Shown in pieces: positions 1-64,000 of a DNA stretch of 64,000 nt; positions within the stretch are counted from its first letter, which is position 1, and every line of letters begins with the position of its first letter. The position numbers and the translations under genes were made by a program. This stretch comes from Perkinsus olseni (Eukaryota; Perkinsozoa; Perkinsida; Perkinsidae), in assembly GCA_013115135.1 (NCBI GenBank), contig JABANP010000226.1, forward strand, positions 16,742-80,741. The letters are read 5' to 3'. The notes below the pieces were generated by a model. It worked only from the letters and a program-made list of their open reading frames with translations. It ran no database searches and was not told the origin of the DNA.

Positions 1-1012
1 GCGACCGGTCTTCGGACGTCGTCATCGCTATTGCCTCAATGAGCAGATAAAAAATCAACTAATCGACGCTATGACGGAATTTGGTTTCCGAATCCTGGAT
101 GCCTTGGTCGTTGACATCGAGCCCGACTACACCGTTAAGGACGCGATGAACGAACAGAACGCGAGTAGGTGGTTCTCGTTGATGGCCTGACTTCTGGGGC
201 TTGGTAATGGTCTCATTGATCATTGCTGGGCGCATCCATTATGACCAATCGTTGTCGTCTGTGGCCTGCGGGTTGCGTAACTCGTTTGTGTGACCGTATC
301 CTAGGTCGACGCATGCGTATCGCGGCTCAAGAGAAGGCGGAGGCGGAGAAGATCATGTTGGTGAAGAACGCTGAGGCCGAGGCTGAGTCCAAGTTCTTGG
401 CTGGTCAGGGTATCGCCAGGCAGAGACAGGTAGAGCGCTCTTTTGCTACGCTCCGCCGTTAGTGTCGTTTTTAGGCCATTATTGAGGGGTTGAAGACGAG
501 TGTCGAGAGTTTCACCGAGTCGACCCAAGGGATATCTTCGAAGGATGTTATGGAGCTGCTATTAATAACCCAGCACTTCGACACAGTCAAGGTGAGAAGG
601 CGTGGGTTGGGCTGTGGGGAGTGCCTTGGCGCGTGATGGACCTATGGGAGTACGATCCGCGGGTCTAAACTGAGTTGAACGTACTATTCATTCACCGAAG
701 GCCCAGTAGTGGCTGGCGAAGTGAAGAACGAAGCTGTGGCGTCATAAATGTACTAACGCCACGTTCATCGCGGAATCTGCGACATCTCGGAATCTTTGAG
801 TGAGGCTTGACACCTTAGAGTATTGTTTGAGGGACTTGTCCACCAAACTGTCACGATCCAAACTGAGTAATGGGATAGCGCGTAATCCGGGTTTTCATCA
901 GGATCTTGCCTCGACGTCCAAGTCGCAGACTATATTCATTCCCCACAATCCCGGTGCTGTTGGTGAGATCGCACAGGAGATCATGTCGTCCCTCAAGGCT
1001 CCGAAGGAGTAG
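1..1012 (+). CDS. Band-7/SPFH hypersensitive-induced-response-like protein, 3' part
   Basis: Four exons can be read: about 49-164, 305-429, 475-591 and 902-1012, with GT-AG introns in consistent phase and a TAG stop at 1010. The joined peptide contains [41 protein letters not shown] and [14 protein letters not shown]. These match the C-terminal half of the SPFH/band-7 domain and tail of plant and protist HIR (prohibitin-like) proteins, which scaffold membrane microdomains. The 5' end, including the N-terminal membrane anchor, lies outside the window. The exact start of the first visible exon is uncertain. Family assignment is by recalled motif; cellular role is inferred. Confidence 0.85.
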
Positions 1013-1125
1013 AAATGAATCCTTCTCGGGGATGGCCGACAGCGCGGCGGAATGCAGTCGATGTACCCTGATAGCGGGAGTACAGGTATCTTAACTCAAA
1101 TTGAAATATAAATCCACAGGCCGAG

Positions 1126-1348
1126 ATGATTCAACTTTTTATCGAGGGAATTATTATTGTAATAGTGGCCGACGCATAGTCACCGCCGAGCAGGTTGGTG
1201 ATTGTCAACTGCGTCATCTTAATAGCCGGTTTTATTTATCTTGGACACCTTGCGTTGATGTGTTTATTAATTTTGGTACTGGAGGATGTTTCGTACTGGT
1301 TGAGGAATTGCAAGGTTTCTCCTCAAGTAGAGCAAGATGCGTGAGGGA
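1126..1348 (+). CDS. Possible small membrane protein, structure unresolved
   Basis: An ATG at 1126 opens a short hydrophobic frame (MIQLFIEGIIIVIVADA) that stops at a TAG. About 60 nt later another frame runs hydrophobic to a TGA near 1348 (motifs LIAGFIYLGHL and CLLILVLEDVSYWLR). The two would make a two-helix membrane protein if an intron joins them, but I found no GT-AG pair that keeps the phase. It lies between the band-7 gene and GCN5 on the same strand. No family was recognised; it could be chance hydrophobic sequence or an upstream exon of another gene. Confidence 0.25.
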
Positions 1349-1422
1349 TCAAACTGGCAAATAGGAGCTATGAACAGTGCAAGACCATTCAATTCGAGCT
1401 CACTTCGTCTGAGCACGCTCCA

Positions 1423-4400
1423 ATGGGTCCTCGGCGAGCAGCAGCCGAAGCACTCCTGGCGGACCGGGACCAAACGAGGAACGGCGGCGGCGAAGCGGTG
1501 TCGATTATATCGTCTACGGAGGAGTCGCAGGAGCTTGACGCCCTTGCTGCAGCTCTCTGTAGTACTCTGGGGGGGGCGGTGCTCATAGTGGATGCCGAGG
1601 GTTGTTCAGGAGGATGATGGCAGCGTTGACGAAGGGCAAGATTTTTTATTCAAGCGTAAGGGTCGCGCAGTGGAGAGGTCGAAGTAGGTCATTGGCAGTA
1701 CCAAGCCCTTGCTGGTTGCACTTGTTTCGTCGCTTTGTGCAGCGGACGCAGTCGCAAGAAGGAGAGAGAATCTGAAGGGAAGGATTCTACCGGTTTCGCG
1801 GCCCGCAATAGTGGTAGTAGCTGTGATGGTGCGAAGGGAGCTAGCCGGAATGGTGTGCGCAAGGTGTCGACAACCTCAGAGCTTTATACCTCGTCATGAG
1901 CGCTCTCGCTTGGAAAGCGCCCAGGAAATGCAAGGTGTTTCTGTTGGCGGTGTTAGCTTGGAGAATCGGAAGCGAGGAAGGGCGTTGTGGTTTGTTTCAG
2001 CGGTGGCAGCCGAAGAGGATTCTGGCGATATCACGTTCGAGTGTATCACCAACGATGTGCCCGTCGTTAATCCCAGCGAGGATCGGATTGAGCGGTTGAA
2101 GAAGTTGGTGGCCTGCAAGAACCTTTTTGCACGGCAGCTGCCGAAGATGCCGAAAGAGTAGTACTGGGTTGGGAACGGTGGTCGGGCAGGGGGTCATGAT
2201 ATTGAATCATATGGAACTCGTTGGATATTGTTATTCTATCAACTGATTTGGTGAAAGTGTGGTATCGGCTGGCCTAGAAGAATTTTGGTGAATTGCTCGC
2301 GCTATGAGAGCCCTGAGTATGTCACGAGGCGAACGTGCAGTGCCATTGTCGAATCCATCTCTTATGTTTGCCCCAGCGTAACCTAAGATACGTCCAGTGG
2401 CCTACAGCCCACACTGGACAACTCCGAGTGTTTGTCTATCGATCCTGACAGTTTCAAATATCTGATAAACACGGTGATTTCCCACCGATATAGTTGCACA
2501 TCTATCGGGGTAGGCGAGTTTGTCGCCGACAAACTGTCGGGTTTGCGGAAGTGGTTTTGTGTATGACAGCGACTTTGTGGCTGGGCGGGGTTCGCGACCG
2601 TTAGCGATTCTTGTTCGTCTTTGGGGTGACTCGTGAGCGGGGCAAGACGCGATTCTACGGATTGTGATTTTCCCTCAGACTTGGAAAGTTGCCTTCTTGT
2701 CTAGGTACATTGCGAAGTTAGTATTTGATCGGAGGCACACGACGTACACTATGTGGAAGGGAGCGTCCTTGATCGGAGCTGTATGCTTTCGCTGCTACTT
2801 CAAATACGGCCTCCTGGAGATAGCCTTCCTTGCCGTAACGAGTGATGAGCAAGTGAAAGTACGTCTATGGGTGTTGGTAGAGGTGGAGAGATCAGCAGTG
2901 GTTGAGAAAATAGTTTTTGAGAAGGGACGTTTGTAACGTACTGTCGCTTGCTGAGTGTTAAAGTTTTCGTTGTTAAGGTCTCCGATTCGCACGCGCTGGG
3001 GTGATGGGGTCGTGGTCGGATTTGCTCAGGGGATACGGTACGAGGCTGATGAATCGGTTGAAGGAGTTTATTAAACAGTGCAATCCTCACATTGAAACCG
3101 CCAGCCCGGAGTTCCGTCCGATAACGCACTTCATTACCTATGCTGACAACGCGGCTGTTGGGTATTTTGCAAAGCAAGTAGGATGGTGCGGGAAATTACC
3201 GCGCGCCCGTTAATTATGGCCCTTCCTTTAGGGCTTCACCAAGCATGTAAAAATACCCAAATACGTCTGGTCCGGGTGAGTACCGGATAATTTTGTGGCG
3301 CGTGACGATGGGTTTTGCGGGTCAGGATGATAAAGTCGTATGAAGGGGCTCATATGATGTCGGTCGAGCTGGCCCTTGACGTTAATTATCTTCGAGTTGC
3401 GGACATGCTGTCGGACACGAGACGAAAGGTCTGGCGAGAGGCACTGTAATGATTGGAAGGGAGGGGATGTCGTTGATTTGAAATGAATTTCGTGGCGCGG
3501 TGACACTAGTTGGAGGGAATTTTTTAGAGTTATAGACAGCGTTTTGAAGTCGGATAGGTGTTACTAGGCGTGAAGAAGAACTCGGAACCTTCGCGTTTGT
3601 GGATTTCAAAATTGGTGCGGGTTCGTCGAACTGGGGACGGCGTTCGCAAGACCGGAGTTCTTCTACTGTTGAGACAAGGCTGGCTCGCGGCTGTAGGATG
3701 TCAATTTTCTTTGCAGCGAGGAGAGGCCTCCTGTGGAGATGCCCGCCCTGTCCGAGTCGGCCGGCAGAATACCTGATCCCCTTCCTTTGGCTCAAGTTCC
3801 TGGGGTAAGTAGGCTGCTGGACATCCGTTGAGGAATTGCAAGTGGTCCCGAGATTGCAAGTTGTTGCACGGATTGTTCATGCAGATCGAACATTCAAATT
3901 TCGTTGCTCATCAATCGACCCCGGTCAAGTCCGCAGGGGAGTCACTCAGTGCGGACGGCGACGTTAGCAGCTCTTCGACTGAGTGGGTGGTCAATCTCTC
4001 CGACCCACGCTGTAGTGGCCCCCTTCAGGTCCCTGCAGAGCCGACTGCTGTCTCTGACGGATGCCTGTTTCCAGCATAAGTCCAGCTGGCCCTTCAGAAC
4101 GCCGGTCGCCGTGAAGGACGCCCCGGACTACTACATGGTGAGTGTTCGTCGTGTTTTGAGGGGCGGGTAAATCGGTATCGATTTGTTAAGGTTGAGTGTG
4201 TACCGGAAGAGTCTGCCACATCGCTGTGGGGGAGATTCTTCCGATGATATAAAGTTTATCGAATAGAACTGAAAGGACCTGTGACGTCGAGAACGCGGTA
4301 TTGTGAGAAGGCGCCTCATTACTACGTGGCAACGTACTGCCCAGCACCACTGGGCGTCGCGGAATGTTCGCTGGCCACGCGAGCTCACACGAATCACTGA

Positions 4401-5061
4401 AGGCGCTGATTTGCCATAAGCGGGAATCCCCGCTTGGTCCTAGTATGGGAAGGAATTCGCGACCGGCTGTGCTCCACGATGTCGTTCTGGGTATCTATGT
4501 TTTGAACGGGAGACCCTCAAGTTGCCTTATGTGATTAGATAATAAAGCACGCGTCCGATCTGTCCACCATCAAGAAGAAACTGCAGAGTCATCAAATCAC
4601 GAGTATTAGAGAGTACCGACGGGAGATGATGTGGATCTTCGACAACTGCCGGTTTTACAACGGAGATGATGGCAACATATACGTCAAGTGAGGCGTCCTT
4701 GAGGGGCGGGAGTGTCAGTGTCGTTGTTGCCCTCCCGTTGTTGCTCATAGTCAGCGCAAGGCGAGAAGGAGTACTGGGCACCAGCTGTCGCTTCTCCGTT
4801 GTTGCTCATAGTCAACGCAAGGCGAGAAGGAGTGTAAAGTCTTCTACTTTTCTAAGCTTACTCTCTCGAGGGGAATCAGCTATGCACGCATACACAGGAC
4901 GATCGGCGCATAATGAATAACAGTCGTTCAGGTGCGCGAGGGAGTTGGAAAAGTTCGCGTTCACTCGGCTGAAGCAGATCGAGGCCGACTTCGGCGGGGA
5001 TGATGATGAGATCATGGACGAGAGCAGCAGCAACAACAAGAGGTATGAGGCATGCTGCTGA
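1423..5061 (+). CDS. GCN5: GCN5-type histone acetyltransferase (KAT2) with bromodomain
   Basis: Multi-exon gene; start unresolved. N-terminal exons before about 1900 are Ser/Lys/Glu-rich. The exon ending at 2157 gives FARQLPKMPKE. The next, 2705-2858, gives YIAKLVFDRRH and EIAFLAVTSDEQVK, then exons from about 3031, at 3232-3275 and from 3326 give GYGTRLMNRLKEF, FITYADNAAVGYF and YEGAHMM. This is the GNAT catalytic core of GCN5/PCAF. Bromodomain exons follow: one ending DAPDYYM, 4539-4687 (DLSTIKKKLQ, FDNCRFYN) and 4932-5061 (ARELEKFAFTRLK, acidic tail, TGA). It should acetylate histone H3 in a SAGA-like nuclear complex. Exons between 3430 and 3800 are tentative. The intron starting at 2859 (GTACGT) and ending CTCAG before 3031 leaves the frame off by one nt, so that junction needs RNA data. 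Confidence 0.88.
4736..4833 (+). repeat. Two direct copies of a 37-bp sequence in a GCN5 intron
   Basis: A 37-nt sequence at 4736-4772 recurs at 4797-4833 with a single difference. The copies are 61 nt apart and lie between the last two bromodomain exons. It is most simply a local duplication in the intron; no function is visible. Confidence 0.7.
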
Positions 5062-5199
5062 TTTTATCACGGTGGGTGCCATGTTGATCTGCGAATCGCG
5101 AGAATTGAGGTAACTTCCTAGGATTTTCCGAATAATGAGTTGAGACTTCTAAGAAACACGGAGAGAATCGGTCAATGAGTCAGTAACATCATTTTTGGC

Positions 5200-7181
5200 T
5201 TCCCTATCGTGAAGACGGTATCGCCTCTTTCCGGGAGTTGATTGGGGTTGCGCCTCAGGAGCACAACTCCAACGAACGCTCCGACCGGCCCAGTAGCGGG
5301 GAAGCGGCGACGGATAGGGCATCGGTGACAACAGCCGATATATTGTTGTAATTATAGTAGACGTGTACCATTGCACTGCCTTCTCCGAGTGGACAGCGTT
5401 GTTGGGTCAAGGGTGGTTAGGGGAGGTCTTAGTTGGCGCAATAGAAGCAATGGTGCGTCGTGGAGGCAACCGGCTGAGAGTGTTCACATGATGATCGTCT
5501 CGTCTTTCTTCTCTCTGGGCTTTATCGCAGGGTGGTGGTGGTGTGCTCTAGTCTTGCTCGCAGTAGCTGCCAGTTTCTCTCATGGGCTCCGAAAAGGAGA
5601 CTAGAGTCCCACCTCCACTGGAGATACCTCTACTGCCACAAGAAGTAGGCTGTGGGGATCGAACTCGGGACCTTTGGATTACTCACTGTTTGTAGGAGGC
5701 TACATCTCCTCAACCAACCTGCAGTGAGTTCCTCTGCCAACCTCGCAACGTCCTCATACTGCTCGCGTTCCTGCTCTGCATTGCGGGCAGCATCAATGAT
5801 GTCTCTTGTAAAATAGTTCAGAACGTCTACGGGCAAGAGTAAGAAGCCCCTCCATTCCTCATCCAGTGTCCGCGCACTCGTGCCCGTCCGTAACAGTTAC
5901 GCCTTTTTCGTCGATCAATTCTGTAACGTGGGCTACATGGTCATGACTGCCGTACCGGCGATGGTCCTGAGGAGCGAAAGAAAGAACCAAAAGCAGCGAG
6001 AAGACACTTTTCCTCCGCAGTAAGCGCAGCGCTCGGTCGGGCTCTCTTCCGTGTATTCATGGCCAAGGTACAAGTTCGCTATCATGGGCCTCCTGGACGG
6101 CCCTTGGGACCCTCTTCAGCAGCATAGGGGGGCCCTCAACCCCGGGCCAATTCCAGACTGTCCTCAATCAGACGCTGATTCCGGTGACTATGATTTGCAG
6201 CAGTCTCGTGCTCGGCACGACCTATAACATAAAGTCCATTGTAAGTGTCGCCTTCGAGGCGTCCGGGAGTGTGCTTTTGTTGTAGGGCGCGGCGTTTATC
6301 GTCTTCGCTAGTGCGTGCGTCACCGTCATCCCCTCGCTCAGCGGAGCCTCGATCGCCAACTGCAGCGGCCTGTCGGTTTGTCTGTGAGTTCCTCACGCCA
6401 AACGCGTTGGGCCCAGCTCGATTCGGGCAGGTACTTTCTCTCCAACATCCCCATGGCCCTATCAAACGTGTATAAGGAGTCCGGCTTCAACAACTACGCT
6501 GTGGGGGTATGGACGATGACGGCCTACGTCGCCGCCTACCAGACGATCATCTCCTTCGGTCTCGGATTCCTGCAGTGTGTGCCGTACCTTTCTGGCCAGC
6601 CTGGAGGCGTACCCCTCTCACCGAAATCGGTGGTTTTCAATTTTCTCAACGCCTTCAGCTTTTCAATCGGACCCGCCGGACTGTTGCTTCTCACCTACTG
6701 TGTTGTTAACCTCGTCTTTAACGTGCTGGGAGTGGCAGTAACTCGCTACGGTTCGGCGCTACAAGTCGGAGCCATCATGTGCTCCCTAGCCTACGCCGTC
6801 AAGTTGCCCGTGTCGAGTCTGCTGTACACGAGCTCCTTCATCATGGGCGAGGAGTACGCTGAGAGCTTCTCCCCTTACTCTCTCGTTGGAGTCGTCGGAG
6901 TCACTATAGGCTTCATACTTTATGTACGTTATAGCAACCTGGGTGGCACGGAAGATAGAAGCGATTTCGTCACTCCAATACAGGTGAGATTCGGCCTGGA
7001 ATTTCGCTTATCATGCATGAGCGCTGGGAAATTCACTGGGTGTTTTCAGACGTCCTACGAAGAACCATGGGCCTTCCACGAGCGCGTTGTGGGCTGTGTG
7101 TCCTCTGGAGTGGTACCGCATACGCCGATCGCTGATAGGAGCACCACCACGCCTCGTTTCAATATGAATGAAGGAGCTTGA
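5200..7181 (+). CDS. Chloroquine-resistance-transporter-like (DMT superfamily) membrane protein
   Basis: Well-supported exons are 5897-6019, 6068-6240, 6286-6383, 6431-6983 and 7050-7181 (TGA); every splice keeps phase. Motifs include FFVDQFCNVGYM, KFAIMGLLDG, QTVLNQTLIPVTM, GAAFIVFASACVTVIPS and LSNIPMALSNVYKE, followed by long hydrophobic helices. This order is that of CRT/CLT proteins, vacuolar or plastid drug/metabolite transporters with about ten membrane helices. A hydrophilic open stretch near 5210-5350 (FRELIGVAPQEH) may be the N-terminal exon, but its link is unproven. Exon 6068-6240 needs a 1-nt shift at GGCCCT near 6094 to join the two conserved halves: either an indel in the sequence or a lesion. 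The substrate cannot be told. Confidence 0.8.
5645..5722 (-). repeat. Decayed tRNA-like segment with intact B-box
   Basis: On the minus strand a GAGTTCGATCC box follows a 5-bp stem and 7-nt loop (AGGAG/CTCCT). The T-stem has several mismatches and the spacing is too long for a working tRNA. It lies inside the CRT-like locus. Best read as a tRNA-derived relic or SINE fragment. Confidence 0.4.
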
Positions 7182-7474
7182 GCCCCCAGCTGTACGAATA
7201 TGGTTGAATGTATGAAAACTGTAACGTTTTAGAATGGGTTATTGAGTTACAATTCTACTAATATCAACGCAGGGGTCATCATGCGATGACGCCATGCTGA
7301 ATAGGAGGGTGGATTGGTATGCTGGGTGTGCTTTTCGCGTCGGATGTCGATGAGTGGTTGACGAACCAAAATTGGTACCTTGTCATTGAATTTCGTACCC
7401 GTCGACGAACGGTTTACCTGCCAAGTCTGAGAATATTTGGAATCGATCGAATGCCTTGCAACCTCACTCAACAA

Positions 7475-7547
7475 TACCCTACCCGAGGATCGAACTCGGA
7501 ATCTTCACCTTAGGAGGGTGGAGCCTTATCCATTGGGCCAGCAGGGC
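7475..7547 (-). tRNA. tRNA-Arg(CCT), unit 1
   Basis: 73-nt cloverleaf, acceptor GCCCTGC, anticodon loop CTCCTAA (anticodon CCT, codon AGG). One terminal pair of the anticodon stem is lost relative to the consensus unit. Confidence 0.8.
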
Positions 7548-7656
7548 TTCAAACGTACATCGCTATCTACTTAGAAATAGGGACCTGCTTATCTGTGCTG
7601 AGACTTCCATGTGGCCCACTCCCATCCGTCAGTGGCAGCGCTCCATGATAGAAGTA

Positions 7657-7728
7657 AGGGCGCGCCCGAATTTGAACCGAGGACTTGCTGATCTGCAGTC
7701 AGCCGCTCTACCACTGAGCTACATACCC
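7657..7728 (-). tRNA. tRNA-Cys(GCA), unit 1
   Basis: 72-nt cloverleaf, anticodon loop CTGCAGA (GCA). It carries a few base changes in the acceptor and T-arm compared with the consensus, so it may be less stable. Confidence 0.75.
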
Positions 7729-7834
7729 TACAGAATCACGGTAATACAGCCAAATTAGTTATTTATCATTCAAGGATATCCGACTGAAGAGAATATTTCG
7801 AATCGATCGAATGCCTTGCAACCTCACTCAACAA

Positions 7835-7907
7835 TACCCTACCCGAGGATCGAACTCGGAATCTCCACCTTAGGAGGGTGGCGCCTTATCCATTGGGCCA
7901 GCAGGGC
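7835..7907 (-). tRNA. tRNA-Arg(CCT), unit 2
   Basis: Consensus copy: 73 nt, anticodon stem CCACC/GGTGG, anticodon CCT, T-loop TTCGATC. Confidence 0.92.
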
Positions 7908-8017
7908 TTCAAACGTACATCGCTATCTACTTACAAGTAGGGACCTGCTTATCTGTGCTGAGACTTTCCATGTGGCCCACTCCCATCCGTCAGTGGCAGC
8001 GCTCCATGATCGAAGTA

Positions 8018-8089
8018 AGGGCGCGCCCGGATTTGAACCGAGGACCTGCTGATCTGCAGTCAGCCGCTCTACCACTGAGCTACACACCC
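8018..8089 (-). tRNA. tRNA-Cys(GCA), unit 2
   Basis: Consensus copy: 72 nt, acceptor GGGTGTG with CGCGCCC, anticodon stem GCTGA/TCAGC, anticodon GCA, T-loop TTCAAAT. Confidence 0.93.
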
Positions 8090-8195
8090 TACAAAATCAC
8101 CGTAATATAGCCAAATTAGTTATTTATCATTCGAGGATATCCGACTGAAGAGAATATTTCGAATCGATCGAATGCCTTGCAACCTCACTCAACAA

Positions 8196-8268
8196 TACCC
8201 TACCCGAGGATCGAACTCGGAATCTCCACCTTAGGAGGGTGGCGCCTTATCCATTGGGCCAGCAGGGC
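8196..8268 (-). tRNA. tRNA-Arg(CCT), unit 3
   Basis: Identical to the consensus tRNA-Arg of the array. Confidence 0.92.
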
Positions 8269-8377
8269 TTCAAACGCACATCGCTATCTACTTACAAGTA
8301 GGGACCTGCTTATCTGTGCTGAGACTTTCATGTGGCCCACTCCCATCCGTCAGTGGCAGCGCTCCATGATCGAAGTA

Positions 8378-8449
8378 AGGGCGCGCCCGGATTTGAACCG
8401 AGGACCTGCTGATCTGCAGTCAGCCGCTCTACCACTGAGCTACACACCC
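8378..8449 (-). tRNA. tRNA-Cys(GCA), unit 3
   Basis: Identical to the consensus tRNA-Cys of the array. Confidence 0.93.
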
Positions 8450-8555
8450 TACAGAATCACCGTAATATAGCCAAATTAGTTATTTATCATTCGAGGATAT
8501 CCGACTGAAGAGAATATTTCGAATCGATCGAATGCCTTGCAACCTCACTCAACAA

Positions 8556-8628
8556 TACCCTACCCGAGGATCGAACTCGGAATCTCCACCTTAGGAGGGT
8601 GGCGCCTTATCCATTGGGCCAGCAGGGC
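8556..8628 (-). tRNA. tRNA-Arg(CCT), unit 4
   Basis: Identical to the consensus tRNA-Arg of the array. Confidence 0.92.
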
Positions 8629-8736
8629 TTCAAACGTACATCGCTATCTACTTAGAAATAGGGACCTGCTTATCTGTGATGGGTTTCCATGTGGCCCACT
8701 CCCATCCCTCAGTGGCAGCGCTCCACGATCGAAGTA

Positions 8737-8808
8737 AGAGCGCGCCCGGATTTGAACCGAGGACCTGCTGATTTGCAGTCAGCCTCTCTACCACTGAGCT
8801 ACACACCC
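8737..8808 (-). tRNA. tRNA-Cys(GCA), unit 4, variant
   Basis: Anticodon GCA kept. Changes in the 3' acceptor strand, next to the anticodon (loop CTGCAAA) and in the D-stem suggest some decay. Confidence 0.75.
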
Positions 8809-8914
8809 TACAAAATCACCGTAATATAGCCAAACTAGTTATTTATCATTCAAGGATATCCGACTGAAGAGAATGTTTCGAATCGATCGAATGCCTTGCA
8901 ACCTCACTCAACAA

Positions 8915-8987
8915 TACCCTACCCGAGGATCGAACTCGGAATCTCCACCTTAGGAGGGTGGCGCCTTATCCATTGGGCCAGCAGGGC
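8915..8987 (-). tRNA. tRNA-Arg(CCT), unit 5
   Basis: Identical to the consensus tRNA-Arg of the array. Confidence 0.92.
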
Positions 8988-9096
8988 TTCAAACGTACAT
9001 CGCTATCTACTTACAAGTAGGGACCTGCTTATCTGTGCTGAGACTTTCATGTGGCCCACTCCCATCCGTCAGTGGCAGCGCTCCACGATCGAAGTA

Positions 9097-9168
9097 AGGG
9101 CGCGCCCGGATTTGAACCGAGGACCTGCTGATCTGCAGTCAGCCGCTCTACCACTGAGCTACACACCC
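9097..9168 (-). tRNA. tRNA-Cys(GCA), unit 5
   Basis: Identical to the consensus tRNA-Cys of the array. Confidence 0.93.
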
Positions 9169-9274
9169 TACACAATCACCGTAATATAGCCAAATTAGTT
9201 ATTTATCATTCAAGGATATCCGACTGAAGAGAATATTTCGAATCGATCGAATGCCTTGCAACCTCACTCAACAA

Positions 9275-9347
9275 TACCCTACCCGAGGATCGAACTCGGA
9301 ATCTCCACCTTAGGAGGGTGGCGCCTTATCCATTGGGCCAGCAGGGC
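9275..9347 (-). tRNA. tRNA-Arg(CCT), unit 6
   Basis: Identical to the consensus tRNA-Arg of the array. Confidence 0.92.
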
Positions 9348-9456
9348 TTCAAACGCACATCGCTATCTACTTACAAGTAGGGACCTGCTTATCTGTGCTG
9401 AGACTTCCATGTGGCCCACTCCCATCCGTCAGTGGCAGCGCTCCATGATCGAAGTA

Positions 9457-9528
9457 AGGGCGCGCCCGGATTTGAACCGAGGACCTGCTGATCTGCAGTC
9501 AGCCGCTCTACCACTGAGCTACACACCC
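9457..9528 (-). tRNA. tRNA-Cys(GCA), unit 6
   Basis: Identical to the consensus tRNA-Cys of the array. Confidence 0.93.
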
Positions 9529-9634
9529 TACAGAATCACCGTAATATAGCCAAATTAGTTATTTATCATTCAAGGATATCCGACTGAAGAGAATATTTTG
9601 AATCGATCGAATGCCTTGCAACCTCACTCAACAA

Positions 9635-9707
9635 TACCCTACCCGAGGATCGAACTCGGAATCTCCACCTTAGGAGGGTGGCGCCTTATCCATTGGGCCA
9701 GCAGGGC
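9635..9707 (-). tRNA. tRNA-Arg(CCT), unit 7
   Basis: Identical to the consensus tRNA-Arg; the spacer beyond it is a diverged subtype shared with unit 9. Confidence 0.92.
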
Positions 9708-9817
9708 TTCAAACGCACATCGCCATCCACTTCGGAATAGGGACCTGCTTATCTGAGCATGGAACTTCCATGTAGCCCACACCCATCTCTCTGTAACAGC
9801 GCTCCGTGATTGAGGTA

Positions 9818-9889
9818 AGGGCGCGCCCGGATTTGAACCGAGGACCTGCTGATCTGCAGTCAGCCGCTCTACCACTGAGCTACACACCC
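9818..9889 (-). tRNA. tRNA-Cys(GCA), unit 7
   Basis: Consensus tRNA-Cys body inside a diverged spacer subtype. Confidence 0.92.
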
Positions 9890-10091
9890 TACAGAAGCCA
9901 GTTAATGTAGCCATTTAGTTATTTAACATTCAAGGGTATCCGACTGAAGAGAATATTTCGTATCGATCGAATGCCTTGCAACCACACTCAACCATCGCTA
10001 TCCAATTCGAAATAGGGACCTGCTGAACTGTGCTGGGACTTCCATGTGGCCCACACCCATCCCTCTGTGACAGCGCTCCATGATTAAAGTA

Positions 10092-10163
10092 AGGGCGCGC
10101 CCGGATTTGAACCGAGGACCTGCTGATCTGCAGTCAACCGCTCTACCACTGAGCTACACACCC
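10092..10163 (-). tRNA. tRNA-Cys(GCA), unit 8
   Basis: tRNA-Cys with one D-stem change. This unit has lost its tRNA-Arg. Confidence 0.85.
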
Positions 10164-10269
10164 TGCAGAATCACCGTAATATAGCCAAATTAGTTATTTA
10201 TCATTCAAGGATATCCGACTGAAGAGAATATTTTGAATCGATCGAATGCCTTGCAACCTCACTCAACAA

Positions 10270-10342
10270 TACCCTACCCGAGGATCGAACTCGGAATCTC
10301 CACCTTAGGAGGGTGGCGCCTTATCCATTGGGCCAGCAGGGC
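10270..10342 (-). tRNA. tRNA-Arg(CCT), unit 9
   Basis: Identical to the consensus tRNA-Arg of the array. Confidence 0.92.
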
Positions 10343-10452
10343 TTCAAACGCACATCGCCATCCACTTCGGAATAGGGACCTGCTTATCTGAGCATGGAAC
10401 TTCCATGTAGCCCACACCCATCTCTCTGTAACAGCGCTCCGTGATTGAGGTA

Positions 10453-10524
10453 AGGGCGCGCCCGGATTTGAATCGAGGGCCTGCTGATCTGCAGTTAGCC
10501 GCTCTACCACTGAGCTACACACCC
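10453..10524 (-). tRNA. tRNA-Cys(GCA), unit 9, variant
   Basis: Anticodon GCA kept, but an anticodon-stem mismatch and T-arm change are present, so function is doubtful. Confidence 0.65.
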
Positions 10525-10629
10525 CACAAAAGCCCTTTAATGTAGCCATTCAGTTATTTAACATTCAAAGATATCCGACTGAAGAGAATATTTCGAATCG
10601 ATCGAATGCCTAGCAACCACACTCAACAA

Positions 10630-10702
10630 TACCCTACCCGAGGATCGAACTCGGAATCTCCACCTTAGGAGGGTGGCGCCTTATCCATTGGGCCAGCAGG
10701 GC
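10630..10702 (-). tRNA. tRNA-Arg(CCT), unit 10
   Basis: Identical to the consensus tRNA-Arg of the array. Confidence 0.92.
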
Positions 10703-10811
10703 TTCAAACGCACATCGCTATCTACTTACAAGTAGGGACCTGCTTATCTGTGCTGAGACTTCCATGTGGCCCACTCCCATCCGTCAGTGGCAGCGCTCCA
10801 TGATCGAAGTA

Positions 10812-10883
10812 AGGGCGCGCCCGGATTTGAACCGAGGACCTGCTGATCTGCAGTCAGCCGCTCTACCACTGAGCTACACACCC
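10812..10883 (-). tRNA. tRNA-Cys(GCA), unit 10
   Basis: Identical to the consensus tRNA-Cys of the array. Confidence 0.93.
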
Positions 10884-10989
10884 TACAGAATCACCGTAAT
10901 ATAGCCAAATTAGTTATTTATCATTCAAGGATATCCGACTGAAGAGAATATTTCGAATCGATCGAATGCCTTGCAACCTCACTCAACAA

Positions 10990-11059
10990 TACCCTACCCG
11001 AGGATCGAACTCGGAATCTCCACTGGAGGGTGGCGCCTTATCCATTGGGCCAACAGGGC
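10990..11059 (-). pseudogene. tRNA-Arg pseudogene, unit 11
   Basis: Only 70 nt: three bases are missing from the anticodon arm, which destroys the CCT anticodon loop. An acceptor base is also changed. Confidence 0.85.
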
Positions 11060-11170
11060 TTCAAACGCACATCGCTATCCACTTCGAAATAGGGACCTGC
11101 TTATCTGTGCTGGAGACTTTCCATGTGGCCCACTCCCATCCCTCAGTGGCAGCGCTCCGTGATCGAAGTA

Positions 11171-11242
11171 AGGGCGCGCCCGGATTTGAACCGAGGACCT
11201 GCTGATCTGCAGTCAGCCGCTCTACCACTGAGCTACACACCC
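11171..11242 (-). tRNA. tRNA-Cys(GCA), unit 11
   Basis: Identical to the consensus tRNA-Cys of the array. Confidence 0.93.
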
Positions 11243-11349
11243 TACAAAATCACCGTAATATAGCCAAATTAGTTATTTATCATTCAAGGGATATCCGACT
11301 GAAGAGAATATTTCGAATCGATCGAATGCCTTGCAACCTCACTCAACAA

Positions 11350-11422
11350 TACCCTACCCGAGAATCGAACTCGGGATCTCCACCTTAGGAGGGTGGCGCC
11401 TTATCCATTGGGCCAGCAGGGC
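11350..11422 (-). tRNA. tRNA-Arg(CCT), unit 12
   Basis: Anticodon CCT intact; two base changes in or next to the T-arm. Confidence 0.88.
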
Positions 11423-11531
11423 TTCAAATGCACATTGCTATCTACTTAGAAGTAGGGACCTGCTTATCTGTGCTGAGACTTCCATGTGGCCCACTCCCAT
11501 CCGTCAGTGGCAGCGCTCCATGATCGAAGTA

Positions 11532-11603
11532 AGGGCGCGCCCGGATTTGAACCGAGGACCTGCTGATCTGCAGTCAGCCGCTCTACCACTGAGCTACACA
11601 CCC
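11532..11603 (-). tRNA. tRNA-Cys(GCA), unit 12
   Basis: Identical to the consensus tRNA-Cys of the array. Confidence 0.93.
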
Positions 11604-11709
11604 TACAGAATCACCGTAATATGGCCAAATTAGTTATTTATCATTCAAGGATATCCGACTGAAGAGAATATTTTGAATCGATCGAATGCCTTGCAACCTC
11701 ACTCAACAA

Positions 11710-11783
11710 TACCCTACCCGAGGATCGAACTCGGAATCTCCGACCTTAGGAGGGTGGCGCCTTATCCATTGGGCCAGCAGGGC
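11710..11783 (-). tRNA. tRNA-Arg(CCT), unit 13, with 1-nt insertion
   Basis: 74 nt: one extra base interrupts the 3' side of the anticodon stem. Anticodon CCT is present but the fold is weakened; possibly a pseudogene. Confidence 0.6.
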
Positions 11784-11893
11784 TTCAAACGTACATCGCT
11801 ATCTACTTAGAAATAGGGACCTGCTTATCTGTGCTGGAGACTTCCATGTGGCCCACTCCCATCCCTCAGTGGCAGCGCTCCGTGATCGAAGTA

Positions 11894-11965
11894 AGGGCGC
11901 GCCCGGATTTGAACCGAGGACCTGCTGATCTGCAGTCAGCCGCTCTACCACTGAGCTACACACCC
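11894..11965 (-). tRNA. tRNA-Cys(GCA), unit 13
   Basis: Identical to the consensus tRNA-Cys of the array. Confidence 0.93.
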
Positions 11966-12071
11966 TACAGAATCACCGTAATATAGCCAAATTAGTTATT
12001 TATCATTCAAGGATATCCGACTGGAGAGAATATTTCGAATCGATCGAATGCCTTGCAACCTCACTCAACAA

Positions 12072-12144
12072 TACCCTACCCGAGGATCGAACTCGGAATC
12101 TCCACCTTAGGAGGGTGGCGCCTTATCCATTGGGCCAGCAGGGC
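12072..12144 (-). tRNA. tRNA-Arg(CCT), unit 14
   Basis: Identical to the consensus tRNA-Arg of the array. Confidence 0.92.
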
Positions 12145-12252
12145 TTCAAACGCACATCGCTATCTACTTACAAGTAGGGACCTGCTTATCTGTGCTGGGT
12201 TTCCATGTGGCCCACTCCCATCCCTCAGTGGCAGCGCTCCATGATCGAAGTA

Positions 12253-12324
12253 AGGGCGCGCCCGGATTTGAACCGAGGACCTGCTGATCTGCAGTCAGCC
12301 GCTCTACCACTGAGCTACACACCC
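12253..12324 (-). tRNA. tRNA-Cys(GCA), unit 14
   Basis: Identical to the consensus tRNA-Cys of the array. Confidence 0.93.
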
Positions 12325-12527
12325 TACAGAATCACCGTAATATGGCCAAATTAGTTATTTATCATTCAAGGATATCCGACTGAAGAGAATATTTCGAATC
12401 GATCGAATGCCTTGCAACCACACTCAACCATCGCTATCTACTTCGAAATAGGGACCTGCTTATCTGTGCTGGGACTTCCATGTGGCCCACTCCCATCCCT
12501 CAGTGGCAGCGCTCCATGATCGAAGTA

Positions 12528-12599
12528 AGGGCGCGCCCGGATTTGAACCGAGGACCTGCTGATCTGTAGTCAGCCGCTCTACCACTGAGCTACACACCC
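12528..12599 (-). tRNA. tRNA-Cys with ACA anticodon, unit 15
   Basis: Same body as the other tRNA-Cys copies, but the anticodon loop is CTACAGA, so the anticodon is ACA rather than GCA. The unit has no tRNA-Arg. Confidence 0.75.
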
Positions 12600-12705
12600 T
12601 ACACAATCACCGTAATATAGCCAAATTAGTTATTTATCATTCAAGGATATCCGACTGAAGAGAATATTTCGAATCGATCGAATGCCTTGCAACCTCACTC
12701 AACAA

Positions 12706-12778
12706 TACCCTACCCGAGGATCGAACTCGGAATCTCCACCTTAGGAGAGTGGCGCCTTATCCTTTGGGCCAGCAGGGC
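12706..12778 (-). tRNA. tRNA-Arg(CCT), unit 16, degraded
   Basis: Anticodon present; two changes, one in the anticodon stem and one in the D-arm. It lies at the array edge and is probably decaying. Confidence 0.55.
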
Positions 12779-12887
12779 TTCAAACGCACATCGCCATCCA
12801 CTTCGGAATAGGGACCTGCTTATCTGTGCTGGAACTTCCATGTGGCCCACTCCCATCCCTCAGTGGCGGAGCGCCATGATCGAAGTA

Positions 12888-12959
12888 AGGGCGCGCCCGG
12901 ATTTATACCGAGGCCCTGCTAATCTGCAGTCAGCCGCCCTACCGCTGAGCTACACACAA
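12888..12959 (-). pseudogene. tRNA-Cys pseudogene, unit 16
   Basis: Last and most diverged copy: the 5' acceptor strand is lost (CACACAAA instead of CACACCC on the plus strand), the D-stem is altered and the T-arm is changed. Confidence 0.8.
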
Positions 12960-12983
12960 AACAGAAGAGCTGTAACGTAGCCC

Positions 12984-13343
12984 ATCCGTTTACTCAACAA
13001 CAAGCCAATAACCGATGCGCATTCCTCTGGCAGTGAATGATGTGACAGGGACCCCAAACGCTTGTCTCAACGTTGCGAACCTGCCTCATAGATCGCTCAC
13101 TGGCGGATTACTCTGGCGTACCTCAATAGGAGAGAGGACTTCAGAGGCTTCGAGTCTAGTGAAGCTGATGTGAGTGCTACAATCGTCCAGGAGCATTTTC
13201 ATGAGGTCAATTGGTTCTTTTTATCACTACCATTAACGCGGAAGCGAGAGTGCAACAGACAGTAAGCATCAAGTAGAGCATGCTATGGCGAATCTGGTAA
13301 ACCTTCCGCAATATTATCAAAGATTATTAACGCACGACAACAA
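12984..13343. other. Intergenic stretch between the tRNA array and the cyclase gene
   Basis: No coding frame, RNA or repeat seen. It should contain the 3' untranslated part of the minus-strand cyclase gene. Confidence 0.5.
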
Positions 13344-16300
13344 TCACGGAAGATCCCGCGCGCCACTCCACCCCTCCGGCGCCTTCCTTATCATACCGGT
13401 CCATGTGCCTGAAAGTGCCATAGCGCGCATTCTTTGTGTGTTCGATTCGGCTTACCTCTTCAAGGACGCACTGGGGCCGTCCACATATCCTTCAGAGGCG
13501 AGAAGTTTCTCACTCACGCTAAGCATCGAGTATGCAATCTCCCACTCGCCGGCTTCATAGTTCCTGAATAGACGAGAGTCGCCGAGGAGGCCCACTGATG
13601 AGCCCTACCGGAAGCCCGTATCGAATTTATCGAAGAACTCTTTAGTGAAAACTTTCCGCATTTCAATAAGGTCCTCGTCGTGGTCGAACAAGTCAGCAAC
13701 TCGGTATGTCGAGGCCAGCTTGTTAGCCTTGCGCGCAGCTCGCTCCTGCCGAGCCCGGGCCCTAGAAAGGTGTCCGAATCGTAAAATCGCTGATTTTAAA
13801 TCAGCCGCGACTCGAACCTCACCGTTGAGCACTGGGCCCTCCGCGTCGGTCGGCGTTTGACTTCCGAGCTGAGGACAAGATCATGTGCCGATGCCGAACG
13901 CAATATCCTCTCTTACGTGTGCTCTCAACTATCGCGAGATCCTCGTAGACAATGTCGACGGTATAGAGGCCCATCTTAGCGCCGTTGATCATGACCCGGT
14001 CTATGATGCGGCAATGCCTGACGAGGGTGATGACGTGCTGACTGCGACTGTTGTGTTACTTGCGCATGTCCTCGTTGCAGGATTCGACCATCGGACCCGA
14101 TAGGAGCATGCAGACCTGAAAGACGGCTCAGTCGTTTGAGTAGAAGACGTCACATCCTCTCGTTCGTGCGATCAACATACTGGAGAGTAAAGCTCGGCTT
14201 CTACAGGTGCAAAAACGGTATAGCGGTAGAAAGCGAGAAGACAGGTTCTAAGTATGAGACACGTCCCTATGCCTGGGTTCGAACTGAGCACCTATCGCTT
14301 AACGGTCAGCCGCTTATCCAGCTAGACTGAAAAGACTGTTTAGCCGCAAAAGAACTTACCCCATATTCTTTAGTAGCGCCTTCGAGCGAACCTGCTAAGT
14401 TCACGTTGGGCGACAGATAGCTGGCGTCGATCTTGAACTCTGAGCCGATGGCTCCTTCAATTGCCCAACCACAATGCATCCCAAATCCCATCCGGACCCT
14501 GAAGACCGATTATAGATAAGATGTTAATAAGAAACTAAATTGACTTTAATGATAGAAGACGTCATCAGATTGTCTGATACCATCACATACGATTTCCCTA
14601 CTAGCGGCTTCCTTGGCTACGCCATCGCTAATTATGAGCCCACCTGTAGTTCTCAAGGCGCGCCTGCAGGCTAGGATGCTTTCTGTACTCGTACAGCACA
14701 GGACTCTTGTTAACTGCCGCGACGACCTGAGGAGGGAGCAGAGTCGTGCAAGGAAATGAATCCATTCGCACGAGACAATACCAAATCTTTCTGAAATTTG
14801 CCTGTTACCCGTTCCCATGAGAGCTCGGAGGTGCTCTCTTCCCTACCTTAACGAAGGACATAATAGCCATATCGCACATCTTCTTCCGCTGCTCGGGGTT
14901 GTCCTCGGGTAAACGCCAGACGAGCTGCAAGAGCGCCTCCACAGCTCAGAAGAGGGAACTGCTGCGAATTACCAGGAAAGCGTCTCCGATGTTCTTGTTA
15001 GCCGCTCCATGGAATTCATCGACAATCCCGTGGACAATCTGGCCGATCTAAGGTCGAAGCATGCTCTACTCGGAATGCCGCATCGATCAGCATCTTACTT
15101 GGTTAACAAACACCATCACCTTGTCATTCAGAACTTCAGTCGCGTCCGTGAAGTTACGTATGTCGCAGAAGCCGAAGACTGCCTCGACCTTACGCCCCGG
15201 TATCATAGCGTTCACGCCCCGCCGAACGCTCGGCACCCTGTAAGAATAACAATCGATCGCCCGCATCAACTGGCCATCATTCTCCTTTCTTTCTTCAACA
15301 GTGTAAGAAAAATCCGCACAGATTACCCTCATTAGGGACTGCTGCCGCCGAGAACATGATCAACAGTTTTTTCCGAATCAAGGAATCGTGATCGTCGAAA
15401 AAATCGATGAAGATAATACGCTCTGTACCTGCATATTTTTGCCGATGATTTCCGCGCCCGCCTCGCCGAAACCCAGGGCGAGAAGGCTGCCAATCTTGAT
15501 GATGGTCTTCTCGAGCATGACAGTCTCGAGTGGCCTACAGGGAAGCAAAACTGCGATGCACCAACTCAGCTCCTGCTGCTCACTCGTGGCCGCCAACAGT
15601 TAATTGCGTCCTCTGGAACTGATAGAAAAACCAGAAAATTGCATTCCGAACGACGCGGCCTGTCCCTCACTGTGATGATATCCCAAAGTTTCGATAGACC
15701 AGTCCTCGCCTGCCGAGCCGCTTCCTTCGCTCGGGCTGTCTCTTCTCTCCTGAACTCCTCGTCACCTAACCCACAGGACGTTCAGCGACAAAGCCCACCC
15801 AGAGGTCTTACCCAGCATGGTAGCCATCAGAGGGTTGTCTCTGATTCGCGTCAACTTGACCATCATGCGCTCGATCGGACCCAAGACGAGCACCTAGAAA
15901 ACGACACACCAGCAATTCGAGTGGCCGGTTGTACATGATACGACGGGTGAAAGCTTAGTAACACCTCCTAGCAACGTCATGATGCTTTTTATGAATACTA
16001 TTTTAATTGTAATGCGCTGACGACCTCAAGGTTTTCAGGTCCTCAAGGGCCATCACACGCGCCAAGACCGTGCGCCGGAGATCTCACAATCGGCGATAGA
16101 GTTCGCCTCATAATAACGAGCTAGGGACCAGGCTATTACGCTACAGTATACTACCGAACCATATCAAGACGGTCGGTGCTAAGCAAGCCAGCAGATTCGT
16201 GGATATTCTGAGCAGCTCACGTTAGCATCTCTCGCGAAGAACAGAGCGCCAACGCCAAGGACGAGGCATATGAATAAAGTCTGGCACATGTTCAGGACCG

Positions 16301-18853
16301 CCGCCCAATACGCCTTCAGTCGATCGTCCATAACCAACTGAAAGGGAGGACATACTGAGGCGGTGCAGAGCTACAGGAGTTACGATAAAGTAGGTATTGA
16401 AGTTGTCAGGATCTGTCTCCTTGCGGAGTAGCGGCAGAACTGCAGTGCGCTCGTTGAAGCGAAGATCACTTGGGCAGTCTATGTCCGACACTAGGGATGT
16501 TCCTCGCACCTGACATGAGATTACTATTCTGATGGGAAAACAGGAAAATCACTAGTCGGGTAACTGTCATCCAACGACTCGACCCGTGCAGTTCGAAATG
16601 GGAGAATTTGGGATGCGACCGAAAGATAGTGGGTATTGATGAAATAGTCGGAGCAAGCATCAGGTATACCGACCAAGGACGGGCTAGACGCCACTGGCTG
16701 CGGTGACGAATTTCACCCCATCATGCATTCAAGAAATTCCTGTTCAGTCTTTTTTTGCGAACTTCTCGTTTCTCTCGCTTTCAATGTTGTCCATATCGAA
16801 AATGTCACTTCCCCATCATGGCGAGCATGTAGAATCTGGTTCTCTTAATAATGTTATGAAACTCTCACCCCGTCCGGGACCGCCGGGTCGCCTGCACAAG
16901 AGGTCCACGGTTTGATGATTCGCTCCACGGCCAAGTCGCCCAAGTCGCCCGAGTACACCAAAAAGTCATCACCATTAAAGGTGTCATCAAACCTGCGAAA
17001 AGAACAACATATCAATCGAGCGTGGGCGGCGGCGATCGGGCCCACTCCAGACGAATGTCGCGCGCCGTAATATTATCAAGGTGAGGGATGCGTCCAGCAG
17101 GGGTCGGTTCCTTCAGTATAGTATCTGCCATGAAGAAGACTCTGCCATCTTACATCGAGTCTTTACACTCACCCAATCCATGCCAGGTGGCTCACGTAAG
17201 AAGACACGCACACAGTGTTGCCGCCCGGACCTGACGAGGCAGGTCTAAGCTGAGCGCTCGAGGCGTTTTGTCACGTACATTCCGTTTCTCGAGACTCCCA
17301 ATTGTGCGCATAGAGGAAATGGAAGAGTTTGTTGGTGTATCTGAAGGGATGCGGAGGTGGGAGGAGGGGTGATGATGAAGCTGAAGGGTCCTTTACAGTG
17401 AGCGTCGGGCAAGGGTCTCCACGCTTTGCTGTCCGCTGGCGAGACACTCCTGGACGTATCTGCGTGGACGAAGGGAGGTGGTAGGATTACTGACGATGTG
17501 GTTGAAAAGATCTAGGAATTTCAGAAAACTAATAGCAGAAAAAATTCTGATTACTGAGAATCAATTTATCGAGCAGCTCCATTAGCATTCCCACAAAATA
17601 AAACATTCTGATTACGAAATAGTAAGTTAGGGAGGAGAGTGATGAGTGAAACCATCCATCAGGACCACCTCAGTGTCTCGAACCTGGGACTCTTCGAAGT
17701 GAAACATACATCGGCTCTACTACGCTAAACTGCCCACGATAAATACGCTACGCACAGGCCAAGTACTGTGAGACCTACTCTATATAAGAAGTGTACATCG
17801 AGTCCACGCCGTACTGTGCCGACTGAGGGACGATGTCCGAGATGGTGAAGACCGGAATCATGAAGAGCATGAGGAGTATCAGTATCTGACAACAGTCGAA
17901 AGTCAAACAAGTATAGCCAAACAACGATTCGACAGTCGAAACTCCGGAAGGCGAGTAAGTGATGGTAGCACTATCTGATGATAAAACAGGGAAAATAACT
18001 ATCTCTTAGGAGACAACGAAGAGGTCGCATAAGAGAGCAAAGGGGGCTCCGTACGATGAGCTTCTGAGTTGTCCTCTCGCTCAGCTTCTTGCCAACTCTC
18101 GATTCCGGCTCGACACTCTCCATATCTAGACCTTCAGCCGGATCAAAGTCCTCTAAGAAATCCTCGGATATCTAAGGTCGACCCGTGCACTTCGTAAGAT
18201 TCTTCAAGCTGCGTTCACATCTGATTGGCTGTCCGAGTCGAAACCCTCTTCGCCTTCCTCCTCCTCGCCGCTCTCATCGTCATCCAGAGGAGCGGTAGCA
18301 CTTCGAGCCAGTCTCTGCGCTTCTTTGTGTCTAGCCTCTCTCTGTTGAGCATCGAGGAACGCCTTGTACCTGTCGACAGGTCGGACTCCTCACGCTCCTC
18401 CAACTGATGGCTGATGGTACATCTTGGCGATACGGATGAGTCGAATTAGGCGGATTATTCGGACAACTCGGCCGGCCTTGGTCCCAGCACGTGACATTCG
18501 ACCGGCTCTGGCGACATCGCCTGAACCAGACAACGAGTCGTTGCGATTTCTGACGATAGTATCTTGAGCACGCACGCGGTTTTGAAACTCAGGAGTGAGA
18601 TTCTCGCTAAAACTGTGTACGTTAGGTTGACTATGGATGAGGATGAATGAACAAGTCTATGACACATCCTGTTGCCGCAAGAGAGATCACAAATACTGGC
18701 AAATCACGAGTGCTCAAATGGCCGAACGACCCGCCAAGATTTGAATGAATAGAGTGCTTTCGGGCTTCCCTAATCTCATCGCCGCCCTACCCTGTCCTGC
18801 AGCCCCAGAGCCGTCCCCGAAGAGATCCTCCGCCACGTAGGTGAGCTGAGCGC

Positions 18854-18901
<48 letters not shown>

Positions 18902-19967
18902 CAAATCACGAAGAGATTGACGAGCATCGAACTCACATCCAGGATGAGAGATGCCGAGGAGAGGACGTCCAATAGGAAGAAGAAGCCTCCGAAATACTCC
19001 GGCTTCCCGAAGGACTGGAATACTATCTCGAGGGCGAAGACGACCAGACAGATGATCGTTATTGTGTTGAAGGCCCTGAGAGTGACAGTGATGTTGCTGT
19101 TCTTCACGCTCGACGCAGCGCATGGACAGGAGAATAACAATTTTCTGATTGTTGTTGCTGGCTTCATGAACCCATTTGACTGTTTGTTATAGGCAGGGTT
19201 GACTGGAATTTATTTTGCCGGCAGTGACTTCTACATCGACATTCTTATAGTCCATGGACCGACCTAAGATACGCCTACGGATCCTCAATCCGAGACAACG
19301 ATTATTCTATGTAGTTCGCAGGGGAGTTCCATAACGTGGATATCACGTGCATAGAGAAAACGTCGAGCAGGACAAGATGTCGTGACGGAGTCGAAAAGAC
19401 AGCGCTGAACGTCCGATGCCATTTTCTCCGCTTGCGGCTCGAAAAGCCAAAGGGACTTCAAGAGAATTCAGAGCCTGCCGACTACGAGAAAACCGAAGCT
19501 GCAGTATACATCACGATTTTAACCCACAGTCTGGTACGACAGATAGTCACTTACGAGTCAGCACTCGGGTCGAAGCAGGCCATTCGAATGTCGTCTCCGA
19601 AGAGAGCGTACAACGTGAGAATAGTGGTAGTAGCGGAGAACCTGTGCAAAGTCTTACGCGGGGCTGAGCTCGAGGAGAAGGTGGACTTACCAGACTTTAT
19701 CGATTATGATACTACAAAACTTAATCCATTTACCGTAGAAGTGGGAGAAGAGGCCTCCCGGCAGTCTGTGTCTGAAGCCATCAGAGACACTACCAGGGCC
19801 CGCGGAAATCAGCCGGGCAAAAGGGCGAGCAAGTGTCCCGAGAGGCGGGGCTCCGATCGAGGGTGGAGCGTCAAGGTCTCAAAACAGAGCGTGGCTGCTC
19901 ACCCAATTCCTTCAAGGTTCCCCGTACGACTGGGTTGGGATTGGAATTTCTCCACCGAGGTGTTCAT
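13344..19967 (-). CDS. Voltage-sensor ion channel fused to adenylyl cyclase (alveolate type)
   Basis: At least 15 exons, 50-nt-class introns. Exons 19903-19967, 19691-19789, 19555-19641, 18937-19075, 18791-18845, 18421-18520 and one starting at 18369 join in phase from a proposed ATG at 19967. N-terminal helices include ILTLYALFGDDIR and FNTITIICLVVFALEI. The S4 sensor reads GRVVRIIRLIRLIRIAKM. VGKKLSERTTQKLI, a further membrane exon near 17760-17895 and one near 16240-16330 follow. The C-terminal class III cyclase has LALGFGEAGAEIIGKNM, FGFCDIRNFTDATEVL (first metal Asp), HGAANKNIGDAFLV (second metal Asp), FGMHCGWAIEGAIGSEFKI (adenine-contacting Lys) and YLSPNVNLAGSLEGA. Order matches Plasmodium AC-alpha and ciliate channel-cyclases, which make cAMP at membranes. 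The Arg usual after NLA is Ser here. The final exon frame, and so the stop, is slightly uncertain. No pore filter was identified. Confidence 0.88.
14263..14335 (-). repeat. tRNA-like relic (Asn-like) in a cyclase intron
   Basis: On the minus strand: a D-arm-like segment, a loop with GTT, and AGTTCGAACCC as B-box. The anticodon and T-stems have two or more mismatches each, so a functional tRNA is unlikely. Confidence 0.4.
17662..17735 (-). repeat. tRNA-like relic in a cyclase intron
   Basis: Minus strand has an A-box-like TAGCGTAGTAGAGC and a B-box AGGTTCGAGAC about 35 nt apart, but the stems do not pair well. Probably a tRNA-derived repeat fragment. Confidence 0.35.
18854..18901 (+). repeat. 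(GAT)16 microsatellite
   Basis: Sixteen perfect GAT triplets between two channel exons of the cyclase gene, just upstream of the acceptor for exon 18791-18845. Likely length-variable. Confidence 0.97.
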
Positions 19968-20580
19968 GTGAGAAAGCGACTACTGCACGGAAGGCCCTGC
20001 TCGGTGTATAGAGTCATTATGGGCCGCTGGTGATGGACGTCCGCCATCCCGTACGGCTTGACATCCCGCACAGGTTCTATCCCACCTATCGTGACCGCAC
20101 AACACGTTGCGTATCGATAAAAACATCATTCTATTTACAATCCAACATGCAAACAGCCAATCGCAGAAGGTTCCCGGAGCCTCCGGAAAAGTTTCCCGCC
20201 CCACAAGGTGATTATTCTGACACCCGTCTTCGTCCTCGAACTCAGGATGCAACCTTCAAATTTTTCTCCTTCTTTACGCAGCTTTCCTTCCGGCCTCGCC
20301 AAGCCCAGTGGAGCCTCATAAAACCGCTACCGGGTACATAGAATGGCAAGACACCAAAAACAGTACATCTAGGGGGAATATTATATTATACAGGGGACAA
20401 AGGTATCCAGGAGTCAAGCCAGTGCGAGATGAAATAGCTCGGGCTCACATGGAGTCGTCTAAGATACTCATACGCAAACTGGTGCGCGCCGTTCGGATTC
20501 CTTATGACTGCTCGCCGTTCACGGACCTCGACCTCCACACCTTCTGACCCTCGGCCGTCGATCGACCCAGGGTAATAGTC

Positions 20581-20853
20581 TCAGCACGGGCTCGCAACGT
20601 GGAAGACGACGAACTGCGACGCCTGGTCCTGCACGCGGTAAGTGCATTCAACTTCCGAGCCGTCGTTCGTCACCATCACAATCGTATTGTTATCGTGGAT
20701 AGCGAACGAATGGACTCTATCGGAGGGGTCGGCCGCGTAGAAGTTGCCAAGTGCCTTCCGGTTGGCCCTGGCATCAGTATTAAGGCTCTTGGGGGCAGCA
20801 GACAAGACGACTGTAAAGATGAGAAAGAGGGGGAGGTAAGAGGCGAGGAGCAT
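20581..20853 (-). CDS. Small secreted protein, shortened paralogue of the 21.4-kb gene
   Basis: Ninety residues from an ATG at 20853. The first ~20 residues (MLLASYLPLFLIFTVVLSAA) are a clear signal peptide. The mature part shares spacing and motifs with the neighbour at 21369-21893: ADPSDRVHSF against LSPDDILHDF, TNDGSEVECTY against TTNGAVVPCVC, and FHVASPC against FNVTGPC. It stops right after this last PC, where the neighbour continues for about 70 residues. It could be a truncated duplicate or continue in an unseen exon. No family recognised. Confidence 0.6.
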   Translation of the reverse strand: MLLASYLPLFLIFTVVLSAAPKSLNTDARANRKALGNFYAADPSDRVHSFAIHDNNTIVMVTNDGSEVECTYRVQDQASQFVVFHVASPC

Positions 20854-20989
20854 AACGGGCCGATTGAAAGAAAAGTGGGCTGCTAAGGAAATCCACTGGA
20901 AGAGATGAGCAGGTAAATAACCCGCCACAGATGAGATCCCGTTGGGCCAGTAGAGGCGTTATTTTCATTTATTCCGATCATCGTGGGAT

Positions 20990-21368
20990 AACAATCGACT
21001 AGTGAAGCTGGACGTCGGCATATTTTCCCATCTGAATAAGAAAAATACAGATAAAAAATAGTATACAGACGAGAGGATATTGTGTAATAATACCGGCATT
21101 ACTTAATAAAAGGTGACCATGCATGATGATATTGATAAATACAAGAAAGGTGATCACAGCTCACCAGCATGTCTTCGGAGACTAGAGAAGCCGAAAACGT
21201 AAACCGAGCACACTACTAGTGTGACATTAGCCTAACAGGAGGTACTCTCCTGCTCGGCTTGTTCGATGTCTAACCCGCGGAGGTTCAACCCCAGCAGAAC
21301 GCAATAGCATCACTATTCTCAACAACAGCAATACCACAACATGCGTACATCTATTACAATGCACTCTC
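20990..21368. other. Intergenic stretch between the two secreted-protein genes
   Basis: AT-rich in part; no coding frame or repeat recognised. Confidence 0.4.
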
Positions 21369-21893
21369 TTACTCAGGCTGCAACTTTAACCTCAAGAATT
21401 TCCCGGGGTTGAACTCCGGCCAGTTCGAGCGATCAACAGGCGGCTTGAAGTAGTTAGTCGGACAGTCATGAGCAAGCCACACAGTGTAGTTGAACTTGAA
21501 CCTGGGAGCTTCTATGGAATTCATCAGAGTCGCGTCCTTATCTTTCACTTGCAAATACATGCTTGAAGGTCGCTCGCCGTCCTCGAGACGCGGGAACAGA
21601 CCACAGCAGGGCCCTGTGACGTTGAAGAAGACAGACTTCATTTCTTTCATCGCAGTCGTCGTCTCATTTGCGGGTATCTTCTTGCACACACAGGGCACCA
21701 CGGCGCCGTTGGTGGTGGTGACGGTCATGTCGTGAACATAGTTGTGACCGCGCTTGGCCATGCAAAAATCATGTAGGATGTCGTCGGGGCTAAGGGCCAA
21801 GAATCTGGTAAGACCGGTCTTCTCAGTGATGACGCTCGTGGCTGCAACGGACGCAACGAGGCTGCTCACGGGGAGGCTCAGGGAGAGGTGCAT
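21369..21893 (-). CDS. Secreted Cys-containing protein of unknown family
   Basis: 174 residues from an ATG at 21893 followed by a hydrophobic leader (MHLSLSLPVSSLVASVAATS) typical of a signal peptide. The mature protein has several cysteines (HDFCMAKRG, VVPCVCKK, TGPCCGLF, HDCPTNYF) and three N-glycosylation sequons (NET, NVT, NYT). The same frame is open upstream, but those 36 residues would bury the leader. It is a tandem paralogue of the shorter gene just downstream on the same strand. Likely exported or surface protein; function unknown. Confidence 0.7.
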   Translation of the reverse strand: MHLSLSLPVSSLVASVAATSVITEKTGLTRFLALSPDDILHDFCMAKRGHNYVHDMTVTTTNGAVVPCVCKKIPANETTTAMKEMKSVFFNVTGPCCGLFPRLEDGERPSSMYLQVKDKDATLMNSIEAPRFKFNYTVWLAHDCPTNYFKPPVDRSNWPEFNPGKFLRLKLQPE

Positions 21894-22394
21894 GGGGGCG
21901 AGTCGGTGGTGGAATACACTGAGGATGAGGAGAGACCAACTACAGTAGTTGTGAACGTAACCCACGAGACTTGCCGAAGCGAATTGAAGGTCAACTTGCA
22001 CAGTGTGATGGACGTGAGTGCGACAGAGCCAACCGTGTCACCACTACTAGTGGTATGGAGGTAGACTGAAGCACGGCGTCTAGGCTTGCGCAAGTTCAGA
22101 GAGGTCAGCCAGAGAGGGGGCGCTCCCTTTTGAAAGGTAGTCATCCCCAAGTCCTAATCTGACAAGGGATGGTAGTGGCGACGGCAGCGTGAGAGGTGTG
22201 GGCCTCTGTCAGTAGCCGGCAACCCTGGCGTACGTCTCTCACGCAAGTTCTATCCAGCCCCTAGTACCTGGACAAGCTCAAGCGCGGCGGAAAATCAATT
22301 TAGAGAGCGGCCCTCGAGCCCATCTTGCGCACTTACATTTCCTCAACGTCTATTCTTATACTTGCTGCGCGCCTCCTCCTCCATCTCGTTGACC

Positions 22395-23640
22395 ATGGCC
22401 AGAGGGAAGAGAGGGAATGCCAAAGGATCGAAGCATCGGCGTGATGATAGAGCATCCCCACCTGAAGACCTCAGCAGAGTTCGGGCGATGCTGCGGAAGC
22501 TAGGGCTTGAAGTTCAAGAGGTGATCATCAGCTGTGGTGGGGTATCGTGCAAGTAGACGGACTTAACCAGCCTCTTTACGGTGGGTCCGAGGGAATTTTG
22601 CTAGCGGAGCGAAGCAGATGGTTCGGTCCTCCCGTTCAAGACACCAATACTCATAAAGGGGCTATCGAACCATTCCGCAAGGATGGCCTTGGTGCCTTGT
22701 ATAAGAAGATACTGTATCACCTCGACCACCACCGCAATGATAACACAATTCTGAAACTCGGGCTCTAATCTGGAGTTGATTTTGGCGCTCAAAATATGGT
22801 GTCAAGAATCGACTCAAAATTCTTGAATTGGTTTATTAAACAGCACGCCGCTTTTTAGGTCCTTCCGGATGGCAACTGTCTGTTCAGGAGCTTCGCAATG
22901 CAGCTGAAGGAAGTCGAGACCTTCCACGACGAGTTCCGCCAGAATTGCTGCGACTGGCTGCGAGACCATCAAGAGATGTGAGAAGTGCACGCTTCGAGCT
23001 AAGATACTCGTGACGCCTGCACAGGTTCCAAGACTTTGTCGACTTATCGGAGGAAGGCTTCGACGACTATGATGAATACGTCTCGAACATGCGGCAGTCT
23101 ACCACCTGGGGTGGCCAGGTACGAGATGGGCGCCCTCTCTCCCTCTCCCTGCCCACCCTCCCCTTCAGGTTGAGCTCACCGCCCTCTGCGGGGCGTATGA
23201 TGTTGCTGCTCTGGTGATACGCGCCGAGGGGGTAAGAAGCGGATTCACTTGAAAATTTTCATTTTGAATTTTCTATTGTCCGTCTTACTATGGATTCCGC
23301 TACGTATCTTAGGTTAATTATGAGATCAAAGCGAAGGAGGTTGACCCTGAGGTTACTCGGTGTATCTTGTTAGCGTATCATGATGGTGAGCATTACAACT
23401 CAGTCGTCTGGGAGGACGGTCGACAACACACTCTCGCCGAGGTGGGGTACTGAGGTGCTTCGGTTGGAGTTGAATGATGATGTGGCTGTTGCAGGCTCGG
23501 GAACGCTTCGGCTCGTCAGAGGCTCCGATGGCTGAGCCAGAGTCTCCAAAAATTAGTCGTAAAAAATTGAAGAAAAAACAACAGAAAGATAAACGGAAAA
23601 TAAAGAGAAGTCTTCCCGGAAGACAAACGGTGATGAACGG
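22395..23640 (+). CDS. OTU-domain cysteine protease (deubiquitinase), OTUD3-like
   Basis: Exons 22395-22520, 22859-22977, 23025-23118, 23169-23231, 23313-23441 and one from 23494 splice in phase. The N-terminus is basic (MARGKRGNAKGSKHRR). The OTU core has the catalytic Asp-x-x-Cys motif in VLPDGNCLFRSF, the middle segment FQDFVDLSEEGFDDY, and the catalytic His in LLAYHDGEHYNSV. A Lys-rich tail (KKLKKKQQKDKRK) follows. The layout matches OTUD3-type deubiquitinases, which remove ubiquitin chains. The 3' end is unsettled: the open frame runs into the next gene, so a last splice or stop between 23640 and 23800 is missing from my model. Confidence 0.85.
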
Positions 23641-23808
23641 CACCCATCCGAAGGGCCCCACCTTGTGGAGGTGTAAATTCAGCGTTTCTGTTTCTCTGTG
23701 CGGTGTAAGGCACCACTGGTTGGACGGCGTCGCGGGAGAACTGTTGAAGTATTTTTCTTGGTGGAAAAGTCACTCGGCATCAGTCGCTACTTATTTTTCT
23801 CCTTTCCG

Positions 23809-24778
23809 ATGTCCTCCGCCCCCAGCGTGTTGGCTCGTAACATCAAGCCAGCTGAGTTCATCATGAAACTCGGGGCTGGTAGTGCTGGCGCTTTCTGACA
23901 CCTCTAGCTGTGGAAGTCTATTTTTCAGGTGGAGCTATCGAGGGTGGGTTCAAGATACCCAACTTGAGGAGGGCGCCGTTCTGGAAATTTATCTGGACTC
24001 AGCAATTCGTGGCGAGGTGACACTTGCCTTGGTCTTGTCAGTTTCGTTATCCGTGCCGATTTCGTCAGGCAGCACTTCTTCTCGGTGCATCACGCGGGTC
24101 TCCTGTTTTCCATGGCCTTCTTCTGGTGGACGGGCTGGTTCGACACCGCCCCTGTAGAACGGAGGGACAAGTACGAGCGGCGGCGGCAGAGCGTCGTCTG
24201 AATATTTTATGATACTGTCAGGTACTACATGAATGGTGCCAAGTTCCGCCTGCAGTCGGCGTATCACAATCCTGGCACTAGGCCAGCTTACAAGATAGCT
24301 CAGGAGCAGGCGAAGGTAGGAATTATTAGAGTGTGGTATACTGGTTCGGATGTCGTCGGGTAGGGAGGTTCATGAGTGTATTTTAACGACGATTTGCATG
24401 ACGTGATTTTCTGATGGTGTCTCATCGGAAATTTCGTTCGATTTTTCATCCCCCCAGAAACACCGCTTTCGCGGCATTTGCGTCGGCAGAAAATTTCTTG
24501 GGGTAAATTTTTCGTCTGAATTTTGTTTTCTTCGAGTGTTGTTTTTTCGGTATGCTGTTATATTTGTTTTGCAGATCCGCTACTTCTATCGTGGCTTCGA
24601 TCATCCCTACACCATCAACGAGGCCAAGGACCAACTGTGGAAGCTTCGAGAGAATTGGGTTATCCAAAACTACCCTGGGGTTCAGTACCCGTACGTGAGT
24701 AAACAGATGATGCCTCCACAGCTGCCGGACAAGATGTATAAGATTGCGACTATTGACGCCACTGAGGCGAAGCACTAG
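23809..24778 (+). CDS. Single-pass membrane protein, possibly mitochondrial; family not recognised
   Basis: Five exons (23809-23878, 23929-24016, 24069-24170, 24222-24315, 24575-24778) join in phase and end at TAG, giving about 185 residues. It starts MSSAPSVLARNIKPAEF, then FKIPNLRRAPFWKFIW and one hydrophobic helix (HAGLLFSMAFFWWTGWF). A soluble, Tyr- and Arg-rich C-terminal half follows (YYMNGAKFRLQSAY, YFYRGFDHPYTINEA). The pattern is that of accessory subunits of respiratory complexes or ATP synthase in alveolates. That is inference from shape and from the mitochondrial-looking gene next door; no named family was identified. Confidence 0.75.
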
Positions 24779-24926
24779 GGGGAGTTGAATGGGCTGTGCG
24801 TTTTCGCTCAAGGGCTATTTTTCTGTGGTATTGAATGGTAGCGTTGAGGAATCGCGAGGGCGGGTAAGATAGCAAGTATGAGTCGGGTGATGGTGGTTTT
24901 CAAGCCAAGTTCAAACTCCCATCCCC

Positions 24927-25399
24927 ATGTTACCTACTCGTATGCTATACAGCAGCTCGGCCGTCCTTCAGCGGTTCGGCCCAGCCCTGGCCCGGCCGGC
25001 TCTGGTTCGTCTCTCGACCGTGGCTGCGACGACGATGGGGTCTTCGTATCACCGTGCCATGCCTATTGGACGAGGGTTCAGCACCACTGCTACTGCTGAT
25101 GACGATGGAGCACATCATGAGGAGGCCAAGGGTGACCAACAGCAACAGTATAGCAAATCTAAAGAATTAGGGAATCCAATCAGTAGTAGGGGAGAGAATT
25201 TCGTGGCGCGCGAAACTGGCATTGGTGGGTTGTTTCAGCATGGGCTAACCCTACTGGTGGTCCGACCATCGACGACTACTCCTCGGATAATTGGAAGTGG
25301 GTCTTCCCCGTCGGCACTGGCCTGATCTTCTTCTTTGGTTGGATCAAGGGACGGAAGGATCGCAAGGAGAAGAACCTGATCAATGGAGTCCGGGTATGA
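24927..25399 (+). CDS. Small mitochondrial-targeted single-pass protein
   Basis: Two exons, 24927-25131 and 25239-25399, join in phase 1 to give about 121 residues ending at TGA. The first 55 residues are rich in Arg, Ser and Ala with no acid (MLPTRMLYSSSAVLQRF, then VRLSTVAATT), a classic mitochondrial presequence. The mature part has one helix (WVFPVGTGLIFFFGWI) followed by a basic tail (KGRKDRKEKN). The size and layout suit a small inner-membrane subunit of an oxidative phosphorylation complex. The particular complex cannot be told from the sequence. Confidence 0.75.
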
Positions 25400-25984
25400 G
25401 ACCGCCGTTAAATGTTTCTATTTTCTGTGCTATTCACTTCTATTCACAATCACAACCACCGTAAGATACTTCACCGAGTTTGTTTTCCCTAACTGCGTGG
25501 GGTTGCGTTCTCAATTCAGTTGGTCTTGGTCCCAGGTCTAAGCCCTCGAGGGGTTGCCGAGTAGTGTCTGTTTGTTGCTTATGAGCATCGATGTGACCTG
25601 TCCTATAGGGGACTACGTTCTTCCGCCGGAAGTACTCTTGTGGGAACCAGCGGGAAGAGACATGTTTACCCGGTTCAAGAATGGTGATCAGGAGAGAAGG
25701 ATATTCCTCAATGTAGTGTGTGAGGGAATATCAGTGATGATCAAGCGGGAGCTCCTCGGTGGGCGGTTTTACCAGTGTTAATGGGTGGTCACCTTGACTT
25801 AAGTTGAGTTAATTTGTCGTGGCGGTTGCTGGTCGTTCATGTGTGTGGCTTTTGTTTGAGCCCCAGCTGTCGCGGGTGGTGCAGGATAATGGTGCCTCTA
25901 CCTACCCTTCTAGTCGTGCTCGTCGAGGTGCGCTCAGCAGTCCATTTTTGTCGGTTTCGTCAGGACAGGGTTCATTGTTCTTGC

Positions 25985-27500
25985 TCTAGTAGGTAGAGCT
26001 GATGCCGCATGAGCTGAAAGCGATCGATGAGGTCTACGCCACACTGGAGCGTCGAGAAATCACGCTGGCTCGCCAGTTGGAGCCACGCATCTTACGGTAG
26101 TATTGGGATGGATGATATTAACTTCAGGTGCTAGCGTGTAACACGCTGCGTGTTGCTCTCTGATCTGAAGCATGAGTGACTTTGTGAGTGTGTTTGTCGC
26201 AAAGAAAGGTGTGTTGGGCGATGAAACTCAGCCGCGATGTTACGCTCCAATAAGGAGAGCTCAACGCCGAATGGAGGGGTTATGGGGACTTCCTAGAGGG
26301 AAGACAGTATAGGGACCAGTCGTTCTATGATACTGGTCACCCGAGGTTGTGTTTTGGTAGGTATCTCTACCATGCGCGCTTCAATGTGGACCGGGCTGTT
26401 AGGGAACTAGTTGAGACCCAGAAGTGGAGTAATGCACATCAGCGATGGTTTACAGGGCCTGTTTGTTTGAAACGTGCCTGAGGGCTTGATTGAGGGAGCA
26501 TGTGGAGTTTTTAGGGTTGGAGTACTTCAAGCAGCCGATGTGTGATGAGGATTTATTGCACGAGCTCAATACGGTGAGTACTCAGAGTGGACCTATGGCT
26601 AATGGTGATCCGAATGTGCCTGCACTACCTGGGAGTACCGTTCACAAGCCCATTGTGTGCATCGGCTGTGTGGTCTAGTGGTATGATTCTCGCTTTGGGT
26701 GCGAGAGGTCCCGAGTTCGATTCTCGGTCCAGCCCATTCTATTCTCAGGGCTTCCTTTATGTTAGTGGCCGAGATAAACTGCTACGACCTTGCCTCGTAG
26801 TGCAACCAAACTTGTTAGTGAAGGCAGGGGTATCCAAAGACAATGCCATCCGTACCAGCGTCTTCCTTTTGGAGTTCATTACTCGGTAGTGCTACAGCGA
26901 GCTGCTTTCCGGCGGAGGTCGCGTCTACCTGCCTACTGCTGAGTAGAGGCCTCGACGCTGCATAGTAGCCCGTTGTCATCACGAGAGCAGGTACATGTTG
27001 CTGCCGAGTAAAGTAGAATCGATTGCAATGATTGTTGACTTCGACGGTGTCGGCTTTGACGCGCCCTTTTCCACGGCTTTCGCCCTCTACAAAGTGAGTT
27101 GATGGAAGCTTGCGCTGGGCGTGAGAGAAGCTTCGTGCCGGAGCCTCAGGTGTTAGCACATCACTACATGGGTCGTATGGCAGCGATGTATCTCGTCAAC
27201 TTGCCTTCCTTCATGAAAACTGTAGTGCGTAAACTAGCCAGGAAAGTTATGACTGAGCGGCAGTTGCAGAAGAACCATATAGTGGCCGACGTGGGGGAAG
27301 ATCTCGCTAGGTGAGCGCCGGCGTGACTGGCGGTGACATGACTTTTACTCAACCCTGCACTGCTACTATCTTACCTTATTCAACCCTGTGCGAGGTACTT
27401 TGATGCTGATCAACTCGAGCGACGTTATGGTGGAGCTAAGGCCAACATCAAGCGTTACTACCCTATAACACACCTGAGCTCCAAGTGGGGAGACTCTTAG
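25985..27500 (+). CDS. CRAL-TRIO (Sec14-like) lipid-binding protein
   Basis: Exons near 25985-26099, 26370-26478, 26991-27093, 27150-27310 and 27395-27500 carry the domain in order. ELMPHELKAIDEVYATL and LEPRILRYLYHARFNVDRAV are the CRAL-TRIO N-terminal helices. SKVESIAMIVDFDGVGFD and HYMGRMAAMYLVNLPSFMK are the lipid-pocket core. QLERRYGGAK is the closing part of the domain, and a TAG follows at 27498. A short exon near 26510 (EYFKQPMCDEDLLHEL) is likely but its phase is unproven. The real start may lie further upstream. Sec14 proteins move or present phospholipids such as phosphatidylinositol. A tRNA-Pro sits inside one of its introns. Confidence 0.8.
26664..26735 (+). tRNA. tRNA-Pro(TGG)
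   Basis: 72-nt cloverleaf: D-arm GGTCTAGTGGTATGATT, anticodon stem CTCGC/GCGAG, loop TTTGGGT (anticodon TGG), T-arm GGTCCCGAGTTCGATTCTCGG. One acceptor-stem mismatch. It lies on the same strand as, and inside, the Sec14-like gene. Confidence 0.92.
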
Positions 27501-27629
27501 CCTGGGGCAACCATCCGCTCGTCTAGATATAATGGAAAGAAGGGGGCTTACGAGCAGCTTCTGAAAACTTGCCATCGGTAGCTGCTCCTTGTTCATCCCA
27601 GAAATTCACTAACCGCTTCTCTACTGTAG

Positions 27630-28250
27630 TTGTCTCGGCTTGCCGACAGTCCGAGGTCAGTTATGGCGGCGAGGGGTTCCACCGGCGCCTTTGAGGTTCG
27701 CCAGAGAGGCAATGCCGGTGTTTGAAGCTCTGGGCTTGCCCCAGCCTACGGTGTGTGGGGCTGCTCTCCCAATAGCTCCTGATGGAGCTCCTTCGTATCT
27801 TGCTTTAGTATGGCTGTTCATAGGTGATGCGGGTGTCCCAGGAGGATCTGCCATATGCGGACTTGCCGCCTCGTGAGGTAATCAAATTCATCACGTTCGA
27901 GCGGTGTCCATGATGGTGCATCTCCAGATTCCTACCGTGCCTGAGGGAACCACTGAGGACGTCCAACTGGATGAGCTAGATCATGTGAGCCCTGGATGGC
28001 TACTCCTAGGTTCATTCATGCTGCTGCCAGCTCTTGCTGTCCAAGAAGTGTTCAGTCGCCACGGTATTCCCGAACGCTCGAGGGGGGTATCAGGGGGATG
28101 TGAAGCAGCCGCCACGGCAGGTCATCTCGCTGTTATTCAGAGTGCTGGTCTTACCGATTCCCCTGTCTCTGGTCAGGTTGCCCCGTTATCAGTCGAAACA
28201 TCACTTTCGAGGAGCGGCTCCGAACTTCGTGAAACCGCCCGAGGTGTAGA
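27630..28250 (+). CDS. Hypothetical protein, weak gene model
   Basis: Coding-looking pieces in one direction: VSQEDLPYADLPPRE ending at GTAATC near 27878, IPTVPEGTTEDVQLDELDH (about 27931-27985) between AG and GTGAGC, and a last piece ending AAPNFVKPPEV with a TAG near 28249. Their junctions were not fully phased and no family was recognised. It could be an independent small gene or further exons of the Sec14-like locus. Confidence 0.35.
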
Positions 28251-28279
28251 GGAGATTCAAACGAGTTGGTAGTAGCAGC

Positions 28280-28853
28280 GGTGGAGGAGTGTCGGAACTG
28301 AAGATGCTCTGCTAGCAGATTAGCGAGCCTACGACGCCCAGGCAGCGAACGGCCCCACCGTCCTGGTTTGGTCCATGGCAGTGTTGCATGTGTTGAAGGC
28401 ATCTTTGGAGTCATCGCAATTTCATGGCGCGTGACGTTTTGTAGTATTCTTCCTACCGTCGTTCATTTATTGGACCGGACGTAGTTGCGTTGAAGTGTTC
28501 TTAAAATAGGGAAGAACTTTATTACGTAGGGGCAGGCAGCAATCTCCGTACTCTTCTGCTCCTAGGGGTTCAAAGTGCCGGTCTCAACACGAGCTGAGCA
28601 TAGTGAAACAGACGTTTCTCGGTTTATGAAATGGACTCTGATAGCCCTGCCCAGTGCAGAGTCATCGTATTTACTGCGACGTAATGGTATCTAGGCGAAG
28701 GCCCTGCCCTCGAGGTAGCCTCCCTAGCTTAGAAGTCAGAAGCGTTCATCTCGAGTATATCAGCTCTTCCTTCTATCAGCCTGGAATTTTATCTTCAGAA
28801 CTATCTTGGCTCTCTCGCAACTCTTTCATTTTAGCTTTTACTCATCAGTCAGC
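28280..28853. other. Intergenic stretch upstream of the Lgt-like array
   Basis: No confident coding frame. A pyrimidine-rich CTCTTTCATTTTAG about 20 nt before the first Lgt-like ATG is a good 3' splice acceptor, usable for an upstream intron or for spliced-leader addition. Confidence 0.4.
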
Positions 28854-31581
28854 ATGCCAGTCGTCGTGGAGTTTGCTAGGCCGAATCTTTTATTCACGGT
28901 GTTTGGTAACACCGCTGTCTTCTGCGGCACTGTTACTCGCTCTTGCATGGATTACGGGGGTCTCAGAGTTGCGTGGTCGTTACGTTTCCCCTGCCAGGTC
29001 AACCGGTATACGGCTATGGTCTGTGCATGGCGCTAGCATTCATGTCGGCGTTATTGCTGGGGGATGGGGAGCTCCGGAGGAAGGCACTCAAGGTACCTGG
29101 GCGGGTTGGGGCGAAAAAGCCCGAGAGTCGTCGTGTAGTGAAGGGGGCAGTGGTCTCGCCTGATTCCGCCTTCGCGTGATTGTAGTGGGGGACACGTCCG
29201 CGTCCTATAGGCCTCCGTTCAATTCTTATGACTTCGTCAGATTGACTCCTCGGCACTGCTGCTGTCGGCTATGATTGGAGGAATCCTCGGCTCTCGGTTG
29301 CATTACATGCTTACTTGGAACAGTTCAAGTGCCGTCTCCTTTTGGGATATGTCCACTGGTGAGGTCCTCCGCGTACTCCCGAGGGCTTCGATGTTGCCCT
29401 CCTCATGCAGGTCATTCATTTCAAGGCGGTCTGCTCGGTGGTATCGTCGGGACGACAGGGTAGCCAAGTAGTTCGGACCGGCCTGCCTGGTAGTTGCTGC
29501 GTTCTTCAGTTACACTAAGCTGTACTGCAAGGAGTCTATCGGTCGCATGTTGGATACGCTAGCCCCGCTTCTGCTCATAGGCCACGCCATAGGTAATATG
29601 CGCTACGGTTGGTTTGGCTATGGTGCCTTGGAGCCATACCTGTCCGAGGCAGGCTTCCGAGGCTCGCTGAAGCCTGCCGATATTGTACTTGTTGAAATGG
29701 GTTACCCATTATGGGTACTCCTCCTCCCCTTTGTCACTCCGCGCTTTACAGTGTTAGTATCACTCGTTTCTATACTCGGTAATGCTACGGATACACTCGA
29801 ATCGGAAGTCCCGATATGAACGGTAGACGAGCTACGACTTTGGCCGTTACCCGTTAACCGGGCGGCTGGTAAGGGTTCCTCAGCCGCAAGCCACAGCGAG
29901 CGCGTGCGGTCATAGCTTGGGTGGCCGATGCGAAAGCATCTTATGGCAGAATGCTCGCGAGGATGGGGAGTATTCAGCTTGCGTGTCTGAGAAGTGCTGA
30001 ATCAGAACCATAAATAGTGTGGAGTGCACATAGAAGGAACCGGTCGAGTTTTTATGGGGAGCACTGGAGGCAATCTCACTGGCTTCCGAGAGGTTGAAAT
30101 CTGGTGCGGAGCTCGATCTTCGATTGCTCGAAGCAGATTGCTTTAAGAGTAATTTGGATTGGATACCCAGTATCGGTATCTGATACCGATTGGATTTGAT
30201 ATCAAGATTTGTGCTGTGGCTTACTCTGGTTGGCAACAAGGCGCGGTTTCCACCCAGGTCATGTCGCCGAATGCCAATCTAAACCCTGGTGCGGAGCGAG
30301 TACAAATAAGCCCTTAAAGACTTCTGGGAAGCTTGGATAACAAGAAATAGCGAAGGGATGTTGCCAACATCCCTTCTCTATTTATTGGTATCCAAATCAT
30401 GTTGGTAGCACCCCGTTGCATCGTTGTCAAGCTATGCCGATGTCGGGTATGGCAGGCGGTGCTATATTAAGCCGTACGAGAGATGTCAAGAGGCTTTCGC
30501 CCCCGGCATGGCGAACGAAGAACTTGCCGTGGAGGGAGTCCCTGTAGTTGAACGTGATTCGCGGGCGAAGATTGGAAGGAGCGGGAAGAGCAGTATCGCA
30601 TGGAAGAGGAGGAGCGTGTCCTAATGCGTATCCAACCCCATTGGAGCACGCCCTACAGGCATATTTTTGCCATATAGCAAGACACACTCGAGGCATTCTC
30701 TAATCTTAACTACGTTGTTCTCACGACCTTTACTAGCGACCATCAGGGGTATCGGAACAAGAGTCGCTGTCTCAAGGAACTCTTTGAGGCGGGAAGCTGG
30801 TTACAGTGTTGTATTGACATCGATGATCGATTCGATCCTGTTTCACTGTGTCGGGTTGCATGGGCATAGCGAACGCGTAGAAACATTGATAAATCCGTAT
30901 GGGACATGATCCAGTATGTGAGGCGTCACCTCCTCCCTTCAGGTAAAATTGGTTGCTTCATATCGGGTGATGGCTGCTACGGTTACCCCACTGATGTCCC
31001 GTGGGCAATGAGCTTCCCCAACGGACTGGTCCCGACTACCATAGGTGAGCTACGGGACGGTGCTCATCCTCTCTTGTATTCGGATATCTTCAGCCGTCCA
31101 TCCAGCCCCACTGTATGAGATGATAACCTCGGGTGGGGTTGGACTGATATTATGGGCTAGGAGGAAGCAACGTGAAGCTGTTACCTGGGCTCAGGTCTCT
31201 GACTTCTTCGTTCTACTCGGATCCACTAGGTGAGGTCTCTGGAACCATCGGGTACAGATTGTACCGGACAATACTCGTGAAGCTTGTGATAACTTGATTT
31301 ACTGATTCACGCAGGACTCGCACGAGACAGGCTTATCTTCCGGCCTCTGCGATATCTTCCCAGTCCTGCTGGAACGAATGACGGTTATCCGAATAGCGTT
31401 CAGGTTCTTCGTGGAGAGGTATCGTGGCCATAACAGGTTGGAAGGTGTGGGTATCAGTCAGTATCAAGTGGTGGCTTTATGTTTTATACTGGCCGGTCTG
31501 ATTATGAGATTGGCGATCAACCGTGGATGGTTCTCTTCGGGGACTGAGAAGAAATCTAAGAAGAACGTACGGGCGAAGTAG
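28854..31581 (+). CDS. Lgt-like prolipoprotein diacylglyceryl transferase homologue, copy 1
   Basis: Eight exons: 28854-28905, 28998-29092, 29241-29358, 29411-29459, 29510-29592, 30943-31044, 31094-31229, 31404-31581. They total 813 nt with no stop before the TAG, so 270 residues, normal for Lgt. Family motifs appear in order: EFARPNLLFTVFGQPVYGYG (N-terminal helix), GSRLHYMLTW, FQGGLLGGIVG, LIGHAIGKIGCFISGDGCYG, VPWAMSFPNGLVPT, AVHPAPLYE, and RFFVERYRG then GISQYQ. In bacteria Lgt moves diacylglycerol from phosphatidylglycerol to a lipobox Cys in the inner membrane. Substrate and location here are unknown. Intron 5 is long (1350 nt). First of three tandem copies. I chose ATG 28854 because it precedes the conserved ARP motif; the frame is open further upstream. 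Confidence 0.9.
30690..30870 (+). repeat. Coding-like block inside intron 5 of Lgt copy 1
   Basis: The frame reads FSNLNYVVLTTFTSDHQGY, then SRCLKELFEAGSWL, before a stop. A similar block lies in intron 5 of copy 2. It looks like an old protein-coding fragment duplicated along with the locus; no family was recognised. Confidence 0.5.
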
Positions 31582-32258
31582 GAAGGGCATAATAGCGATG
31601 GTCATATGTCTTGTTTTTACTCGCCCTGATCTCTATCAAGAATCATCTGGTCATGTTGGTCTAAGTGAATTAGGGTATATCCTTGTGCCTAGCTATCTCG
31701 CTGGTCGTGTGTTTCAGGAAGAAGGACTGATTTGGTGTTGGCGATGATGTGACGGTGCCGAGCGGGTCATGCTGATTCTGCACAGCATGGCACTGCGGCA
31801 GCAGCACGGTTGTTAGCATGGAGTGCCTTTTCTTCCGCAGTGCGGGCTTGGATTTAGTGAGGGTGGAGGGCGCAGGGTATGTCAGCCTGACATTGTGACG
31901 GAGAAAGGTGTATGCCGGAGGACCTGGAGCCCCGAATGTCGTGAATGTCTCTCTCGAGTGTCGTTTTCCACATGCTGTTGGCTCGTGTTTCGGCATTCAC
32001 CAGGGTTTTTGGAAGAGTGGGGCGGGCGATATATCGTGGTTTGTCCGACAAACTATGTCGGGAGTGTAGCCTCTCCGGGCAGGGGACCCTGGGAGCTTTG
32101 ATATGTGAAGGCACTGTTGGTCAATCCGTATTCTGAATTCATCGCTTTTCTGGTGATGGAATCTAGCTTTTGGCAGCAAGGCTCCTCCCAGGCTCCAAAA
32201 CTGGCTCATGCGCCTGATGGTCCACGTCAAGGTCCAGTTCGCTTTGTTTGTTCCGAAG
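31582..32258. other. Spacer between Lgt copies 1 and 2
   Basis: No confident gene. It must hold the promoter and any trans-splice acceptor of copy 2. Confidence 0.4.
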
Positions 32259-34735
32259 ATGGCCATCGTCATCGACTTCGCCAGGCCTGTCCTGTTTACC
32301 ATATTTGGTAGTACTCACTTCTTTGTGCCCGTCGTTTACTCGTAACAGCCGCATGGCCTCGATCTCCTGTCGTGGAAAGACCCGCAGCGAGAGGCACTGT
32401 GCAGTTGGCTTCGGATGATGAGCTCATATGGCTGCCTGTGGTGCAGTTATCCTCGATATCGGTCTCGCTCCATTGCTATATATCTCATCGACGATGAGCC
32501 ATCGTCACGCTCGTGCATCATCTGGCCTAGATGATCTGGGATTCCCTGTCAGGCCAGCCAGTCTATGGTTATGGTTTGTGTATGGCGTTGGCATTTCTGT
32601 CGGCCTTATTCCTTGGCGACGGTGAGCTCAGAAGAAAGGGGCTGAAAGTAAGATAGCGGCGAGGCGACCCGTCTAGGACTTGGTCCCGGGGCTGTAGCGC
32701 GGAGTCGCTTTAGATCGACTCCTCGGCACTGCTGCTGTCGGCTATGATTGGAGGAATCCTCGGCTCTCGGTTGCATTACATACTCACTTGGAACAGTTCA
32801 AGTGCCGTCTCCTTTTGGGATATGTCCACTGGTGAGGTCCTCCGCGTACTCCCGAGGGATTCGATGGTGCCCTCCTCGTGCAGGTCATTCATTTCAAGGC
32901 GGTCTGCTCGGTGGTATCGTCGGGACGACAGGGTAGCCAAGTAGTTCGGCCCGGCCTGCCTGGTAGTTGGTGCGTTCTTCAGTTACACTAAGCTGTACTG
33001 CAAGGAGTCTATCGGTCGCATGTTGGATACACTAGCGCCCCTTTTACTCATAGGCCACGCCATAGGTAATGTTTTTCCAAGAAAATATTCTTAGAACCAT
33101 GGCTGTTCGAGACTTGCTTTGAAAGCTCGGTAAGCCAAAGCGGCTTAAGTCTGCCAGGATCGTATCTTGCGGACGTTCCCGGTCTTCGCGTCTCATTTTT
33201 TAACGCAGCGACGGGTAACCTCGCCAGGGCAAGTCTAAGAAGTTCCCAGTGGGACCCACTGAGTGGGAACTCTCTTGCATTGAGCACGGCCACGGCTTGT
33301 CGATTTCGACGATAAAGGTTTCTTGCAAGAGCAACACAATCTGTGTTGCAGAAATCTACACATGTGATCCTCGTTCGGACATGTTGTTACATGAGCTATG
33401 GATATCTGACGGTGCGGTGATATTATCGACTGCGTATAAGCGGAAGATATCCGGGCTGGTTTCGACAGTGTGGCCGATGTTGGATTCATGCATCCGGAGG
33501 ATATCTCAATTCTCATGGGCGGCTTAGAGTTTTCTCTGAACCGGCCCCGTGCGAGTGTTTTGTACGAGCTTGGCCGGCCAGCATGCCGCCTGGCTGATAT
33601 TCTGGTGACAACTCGAAGCTTTCGAAACTCGGGGTCCTCGAGTGTCAAAATCCAGAAGGTTGAATTTTGGACCTACGTTATCTTACCTTCCCAACCTAGA
33701 AGATTCGGCACTGGCTTTCCTACCAACACTCACTTAGCTGTTGACTACGATAGGAAGGTTCGGCGCTGAGCTTTGGACAACCTCGTGACCTACGATGTGC
33801 CGTTAACAGACATATTCAAGGGCTTCTCTAACCTCAACTACCTTGTTTTCATGACCATTATTGCCAACCTTCAAGGGTATTGGATCAAGACGCGTTGTCT
33901 CAGGGAACTCTGAGAGCCGTGGAGCTGGTTAAAGTGTGCTATCGACATCGATTCGGTCCAGTCTTGCTGTGTTGGATTGCATGGGGGCAGCGATCTCGTA
34001 TGAGCTCTCGTGCTCGTAACGAGCGTTGAGAAAGATGGGGAAGCAATCCTTCTGGAAAATGGTCCGACCTGTGAGGCATCACCTCCTTCCTTCAGGTAAA
34101 ATTGGTTGCTTCATATCGGGTGATGGCTGCTACGGTTACCCCACTGATGTCCCGTGGGCTATGAGCTTCCCCAACGGACTGGTCCCGACTACCATTGGTG
34201 AGCTACGGGACGGTGCTCATCCTCTCTTGTATTCGGATATCTTCAGCCGTCCATCCAGCCCCACTGTATGAGATGATAACCTCGGGTGGGGTTGGACTGA
34301 TATTATGGGCTAGGAGGAAGCAACGTGAAGCTGTTACCTGGGCTCAGTTCTCTGACTTATTCGTTCTACTCGGATCCACTAGGTGAGGTCTCTCGAACCA
34401 TCGGGCACAATACTCGTGAAGCTTCTGATAACTCCGACTCACTGAGTCACGCAGGAATCGCACATGACAGGCATACGGTATGCCGCATAACTTTTGGTCT
34501 CGCCGATATCTTCCCAGTCCTGAAGGAACGACTGACGGTTATCCGGATAGCGTTCAGGTTCTTCGTGGAGAGGTATCGTGGGCATAACAGGTTGGAAGGT
34601 GTGGGTATCAGTCAGTATCAAGTGGTGGCTTTATGTTTTATACTGGCCGGTCTGATATTGAAATTGGCGATCAATCGTGGATGGATCTCTTCGGAAGCCG
34701 AGAAGAAGTCTAAGAAGAAAGCACGGGCGAAGTGA
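32259..34735 (+). CDS. Lgt-like prolipoprotein diacylglyceryl transferase homologue, copy 2
   Basis: Exons 32259-32307, 32553-32647, 32714-32831, 32884-32932, 32983-33065, 34096-34197, 34247-34382 and 34558-34735 sum to 810 nt, 269 residues, ending TGA. The seven intron positions and phases equal those of copy 1. Motifs: DFARPVLFTIFGQPVYGYG, GSRLHYILTW, FQGGLLGG, HAIGKIGCFISGDGCYG, HPAPLYE, RFFVERYRG. Exons 3-5 with their introns, and exons 6-8, are nearly identical to copy 1, while exons 1-2 differ at roughly one base in five. That patchiness suggests gene conversion. Intron 5 is about 1030 nt and holds a block related to that in copy 1. Confidence 0.9.
33810..34000 (+). repeat. Coding-like block inside intron 5 of Lgt copy 2
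   Basis: Reads FSNLNYLVFMTIIANLQGY, then TRCLREL and a stop. It is related to 30690-30870 but carries more damage. It supports descent of both introns from one ancestral intron. Confidence 0.5.
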
Positions 34736-35175
34736 GGAACAATTGGCTGATGCTACCGTTCGAGGTTCCCGTTGATCGATGAGCTACGGGCATCTTCGAA
34801 CTGGCTTGGAAATGACTCAACTCTTCTCCTTCAGAAAGACGAACTAACGGTGCCGGCCCTGAGAGCGGTTCACCACCGCAATTTTGCAGGCTTCGTGCTG
34901 GAGCTCGAGTGCCTATAAGCTTTGATGAAGCCTTCGCGGCCTTCCGCCTGATAATGTCGAGATATGTCGAATGCTGCCACACCCGAATGGTTGTGTTGAG
35001 AGGGTCGAAGGCGTCGACAGAACGGATGCCGCAATCTCATCCCGTGAAGGCTGGTTTCGCTTCTCTTCCAAAGGCTCCATTATAATGAGGCGGTGGCTGA
35101 TCAGTCCAGTCCGTATCGCCGCCATGGTTGCCGAGTACCGCTTGCCGCAGGTCTTAAAGTTCCTTCCTCGTTTAA
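34736..35175. other. Spacer between Lgt copies 2 and 3
   Basis: No gene seen; no extended match to the other spacer was noticed. Confidence 0.4.
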
Positions 35176-36901
35176 TGTCTGTTACTGCTGAATTTGTCCG
35201 GCCGGTGTTATTCACTGTTTTCGGTAAGTCTGGTATTTTCCGCTTCAACGCAGCGATGCTGCAGCAATCCGTGTCCGTCTCCGATGACTGACTCAAGCTT
35301 GCTTGCTGTCGTCCCAGTTATTGAATGTATGCTTATAGCGGCTCACATAACTCGACGAGAGTCCCATTCGGACTCATTCGGCGAGAGTTCCGTTTGCACT
35401 TACGCACCTGCAAGCTTTCAGTGCTGCATGGTTCATTACTATTTCTTGTCCACTCTCGGGGTGGTTATCGTCCTAATCGTAGAAGCTCAAAAAACTCATC
35501 GTGCTGCCTTCCTAGGAGTGAACATCTTCGTCTATGGTCTCTGCATGGCTACTGCATTTATGGTCACATTTTCCCTGGGCCAGAAGGAGATCGCCAGAAA
35601 GCAGCTTAAGGTAGCTCATGGATATTTCGTGGGCTGGTCCTTTCCAGCTTTCCTATGTAACAGATCGACCCATCCATGCTTCTTATATGCGCTATGGTTG
35701 GTGGGGTAATCGGAGCCCGGATACACTACGCTTTGACTTGGGACCACAGTGCGTTGTTTGCTCTTAATACGGGTAGGTGAGAGGGCCTGCTGTGGTGGTA
35801 GATACCGCATTGTCCTCGCAGGTCTGTCCTTCCAGGGTGGCCTGATAGGAGGGATAATTGCTACTACAGTGTGAGGACCCGTGCTCAGTCGACCGCCCTC
35901 TCAGTCCATTGCAGGTACACTCGGTATTGGTGTCATGAATCTGTTGGCAAAATGCTTGACATGTTAGCTCCCCTGCTGATGCTTGGACACGCCATCGGTA
36001 ACTTTCCGCTATCATTGCTGCCTTGCTTCCCCTTCCGCATTGCTCCATCGTTGAACGGAGTGTTCAGTGCGAGGACTGCGGGGCAACAGATCGTCATCGT
36101 CCTGATGCCATCACGAGTTCGGTTGGATGATTCTCGAAACTGCGGTTGATTGTCGCGGAAATCTTCGATGTCGGCAGTAGGAGGAGTGCACCGTGTTGAC
36201 TGGCATGGTCTCCAGGTAAATTAGGCTGCTTTCCTGTCTGGCGACGGTTGCTACGGATACCCGACCGAAGTACCCTGGGCGATGAGCTTCCCTAACGGTC
36301 TGGTCCCGACTCTCACTCGTAAGCGATGGGGTGATGTCTTCATTAGTGGTGACTGCCTTTTAGCCGTCCACCCAACCCCATTGTACGAGATGGTAACTTC
36401 CGGTTCGGTCGCTGCGATATTGTGGTGGCGACGAAAGAAGGACGCTCCCACGTGGACGCAGACCTCGGACATGCTCATGCTCCTTGGTCTCACGAGGTAA
36501 GGACCTGCAAAGGGTGTTGAAAGAGTTGGTGAACAACAACTTCAAGGCCTTGTAATTCCTTAACGCGGAATCTTTTGGAGACAAAATTTGGGAGAATACG
36601 ACCATCGCCGCAAGGAACCAAGGTGTCGAAAATGTGCCGCACCTCGGACACGGTGGCCGGTATTGGCAACCAACTTCTGTTTGCGTGTGTTGGTGAACTC
36701 GAAAAGTCACCTCATGATGCCCGTGCGGATACTTTTTCTTCTTTCAGATTCTTCATAGAGGATTTCCGGACATACGAGCCGGTGGAGGGATTTTCTATAA
36801 ACCAGTACCAAATAGTGGCTGTCGGCCTGGTCCTTGCGGGCGCGGTTATCCACTGGACGCTCGCACAGCCGAAAGCTACACCCGCTGAAGCTTCGAAGTG
36901 A
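35176..36901 (+). CDS. Lgt-like prolipoprotein diacylglyceryl transferase homologue, copy 3
   Basis: Exons 35176-35224, 35516-35610, 35664-35772, 35822-35870, 35925-35997, 36216-36318, 36364-36496 and 36748-36901 sum to 765 nt, 254 residues, ending TGA. Same intron positions as copies 1 and 2 but clearly diverged. Motifs: EFVRPVLFTVFG, GARIHYALTW, GLSFQGGLIGG, GHAIGKLGCFLSGDGCYG, VPWAMSFPNGLVPT, HPTPLYE, RFFIEDFR, SINQYQ. Family features are as well kept as in the other copies, so it looks under selection. All introns are short (about 50-300 nt), so the long intron 5 of copies 1 and 2 is probably a later expansion. Confidence 0.9.
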
Positions 36902-36920
36902 GTGGTATTTACCAGTCGGT

Positions 36921-36962
36921 GATGTGTTTAGGTCGCGGGTTCGATCCCCGGTGAGAGCATTA
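36921..36962 (+). repeat. tRNA 3'-half relic
   Basis: A T-arm with perfect B-box (GGGTTCGATCCCCGG), but no matching 5' half or anticodon arm. A fragment of a tRNA or tRNA-derived SINE, just after Lgt copy 3. Confidence 0.45.
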
Positions 36963-37706
36963 TCCGCTTTCAGGAAGGACGACTAACACCTACCATCGAA
37001 AGCGGCCGTGTTACTGTGATATCGAATACTGTTACTCAGGATGTTTAGTTGTCTCATTCATTCTGTCGAGTTGGACCGGGAACTTCACCGAAATCGCCAT
37101 TGCGGTCGCGTCATCTCTATCTAGCCTACCGTAGAGAGCGAGACGAACATGTTTATGGCATCAGGCATTCCTGGTAGAATGTCGATTATCTCCCTCTAAT
37201 ATCGAAGTCCTCAGTTTTGTAGTGTTAGGGCGATACACAGTACTCGTCTTCTGATTCACGCTTTGGAAAGTGCCCAGCAGGCCTTAGGAGCGTCGTTCAT
37301 TTGAATGGATCACTGGATGGCCCTTGTAGTGTCTTTCGAAGCTCGTGGAATGCCTTTTCCCCGAAACCGCTGTAATTAACAAAATCAGTGCATCTTCGAG
37401 GACCGTAAAAGCCCCTCTTACCTTTTTGCTCTTTAGAGTCGCCGCTGAGTACCACTAACCTGTCATCTGAGACCCGAGAATGTAGTCAGGCTCCATTGTT
37501 GAGCGGCGAGTGACATGATAGCGTTCACCTTTACCATGGGAGATGTGGAAGTAACGGCTTCTGCTTGGTCTGGAAGTCGCTAGGAATTTTCAACGGACGA
37601 CTTCGTGAAATTTTTCCCCTCCGAGATGAGAATTTTCTGGGAATTTTCCTGCAATTTAGGATTCGTACGAGTAACCTTGCCCCTTCAGTTGTGGCCGGCC
37701 TTCCCT
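36963..37706. other. Intergenic stretch before the GT41 gene
   Basis: No gene recognised. A pyrimidine-rich acceptor (TGCCCCTTCAG) lies just before ATG 37707 and could receive a spliced leader or close a 5' UTR intron. Confidence 0.4.
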
Positions 37707-40358
37707 ATGTTTTCTCAATTCACCGGCAAGGACCAATTCGATGCCATATTATCAGACCCCGATGTAAATACAGCAGACCTGTCCGCAGATACTGAGCGAG
37801 CACTGGTACGTTATCTGCTTCGCTCCGCCTTTTTCACCGGCTTTTCGTTTCAGAAATCCGCCTGTTTTAATTATTCTCGGAAAGCCTTCACCGAGGCCTT
37901 GACCGCTCTCGACCGAATACCCCAGCCTCAGCCAGACGTAGCGGTCGTCGCTCGCTACTTGACGCTGAGGGCCCTCGAGCCTATCAACGCCGATGAGTTC
38001 GTCCGTCCATTGGTTGACCTCCATCGTGCTGGCCGGAGTTTGCTTGCCTCCTACTACCTTGCGCAGCACTACCACGCGACTTGTCGGTACATTAAGGCCT
38101 TGGGGGTCATCCAAGAGGCCCTTGTCCACGATCACAGCCTCTCCCAGCGCTATCAGGAGCGGTTTGGGAAGCTGACTGCTTTGTGCTTGACGGACGAGGC
38201 CTTGAGTATTGGCGATGCCACGGTGGCTCGGAAAACCCTTCTGAACGCCATCGAAGCCGACCCGAAGTGTTGCCCAGCGCTTTACAATCTGGCGGTCGTC
38301 ACGTCTGATCCAGTGGAGGCTTGCCGGTTGTATTTGAGGGTGCTGGAGTTGGACCCGAACCACGTCCAAGCGCTCAATAATATTGCTATACTGAGGAGAG
38401 AGGCCGGGAACGTCGATGATGCCGTGGTGGCCTTCCGACGGGCTCTACAGTGCCTCCGTGACAGACACCGGGACGCTCTGTTGGCGACTGATGGTACTTC
38501 TTCGGAGTTCAGTAGAAGCATAGAGACCATCTCGAGAGACTTGGCCGAGACATTGTTGATGAAGAATGAAGAGAGCGCGTGGCTGGAGGCCTATCAGCTG
38601 GCCCCTGACTACTACAGGGTCTTCCAGGCAAGAGCCGCGATGCTGCATCGACAAGGTGACTTCGCCAGGGAGCTCCCGGCTTTGGGTACGGCCATCGCCT
38701 TGGTGGAGCTGGACGGCCGTGTTACCGACTCTGTAAAAGGGGCCTTGTGGGCGGCTAAGGCGGAGTGCTACAGATTGCTTGATGATTGGGCGGACTGCAA
38801 GACGGCCATGGTGAAGGCAATCGACTTGGACCCGGGTAACAAGGACTATCGGCACAGACTCGGTGCTGTCTACGGCGTGGCTGGCCGGGACTTGGAGAGG
38901 GCTGTGAATTTGTGCAAGATCTCGGGAGAGGCAGAGGCTTTCAACACAGCGGGCATTTTCTTGCGTGATATTGGCTTGACGCGATCAGCCATCGCTTCCT
39001 TCGAGGACTGCCTTCGATTGGAGCCCGACCATCGTCATGCGCCCCACAGTAGGCTGATGAGCCTCAACTACCTCCCTCAAAGGGACGGCGGTCTGTGGGT
39101 GGCCCGAGAACACTGCCAGTGGGGGGACTCTGTCGTGGCTCGTGTTAATAAGGAGCTTGACAGGGACGCCTTGTTCGGAGCAGGGGAGACGAGAGCTGAC
39201 CCTGCGGAAGGCGGAAGGATCCGAGTCGGATATGTGTCACCAGATTTCAGAGGTCATTCGGTCAGTTACTTCGTAGACGGTCTCTTCCGTTCTCACGACC
39301 CCAGCAAGGTCGAGGTCTATGCTTACCACGACTCCGCCATAAATGATGCTGTCACCGCTAGACTGAGGGGGTCTGTCGAGAGCCATTCCCAGTGGAAGTG
39401 GAGGGACGTCCACGAGATGGACGATCGGCAACTTTGTCGACAGATTTGGCGTGATCGTGTCGACGTGCTGGTGGATCTGGCGGGCCACTCGGGCAACAAC
39501 CGTCTTTTAGTGTTTTGCCGTGAAGCCAGCTCGGTGTACGGTCACTTACATTGGCTATCCTAATACGACTGGTCTGCCTAATATGGACTTCCGACTGGTG
39601 GATGACGTGACCGATCCTGTGGGGGCCTCGGGTGAGGGTTATAGTGAGAAGCTCGTCCGGCTTCCTCGCTGTTTTCTGTGCTATACTCCTCCCCGATCAG
39701 CGCCCCTGAGTGCGCCTTAGAAGCCCCTCAGCGCCGCACGGGCGGTACGATCACCTTTGGCAGTTTCAACACCCTTGCGAAGTTGTCTGATGACACGGTA
39801 AGAGTCTGGTCCCGGATCCTGAAGGAAGTTCCGAACGCCCGGCTGCTGCTGAAATCGAAGGCTCTGGCCTCGGCTGTGGCAGTCGATAGACTCAGAAGAC
39901 TCTTCGGCGCGGAGGGGATATCCTCGGGCCGACTGGATCTGGTCGGAATGACCCCCTCTACTTCAACGCACTTAGGCATGTACGGCGAGATCGACGTGTG
40001 CCTCGACCCTTGGCCGTACGCTGGAACTACTACCAGCGCTGAGGCCATGTTCATGGGCGTTCCAGTGGTGACGCTGGCCGCTAGGGGAGCTTGCCACGCC
40101 CAGAGGGTCACCGCTAGCCTTGCAAAGGCGGTCGGTCGGGATTACGAAAGGGCCACTGTTGCTGCTACTGAGGAGGAGTACGTGGAGAAGGCTAAGAAAC
40201 TAGCGCGGGACGCTGATGGCCTCGAGAGATGGCGGAGGGAACTGCGGAGGTTGATGGTTGAGGGACCGTTGTGTGACTCGAAGCAGCACACGAGAGAGGT
40301 GGAAACGGCATACGGGAAGATGGTGTCCTCTACTGAAGCGGCCACGGCCAGAGATTGA
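37707..40358 (+). CDS. SPY: SPINDLY-type GT41 protein O-glycosyltransferase with TPR repeats
   Basis: No introns were seen. The N-terminal part (37707 to about 39200) holds tetratricopeptide repeats, e.g. CPALYNLAVV, LELDPNHVQALNNIAILRR and LEPDHRHAPHSRLM. The GT41 catalytic part follows: RIRVGYVSPDFRGHSVSYFV, DVLVDLAGHSGNN, TYIGYPNTTGLPNMDFRLVD, EKLVRLPRCFLCYTPP, ITFGSFNTLAKLSDD and PYAGTTTSAEAMFMGVPVVT. HSVSYF and the PYAGTTT loop point to SPINDLY, known in plants and Toxoplasma to add O-fucose to nuclear and cytosolic proteins, rather than animal OGT. The frame must shift by +1 near 39517 and back near 39690 (CCTCCCC). The 150 nt between them code for highly conserved motifs, so indels in the sequence are likelier than gene death. 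ATG 37707 was chosen because the frame upstream shows no domain. Confidence 0.88.
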
Positions 40359-40476
40359 CTGTCCTTGCCCAACGTAAATAGACTAATACTTCCTAGCTTC
40401 CTGCATGCTCAGTGGGGTTGCGTAGGAGTTGTGAAAAAGTTGGTATGGGTTGGCTTCAGCGGTGAACTTTTTCAAG

Positions 40477-43400
40477 ATGTCATCACCGGTGTCCTTGGAT
40501 GAATCACCCAAAGTGGGCAAGAGGTTGTTACGGAAGAAGAAGGTGAGAGAGGTTTCCTCGAGACTCGTCTGTGTCCTTCAATTTTATGCTACTGGCCCGA
40601 CCACAATAGAAAAGAACGACCCTTGTTGTACTGCTGAAACACCCCCATCTCACTAGCGTTGTTCTCAGTTTTCCCAGTCGCTCCTTTCGGAACCGGCTGG
40701 GTTTCCTCTTAAGTGTGAGTTTTTTAGTCCAACGCCAGAACTGGCTCAATTGGGCTCTCCCCGATGTCCTCGTACTTTCTCTCGTTCGGTGAGAGTTTTC
40801 CGACTGTTCTATCGTTGGTAGGCCGGTCATCTCGAGAAAGCAGGAGACGCCTTCGTAGAGGATGAGGACAGCGGGAAGGACGCCGATCCCGTAGACCTCG
40901 AAGGGCCTTGCAGACTTTTAGTGATTTCATAGATAGTTATTGTGATTTGTCGTAAGCTAGAGTTCGATGGGACCGAAGTGAAATTATCGTCCCGATGTCA
41001 TTCTCTGACGATGAGGAAACAGTGTGGGTGTGCAAGATCGCCTCTAGAGTCGAACTTGATGCGTCGGAAGGATTTCTGGGAGCGCTCAGGAAAATCTCGC
41101 CACTTGACCTTTATTTTTGGGTTCTTCGGAAGCGAAGCGTTGAACTGTTGATGCTTGAGGATTTGTTTTGCTCGTCAGAGAGCACTTCAATTCAAACAGC
41201 AAATGCAGGAAGACGCTGCCGTAGAGAAGCAGATGGCGAAGCGGATGAAGGTTATACTCCGTCCTTCATCAGGGGGAGTGACTGAAGGTTTTGGCAGGAC
41301 AAACGCAAGCGGCGGGCGTCGGGGGCTTCTAACGGCTCATCGCCTGAGGCCTCTGTGGCCAACGCGACGACGAAGAAGAAGCGCAGGACTACTAAGAAGA
41401 AGGAGACGGAGGAGGATGGTGGGGATGGATCGCCCCAGAAGGCTACTCGAAAGAAGCGTATCCAAGGTCGACCATGGCGAATTACATGACGATGGTATCT
41501 TTAGGTGAAAACCCGAAATTTGCTGGTGAACGTAACGCGATGGCGGCCTTCCTGGCAAAGGGGAAGTCGAGTCTGGCCAGCCAGCACGGCAGCAGCACGA
41601 AGAGCTCGCCAGTGAATGAAAAGGCCGCAGTGGACCCCAGCGCTTTCTTCGGAGGTGGGAGAGATGCCTGAAGGGACTCCCGCCGTATTTGTGTTATGCT
41701 AGCTGCTTCATCCGAGAACGTAGCCGGCAGCTCGAACGGTGCGGCCACTACAGGGAAGAAGGCTAAGTTCTCGTAGGGGACGGGCGCGAGATCAGCTGTT
41801 GTTGTGATATCGGTCTATGCTCGATCCAGCGACGGCCCTCTTCTTAGAGCTTCCTCGAAGGGTCCATACTCGTACACTTAGTGGCATAGAGATCAGCGCT
41901 TTATTCGAGCACCGCAGTGGGGAGAGGGCCTTCTTCCGGTTGGGCTCGCCCCTTGATTGAGAGCTCAGGCTTCCCGGTCCACGGTAGACCAGAATTCTCC
42001 CGTGATAGATCGGTTCATAATAAGATCATAGTCAGTGACGAATCGGTCTCGTTGAGCCTTCCGTTCAGTTCGAACATTTTCTGGCGGTCCAGGTACGACT
42101 CTTCAGCGGGGGTTGACTTCAACGCTGGAGTGGTGCAGGCGCCGCCGGTGGCAGAGAAGAGGGAGGGAAAGCCTCCTCATCACCGATGGTAGGTAGGCTG
42201 GCGATCTTGGTCAGTCATTTTTACGTCCCGTCAGGCTGATGAGAAGAAGGAAAAGTATATCACAGCCGAGGGAAAGAATTCTGATATCGACAGCATCGCA
42301 GCTTTCTTTGGCGCGGGCGGAAAGGGCAAGAGTGAGCTCACCTGGGCGTACCGCGCTGAATACCCTTGTTGATAATGTTACGTTTCATCTTCGACATAAG
42401 ATATTTTAAGAATAGCCTGATAGAGTGCAGCGTGTGAGCTCTGGTGTACAATCCTTGTACTTTGCTTAGCATACAATGCAGCGATGTAGGCTGTTAATGG
42501 TAACGGCTCCGTTGATCGACAGTCCCCGCGTATGATGATGCCAACCACTGTTCGTATGTGGCAACCGCTACTTCTTTGCTTTACCTAATGTTATGGTAGT
42601 CTGGACGTACGCGAACTCGGATCCTGCGCGCGCCCCGTTCGACGCTGACGTCCAATGAATTGAGCGACTACGAAACGATGTTGATTATAGGCTCGGTTTC
42701 GGTTGAACGTCGTGAGGTGTTCACCTGTTGTTGTTGTTGTTGCTGCAAGACTTGTGACTGGATTCCACTGGTGTTGACGGCAGGTGGTGCGAAGGCGGCC
42801 AACGCGATATCTCTGGGGAGTAGCTCCGATGAAGGCTCAGCACCACCAAAGTCGACGAAGAAGAGGAAGCGTAGAACCGCCTTAGTGAGGCGTTGTCCGG
42901 TCGAATCGGGCCAACTCAGACTCGCCGAAGAGCGCGCCGGATACTCCACCGAAGTCCGCGGCGAAGGCACGGAAGCAGCATAGAAGTCCGCAGCCTAGAT
43001 CACCGTCAACATCGAAGGCGAAGAAAGGTGGGAGACGGGTCCCTTTTTTATGATTGGCGAGTCAAACTCGTCCACGGCGTGTGTGCATTTGAGAGAAATA
43101 TGTCCGGTTGTCAGGAGCGTCACCGAAGCCTCGTAAATCGACGACGAAGTCTCCTCCGCCGGCCGTGACGAACGACAAACCTTTCAATGGCATGACCCTG
43201 GTTTTCACCGGCAACTTGGAGCAGCTGGAGGTGAGCTCAGCGATGGATACACCGCTTCTCTTATCGAGTTACCTCTGTCTGCGGTGGTTATCACTCGAAG
43301 CGTGAGAAATCGTTGAAGTCTTCAAAATCAGAGACATTTTGATGAGCAAATTCTCACTCGCCGCCTCGCCGGAGTAGTTTTACCGTGAAAATCACAAAAC

Positions 43401-46400
43401 GTTTCTTCCGGATCGGCGATCATTCCCATCACGGGTGACCGATTTTTGCGATGAAGTGTCTAATAAAGACGCAGAAAATTGAGAATGTCATATGATAGAG
43501 AATTTCATGTAGATTCAGAATCTGTAATTATTTCTGTTTTATTATTCTGCAATTGATGACAAAAATCGATCGCGCGTTTTTCGCGCGTCGCGCTCGCCCT
43601 GCGCGTACAGATATATTATATAGAGATGCAGGACTAGCCAAAATACGTAGCTATAGTACGTCACAGACGCGTAGATGAGTCAAGCACTGTCGCCCCCTAT
43701 CCCGGTACACATTGCAGCACCCACATCTGGAATGCGCTAGCTACTTGGGCGCAATCTAGGCATGCTCATCAAACGGAAGAGTCGACTTGCTAGCGAACCA
43801 CCAACCAATCAAGCTAGAGACCATGGGAGAACAATCTCCAAATAATGAGTGAATATGGAACAGAACTAGCGCGGAGATGTATAGAGCCAATGAGTCACAT
43901 AGTAGCGTAGTAGGTTTCAGAAAATACTAATGCCCAAGTCCGAGAAGAATCTAACCATCCCACCGGAGGTCGCTGCCACTGTTGACGAGAACCACTTACG
44001 ACACCTGTATGTTGTATGTCGTTTCTGCTTCGCTAGGCTCACTTTACCTAAGAGGGGTACAACGGCCAACCCTCCCACGCAGGAGGTCTGTCAGCGAGCT
44101 CTAAAATTCTACCAGGTTGACTTCAAAGCCGAGGTAACCAACCTGAGGCTACCGAAGGTACTGTGTAATGCGTGTTGTACTCGCTTGGCCAAGATGAGCA
44201 CTGGTGCAATGGACGTCGAGAAGTGGAATGAGGAGAAGCGGCACTATTATGATGCTCTCCTCATGGACTACGATCCGGTATCAACCCGTCAGGCGGCGAT
44301 CTGCTCTGAGGCCGATCGCTGCAAGGTGTGTAGCGTTGCTTCCGCGCTTGTCCCTAACTTCGTTAAGAAGGCGCAGTCGAATGCTCCGGGACCTGGAAGG
44401 CCATCAACGGCGTCTCCCCCGAAAGGGGTCTGCTCGCGATGCGGGAACCCTGTTGAAGATCATGATGATCGTGAATGCGCCAGGACAGTGAAACGCCCAC
44501 GTAGAGCTGGTGTGAAGTTCGCTGAGAGGGTTGCTGCTAGAGGTTACACAGATACGCTCGTAGCTCAGAGGCTTGAGGAGCGCTTCAGGGAATCTACTGA
44601 GAGTGGCCATGAGAGCCCTTTGCCCTCTGGAGTGAGTTTGGATTCTCACCACTACCTTGGGGTATCGTCATTCTCTTATGGAGGAGAAGAGAATGGTGTG
44701 GTGCTGAGCAGGGAATCAGCACGAGACCTGCTGCCGTAAGGGTGACTGCGATGGTTCAGCTCCCACACGAACGTGGGAGCAGCATATGAAGGATCTGGAG
44801 AGCGCTTCCCATAATGTCGTGGCTCAACCGGTGATTCAATGGGTGAATTCGCCTCTGGAGTTTCTATCCCTATCCCCACTGCACCTCCTGCTCGGTATAG
44901 TCAACAAGCTATACGATAAAGCCCGTCCCACGGAGACATCAGGAGCTTCAAACTCGCTTCATGCTCGTCACTGTAAGGCCTTGGTCAAGTACAATATAAG
45001 GCGTTCGGTCTACTTCGACGGAGCGTTCGAAGGAAACGGTTGTTCCCGCTTACTCGATGAGATTGCAGCGGGCCGTATACCTTTTGAACAGCGGGCAAGG
45101 CCGTTCGTCGAGGCTCTCAAAGCTTTCAAGGTGGTAAAAGACAAGTGCCTCGGACTTATGAGAGTCCCAGGATGGAGTCAGGCAATTGCGTCGTTCCGTA
45201 CCGCTTGGGAAGCGACCGGCCTCCCTTACACTCTGAAGGTCCATGTACTCTGCAGTCATGTCGACGAGTACCTTGAGCGGTACGAAACTGTTCCGGATGC
45301 TGGCCTCGGCCTTTCCTCTGAACAATCCGGTGAATCACTCCATGCACGATTACAACGAGTATGGAACCTGAGGTTCAAAGCTAACCCCGACAACGAGGTG
45401 TTCCGCGAGCGTCTGGTGGACTGCGTGGTCTCTTACAACTGGAATCTCCAGTGGGACGAGGCCTCCAGGGTGTCGACGGAGGGAAGCGAGTCGAAGAGCT
45501 CTAGTGAAAAAGCTAGTAATAACTCTTCTAGTGGAGGCTCCAGCTCTTCTCGGTTGCCTCCAGTGGTTGATTGGAACTCTGCGTCCTCTAATGAGGATAG
45601 TTCAGATGTTGACTCTTACGAGTCATCTTCTAATACTCTTGATTAACTTTTATTCTCACTCTTCTATGCCATAGAATTTGATTTCCTGAGAGCTTGGGGT
45701 TTTAGACTTGTCAATTTGTCCGATATGGGGCGCTGCAGGGCGAGCGCGACGCGCGAAAAACGCGCGATCGATTTTTGTCATCAATTGCAGAATAATAAAA
45801 CAGAAATAATTACAGATTCTGAATCTACATGAAATTCTCTATCATATGACATTCTCAATTTTCTGCGTCTTTATTAGACACTTCATCGCAAAAATCGGTC
45901 ACCCGTGTTGCCGGTGCTAAGGTCACCTCGGCCGTTTCAGGACGTAAGATCCTCGAGTACTACATTCCTCCCCTTCCATTCTTCTCTACTGCAGGTACGA
46001 CGTATCTTGTAGTTGGCTCGGTCTTGGAGGACGGCCGACCGATCGAGGAAGGCTCCAAGTAGGTGTCCATGGGACGAAGTTATCGCGGAAGTTCGCTCAG
46101 TCGGGTGACGGCGATAGTTTTCTTGGGGAATTTCGCGGATGGTTTCCCGAGTATTCTTGTTGCCTTTCAGATTCAGAAAAACCCAGGAGTTGAAGGCAGC
46201 AGGGAAGCCGGGCCCTAGTTTGCTGCAGGAGAGTGAGTTCATCGAGAAGCTTCAGAAGGCGGGGTTAATGAAGGCTGGCAGTGCGATTGTAGGACGGGGG
46301 ATTTGACTTAGCAACGGGAGGGGCATACACTGTGGAGGGAAAGAGAGCGAGTAAGACTACCGCCCGTTGAGGAAAATTGTCCGAGAGAAATTTTCGCGGG

Positions 46401-49400
46401 GTCGTTTGGAAGACGGTGATTTCTATGAACTTTAAGAGTCATAGATGAGTTGATAGGGACCTTCGGGAGGTCGGCTCTGGTGATTGACGGAAAATAAGAT
46501 ATTTTTCGGTTCCCAGACGCCTCAGGCTGCTTACTGTCTCCGCTCCTCAGGAACAAACCAAGGTCACCATTGACCCTGTCAAGCCGCCAACGTCCGGAAA
46601 GGACAACAGCAGCAGCAGAGGGGACGTCAAAGGCATCTTATGGACGGACAAGTGGCCTCCTCGTCTTTGATACGGTGGCAACTTTTGAAGTCTTCCTGGA
46701 TGGCGGTCAGGTACAAGCCCCGAACTCTGAAGGATTTGGTGGGGAATAACGCTCCTATTACGAAGCTCCGGACATGGTTGCAAGATTGGGAGAAGGTGAT
46801 AGGCAGCTTGCTGGGATTAGCTTCCTGCAGGATCGTTTGTATCGTACATTTAGGTACACGTACATGGACAGAAGAAGCCCGTGACGTTCCGGGGGCGAGG
46901 GGTGAGTTGCTACTAGGGGTTCTCATTTTGGCCCGGAAGTAACCGGAGTGTGCGGCAGTGCCATCTTCGTGAGCTTTACTGTGCAGAAGTCGAAATCTCC
47001 CTTCGCTAGTGCCGTTGAATCCACTACCCGACTTTGTTGTTTCGAGATGAGCCAGGAGGACGGGCTGGGCTTCACTTTCGCCCTCGCAAGCGCAAAGCGT
47101 TCTGTGGAAAAACCGCAGCATCGATAGGGTTGAGGATCATTAGCTGCTGCCAGGTACCTGAGAATGTTAACGCGAAGGCCGTCCTCGTGTCCGGTCCACC
47201 CGGAATTGGGAAGACCACCGCCTGCAGGCTCGTTGCTCAGGAGCTCGGATATGTGAGACATTGAGGTATCTCTCGACTCGTGATTGGCTAGCTTCAACAT
47301 TAGATTCCTATGGAGTTCAATGCCTCTGACCAGCGTAACAAAGCGACTGTGGACAATCTGGCGTCTGGTCTGGCTACCAATGCAGTGATAGGGAAGAACT
47401 ACTCTCTGAAGCAGTAAGGCGGGCACTTGGAAATTTCTTGGTAGTTTCTCGCGCGTTCAGGAAATCATGCTTGATCATGGATGAAGTTGACGGTATGTCG
47501 GGCGGCGACAGAGGGGGTGGAGCGGCGCTCATACAACTCATCAAAAAGACCAAGGTGAGCAGCTTCGTTGCATCTTTGAAGGTCGAAAGGTGACGTTAAA
47601 GTCAACACGTGCGGGAAGGTGGGCTCCGCTGTGAAGTTGATGGCGGGGGTCCCCCACCCCCACCATTAACTTTCATAGTACTCGGGTTGACTGGCAACCT
47701 GAGTAGTCAGTACCCGGGTCCTTCTCTCTTTCCTTATCACGCTTTTGCTTGATAAGAGGGAGAACAGAGGGAGAAGACGGGTCGTGGGGAGGCATGAAAT
47801 TTTCGTTATAAGTATGATATTCCGCCCGAAGTATCGCATAGTTTACTTGAGGGTGTATGCACCACACCGGTGATATTCACGTAATTTCGGTGAAGGATTG
47901 ACACGTGTATCATCGTCATGGTACTAAGAAAAGTGTGATGATCCTTCATAGAGGAGGACTTGGCAACTTCTGAGTGCAGCTGAAGGAAGCAGTTGTGGTT
48001 GCGATGTCTTCTTGGTCTCAGATGCCCGTCATGTGCATTTGCAACGACAGGATGAGCACGAAAGTAGTACTCGGGTTACGCCTCCTTCGCTGTCAATAGC
48101 AAGCGCAACAGAAGCACTAGGATGGGCCACTTAGGCATCGCCCAGGGGGCGGCGACCTAAAGATTCGTAGGCGCTCGACGTTTGAAGTGAGCAAGGAAAA
48201 CCCGAGTTGTGATACGGAGTGCAAACATCTGGAAACAACGTGACGTGGATCGCGATGAAACAATGGGTTCCACTATTCTAAAGGAGCGAGTATAGGTAGC
48301 GTTTTACGTACCACTCCTTCATCAAATCGCACATGAGTCGTTTATCGCGATTGATGCTTTACAGCCAAGGGAGCGAAGGCTGGGCACCTACTTGACAACC
48401 GATTAGGTTTCATCCAGGTTCGGTCGTTGGCCAACTCTTGTTATGACATCCGCTTTACCAAGCCCAACGGAGCTCAGTGTGGACAGCGGGTTGCTGCTAT
48501 AGCGAAGGCAGAAGGAGTCCACGTAGGTGGGGATTCGACCATTTTTTATAGAGTGCTGTCTCTGCAAGGTTGACACGGACGCGATGGCAATGCTGGCTGA
48601 ACAGCTGGGAGGGGACATGCGACAGGTAGTGGCGTCATTTGTCTCGCCTGAGCTGCGACGAATTTCTTTGCACGCGGAAGAGCCGCCTTTGGGCGCGTCC
48701 GCCAGTAAGGAGTGAACGATAGGGCTCTCGTGTTGGCCCGGTCGGTTCGACTGCAGCTGGAAACATCTAGAGGCATTCGGTATTACCAACGAAAATTGCA
48801 GTATCCGCTCGTTCTGGTGAAAATTTCTTGCCGGTGTTTCGCAAGTTGGATGAGAAAGCAGCATGTTGGGCGAGCACCGTGACTTCTTCCGTCCGAATTC
48901 TGCCATGGCTTTAGATAATCAACAACTTAGAGATGCTGAGCATGGCGGCCGAGTCGGGCAAGGCAGCGACGGTATCTATCGGGACGCGTGGTGGAGGGAA
49001 GGATGTCCAGAACATGCTGAGTAGGGGGATGTAGTGGTTGTTACGGCCATTGGAGTCGTGCAGGTCCCTTCGAAGTGTGCAAGACTTTGCTAACCTCCAC
49101 AGTGGCCCGCCATTTGTCCTTCAAAGAACGTTGTGATATGTACGGTTGGGCTCTTCTCCTATGCCTTGACATTGGTCGTATCTTACACGCTTCGGCATTA
49201 GCCGCATCTCCCACGCTTCGACCTCCACCGTATCTTCCACGCTTCGACCTCCACCGTATCTTCCACGCTTCGACCTCCACCGTATCTTCCACGCTTCGAC
49301 CTCCACCGTATCTTCCACGCTTCGACCTCCACCGTATCTTCCACGTTTCGACATCGGCCGCATCTTCCACACTTCGACAGCATCTTCGTTTTCAGGTATT

Positions 49401-50823
49401 ATGTAGACTATGATTTGATTCCCTTACTAATGCAGCAAAACTACATCAAATGTGTCGAAGGCGTGAGTTCAAGCAACTTCGCTCCGCCTTTTTTATTCTT
49501 CCCCTAGGTGGTGGGTCCAGCGAGTAGCCGCGCCCTGGCCGGCATTGCCAAGGCTGCGGACCTCATGAGCGAGGCAGACATGGTCTCAACAGCAGTTCGA
49601 AGCGGGCAGGAGTGGACGCTACTCCCTTCGCACTGTGTAAGCTCCCCATTGCCGAGGCCGGTGGAAAAACGCTGGAGGTGCCCGCTGGCCTCACGCAGTA
49701 TGAACACGTCATTATGTATTTTTCTCGCTCATTACGCGTAGAGTGCGCGGAGTGCATTACACTGTGTAATTTACACAGCTTCAGCCAGGACTTCTCTCGC
49801 CGTGGAAGATACATCATCGGAATTTCAGGCTCGACTGTTTATTGTCGTCGTGCAGGTTCTCTCAACAGTGGGCCCCTCGTTCTACTGCAATAACTTCATC
49901 GGGTTCCCAGAGTTCCCTCAGTGGCTCGGGAGCGAATTCTTCGACCAACAAGAGCGCTCGACTGGTGAGTAATCGTCAGCCTGTCTCGATCCACTGGCTG
50001 CTGTAGGTCCGGGAACTACGCGGGATGTTGTCGCAGACGACCTCGATGTCCGCCCGAGATCTCAGAACTTCGGTACGTGCTGAATACCGGCTGCGGATGC
50101 CTGTATGCCTGCTGCCTCAGGGGTACATGGACTTGCTCTACGACAGCATCCTACAGCCGCTTAAGGACGGTAAAGGAGGAGACACTCACGCTTCGGTATT
50201 CTCATCCTCCGTGGGGAGCGCTCCAGCTCCTGCACTGTTTCCAGGTAGCGAACTGTATCCAGCTGCTGGATCAACTGGGCGTGTCCAAGGATGGAGTGTT
50301 GGAATGCCTCTCGGATTTGCGACTACCGACCCAGCCGGATGAGTACGAGAACCGCCGGCCCGGATCGAACAATCGACAAGGTATTTTCAGATACAAGACG
50401 ATAGACGCGAAAACTAAGAGTGCGCTGACTCGAAGGTGCGGCGCTGCACAGCGGGTCCGCTGTATCGTTATCGTCGTTCTTGTCAGCTACAATAAGGGGT
50501 CGCACAAGTCGAAGGTGTTGCTGCCGGGCAGCGCTCCTAACATGTTCAAAGTGAAAGGAGCGAGTGCGGCAAAAGTGAGTTCCTCTACCCTCGATAGATT
50601 ACCGCTCCCACCCGAAGGGATCTGATCGTCTCGAGCTCATGATTCTGAACCCGATGGATCTCGTACCGGATGGGGGTAAGGCATTGAGCAGCTTTTTCAG
50701 GGACCGAAGGGGCGGAAGTCAGCAGCCGCAGCAGCAGCAGCAGGTTCGCAAGAGGATGATCAGGCAACAGTAGACGAGGAGGCTAAGGAGGCAGAAGATC
50801 CTCGCATGGCCGGGATAGTCTAA
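40477..50823 (+). CDS. RFC1: Replication factor C large subunit
   Basis: About 20 exons from ATG 40477 to TAA 50821. N-terminal exons are Lys-rich with Phe-Phe motifs that may bind PCNA (DPSAFFGG, IAAFFGAGG). A BRCT domain starts MTLVFTGNLEQLE (ends 43230) and resumes as VAGAKVTSAVSGRTTYLVVG after 45907. The AAA+ clamp-loader core follows: LWTDKYKPRTLKDLVG, VLVSGPPGIGKTTACRLVA (Walker A, exon 47154-47252), EFNASDQRNKATV, CLIMDEVDGMSGG (Walker B, exon 47461-47554), MPVMCICNDR and VRSLANSCYDIRF. The C-terminal RFC1 domain has LIPLLMQQNYIKC, AADLMSEADMVSTAVR, FPEFPQWLG and VANCIQLLDQLGVSKDG, then an Ala/Gly-Ser tail. RFC1 loads PCNA onto DNA. A transposon interrupts the BRCT region, and no splice was found that would remove it in frame. 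Some small exons are uncertain. Confidence 0.9.
43430..43602 (+). repeat. Left terminal inverted repeat of the transposon
   Basis: 173 bp, inverse copy at 45735-45907. AT-rich middle, GC-rich inner end with a CGCGCG hairpin. Confidence 0.95.
43930..44739 (+). CDS. Transposon ORF1: Cys-rich zinc-binding-like protein
   Basis: 269 residues, ATG to TAA, no intron. Several CxxC pairs (VCRFCFARL, LCNACCTRL, DRCKVCSVA, VCSRCGNP with downstream His and Cys) suggest two or more zinc ribbons or a zinc knuckle, followed by a basic stretch (KRPRRAGVKF). Such a protein would bind DNA at the element ends; this is inference. It lies 46 nt before ORF2 in another frame, so the two may be one gene split by an intron or frameshift, though I found no GT-AG intron that fits. 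Confidence 0.75.
   Translation: MPKSEKNLTIPPEVAATVDENHLRHLYVVCRFCFARLTLPKRGTTANPPTQEVCQRALKFYQVDFKAEVTNLRLPKVLCNACCTRLAKMSTGAMDVEKWNEEKRHYYDALLMDYDPVSTRQAAICSEADRCKVCSVASALVPNFVKKAQSNAPGPGRPSTASPPKGVCSRCGNPVEDHDDRECARTVKRPRRAGVKFAERVAARGYTDTLVAQRLEERFRESTESGHESPLPSGVSLDSHHYLGVSSFSYGGEENGVVLSRESARDLLP
44786..45646 (+). CDS. Transposon ORF2: putative transposase C-terminal part
   Basis: 286 residues. Motifs SPLHLLLGIVNKLYD, LPYTLKVHVLCSHVDEYLE, GLGLSSEQSGESLHARL and VVSYNWN resemble a group of metazoan and protist mobile-element proteins that I recall but cannot name with certainty. Asp, Glu and His in these blocks could form a DDE-like centre. The tail is very Ser-rich with acidic residues. 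The frame is open upstream of the chosen ATG back to about 44745 (PTRTWEQH), so the true N-terminus may be earlier. Confidence 0.7.
   Translation: MKDLESASHNVVAQPVIQWVNSPLEFLSLSPLHLLLGIVNKLYDKARPTETSGASNSLHARHCKALVKYNIRRSVYFDGAFEGNGCSRLLDEIAAGRIPFEQRARPFVEALKAFKVVKDKCLGLMRVPGWSQAIASFRTAWEATGLPYTLKVHVLCSHVDEYLERYETVPDAGLGLSSEQSGESLHARLQRVWNLRFKANPDNEVFRERLVDCVVSYNWNLQWDEASRVSTEGSESKSSSEKASNNSSSGGSSSSRLPPVVDWNSASSNEDSSDVDSYESSSNTLD
45735..45907 (-). repeat. Right terminal inverted repeat of the transposon
   Basis: Inverse, apparently perfect copy of 43430-43602. Confidence 0.95.
49188..49374 (+). repeat. 26-bp minisatellite in an RFC1 intron
   Basis: About seven copies of ACGCTTCGACCTCCACCGTA plus TCTTCC, first and last diverged. 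As 26 is not a multiple of three, all frames read through it and create spurious repeats of Arg/Pro or Lys/Arg. It lies between RFC1 C-terminal exons. Confidence 0.92.
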
Positions 50824-51742
50824 TTGAATAGTCCCGTCCGTTTCCTGCACGACCTGACGTTACCGCTATTGAGTTGAAGTCAATAGGTCTACAACTCCCG
50901 ACCTAATTCAGCTCCCGCTGCGAGAGTGATGAGCGCCCCGTTGAGAAGGAAGGTACTCTACTGCACGTCGCAGCAGAGACGAGGCGAGCAGTAAAACCTC
51001 GTCGATGCTTCCCCCTCAAGTTATTACACAACCGATGCACAATGGAGAAAGGACAGATTATTAGACCAGAATCTTCCCCGATCCCCGGCTAGGGTGGTGG
51101 TCCGCGTGGCCAGATGCGGGAGAGACTCTGCTTTGCAGTTAGCGGCAATTGGCCCACGGTTGGCTGGGCGGAATTGATCAGGCACCCACCGGCTTGGAAG
51201 GGCAACAGGATAGAAAAACAAATTTGGGAACAAATCATCAAAACTGATGATCTGTAGCATAGACGTCGAAGAGTGTTGGCGCTAGTGTCCCCGCTTTTGA
51301 CGCTAGGGCAACGTCTTTCGACATCAGCTAGTGTCGCCTGCGCCCCCGGAGGCCCCGCCCGACTTCGCCGGGGCGACATAGAGATTTTGTCAAGAGGCCA
51401 CAATCTCATCGTCGTACCGGCGTTAACGAGTCAAGTACGGTCAGAATAGAAGTCAGCGTGGAGCAAGCGCAGTGAGTCGTGGCCAAGCTAGCACCCGGGA
51501 CGGCGTCGCAACTTGCGGCGGAAGGGGGAGAGAACGTAGAAGAGCAGGAGAGGAACCGCTGTTTCTCCGAGAAAAGCGTTGAAGCGCAAGCTCATCTGTC
51601 ACAGTGCCGTATCGTGCCCCGAAGGGGTCGAGTATTAGAAAGACTTGATCTGACCTGAAGCATCGCTCTCTAGCGACGCTCTCTAGGATCCTGCGCTCCT
51701 AAATGATGTAAGTTCACCACCTGTTGTGCCTATCACTCCTAA
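50824..51742. other. Intergenic stretch after RFC1
   Basis: No confident coding frame or repeat on either strand. Confidence 0.4.
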
Positions 51743-52526
51743 ATGCTCCTCGTCCATATCTTCCTGGTTCAAACCTCGGTTATTGCTACGGATGCCGTCC
51801 GCAAGGTCACTGACCAGTGCATGGAGCCTGTTCCAAGGTTCAACCTGACCACTGTCGCTATGAAGCCCCCGCAGTGTCTACCGTATCATGGACAGCCTCC
51901 AAGAGGATCTCCGGACTACTGTCTCTACAGTCGAGCAAATAAGACTTTCACCAACACAGGGCTGCTCTTCCTTCCCTACAATACTACACAAACTCCCAAA
52001 AGATTCGGTCGCCCTCGAGGGCTTCGTCATTCTCTCGGAAAAATCTCGTATCCCAGTTGATGTCGGTATTCGGGGAGCTGGCGAAACCAACTTTAAGCTC
52101 AATCTACCAATGAACGGGTCGGATAAGGATCGTATATTAGTCGATTTGGACCTGGATGTCCCGCCGTGCTTGAAACTGGGAGGTCGTCCCGCACCGGACG
52201 GTAAGGAGGTCAGCATTCCAGTACAGCTGCGTACTCAAACTAACATCTCGGGGTATGAGCCGTTAAACGCTGTGGGTCATGGTAATGCCACGGGACACGT
52301 GGCCACGGATGAGGTTTTCAGTTATTTCCACTGCCTGGTTGCCGCATTCAACAACCGTGGCGGGCTCTCTTCTAGGATAACATTATGGATAGCCTTCTAC
52401 ACAACTGATTTGGTTCGTTGGAACTACCAGGCCTACTTGGATATGGAAATGGATGTCAATCGCCAGCCCGTCTATAATAACTACGATTTCGAGTTGTTCA
52501 GTGCTGATCTCGATACCGAGTCATAA
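51743..52526 (+). CDS. Secreted or surface glycoprotein of unknown family
   Basis: Starts with a hydrophobic leader (MLLVHIFLVQTSVIATDAV) typical of a signal peptide. Then come Cys-containing segments (DQCMEPVPRF, PPQCLPYHGQ, PDYCLYSRANKT) and several N-glycosylation sequons. The frame must shift by one nt within ACTCCCAAAAGATT near 52001 to continue into the conserved half, KDSVALEGFVILS, VDVGIRGAGETNFKLNL and VPPCLKLGG, which ends at TAA 52524. The paralogue at 54.5 kb confirms that both halves belong to one protein of about 260 residues. No known domain recognised. The shift may be an assembly indel in CCC/AAAA or a true lesion. Confidence 0.65.
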
Positions 52527-54462
52527 AATCCCTTTCGTAAGTGTCATCTGATATCACTTGGTGCTATTATCTCGAGGCCCCCGCGGTGGTCGATTCGATA
52601 CATCGCTCGATTATTTGGCCGGAGGTGTATTAGTAACGTTTATTTCAAACAAACCCTGGTCAGCCTGGCCAGGTCAGGTGTGCCGAAGATCATGTATGGT
52701 CTGTTTTGGCGCATTCGTCGGTCATCGCTCGCTGCCTCAGTCAGCGCTAAACTATGACAAGCACTATGTTCTCAGAGCATTCTTCTATTGTAGATGATCA
52801 TTCGTGATCGACCCACGATTCGTACGTGCGGGCCAGCGATGCCGACCATTATGGGTCTGTCATTCAGCACTTCCGGTGCCGGCGTGCTGTTGTAGGCATG
52901 CGTATTCCGCTCGGGCCGAGCTATGGCCGTCAGTCACTATGATGCTTTTCGCGAATCTCGCAAGTCACCGGAGTTTTTCAGACCGTGAATGCGTTGCGAT
53001 AATTAACTGGACTTCAATCCGAGACCCATCGAGTGACGGGATGAATCTCCCCTTCCCTGTCGTCCTGTCGTCCTGTCGTCGATCTCTTCCGTCTCAGACG
53101 GACCGTCTGCCGTCTCGTCGTTCCCTTGATGTGCTCGTAATGTGAGACGTCTCACGCCAGGGGTGTCCCATCTATTTATCAAGACTAGGTGGAGGAGTCT
53201 AATGGAGTGAATGTGTTCTGGCTTCCCCCAAAAGGGAAATCATCGTCGCCCACTGTTACCTGTCCCGTTCGTCATACATCTGGCTTGTGCGACGGGTCAT
53301 CCCTGGTTCGACCTTCTGGCAACCAGAAGTTCGAACTAGGGACGACTCGGGAAAGAAAGCGCAAACTTAGCCTCAACTTCAGTCCAATAACCATCAAGTT
53401 GTAAGACATCCCTAACCCCTTCAACTTATTCCTCTCAAATAGAAACTTGCATGAGTGTGGGAAGAACAAATAGAATTGATAACAATAACAAGTTGTTATT
53501 GCGGTTGTACGTCCGTTGGAGCCCAGTCTCTGCTCTTAGCACCATCAGCGGATGTCACAGCCAGCAACAGGAGTTGAATAACCCCGACGGTCTCTCGGAG
53601 AGACCTGGAGAGACTCTCTCCATTTACACTTCCTCATGTAACGGATGCCCCACATGACTGACAAATCTTATGTACCGTCGTGCGTTGTTGGTAGTAGCTC
53701 TTAGAGTTTACCGCGCAGGGTTGAACGTCGGCAAGCTAGACATGCCTAGTGGTTTGCGGCATGGCGGGTACCCGCACAATGAGGGGCCGCGCAGTGCGCG
53801 CCCAGAGCCTGTGCGCGGCTAGACGCGTGAACCGCTGGCGTGAGGCAGCAGGGAAGGTGGTCGTAGAGCCCTTGACGAGGGTCCCTTGTCACCCTCACTG
53901 CCTTCTTATGTCCGTCGCGGCCACCTCCCTGACTACCAATTCCCGCAGTCGGAGGGTTCATTGGCGTGGATTGTGCGATCCGCTCCGCACAGCCCAACCA
54001 TCATTCAGTGTCTTTTGGGCCAAAAGTTTTGGTAATCCATTTTCCAGTCGGGCTCTGCGTGAGGTCCGAGTACGTACCCCGATGGATTGTGCCGGCTACA
54101 AGCTTTGTAACTGCCTCCCGAAACTCTCCCTATAAATGTCCTTCTCACGGGAGTAGATGGTGTGTTTGACAAATTGTAACATTCCTCTCCAATATGCTAA
54201 CAGTCTATTAACGTCTTTTCAACGGCTCTCCCGGGAAGGGTGAGTGGCACGCAAAGGTGGCGCACAAGTCCGTGCATGCGAGCTGGCCTGCACAATGTGA
54301 CGCGATCGATTATGCTGTAGAGGAAAACAGACCAGATTCGTGAGATTAGTCTTTCGTTGCCTCGCACAGGGTACAAGGGTCGAACTGTACTTTAGACCTC
54401 TAAGGGTCTTCTCCGTACAACCATCAACATGTTCACCAACTATCAGTGCTCATCACTTCAAG
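52527..54462. other. Intergenic stretch between the two glycoprotein paralogues
   Basis: Contains short open frames without recognisable domains, and the 43-bp quasi-palindrome at 53300. Nothing else supported. Confidence 0.4.
53300..53342. repeat. Quasi-palindrome with two TTCGA boxes
   Basis: Two 20-nt arms (18 of 20 pair) around a CAA loop; each arm contains a GTTCGA core like a tRNA T-loop. Could form a strong hairpin, or be an inverted pair of tRNA-arm relics. Confidence 0.75.
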
Positions 54463-55315
54463 ATGCTCGCCGTCCGTATCTTCTCCATTCAAGTCCTCGT
54501 CGAAGGTATCCGTGTTCTCAGCGAGGTTGCCGACACATGCGTGGAGACTGTTCCGGACTTTGATTTCGACAAGCGTAGTACGAATCCGGTGAATTGTCTG
54601 ACACATGGAGAACAACCTCGAGGAGGGCCAGCTGACTACGGTCTCTTCGTCGAGCAAATAAGACTCTGTCCAACACCGGGATGCTCCTCCTCCCATACAA
54701 CACCTCACAATCGCCACCGCAAGATCCGGCCGCCCTTGAAGTCTTCGCCGTGTTCTCGAACAGGTCTCAGTTTCCCATTGATGTTGGGATTCGGGGAAAC
54801 GGTACAAGTTGTACCGGTTGAGTTTGAAGTTAGTTGTACCGTACAACTAACTTCAAACTCAACCTATCAATGACAGGGCTCGGCCTGCATGAAGGACGAA
54901 TTCCGGTCGATCTCAACTTCGTGGCTCCGCCGTGCTTGAAGATGGGAGGTCGAGCCGTACCCGGCGGTAAGGAGGTTCGCCTGCCGGTAGAGTTGCACAC
55001 TCAAACTACTATATCCTTTTTCGGGAGAGTAGACGCTGTCGGTTATGCGAATGCTACGACTGAGGTAGCCACGGATTCTCAGCACGCTGTCTTCCTAGGC
55101 GATGTCAAAGCCGAAAACAGCACGGATGGTCTCTCTTCTACGATAACACTGTCGATAAACTTCTACACAGCTGATATTTTATCAGCTGGGAATTCCTGGC
55201 TTTATCAGATATGGAAATGACTGCCTATGGTCATGCTGTCTATACTAACAGGGAGTTTCAATTGTTCAGTGCCGATCTCCCGGCCTCTAAAGACAGTGTC
55301 GTGGGTCTCATCTGA
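54463..55315 (+). pseudogene. Decayed paralogue of the 51.7-kb secreted glycoprotein
   Basis: Homologous along its length to 51743-52526: leader MLAVRIFSIQVLVEGIRV, ETVPDFDFDKRST, then SNTGMLLLPYNTSQ, IDVGIRGNG, TNFKLNLSM, APPCLKMGG and FQLFSADL near 55270. At least three lesions break it. One base is missing near 54648, before GCAAATAAGAC. A palindromic insertion lies at 54801-54840. A frame change occurs near 55200, before ATATGGAAATG. It therefore cannot give the full protein as written. Confidence 0.75.
54816..54864. repeat. Perfect 24-bp inverted repeat inside the glycoprotein pseudogene
   Basis: Arms 54816-54839 and 54841-54864 around one central base. The right arm is the normal coding sequence (TTNFKLN); the left is its inverse copy, inserted just before it, next to a smaller GGTACAAGTTGTACC palindrome. 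Confidence 0.93.
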
Positions 55316-56203
55316 TGTAGTCCGAACCGGGTCGCCCGGTGAGCTCGTCTCACTGGACTTTCGCTGGTTCTACTCGATTGAAGATATATCATCAACGTGT
55401 CTCTCGAACAAGCCCTTGTTGTAATGTGTCGTCTTACTTCCACTGGAAGAATTATGCCCAGTCGTTTGAGGTGTGTTTTATTCTGAATTCGTCTGCCATT
55501 GCTTCCTGCTCTTGTCTCCGCTCAATCATGACAAGTAGGATGCTCTGGAGAGGCGATCGTGACCGACTTGCTGTTCCTATGTGCGACCCAATCGTGACGA
55601 TCGAGATTAACCTTTGTTGTTCAGCACTTTATGTGCTTGCGTTTTCTGTTCGAGCCGAACTTTTCAAGTCAGAGCTATAGTGTTTCATTCAAGTCGAGCC
55701 AGAGAGGATTCCTTATTGATGACTCACGACCGAGTCGATATTTCGCCAGTGAAGCTCAGCCACGCTTTTAAAAAATAACTTTTTTTGCGACCATGTTGAC
55801 GCTGCGTTCAGTGACTTAGCTTCAGCCCAATGCAGACCAAGTGACGGATGGTCCACCGGCTATATAGGTATTTAACTCAGTACACTCATCGAGACCCCAT
55901 GACTGAGTACATGGCTGTTGATAAGTTGATAAAATAGTCAAGACTATTTGTATCAACTTTAGCAAAATACTCCCAGTCACAACTGCTGAACGCAAACTCA
56001 TCGCCCATCTTTTCAAAGAGCCCACTTGAAGTGCAGCATCTCTATCAAACAGTGAAATAACAAGTAAAACGAATATTATTTTTACACAAATAAGGAACAT
56101 ACTGAGCAGCAGTGCTCAGTAAAGGGGTCAATGTATGTAACATCATGAGAGTTTCAAATACTCATTATGCGACAAGTGCCGATTGGACGCTACTAAAGAT
56201 TAA
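55316..56203. other. Intergenic stretch
   Basis: No gene or repeat recognised. A minus-strand hydrophobic frame at 55822-56100 looks like chance. Confidence 0.4.
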
Positions 56204-57841
56204 CATTCGCTAGCTCTCTTGTAATAGGAGTCGGCGGTGATGATACTTTCACATTTCTGCGCCATATCGTCAGTAACAGGTTTCTGGCCGAGGCGCAACG
56301 CATCAGGCTTGGTCAAGTCGATAGCGTAGTCACCCTTGAGCTGGTAAGTGGGAGTGGTGAAGATATCCATACTGTAGATGTCCCATGGGAGTGAACTCAG
56401 AGCAGGACAGCTCGTGATCACCCAAAGCCCCACCAGCACGAAGCATCTCGCACACAAGGGCGCTGCAGACTCTGTTGGGTCCCTCGACGGGCTTGCCGTT
56501 ACGATGGGTATCATAGGTCCAATCGTCATGCTCCGGAATAGTGGGAAGAGCCGCTGAGCCACCCTCAAGCTTGGCATCGGCCACCTTGATGATTTCCGAC
56601 AGGGTGAGACCTTCGGTGCCCAGACGGTGATTGAGGGCTTGAGCGAACATCAGCTGGGCCATGTCGGGCTTAACGCGCTCCACCAGACCCACGGCCACTT
56701 CGACAAACTCCCATGTGAGGCAGGTCTGGTAGTTGTCCATGGGGAGGCAGGGGTAGTTGCTCTGGAGAGTATCAACAGAAGTGAAGACGAAGTTACTGTA
56801 TCCGTAATCATTGCCCTCGAACTCAGCGGTGAACTTCTTCCAGGCAGCATCGTTATCGAAGCTCTCCCGAAGCTCCTTCTTGAGAGGGACAAGAACACCG
56901 TTGTTATACCAACCAGCGTCATCCTTCAGATACTCCTCGAAGGTGAGTTTGCGAACACCGCCGGCCCAGCTCTCAATAGCATAGAGCTTCTGGGTCTCAG
57001 GCTCGCGCAAGAACATGAGGGTATGACTGGCGATGGAGCCGCCTGCCCACATGATAGCCGCGCTCTGGCCTTGCAAGTTGGTGACCATGACGACATCACC
57101 AGGATGAATGTCTTCTTCCGCAATGTCAGAGTGGCCAGGGTTCGAACGCTTATCGAACTGTAGATGGTTGAAGTGCTCGAGGAACTCATCGACGTCCCTG
57201 CCGAGGAGGAAGTCGGCAGTTTTGATGACGCCTTGGGCTGCGTTACTGAGCGAAGTGCTGAGGTCGAAGACGTGGACCTTCTCGTGATTGGCCGTCCATT
57301 TGTACGTCTCAGTACCCCGAATAATTTTGTACTGCATGTGAAAGTCGTCTACATTGCCGTAGAGAACATATTCAGCGCAAGTCCAGGAGATAGCGTTGCG
57401 ATAGTCAGCCTCGATGATGCAGGTGCCGTCAGACTGAAGGGTCGAACGCACCTTTATATCCTGGAAGCACCTTCCTTTGTAATGGTGCCATTGTCCGTCG
57501 GGCTTGAGGGTCGCGACGTGCTTAGGGATGAAGTTGAAGTACATGTCCTTGCCATCTATACTGTCACCGAGAGTGTCGATGATCTTGCTGGCGACGCCTA
57601 AGAGCTTGCTGCTGGCATAGGACTTGAACGAGCCGATGAACTCGTCGATCCAGTCGGTGACAGGAGACACCCCAGCTGCCATCAGGTTGATGGTCTCAGG
57701 GGCTGGGGGAGCGAAGGCGTCTTCCATGGTTTTCGAAGTGAAGAGAGCGGAGTTGGCAGGGTCCATGTTGTCGCGCAATAGACGGGCGGCAGTGGGAGCC
57801 GCGCCGAGGAAGGCGGCGAGCGTCCAAGTGGGGATTTTCAT
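56204..57841 (-). CDS. Secreted permuted NlpC/P60 (YiiX-like) papain-fold protein
   Basis: Starts at ATG 57841 with a signal peptide (MKIPTWTLAAFLGAAPTAA). Residues about 60-240 are an N-terminal region with no recognised domain. Then HPGDVVMVT and IASHTLMFL supply the likely catalytic His, AIESWAGGVRKLTFEEYL follows, and NRVCSALVCEMLRAGG carries the likely catalytic Cys near the C-terminus. His before Cys is the order of circularly permuted NlpC/P60 (YiiX/YaeF-like) hydrolases, which act on peptides or amides. The frame must shift by one nt at ACTCCCATGG near 56391 to continue into WDIYSMDIFTTPTYQLKG and end at TAA 56204, giving about 545 residues. The uncorrected frame ends soon after. Function is inferred. 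Confidence 0.7.
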
Positions 57842-60178
57842 TCGAGAAACAGAGAGGGGAGGAACGAGAAACGCTGAAATCGAGCACTCGCACGAGAGCG
57901 GCAGGATTGCTTGCCTCAGTCACGAGGATGACGAGGCAGTGCGAGGCTATCAGCGAAGAGCATAGCGCAAGCAACATTTTCGCACGCCTACAACGTTGAT
58001 GACAGCGACTTGTAGGTGTGGGATGGTTGTAACATCGCCATTCATCTTCACACGCACCGTGTTAGTTGCGATTTGCTCTTCGCTCTTCGGGAGCATGTCA
58101 TCCAGTCCTTGAAAGTGGATCATTGAAAGTGCCGCTCCGTTGTGTACTTGCGTGCTAATGAGGCTGGCTGAGAATATTCCCGCAGTTTCATTCTGTTGGA
58201 GCTCTCAACAGTTTCACGAGCGACTCCCAACACCCAAAAACCATAATACACACAGTGTTCACCTAGACACATTAGCCACCATGGTTGAAAGACAGACTGC
58301 AGTCCTGAGGAATACATGGAAGAGCTGTCCTAGAGATGTACACGCGTGCGGAATTTGCTGAGGGCCTCAGCCTAAGGCGCCTCGATGAGCAGACAGACTG
58401 TTTTGAGAAGCCCGCAGGGCACGACGAGTCCCCCATTTGCAGGTATGTTTGGTGATCTCAACTGCGCCCCCAGGCTGACAGTCAAGCCCAGTGTGAGGCA
58501 AAATCAGGAGCTATCTGAGTCCATGTTCGCAGACAGACGGTGCTTCGTGGTGTTCCACCTCCAGCGAGTGGGCCAGCTGGGCTCAGCGGCCGCTCAGTGA
58601 AACATCAGCTGGCCCTCAGCCTGGATGGGACAATGGGGGATAGTTCCTAGTTGAAGTCCATTCTTCTCGGGTGCAGATGAACTCGCGCATACACCACATT
58701 TGTGGCACATGATGCGCCGCACATCCCTCCCAGCTTGTGAGAATCGGTCTAGCCCAAGAAGGCCTCGGGCCACCTCTATGATACAGGCTCTATCACAAAA
58801 TTCGGAGCTCTCATAACACTGGCTTCGCCCTCAGCAAAATGCGAAGACTCGCAACATATAGAATGTTCTATCCTATGATAGACAACACGATACGGAATGT
58901 GTCGGTCTGGCACAGTTCCGTATCGGATTCTACCGTTGACCCTATCAGAGGCTGTGAAATTTCCACAGCGAGAATGACATCCGATACTCGAAGTATCGTG
59001 CGATTGAATTTCAAATCTAAATATTGGACATCAAGTCTTTCATAGTCTCCCAAATTATGCTGTCGTCCGCCCCTCAGCCAGCGATTCGGTCTGAACGTGA
59101 ACGACAAACTCAACGTGAACTCACTTGACAAGTAAGCTTAGCTACAAGTGACACTTGTCGCTTCCATAATCCGCTTTCATTATCGCTTCGCGTATGCTTT
59201 CGCACGAGACCCTCGTGACGAGGGAAACATTCGGAGTTCCTGCTGCGACTATCCTCAGTGAGAAGTTATCACTCACCGACACTGCTATGATTCTATGAGA
59301 GAGGAACAGGATAAGAGGCTGTATCGAGCGATCGGCTCAGCTACTGCTAGGGTCTCGAGAACACAGCCTCCGATGGAAGGCAGCCGCTTGAAATCTTCCT
59401 TGGTCTCCGGCTCGCGTCCGAGGAGGAGTAAGTTTCACTCGAGTCGGGTGAAACACGCAAGGGTATGAGTTTTGGATCACAATCGCCATGATCACCACTG
59501 ATTCAGAATCAGAATTAGTGGCTGAGTGTGATTCTGAATCAGGAATTATGATCCGAATCTAGGACCTGAATCGAAGATTGAGAAAAATCAGGAACCAAGC
59601 TTACGAATGCTGCATCTAAATCCGTACCCACGAATCATGAACCTTTCTCATGAGTACGGAATCCGAGTCAACACTTGTAGATCACGATGCGAGTTGAATC
59701 AACGTCGAGAGTGAGAGTGATTTGAATCAATGCCTGTGAATCTCGAGTCCGCAAACGGACCCAGGACTCAGAAAGACTCAGCCGTCGAGACAACATCTAG
59801 ATCCTGGCTCGTAACCACGTTGTAATAGTTCACATTGTGCGCGGCAGTATTGTTGCAGCAATATACAGTATTCATGATCTACTTGAAACCATGAGCCCCA
59901 TTGAAGCAACTTGTCCCGGTCAATGAAACACTTACCATAGGTCATGTGAGACAAAGCTGATGTGAGACAGCGGCGCTCCGGCAGCGCATGATATAAAAAG
60001 AAATTCTCCCTCACTTGCAAAAGTCTGATAAATGAGTAGCAATGCTCGACTCAGGACGATAGTATCGTCGCGATACACTTGAAATGGCTGAAACTGTTTC
60101 CAAGTAACATGAGGATAGCTACGAACTACACTCTGCAAGGTGCGTGTCCGCACTCCATTCGGCTGCCAAATTGGGGCA
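57842..60178. other. Long intergenic stretch
   Basis: No convincing gene. Contains the GAATC-rich block at 59475-59745 and small inverted repeats, such as CGATACGGAA with its complement near 58888-58926. Confidence 0.4.
59475..59745. repeat. GAATC/GATTC-rich block
   Basis: About ten GAATC or GATTC pentamers within 270 bp, spaced irregularly, some as palindromic pairs (TGATTCAGAATCAG, GATTCTGAATCAGG). Non-coding. Confidence 0.6.
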
Positions 60179-61689
60179 TTAGGGATTCGGCCAAGCGTAG
60201 AACATATAGACAACCCTTAGCATGACCTGCATCTTGAAAATTGCGAGTTTGTATTCTTGTATGCTGCTCCATCTTTTGCTTGCAGGGAAGACTTGAAGCA
60301 ATATATCGAGGGCATAGTAGGTAGTTAGATACATGGAAGCGAGCAGAGCGTAGCCTACCTGAGAAACCATCATAACTAACCAATGTGAACTAACCACCAG
60401 ATGAACTCCGCACACGCCCAAGGGAACTGCTCTGATATTGTCTGGGAACCTTCTGGAGCTCTCAAGTCATGGGATGATCATCCGGCGGTGGTGAGCACGA
60501 GTAATTCACGTTACTGCCTCAGATGCCAGAGATCAGCGTGTGCGATCTCCTTGGTAAGGAGATCGCGCACGCTGATCGACTAAGTAAGATCGAGTAAGGC
60601 GTTCTTACTTCAGTACTCAGTGACGTGATTACTAATCACGCTTGTACATGAGCATTAAGTGCCGGAGACTTTTCGACGGGGAGCGAATGCGCTGCATCAC
60701 GAATCTAGATCGCCTCGGAAGCATCAGTCACCGCGGCAGCGAGCCAGAGTAGAGTGTGTCGATATCTTCAAGGTCACGGAGTTATTATCTTACCAGCATT
60801 CCACATAGAGACGTGGCCAACAAAAGCTGTTGAGCTCGGAGTTTGCCGACCTTCACTGCTGTTGTGTTCTTGCCGACTTTAGCATCATCATCCATATCGA
60901 TGACCTCACCAAATAGTTGATCCTGCGCCACCGCAAGCCAGTGAAACATCCATCCACCTGAAGGGATCACGCAAGTAAAAAAAGGACAAGGTTGGGTGGA
61001 ACGCCTTTCACTAAAGAGTAGCCGAGGAACGTGATCCAAACTTCTCGCATTCAAAACATTAAACGTGGTGAACCACACAGACCAGGAGAGCTTTCTGGTG
61101 CTTTCGATTTTTTAAGAATACGCCTGAAGACTCCAAGCAGATGAACGAGGAACCGTAGGAGGATATTACCCATTGACGGCGAAGAGATGTTGTTCACTTC
61201 ACATGAAAACATTGTAATGCAGGAGAACATGAAGACCACACAAGGTATCTCCCAGGGACCCTTGCGAGAGAGAGCCGCGGGAGGCACGTTGTAAAGAATA
61301 TTGGAGAGGAAAAAGCCGAGAACCCAGATAGCTGACCACACGCGTCCAGTTGCCGCTATGATAATAATCACTGGACATAGGACACTGAAGGCCATCAAGG
61401 GGGGCAGCTGGCCTAGCTCGGATTTGCTCGCCCTGGCGCCAAAGCTATAGTTACCCTTACGGACGTGTAGTTGATCCACATCAAAGTCTACCATATCATT
61501 CATACCGAACATCAGTAAATTGAAGGGTAGCGTAGACGAAAGAAGACCAACGTAGAACGGGAATGTCTTAAAAACATACCAATGACCCCCTGTGGGCCAA
61601 AGGAAAAACCAAACCGTGAGGAACCACAAACCTGGACGAGATATCATCAATATAGTCCTCCAGTCCAGAAATCTAGCAGAAGCGGTCAT
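60179..61689 (-). CDS. UbiA-family polyprenyltransferase
   Basis: Three exons: about 61689-61130, 60957-60794 and 60358-60179 (TAG). The last two join in phase 0. The first donor is uncertain, with candidate GT sites at two places about 30 nt apart. Membrane helices dominate. The first Asp-rich motif is NDMVDFDVDQ followed by HVRKGNYSFGARASKSEL; the second is GEVIDMDDDAKVGKNTTAV. Both are hallmarks of UbiA intramembrane prenyltransferases, which attach isoprenoid chains to aromatic or other acceptors, as in quinone, heme O or chlorophyll synthesis. The C-terminus ends MFYAWPNP. Which pathway cannot be told; no CoQ- or heme-specific signature was recognised. Confidence 0.8.
60531..60577. repeat. 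Near-perfect 22-bp inverted repeat, 3-nt loop
   Basis: Arms 60531-60552 and 60556-60577 pair at 21 of 22 positions around GGT. It lies in an intron of the UbiA-family gene. Confidence 0.93.
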
Positions 61690-62877
61690 GGCGAGATCGA
61701 GGAATAAAAGGCAGCAACTTAGTACAGGGGTGTCCCTACTATAGGCTTGCTGAGTTCAAAACCCAAGGTCGCCATCGAACCAGAATTGATGTAGGACGCA
61801 GTCCTGAGATTGTTCATTAACTAAGCTGCTCACGTAGGCAGTAAGCAGGCGCAAAGAGCTCGTGTCGTGAATCGATCAGTCAGGGAGGTTAAAAACGTCC
61901 ACAGGAGACCCGGCACTACAGTGCCTGGCACCGACCGGGTCGGTACGACCCTACTTCGAACGCCTAGGTGACGCACGCTGCCTCTTACGTGACGCGTAGT
62001 ACGCGTCGCGTACGACGTACGCGCACACGTACGGTTGTCTCCTGCAGCGGACTACTCAAGGTAGTCACATGTATCACTCTTGCGTTCATGTATCTTGTGC
62101 ATCACGAATTGCCGGTGCCCCAGTGGGATGATGAGAAAACGGCTTGCGATACACTGTGATAGCGTATGGTCGCTCGCCCAGTCATTTTTTCGGAGGTTGA
62201 GGCGATACCGGGCAGAGGAAACACGAAAAGCGCGTATAGAGTACTAGCTACACTTCGGTCATACACAGTCCTTATACTCCACGCGTTTTACGCCTAATGT
62301 GCGTTGAGGGAGCCATTACGCGTAGTGCAATGCTCAATGCACATTACCCTAGCATTTTCACACAACGGGAGCGCACTTCCCTCGAATCGACATGGTGACG
62401 GTAGACATTGATGTCACCACGTGTGGAACTGATGATCAGTATCACAAGAATCGCGTTTCTTCCGGTACCTTGTGACATCAGTATCACAAAGATCAAGTCT
62501 TTACCGGGCCGTATTCAGGCTCGGATCGCTCAGCTGCCAGTTCATACTTGTTACCAATGGTACTGTTAATACCAACGAGTTATTAGTACGCCGTTTCTGC
62601 ACCATTTCCAGGTGTAGAGCGTGCGCTCGTTATCGCTCTCCGGACGAGATGGCGATGATAACCCTGCATTCGTCTCATGTGCTCAGTCATCTCCTGGTCC
62701 AGGAGTCTCCTGGCAGGAGACTGTCCTATTTCGCCAAGCGAGCTCACGATGTGAGCCTCACATATCAAATCGGACGCGCTTAAGTGGCCGTCTGTTGTCG
62801 TGTCGCACGCGCGCAGGCCGTTGTTTGTGAGATTGTCTTCTGCTAGGGCCTAGCAGCTAGGCTTAAGTGATTTACCA
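61690..62877. other. Intergenic stretch
   Basis: No gene seen. Includes a CG-rich run of ACGCGT/GTACGC words at 61985-62030 and a direct repeat of CAGTATCACAA at about 62437 and 62479. Confidence 0.4.
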
Positions 62878-62946
62878 TTGATCTGTTCATACGTTATTGA
62901 GATTAACCTCTCCTATATCTGGGTATTGTGTCCCCTGGATTACATG

Positions 62947-63998
62947 GTGGAGAACTCCTTGGCTGATCCTGCGGAGAACCTTCGTCCTGCTGTTGTTGAA
63001 GTTTGCGCTCTACTTGGTGTTAAGGACAGTACTTTGCTTCGGTTCCTCCCTGATGCGGAGATTGAGTGAAGGTCCGGGCTTTGCCTGGAGCAAGTTCAAG
63101 CAAGCGTAGCAAGCATCGTTTGTGCGCGAGCTATTCGCGCGCCCCCGTAATCGACCAAAGTGGTAGCAACGATATGTTGCGTTCGTGGTTGTAAGGAGCG
63201 GAACCCGGCGTGAGAAGGTCTTCCGGGCCGGTTCCGAGGAAATTTTTCTTTTACCCTTGGTTAGTTATCTGGGAGACATTGCCTGTGTGCTTGCGTGCCA
63301 GGCAATGTGACTGCGGTGTTGTATTGGCCGCTGGCCCGAAGTGTGTTGGACATCCTGGCGATGTCTGCTGGTCTTCGGGTCTCGGGCTAATTTACACCAC
63401 AGTCTCACCCAACACTCCCAGTTGACTGATGCGATGCGGCGGAGCGCGTCTTGACAAGTATTGTCCCAAGTTCGTTGATGATGGAGCGGTGAGTGTGGAA
63501 GAAACCCTATCGTTCCGATCTTATGTTGCGTCATTGCGCTCTGCCCCTGCTCAGGCTGCGACGACTTCCAGTGATTTTGGTGCTGTATCCTTTGCTTCTG
63601 GTAATGATCATACCGCTGATGAGGTTCCTACTATGTCTCGGATGCTGCAGATTGTCAAGTCTATCAAGCTGTCAAATGAGAGGTGTTACGAAGGCTACCA
63701 AGATGACCGTAGTGTGGCTTGGTTCATTTGAAATGAATCATTTCAGAGCTCGAGTAATGAGGCTCGCTTATATCAGCTTGATAGTAAGGGATGCTGGCTG
63801 CTGTTACAAAGTTCATGTCCCGCTTCGGTGCCTCACCGACGGTGCGCACAGGTCTGTTGCAGTATGGTCAACAAGAATGTGCTCCTGGTAAATGGTTGGT
63901 TGACTTTTCAGGGATGCCTGGAAAGGGTGTTGACTACCTTCGGTCTACTCACAGCGCTAGTGATGATCCTTCTTTCCTTGAGGATAGGATATCGTGAG
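62947..63998 (+). CDS. Coding-like region at the window edge, gene structure unknown
   Basis: Three plus-strand open pieces have ordinary amino-acid composition: VENSLADPAENLRPAVVEVC (ends 63069), VDDGAVSVEETLSFRSYVAS with DEVPTMSRMLQIVKSIKLS (63429-63731), and FMSRFGASPTVRTGLLQYGQ (63791-63997). Their junctions were not resolved and no domain was recognised. They may be the 5' exons of a gene, or the start of a mobile element, continuing beyond the window. Confidence 0.3.
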
Positions 63999-64000
63999 CG

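What the first reader, a model, noticed from the sequence alone, without database searches (positions are those of the whole stretch)
28854..36901. Three tandem, intron-bearing, intact homologues of bacterial Lgt in a eukaryote
Hand splicing gives three full open frames (813, 810 and 765 nt, each divisible by three) with Lgt motifs in order and seven shared intron positions. Lgt is established as a bacterial inner-membrane enzyme that lipidates proteins at a lipobox Cys. Conserved spliceosomal introns rule out bacterial contamination. The ancestor was probably acquired from bacteria (or an organelle), gained introns, then duplicated twice. Kept motifs in all three suggest function, perhaps an unknown lipidation step in an organelle or the secretory path.
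Basis: partly seen in the sequence, partly recalled or inferred. Interest (0 to 1): 0.88.

Follow-up and report, generated by a model that had tools for sequence, protein, structure and literature searches.

The report
Bacterial-type lipid-anchor enzyme in protist ER
A single-celled shellfish parasite and its dinoflagellate relatives carry in their nuclear genes a remodelled bacterial enzyme that fixes lipid anchors to proteins, apparently tagged for the endoplasmic reticulum, and the parasite also has a gene for the next step, so a pathway thought to be bacterial may run inside some eukaryotic cells.

The parts
28854..31730 (+). LGT1, intact, 9 exons: 28854-28905, 28998-29092, 29241-29358, 29411-29459, 29510-29592, 30943-31044, 31094-31229, 31404-31577, 31718-31730; 822 nt with stop, 273 aa, ends RAKKKD
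   Evidence: splicing with 8 GT-AG introns; PF01790 E 8.1e-42; 97% identical to P. olseni P0001
32259..34847 (+). LGT2, intact, 9 exons: 32259-32307, 32553-32647, 32714-32831, 32884-32932, 32983-33065, 34096-34197, 34247-34382, 34558-34731, 34835-34847; 819 nt with stop, 272 aa, ends RAKKTN
   Evidence: PF01790 E 8.8e-43; same last four residues as P. marinus P0002
35175..36986 (+). LGT3, 9 exons at the same positions: 35175-35223, 35516-35610, 35664-35772, 35822-35870, 35915-35997, 36216-36318, 36364-36496, 36748-36897, 36974-36986; frame broken in exon 6. In-frame ATGs also lie upstream of 35175, so the start is uncertain
   Evidence: the exon 6-7 stretch is the single PF01790 hit; upstream open frame
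36216..36318 (+). LGT3 exon 6 with the frame break: 103 nt against 102 nt in LGT1 and LGT2, within the GKxGCFxSGDGCYG motif
   Evidence: three-frame reading; P. olseni models P0005 and P0007 are open here
31718..31730 (+).
   Evidence: P. olseni model P0001 ends KKKG
34835..34847 (+). LGT2 mini-exon 9: completes the dilysine C-terminus KKTN, then stop
   Evidence: P. marinus model P0002 ends KKTN
36974..36986 (+). LGT3 mini-exon 9: would complete the dilysine C-terminus KKDD, then stop
   Evidence: P. olseni model P0005 ends KKDD
29411..29459 (+). LGT1 exon 4, SFQGG: the E. coli H103 position is Q
   Evidence: alignment to E. coli Lgt; counts
30943..31044 (+). LGT1 exon 6, signature GKIGCFISGDGCYG: the E. 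coli R143 position is K and E151 is D

Best explanation
These genes encode a eukaryotic, ER-resident branch of the Lgt family. An ancestor of dinoflagellates and perkinsids took an Lgt of the GD-YG type (GDGCYG, GDGDYG or GDDYG motif) from a bacterium. It gained introns and a cytosolic C-terminal dilysine tail that returns the protein to the ER through COPI. In the ER the catalytic face, periplasmic in bacteria, would look into the lumen, where signal-peptide-bearing proteins emerge. I infer that the enzyme transfers a diacylglyceryl group from a membrane lipid to a cysteine at the end of a signal peptide. In Perkinsus the LspA homologue would then cut the signal peptide, leaving lipid-anchored surface or secreted proteins. 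The changes R143K, H103Q/M and E151D suggest an altered donor lipid or transition state. Perkinsus duplicated the gene before its species split (LGT3 type and LGT1/2 type) and again in the P. olseni line. Shown: genes, introns, family, fold match of a close relative, tree, dilysine tails, LspA in the same genome. Inferred: ER location in vivo, catalysis, donor, acceptor.
Against: In E. coli Lgt, R143K and H103Q are each inactive (PMC4728403, passages). NCBIfam Lgt equivalog cut-offs are not reached (84.7 and 86.4 bits against 118.9), nor those of LspA (57.9 against 73.95) or Lnt (67.8 against 132.9). No lipobox substrate was identified; a scan of this window alone gave one weak candidate. Perkinsus LspA models and the P. 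chesapeaki Lgt models do not end in a dilysine motif. The LspA searches named no dinoflagellate, though both were limited by shared words. 27 of 84 eukaryote-type rows have more than 12 residues before the Lgt core, 7 more than 40, which could hold targeting information. C-terminal KKxx does not always mean ER: Cisd1, which has it, is mitochondrial (abstract start of PMC8482578 in a listing). No transcript was seen across the window's own splice sites. The dN/dS pair includes patches that look like gene conversion.
Confidence: 0.6

Rival explanations
1. Same fold and ER location, but repurposed: the eukaryotic branch no longer makes diacylglyceryl-cysteine. It transfers another lipid head or acyl group, acts on a non-protein acceptor, or is a non-catalytic lipid-binding protein.
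For: R143 is K in 81 of 84 and H103 is H in none of the 84 eukaryote-type rows (the rows were picked partly by these two residues, see full report). R143K and H103Q kill the E. coli enzyme. LspA was not named in dinoflagellates.
Against: H103 is Y, F or L in 80 of 83 bacterial genome loci, and such proteins are the only Lgt found in chromosome-level bacterial records, so it is not universally needed. R239, E243 and R246 are invariant in 84 of 84. Perkinsus has the partner LspA with its aspartate pair.
Confidence: 0.27
2. An organelle enzyme: lipidation in the mitochondrion or relict plastid, where phosphatidylglycerol is more plentiful (recalled).
For: Perkinsus is said to keep a cryptic plastid (PMC7789003, passages). 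P. olseni P0005 (LGT3 type) has 29 residues before the core, and upstream of window LGT3 the frame stays open and looks presequence-like by eye. 27 of 84 rows have some N-terminal extension.
Against: LGT1 and LGT2 have 9 residues before the core and 57 of 84 rows have 12 or fewer. Dilysine tails are widespread. Amoebophrya A25 and A120 are reported to lack a plastid but keep Lgt.
Confidence: 0.1
3. Bacterial contamination, or decayed copies without function.
For: LGT3 is broken in this assembly.
Against: 24 GT-AG introns in shared places, relatives in three Perkinsus species and in dinoflagellates, low dN/dS, EST. Applies at most to LGT3.
Confidence: 0.03

Closest known systems
Bacterial Lgt, phosphatidylglycerol:prolipoprotein diacylglyceryl transferase (E. 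coli Lgt, PDB 5azb)
   Different: H103 to Q/M/I/L, R143 to K (81 of 84), N146 to C, N149 to S or A, E151 to D; W256 falls in a gap in 84 of 84 and Y259 in 81 of 84; nuclear, introns, dilysine tail
GD-YG-type Lgt of Poribacteria, Calditrichota, Fidelibacterota (Marinimicrobia), Gemmatimonadota, Acidobacteriota
   Same: Nearest bacterial relatives on the tree; GDGCYG, GDGDYG or GDDYG signature; H103 mostly already replaced
   Different: R143 kept in 119 of 119 bacterial-type rows; dilysine tail in 10 of 119, 2 of 83 among genome loci
P. marinus 'Prolipoprotein diacylglyceryl transferase, putative' (P0002, P0006) and the P. chesapeaki and P. olseni models P0001, P0003-P0005
   Same: Orthologues of both gene types
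   Different: Known to me only by database name and as an EST listed under glycan assembly; no pathway, ER signal or residue change described in what I saw
Bacterial LspA (PDB 5dir)
   Same: Perkinsus homologue matches the profile; D123, D141, K27, N53, N111, D114, R115 and N138 are invariant in 34 of 34
   Different: D23 to E and A140 to S in all 34; three introns in the Perkinsus gene core; long tree branch

Membership tests
Lgt protein family (PF01790) | Profile match over the curated cut-off along the whole domain | tested here: met
   143.6 and 146.8 bits against 24.9, profile positions 3-237 and 1-237 of 240
Lgt protein family (PF01790) | Lgt fold | tested here: met
Functional Lgt as defined in E. 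coli | Catalytic R143 and H103 | tested here: not met
   K and Q in LGT1 and LGT2; both substitutions inactive in E. coli
Functional Lgt as defined in E. coli | R239, E243, R246 network | tested here: met
   84 of 84 eukaryote-type rows
Functional Lgt as defined in E. coli | NCBIfam TIGR00544 equivalog cut-off | tested here: not met
   84.7 and 86.4 bits against 118.9
Functional Lgt as defined in E. coli | Diacylglyceryl transfer to a lipobox cysteine | not testable with these tools
   needs an assay
ER-resident membrane protein with dilysine retrieval | C-terminal KKXX or KXKXX | tested here: met
   LGT1 and LGT2 through exon 9, and LGT3 by the same exon; 65 of 84 rows
ER-resident membrane protein with dilysine retrieval | Cytosolic C-terminus and ER location | not testable with these tools
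   inferred from the E. coli topology: N-terminal strand in the periplasmic head, 7 TM helices (PMC4728403 passages)
LspA, signal peptidase II (PF01252), locus L002 | Profile match | tested here: met
   67.2 bits against 25
LspA, signal peptidase II (PF01252), locus L002 | Aspartate pair (catalytic role recalled) | tested here: met
   E. coli positions D123 and D141 are D in 34 of 34
LspA, signal peptidase II (PF01252), locus L002 | NCBIfam TIGR00077 equivalog cut-off | tested here: not met
   P0121 57.9 bits against 73.95
Lnt, apolipoprotein N-acyltransferase (locus L011) | NCBIfam TIGR00546 equivalog cut-off | tested here: not met
   67.8 bits against 132.9, E 9.7e-19
Lnt, apolipoprotein N-acyltransferase (locus L011) | E-K-C triad (positions recalled) | tested here: inconclusive
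   E, K and C motifs line up by eye in a non-significant pairwise alignment, E 0.37

The most novel reading that the evidence does not exclude
Dinoflagellate-line eukaryotes run a bacterial-type lipoprotein pathway in the ER. A remodelled Lgt, and in Perkinsus LspA and perhaps an Lnt-like enzyme, make diacylglyceryl-cysteine anchors on secreted proteins beside GPI anchors. The donor is an ER lipid other than phosphatidylglycerol, which is why R143 became lysine.
Probability: 0.4. Interest if true: 0.95.

Novelty: new variant of a known kind. Interest (0 to 1): 0.8.

Why it matters
[quoted passage not shown] If a protist line moved Lgt and LspA to the ER, there is a eukaryotic lipid anchor besides GPI, prenyl and acyl anchors that, as far as my searches show, has not been looked for. 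It would add a class of surface proteins in dinoflagellates and in parasites of shellfish. It would also give a natural experiment on which Lgt residues catalysis needs, since a whole clade carries substitutions that inactivate the E. coli enzyme.

Tried and rejected
Contamination: rejected (24 GT-AG introns; relatives in other species). Alternative splicing that keeps LGT3 open: reasoned through by eye on the sequence, not by script; the only way I found is a GG-AG intron, which would lose the GKxGC motif. Viral contigs: two scans, no relative. LspA donor: the tree has one long branch (4.06) to the 34-row eukaryote-type clade, with a long-branch warning, and gives no donor. E. coli Lnt by pairwise BLAST: no significant match; PDB by sequence for the Lnt-like ORF: none at E 0.01. 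An archaeal lipoprotein factor that I recalled (AliA) was not found in the library. Foldseek PDB search: machine busy, not run. Structure of LspA: job never accepted. GPI pathway lost? One PIGA exon hit says GPI synthesis is probably present. Promoters, trans-splicing and RNA families were not examined. That the unnamed metagenome proteins are eukaryotic is inferred from tree and tails only.
Full report
WHAT IS THERE. The window lies on contig C142 of a 61.5-Mb, 968-contig assembly. LGT1 is 97% identical to a Perkinsus olseni protein, and the LspA core found elsewhere in the genome is 99% identical to another, so I take the organism to be P. olseni or very near. The three tandem genes splice with GT-AG introns at the same positions. 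LGT1 and LGT2 are open throughout. LGT3 is not: exon 6 has 103 nt against 102 and the frame breaks in the signature motif. Other P. olseni models of that copy are open there (P0005 complete, P0007 partial), so this may be an assembly error or an allele. Searches of the own genome by profile (1 match) and by protein (17 matches) reported LGT-like stretches only at this locus; both score best candidates only.

THE MISSED EXON. In all three copies exon 8 in fact ends one base before that stop codon, in the donor context AA|GT. A 13-nt exon follows after introns of 140, 103 and 76 nt and completes, with the split lysine codon, KKKD, KKTN and KKDD. KKTN is the end of P. marinus P0002 and KKDD that of P. 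olseni P0005. A C-terminal KKXX on a membrane protein with a cytosolic tail is the classical COPI retrieval signal (established knowledge). No transcript of this genome was available, so the mini-exons rest on sequence and on agreement with models of other assemblies.

IS THE TAIL MORE THAN CHANCE? Rows: the 120 listed hits (of 1085 found) plus LGT1, LGT2 and 83 bacterial genome loci reached, dropping two models (P0007, P0008). A database row was called eukaryote-type unless it has Y or F at E. coli position 103 together with R at 143; this gave 84 eukaryote-type and 119 bacterial-type rows (36 database proteins, 83 loci). The choice leans on two residues, but all 51 eukaryote-type rows put into the tree fall in one clade and no other row does. 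Of the 84, 63 end in KKXX or KXKXX; shuffling the last 15 residues gives a mean of 11.2 and a maximum of 23 in 2000 shuffles. Bacterial-type rows give 10 of 119 (shuffle mean 5.5, reached or passed in 86 of 2000): 2 of 83 loci and 8 of 36 database proteins. LspA-type rows give 20 of 33 (shuffle mean 3.0, maximum 11). With the window mini-exons the first count is 65 of 84. Rows are related, so I clustered them: at 60% identity 16 of 22 clusters hold the motif in at least one row and 14 in most; among 15 named or transcript-derived eukaryote rows it is 11. Against it: the Perkinsus LspA models lack the motif, as do both P. chesapeaki Lgt models and one of two Amoebophrya rows.

ORIGIN. The 99-row tree puts the 51 eukaryote-type rows in one clade (100/100) inside bacterial GD-YG-type Lgt, next to P0053 and P0054 (96/86; P0054 is labelled Poribacteria but stands apart from the main Poribacteria clade). 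Eight Perkinsus rows, 16 dinoflagellate-type rows and P0033 group together (96/91); the Amoebophrya rows sit at the unresolved base. LGT3-type and LGT1/2-type genes separate before P. chesapeaki, P. marinus and P. olseni do (both 100/98); LGT1 and LGT2 split later. LGT1 and LGT2 are nearly identical, introns included, over exons 3-4 and 6-7 but not in exons 1-2 or introns 1, 2, 5 and 8, which suggests gene conversion; dN is 0.037 and dS 0.24-0.29. One search covered 13 bacterial genomes: 9 had one PF01790 protein, the GD-YG type, among them five chromosome-level records (G001-G003 Poribacteria, G005 Neomarinimicrobiota, G006 Gemmatimonadota); 4 had two or three. LspA was found in 11 of the 12 searched (none in G008). 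So the GD-YG type, with H103 replaced, is very probably a working Lgt in those bacteria, and H103 cannot be universally needed.

THE REST OF THE PATHWAY. A Peptidase_A8 (LspA) hit on another contig (446 kb) is an intron-bearing gene; the spliced core of 155 aa matches at E 2.3e-18. Relatives are named in P. marinus ('Lipoprotein signal peptidase, putative') and found in P. chesapeaki and in unnamed sequences; the profile search gave 37 proteins in all and no named dinoflagellate. Positions E. coli D123, D141, K27, N53, N111, D114, R115 and N138 are invariant in 34 of 34, while D23 is E and A140 is S. A 521-aa ORF on a third contig matches Lnt profiles: TIGR00546 E 9.7e-19, 67.8 bits, below the cut-off; PF00795 E 3.5e-13; PF20154 at 28 bits in the genome search but 24.2 bits, below its cut-off of 27.1, for the protein. 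I hold this third enzyme to be uncertain. A PIGA exon hit suggests GPI anchors are made too.

MECHANISM. Bacterial Lgt has its N-terminal strand in the periplasmic head and seven membrane helices (PMC4728403, passages), which puts the C-terminus in the cytosol and the active site outside. In the ER the same topology puts the active site in the lumen and the dilysine tail where COPI can bind it. The simplest reading is lipidation of signal-peptide-bearing proteins at the ER. Amoebophrya A25 and A120 keep the gene though they are reported to have lost the plastid and perhaps the mitochondrial genome (PMC7789003, passages), which speaks against an organelle role. Most rows (57 of 84) have 12 or fewer residues before the core, but 27 have more, the Amoebophrya rows about 150. 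What is not shown: activity, donor, substrates, localisation.

NOVELTY. Searches of the open-access library for the enzyme name with Perkinsus, alveolate or dinoflagellate found one paper, which lists an EST (passage read). LspA with Lgt and protist terms, 'lipoprotein signal peptidase' with Perkinsus (none) and 'diacylglyceryl transferase' with protist terms listed nothing on a eukaryotic lipoprotein pathway, judged by titles and abstract starts; for only 20 of 162 and for only 10 of 167 were listed. Most subscription papers and preprints are not in that library.

Noticed in passing
G000:C445:300499-303849 (L002:1172-1845): Intron-bearing LspA (signal peptidase II) homologue in the same genome, aspartate pair kept
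   Followed up: yes
G000:C279 (L011:1381-2946; L125:4705-6270): 521-aa Lnt-like ORF (membrane part plus nitrilase domain). Upstream ORFs on L125 resemble acyl-adenylating/condensation enzymes by eye, but the two that were scanned had no Pfam hit at E 0.001
   Followed up: partly
window 28854-34847: LGT1 and LGT2 nearly identical, introns included, over exons 3-4 and 6-7 but diverged elsewhere: looks like gene conversion in patches
   Followed up: partly
window 37605-40358, + strand: TPR plus glycosyltransferase family 41 (O-GlcNAc transferase or SPINDLY-like) gene downstream of the cluster
   Followed up: no
window 6315-7181, + strand: ORF matching PF08627, CRT-like membrane transporter family
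   Followed up: no
P0094 and P0119 (dinoflagellate-type Lgt rows): Carry R at the R143 position within an otherwise K-bearing clade: apparent reversions, useful natural variants for testing
   Followed up: no
P0008 (P. olseni FOZ63_002615): 206-aa model that reads from exon 5 straight into intron 5 of LGT1 and resembles the window ORF 29547-29819: intron retention or a model error
   Followed up: no
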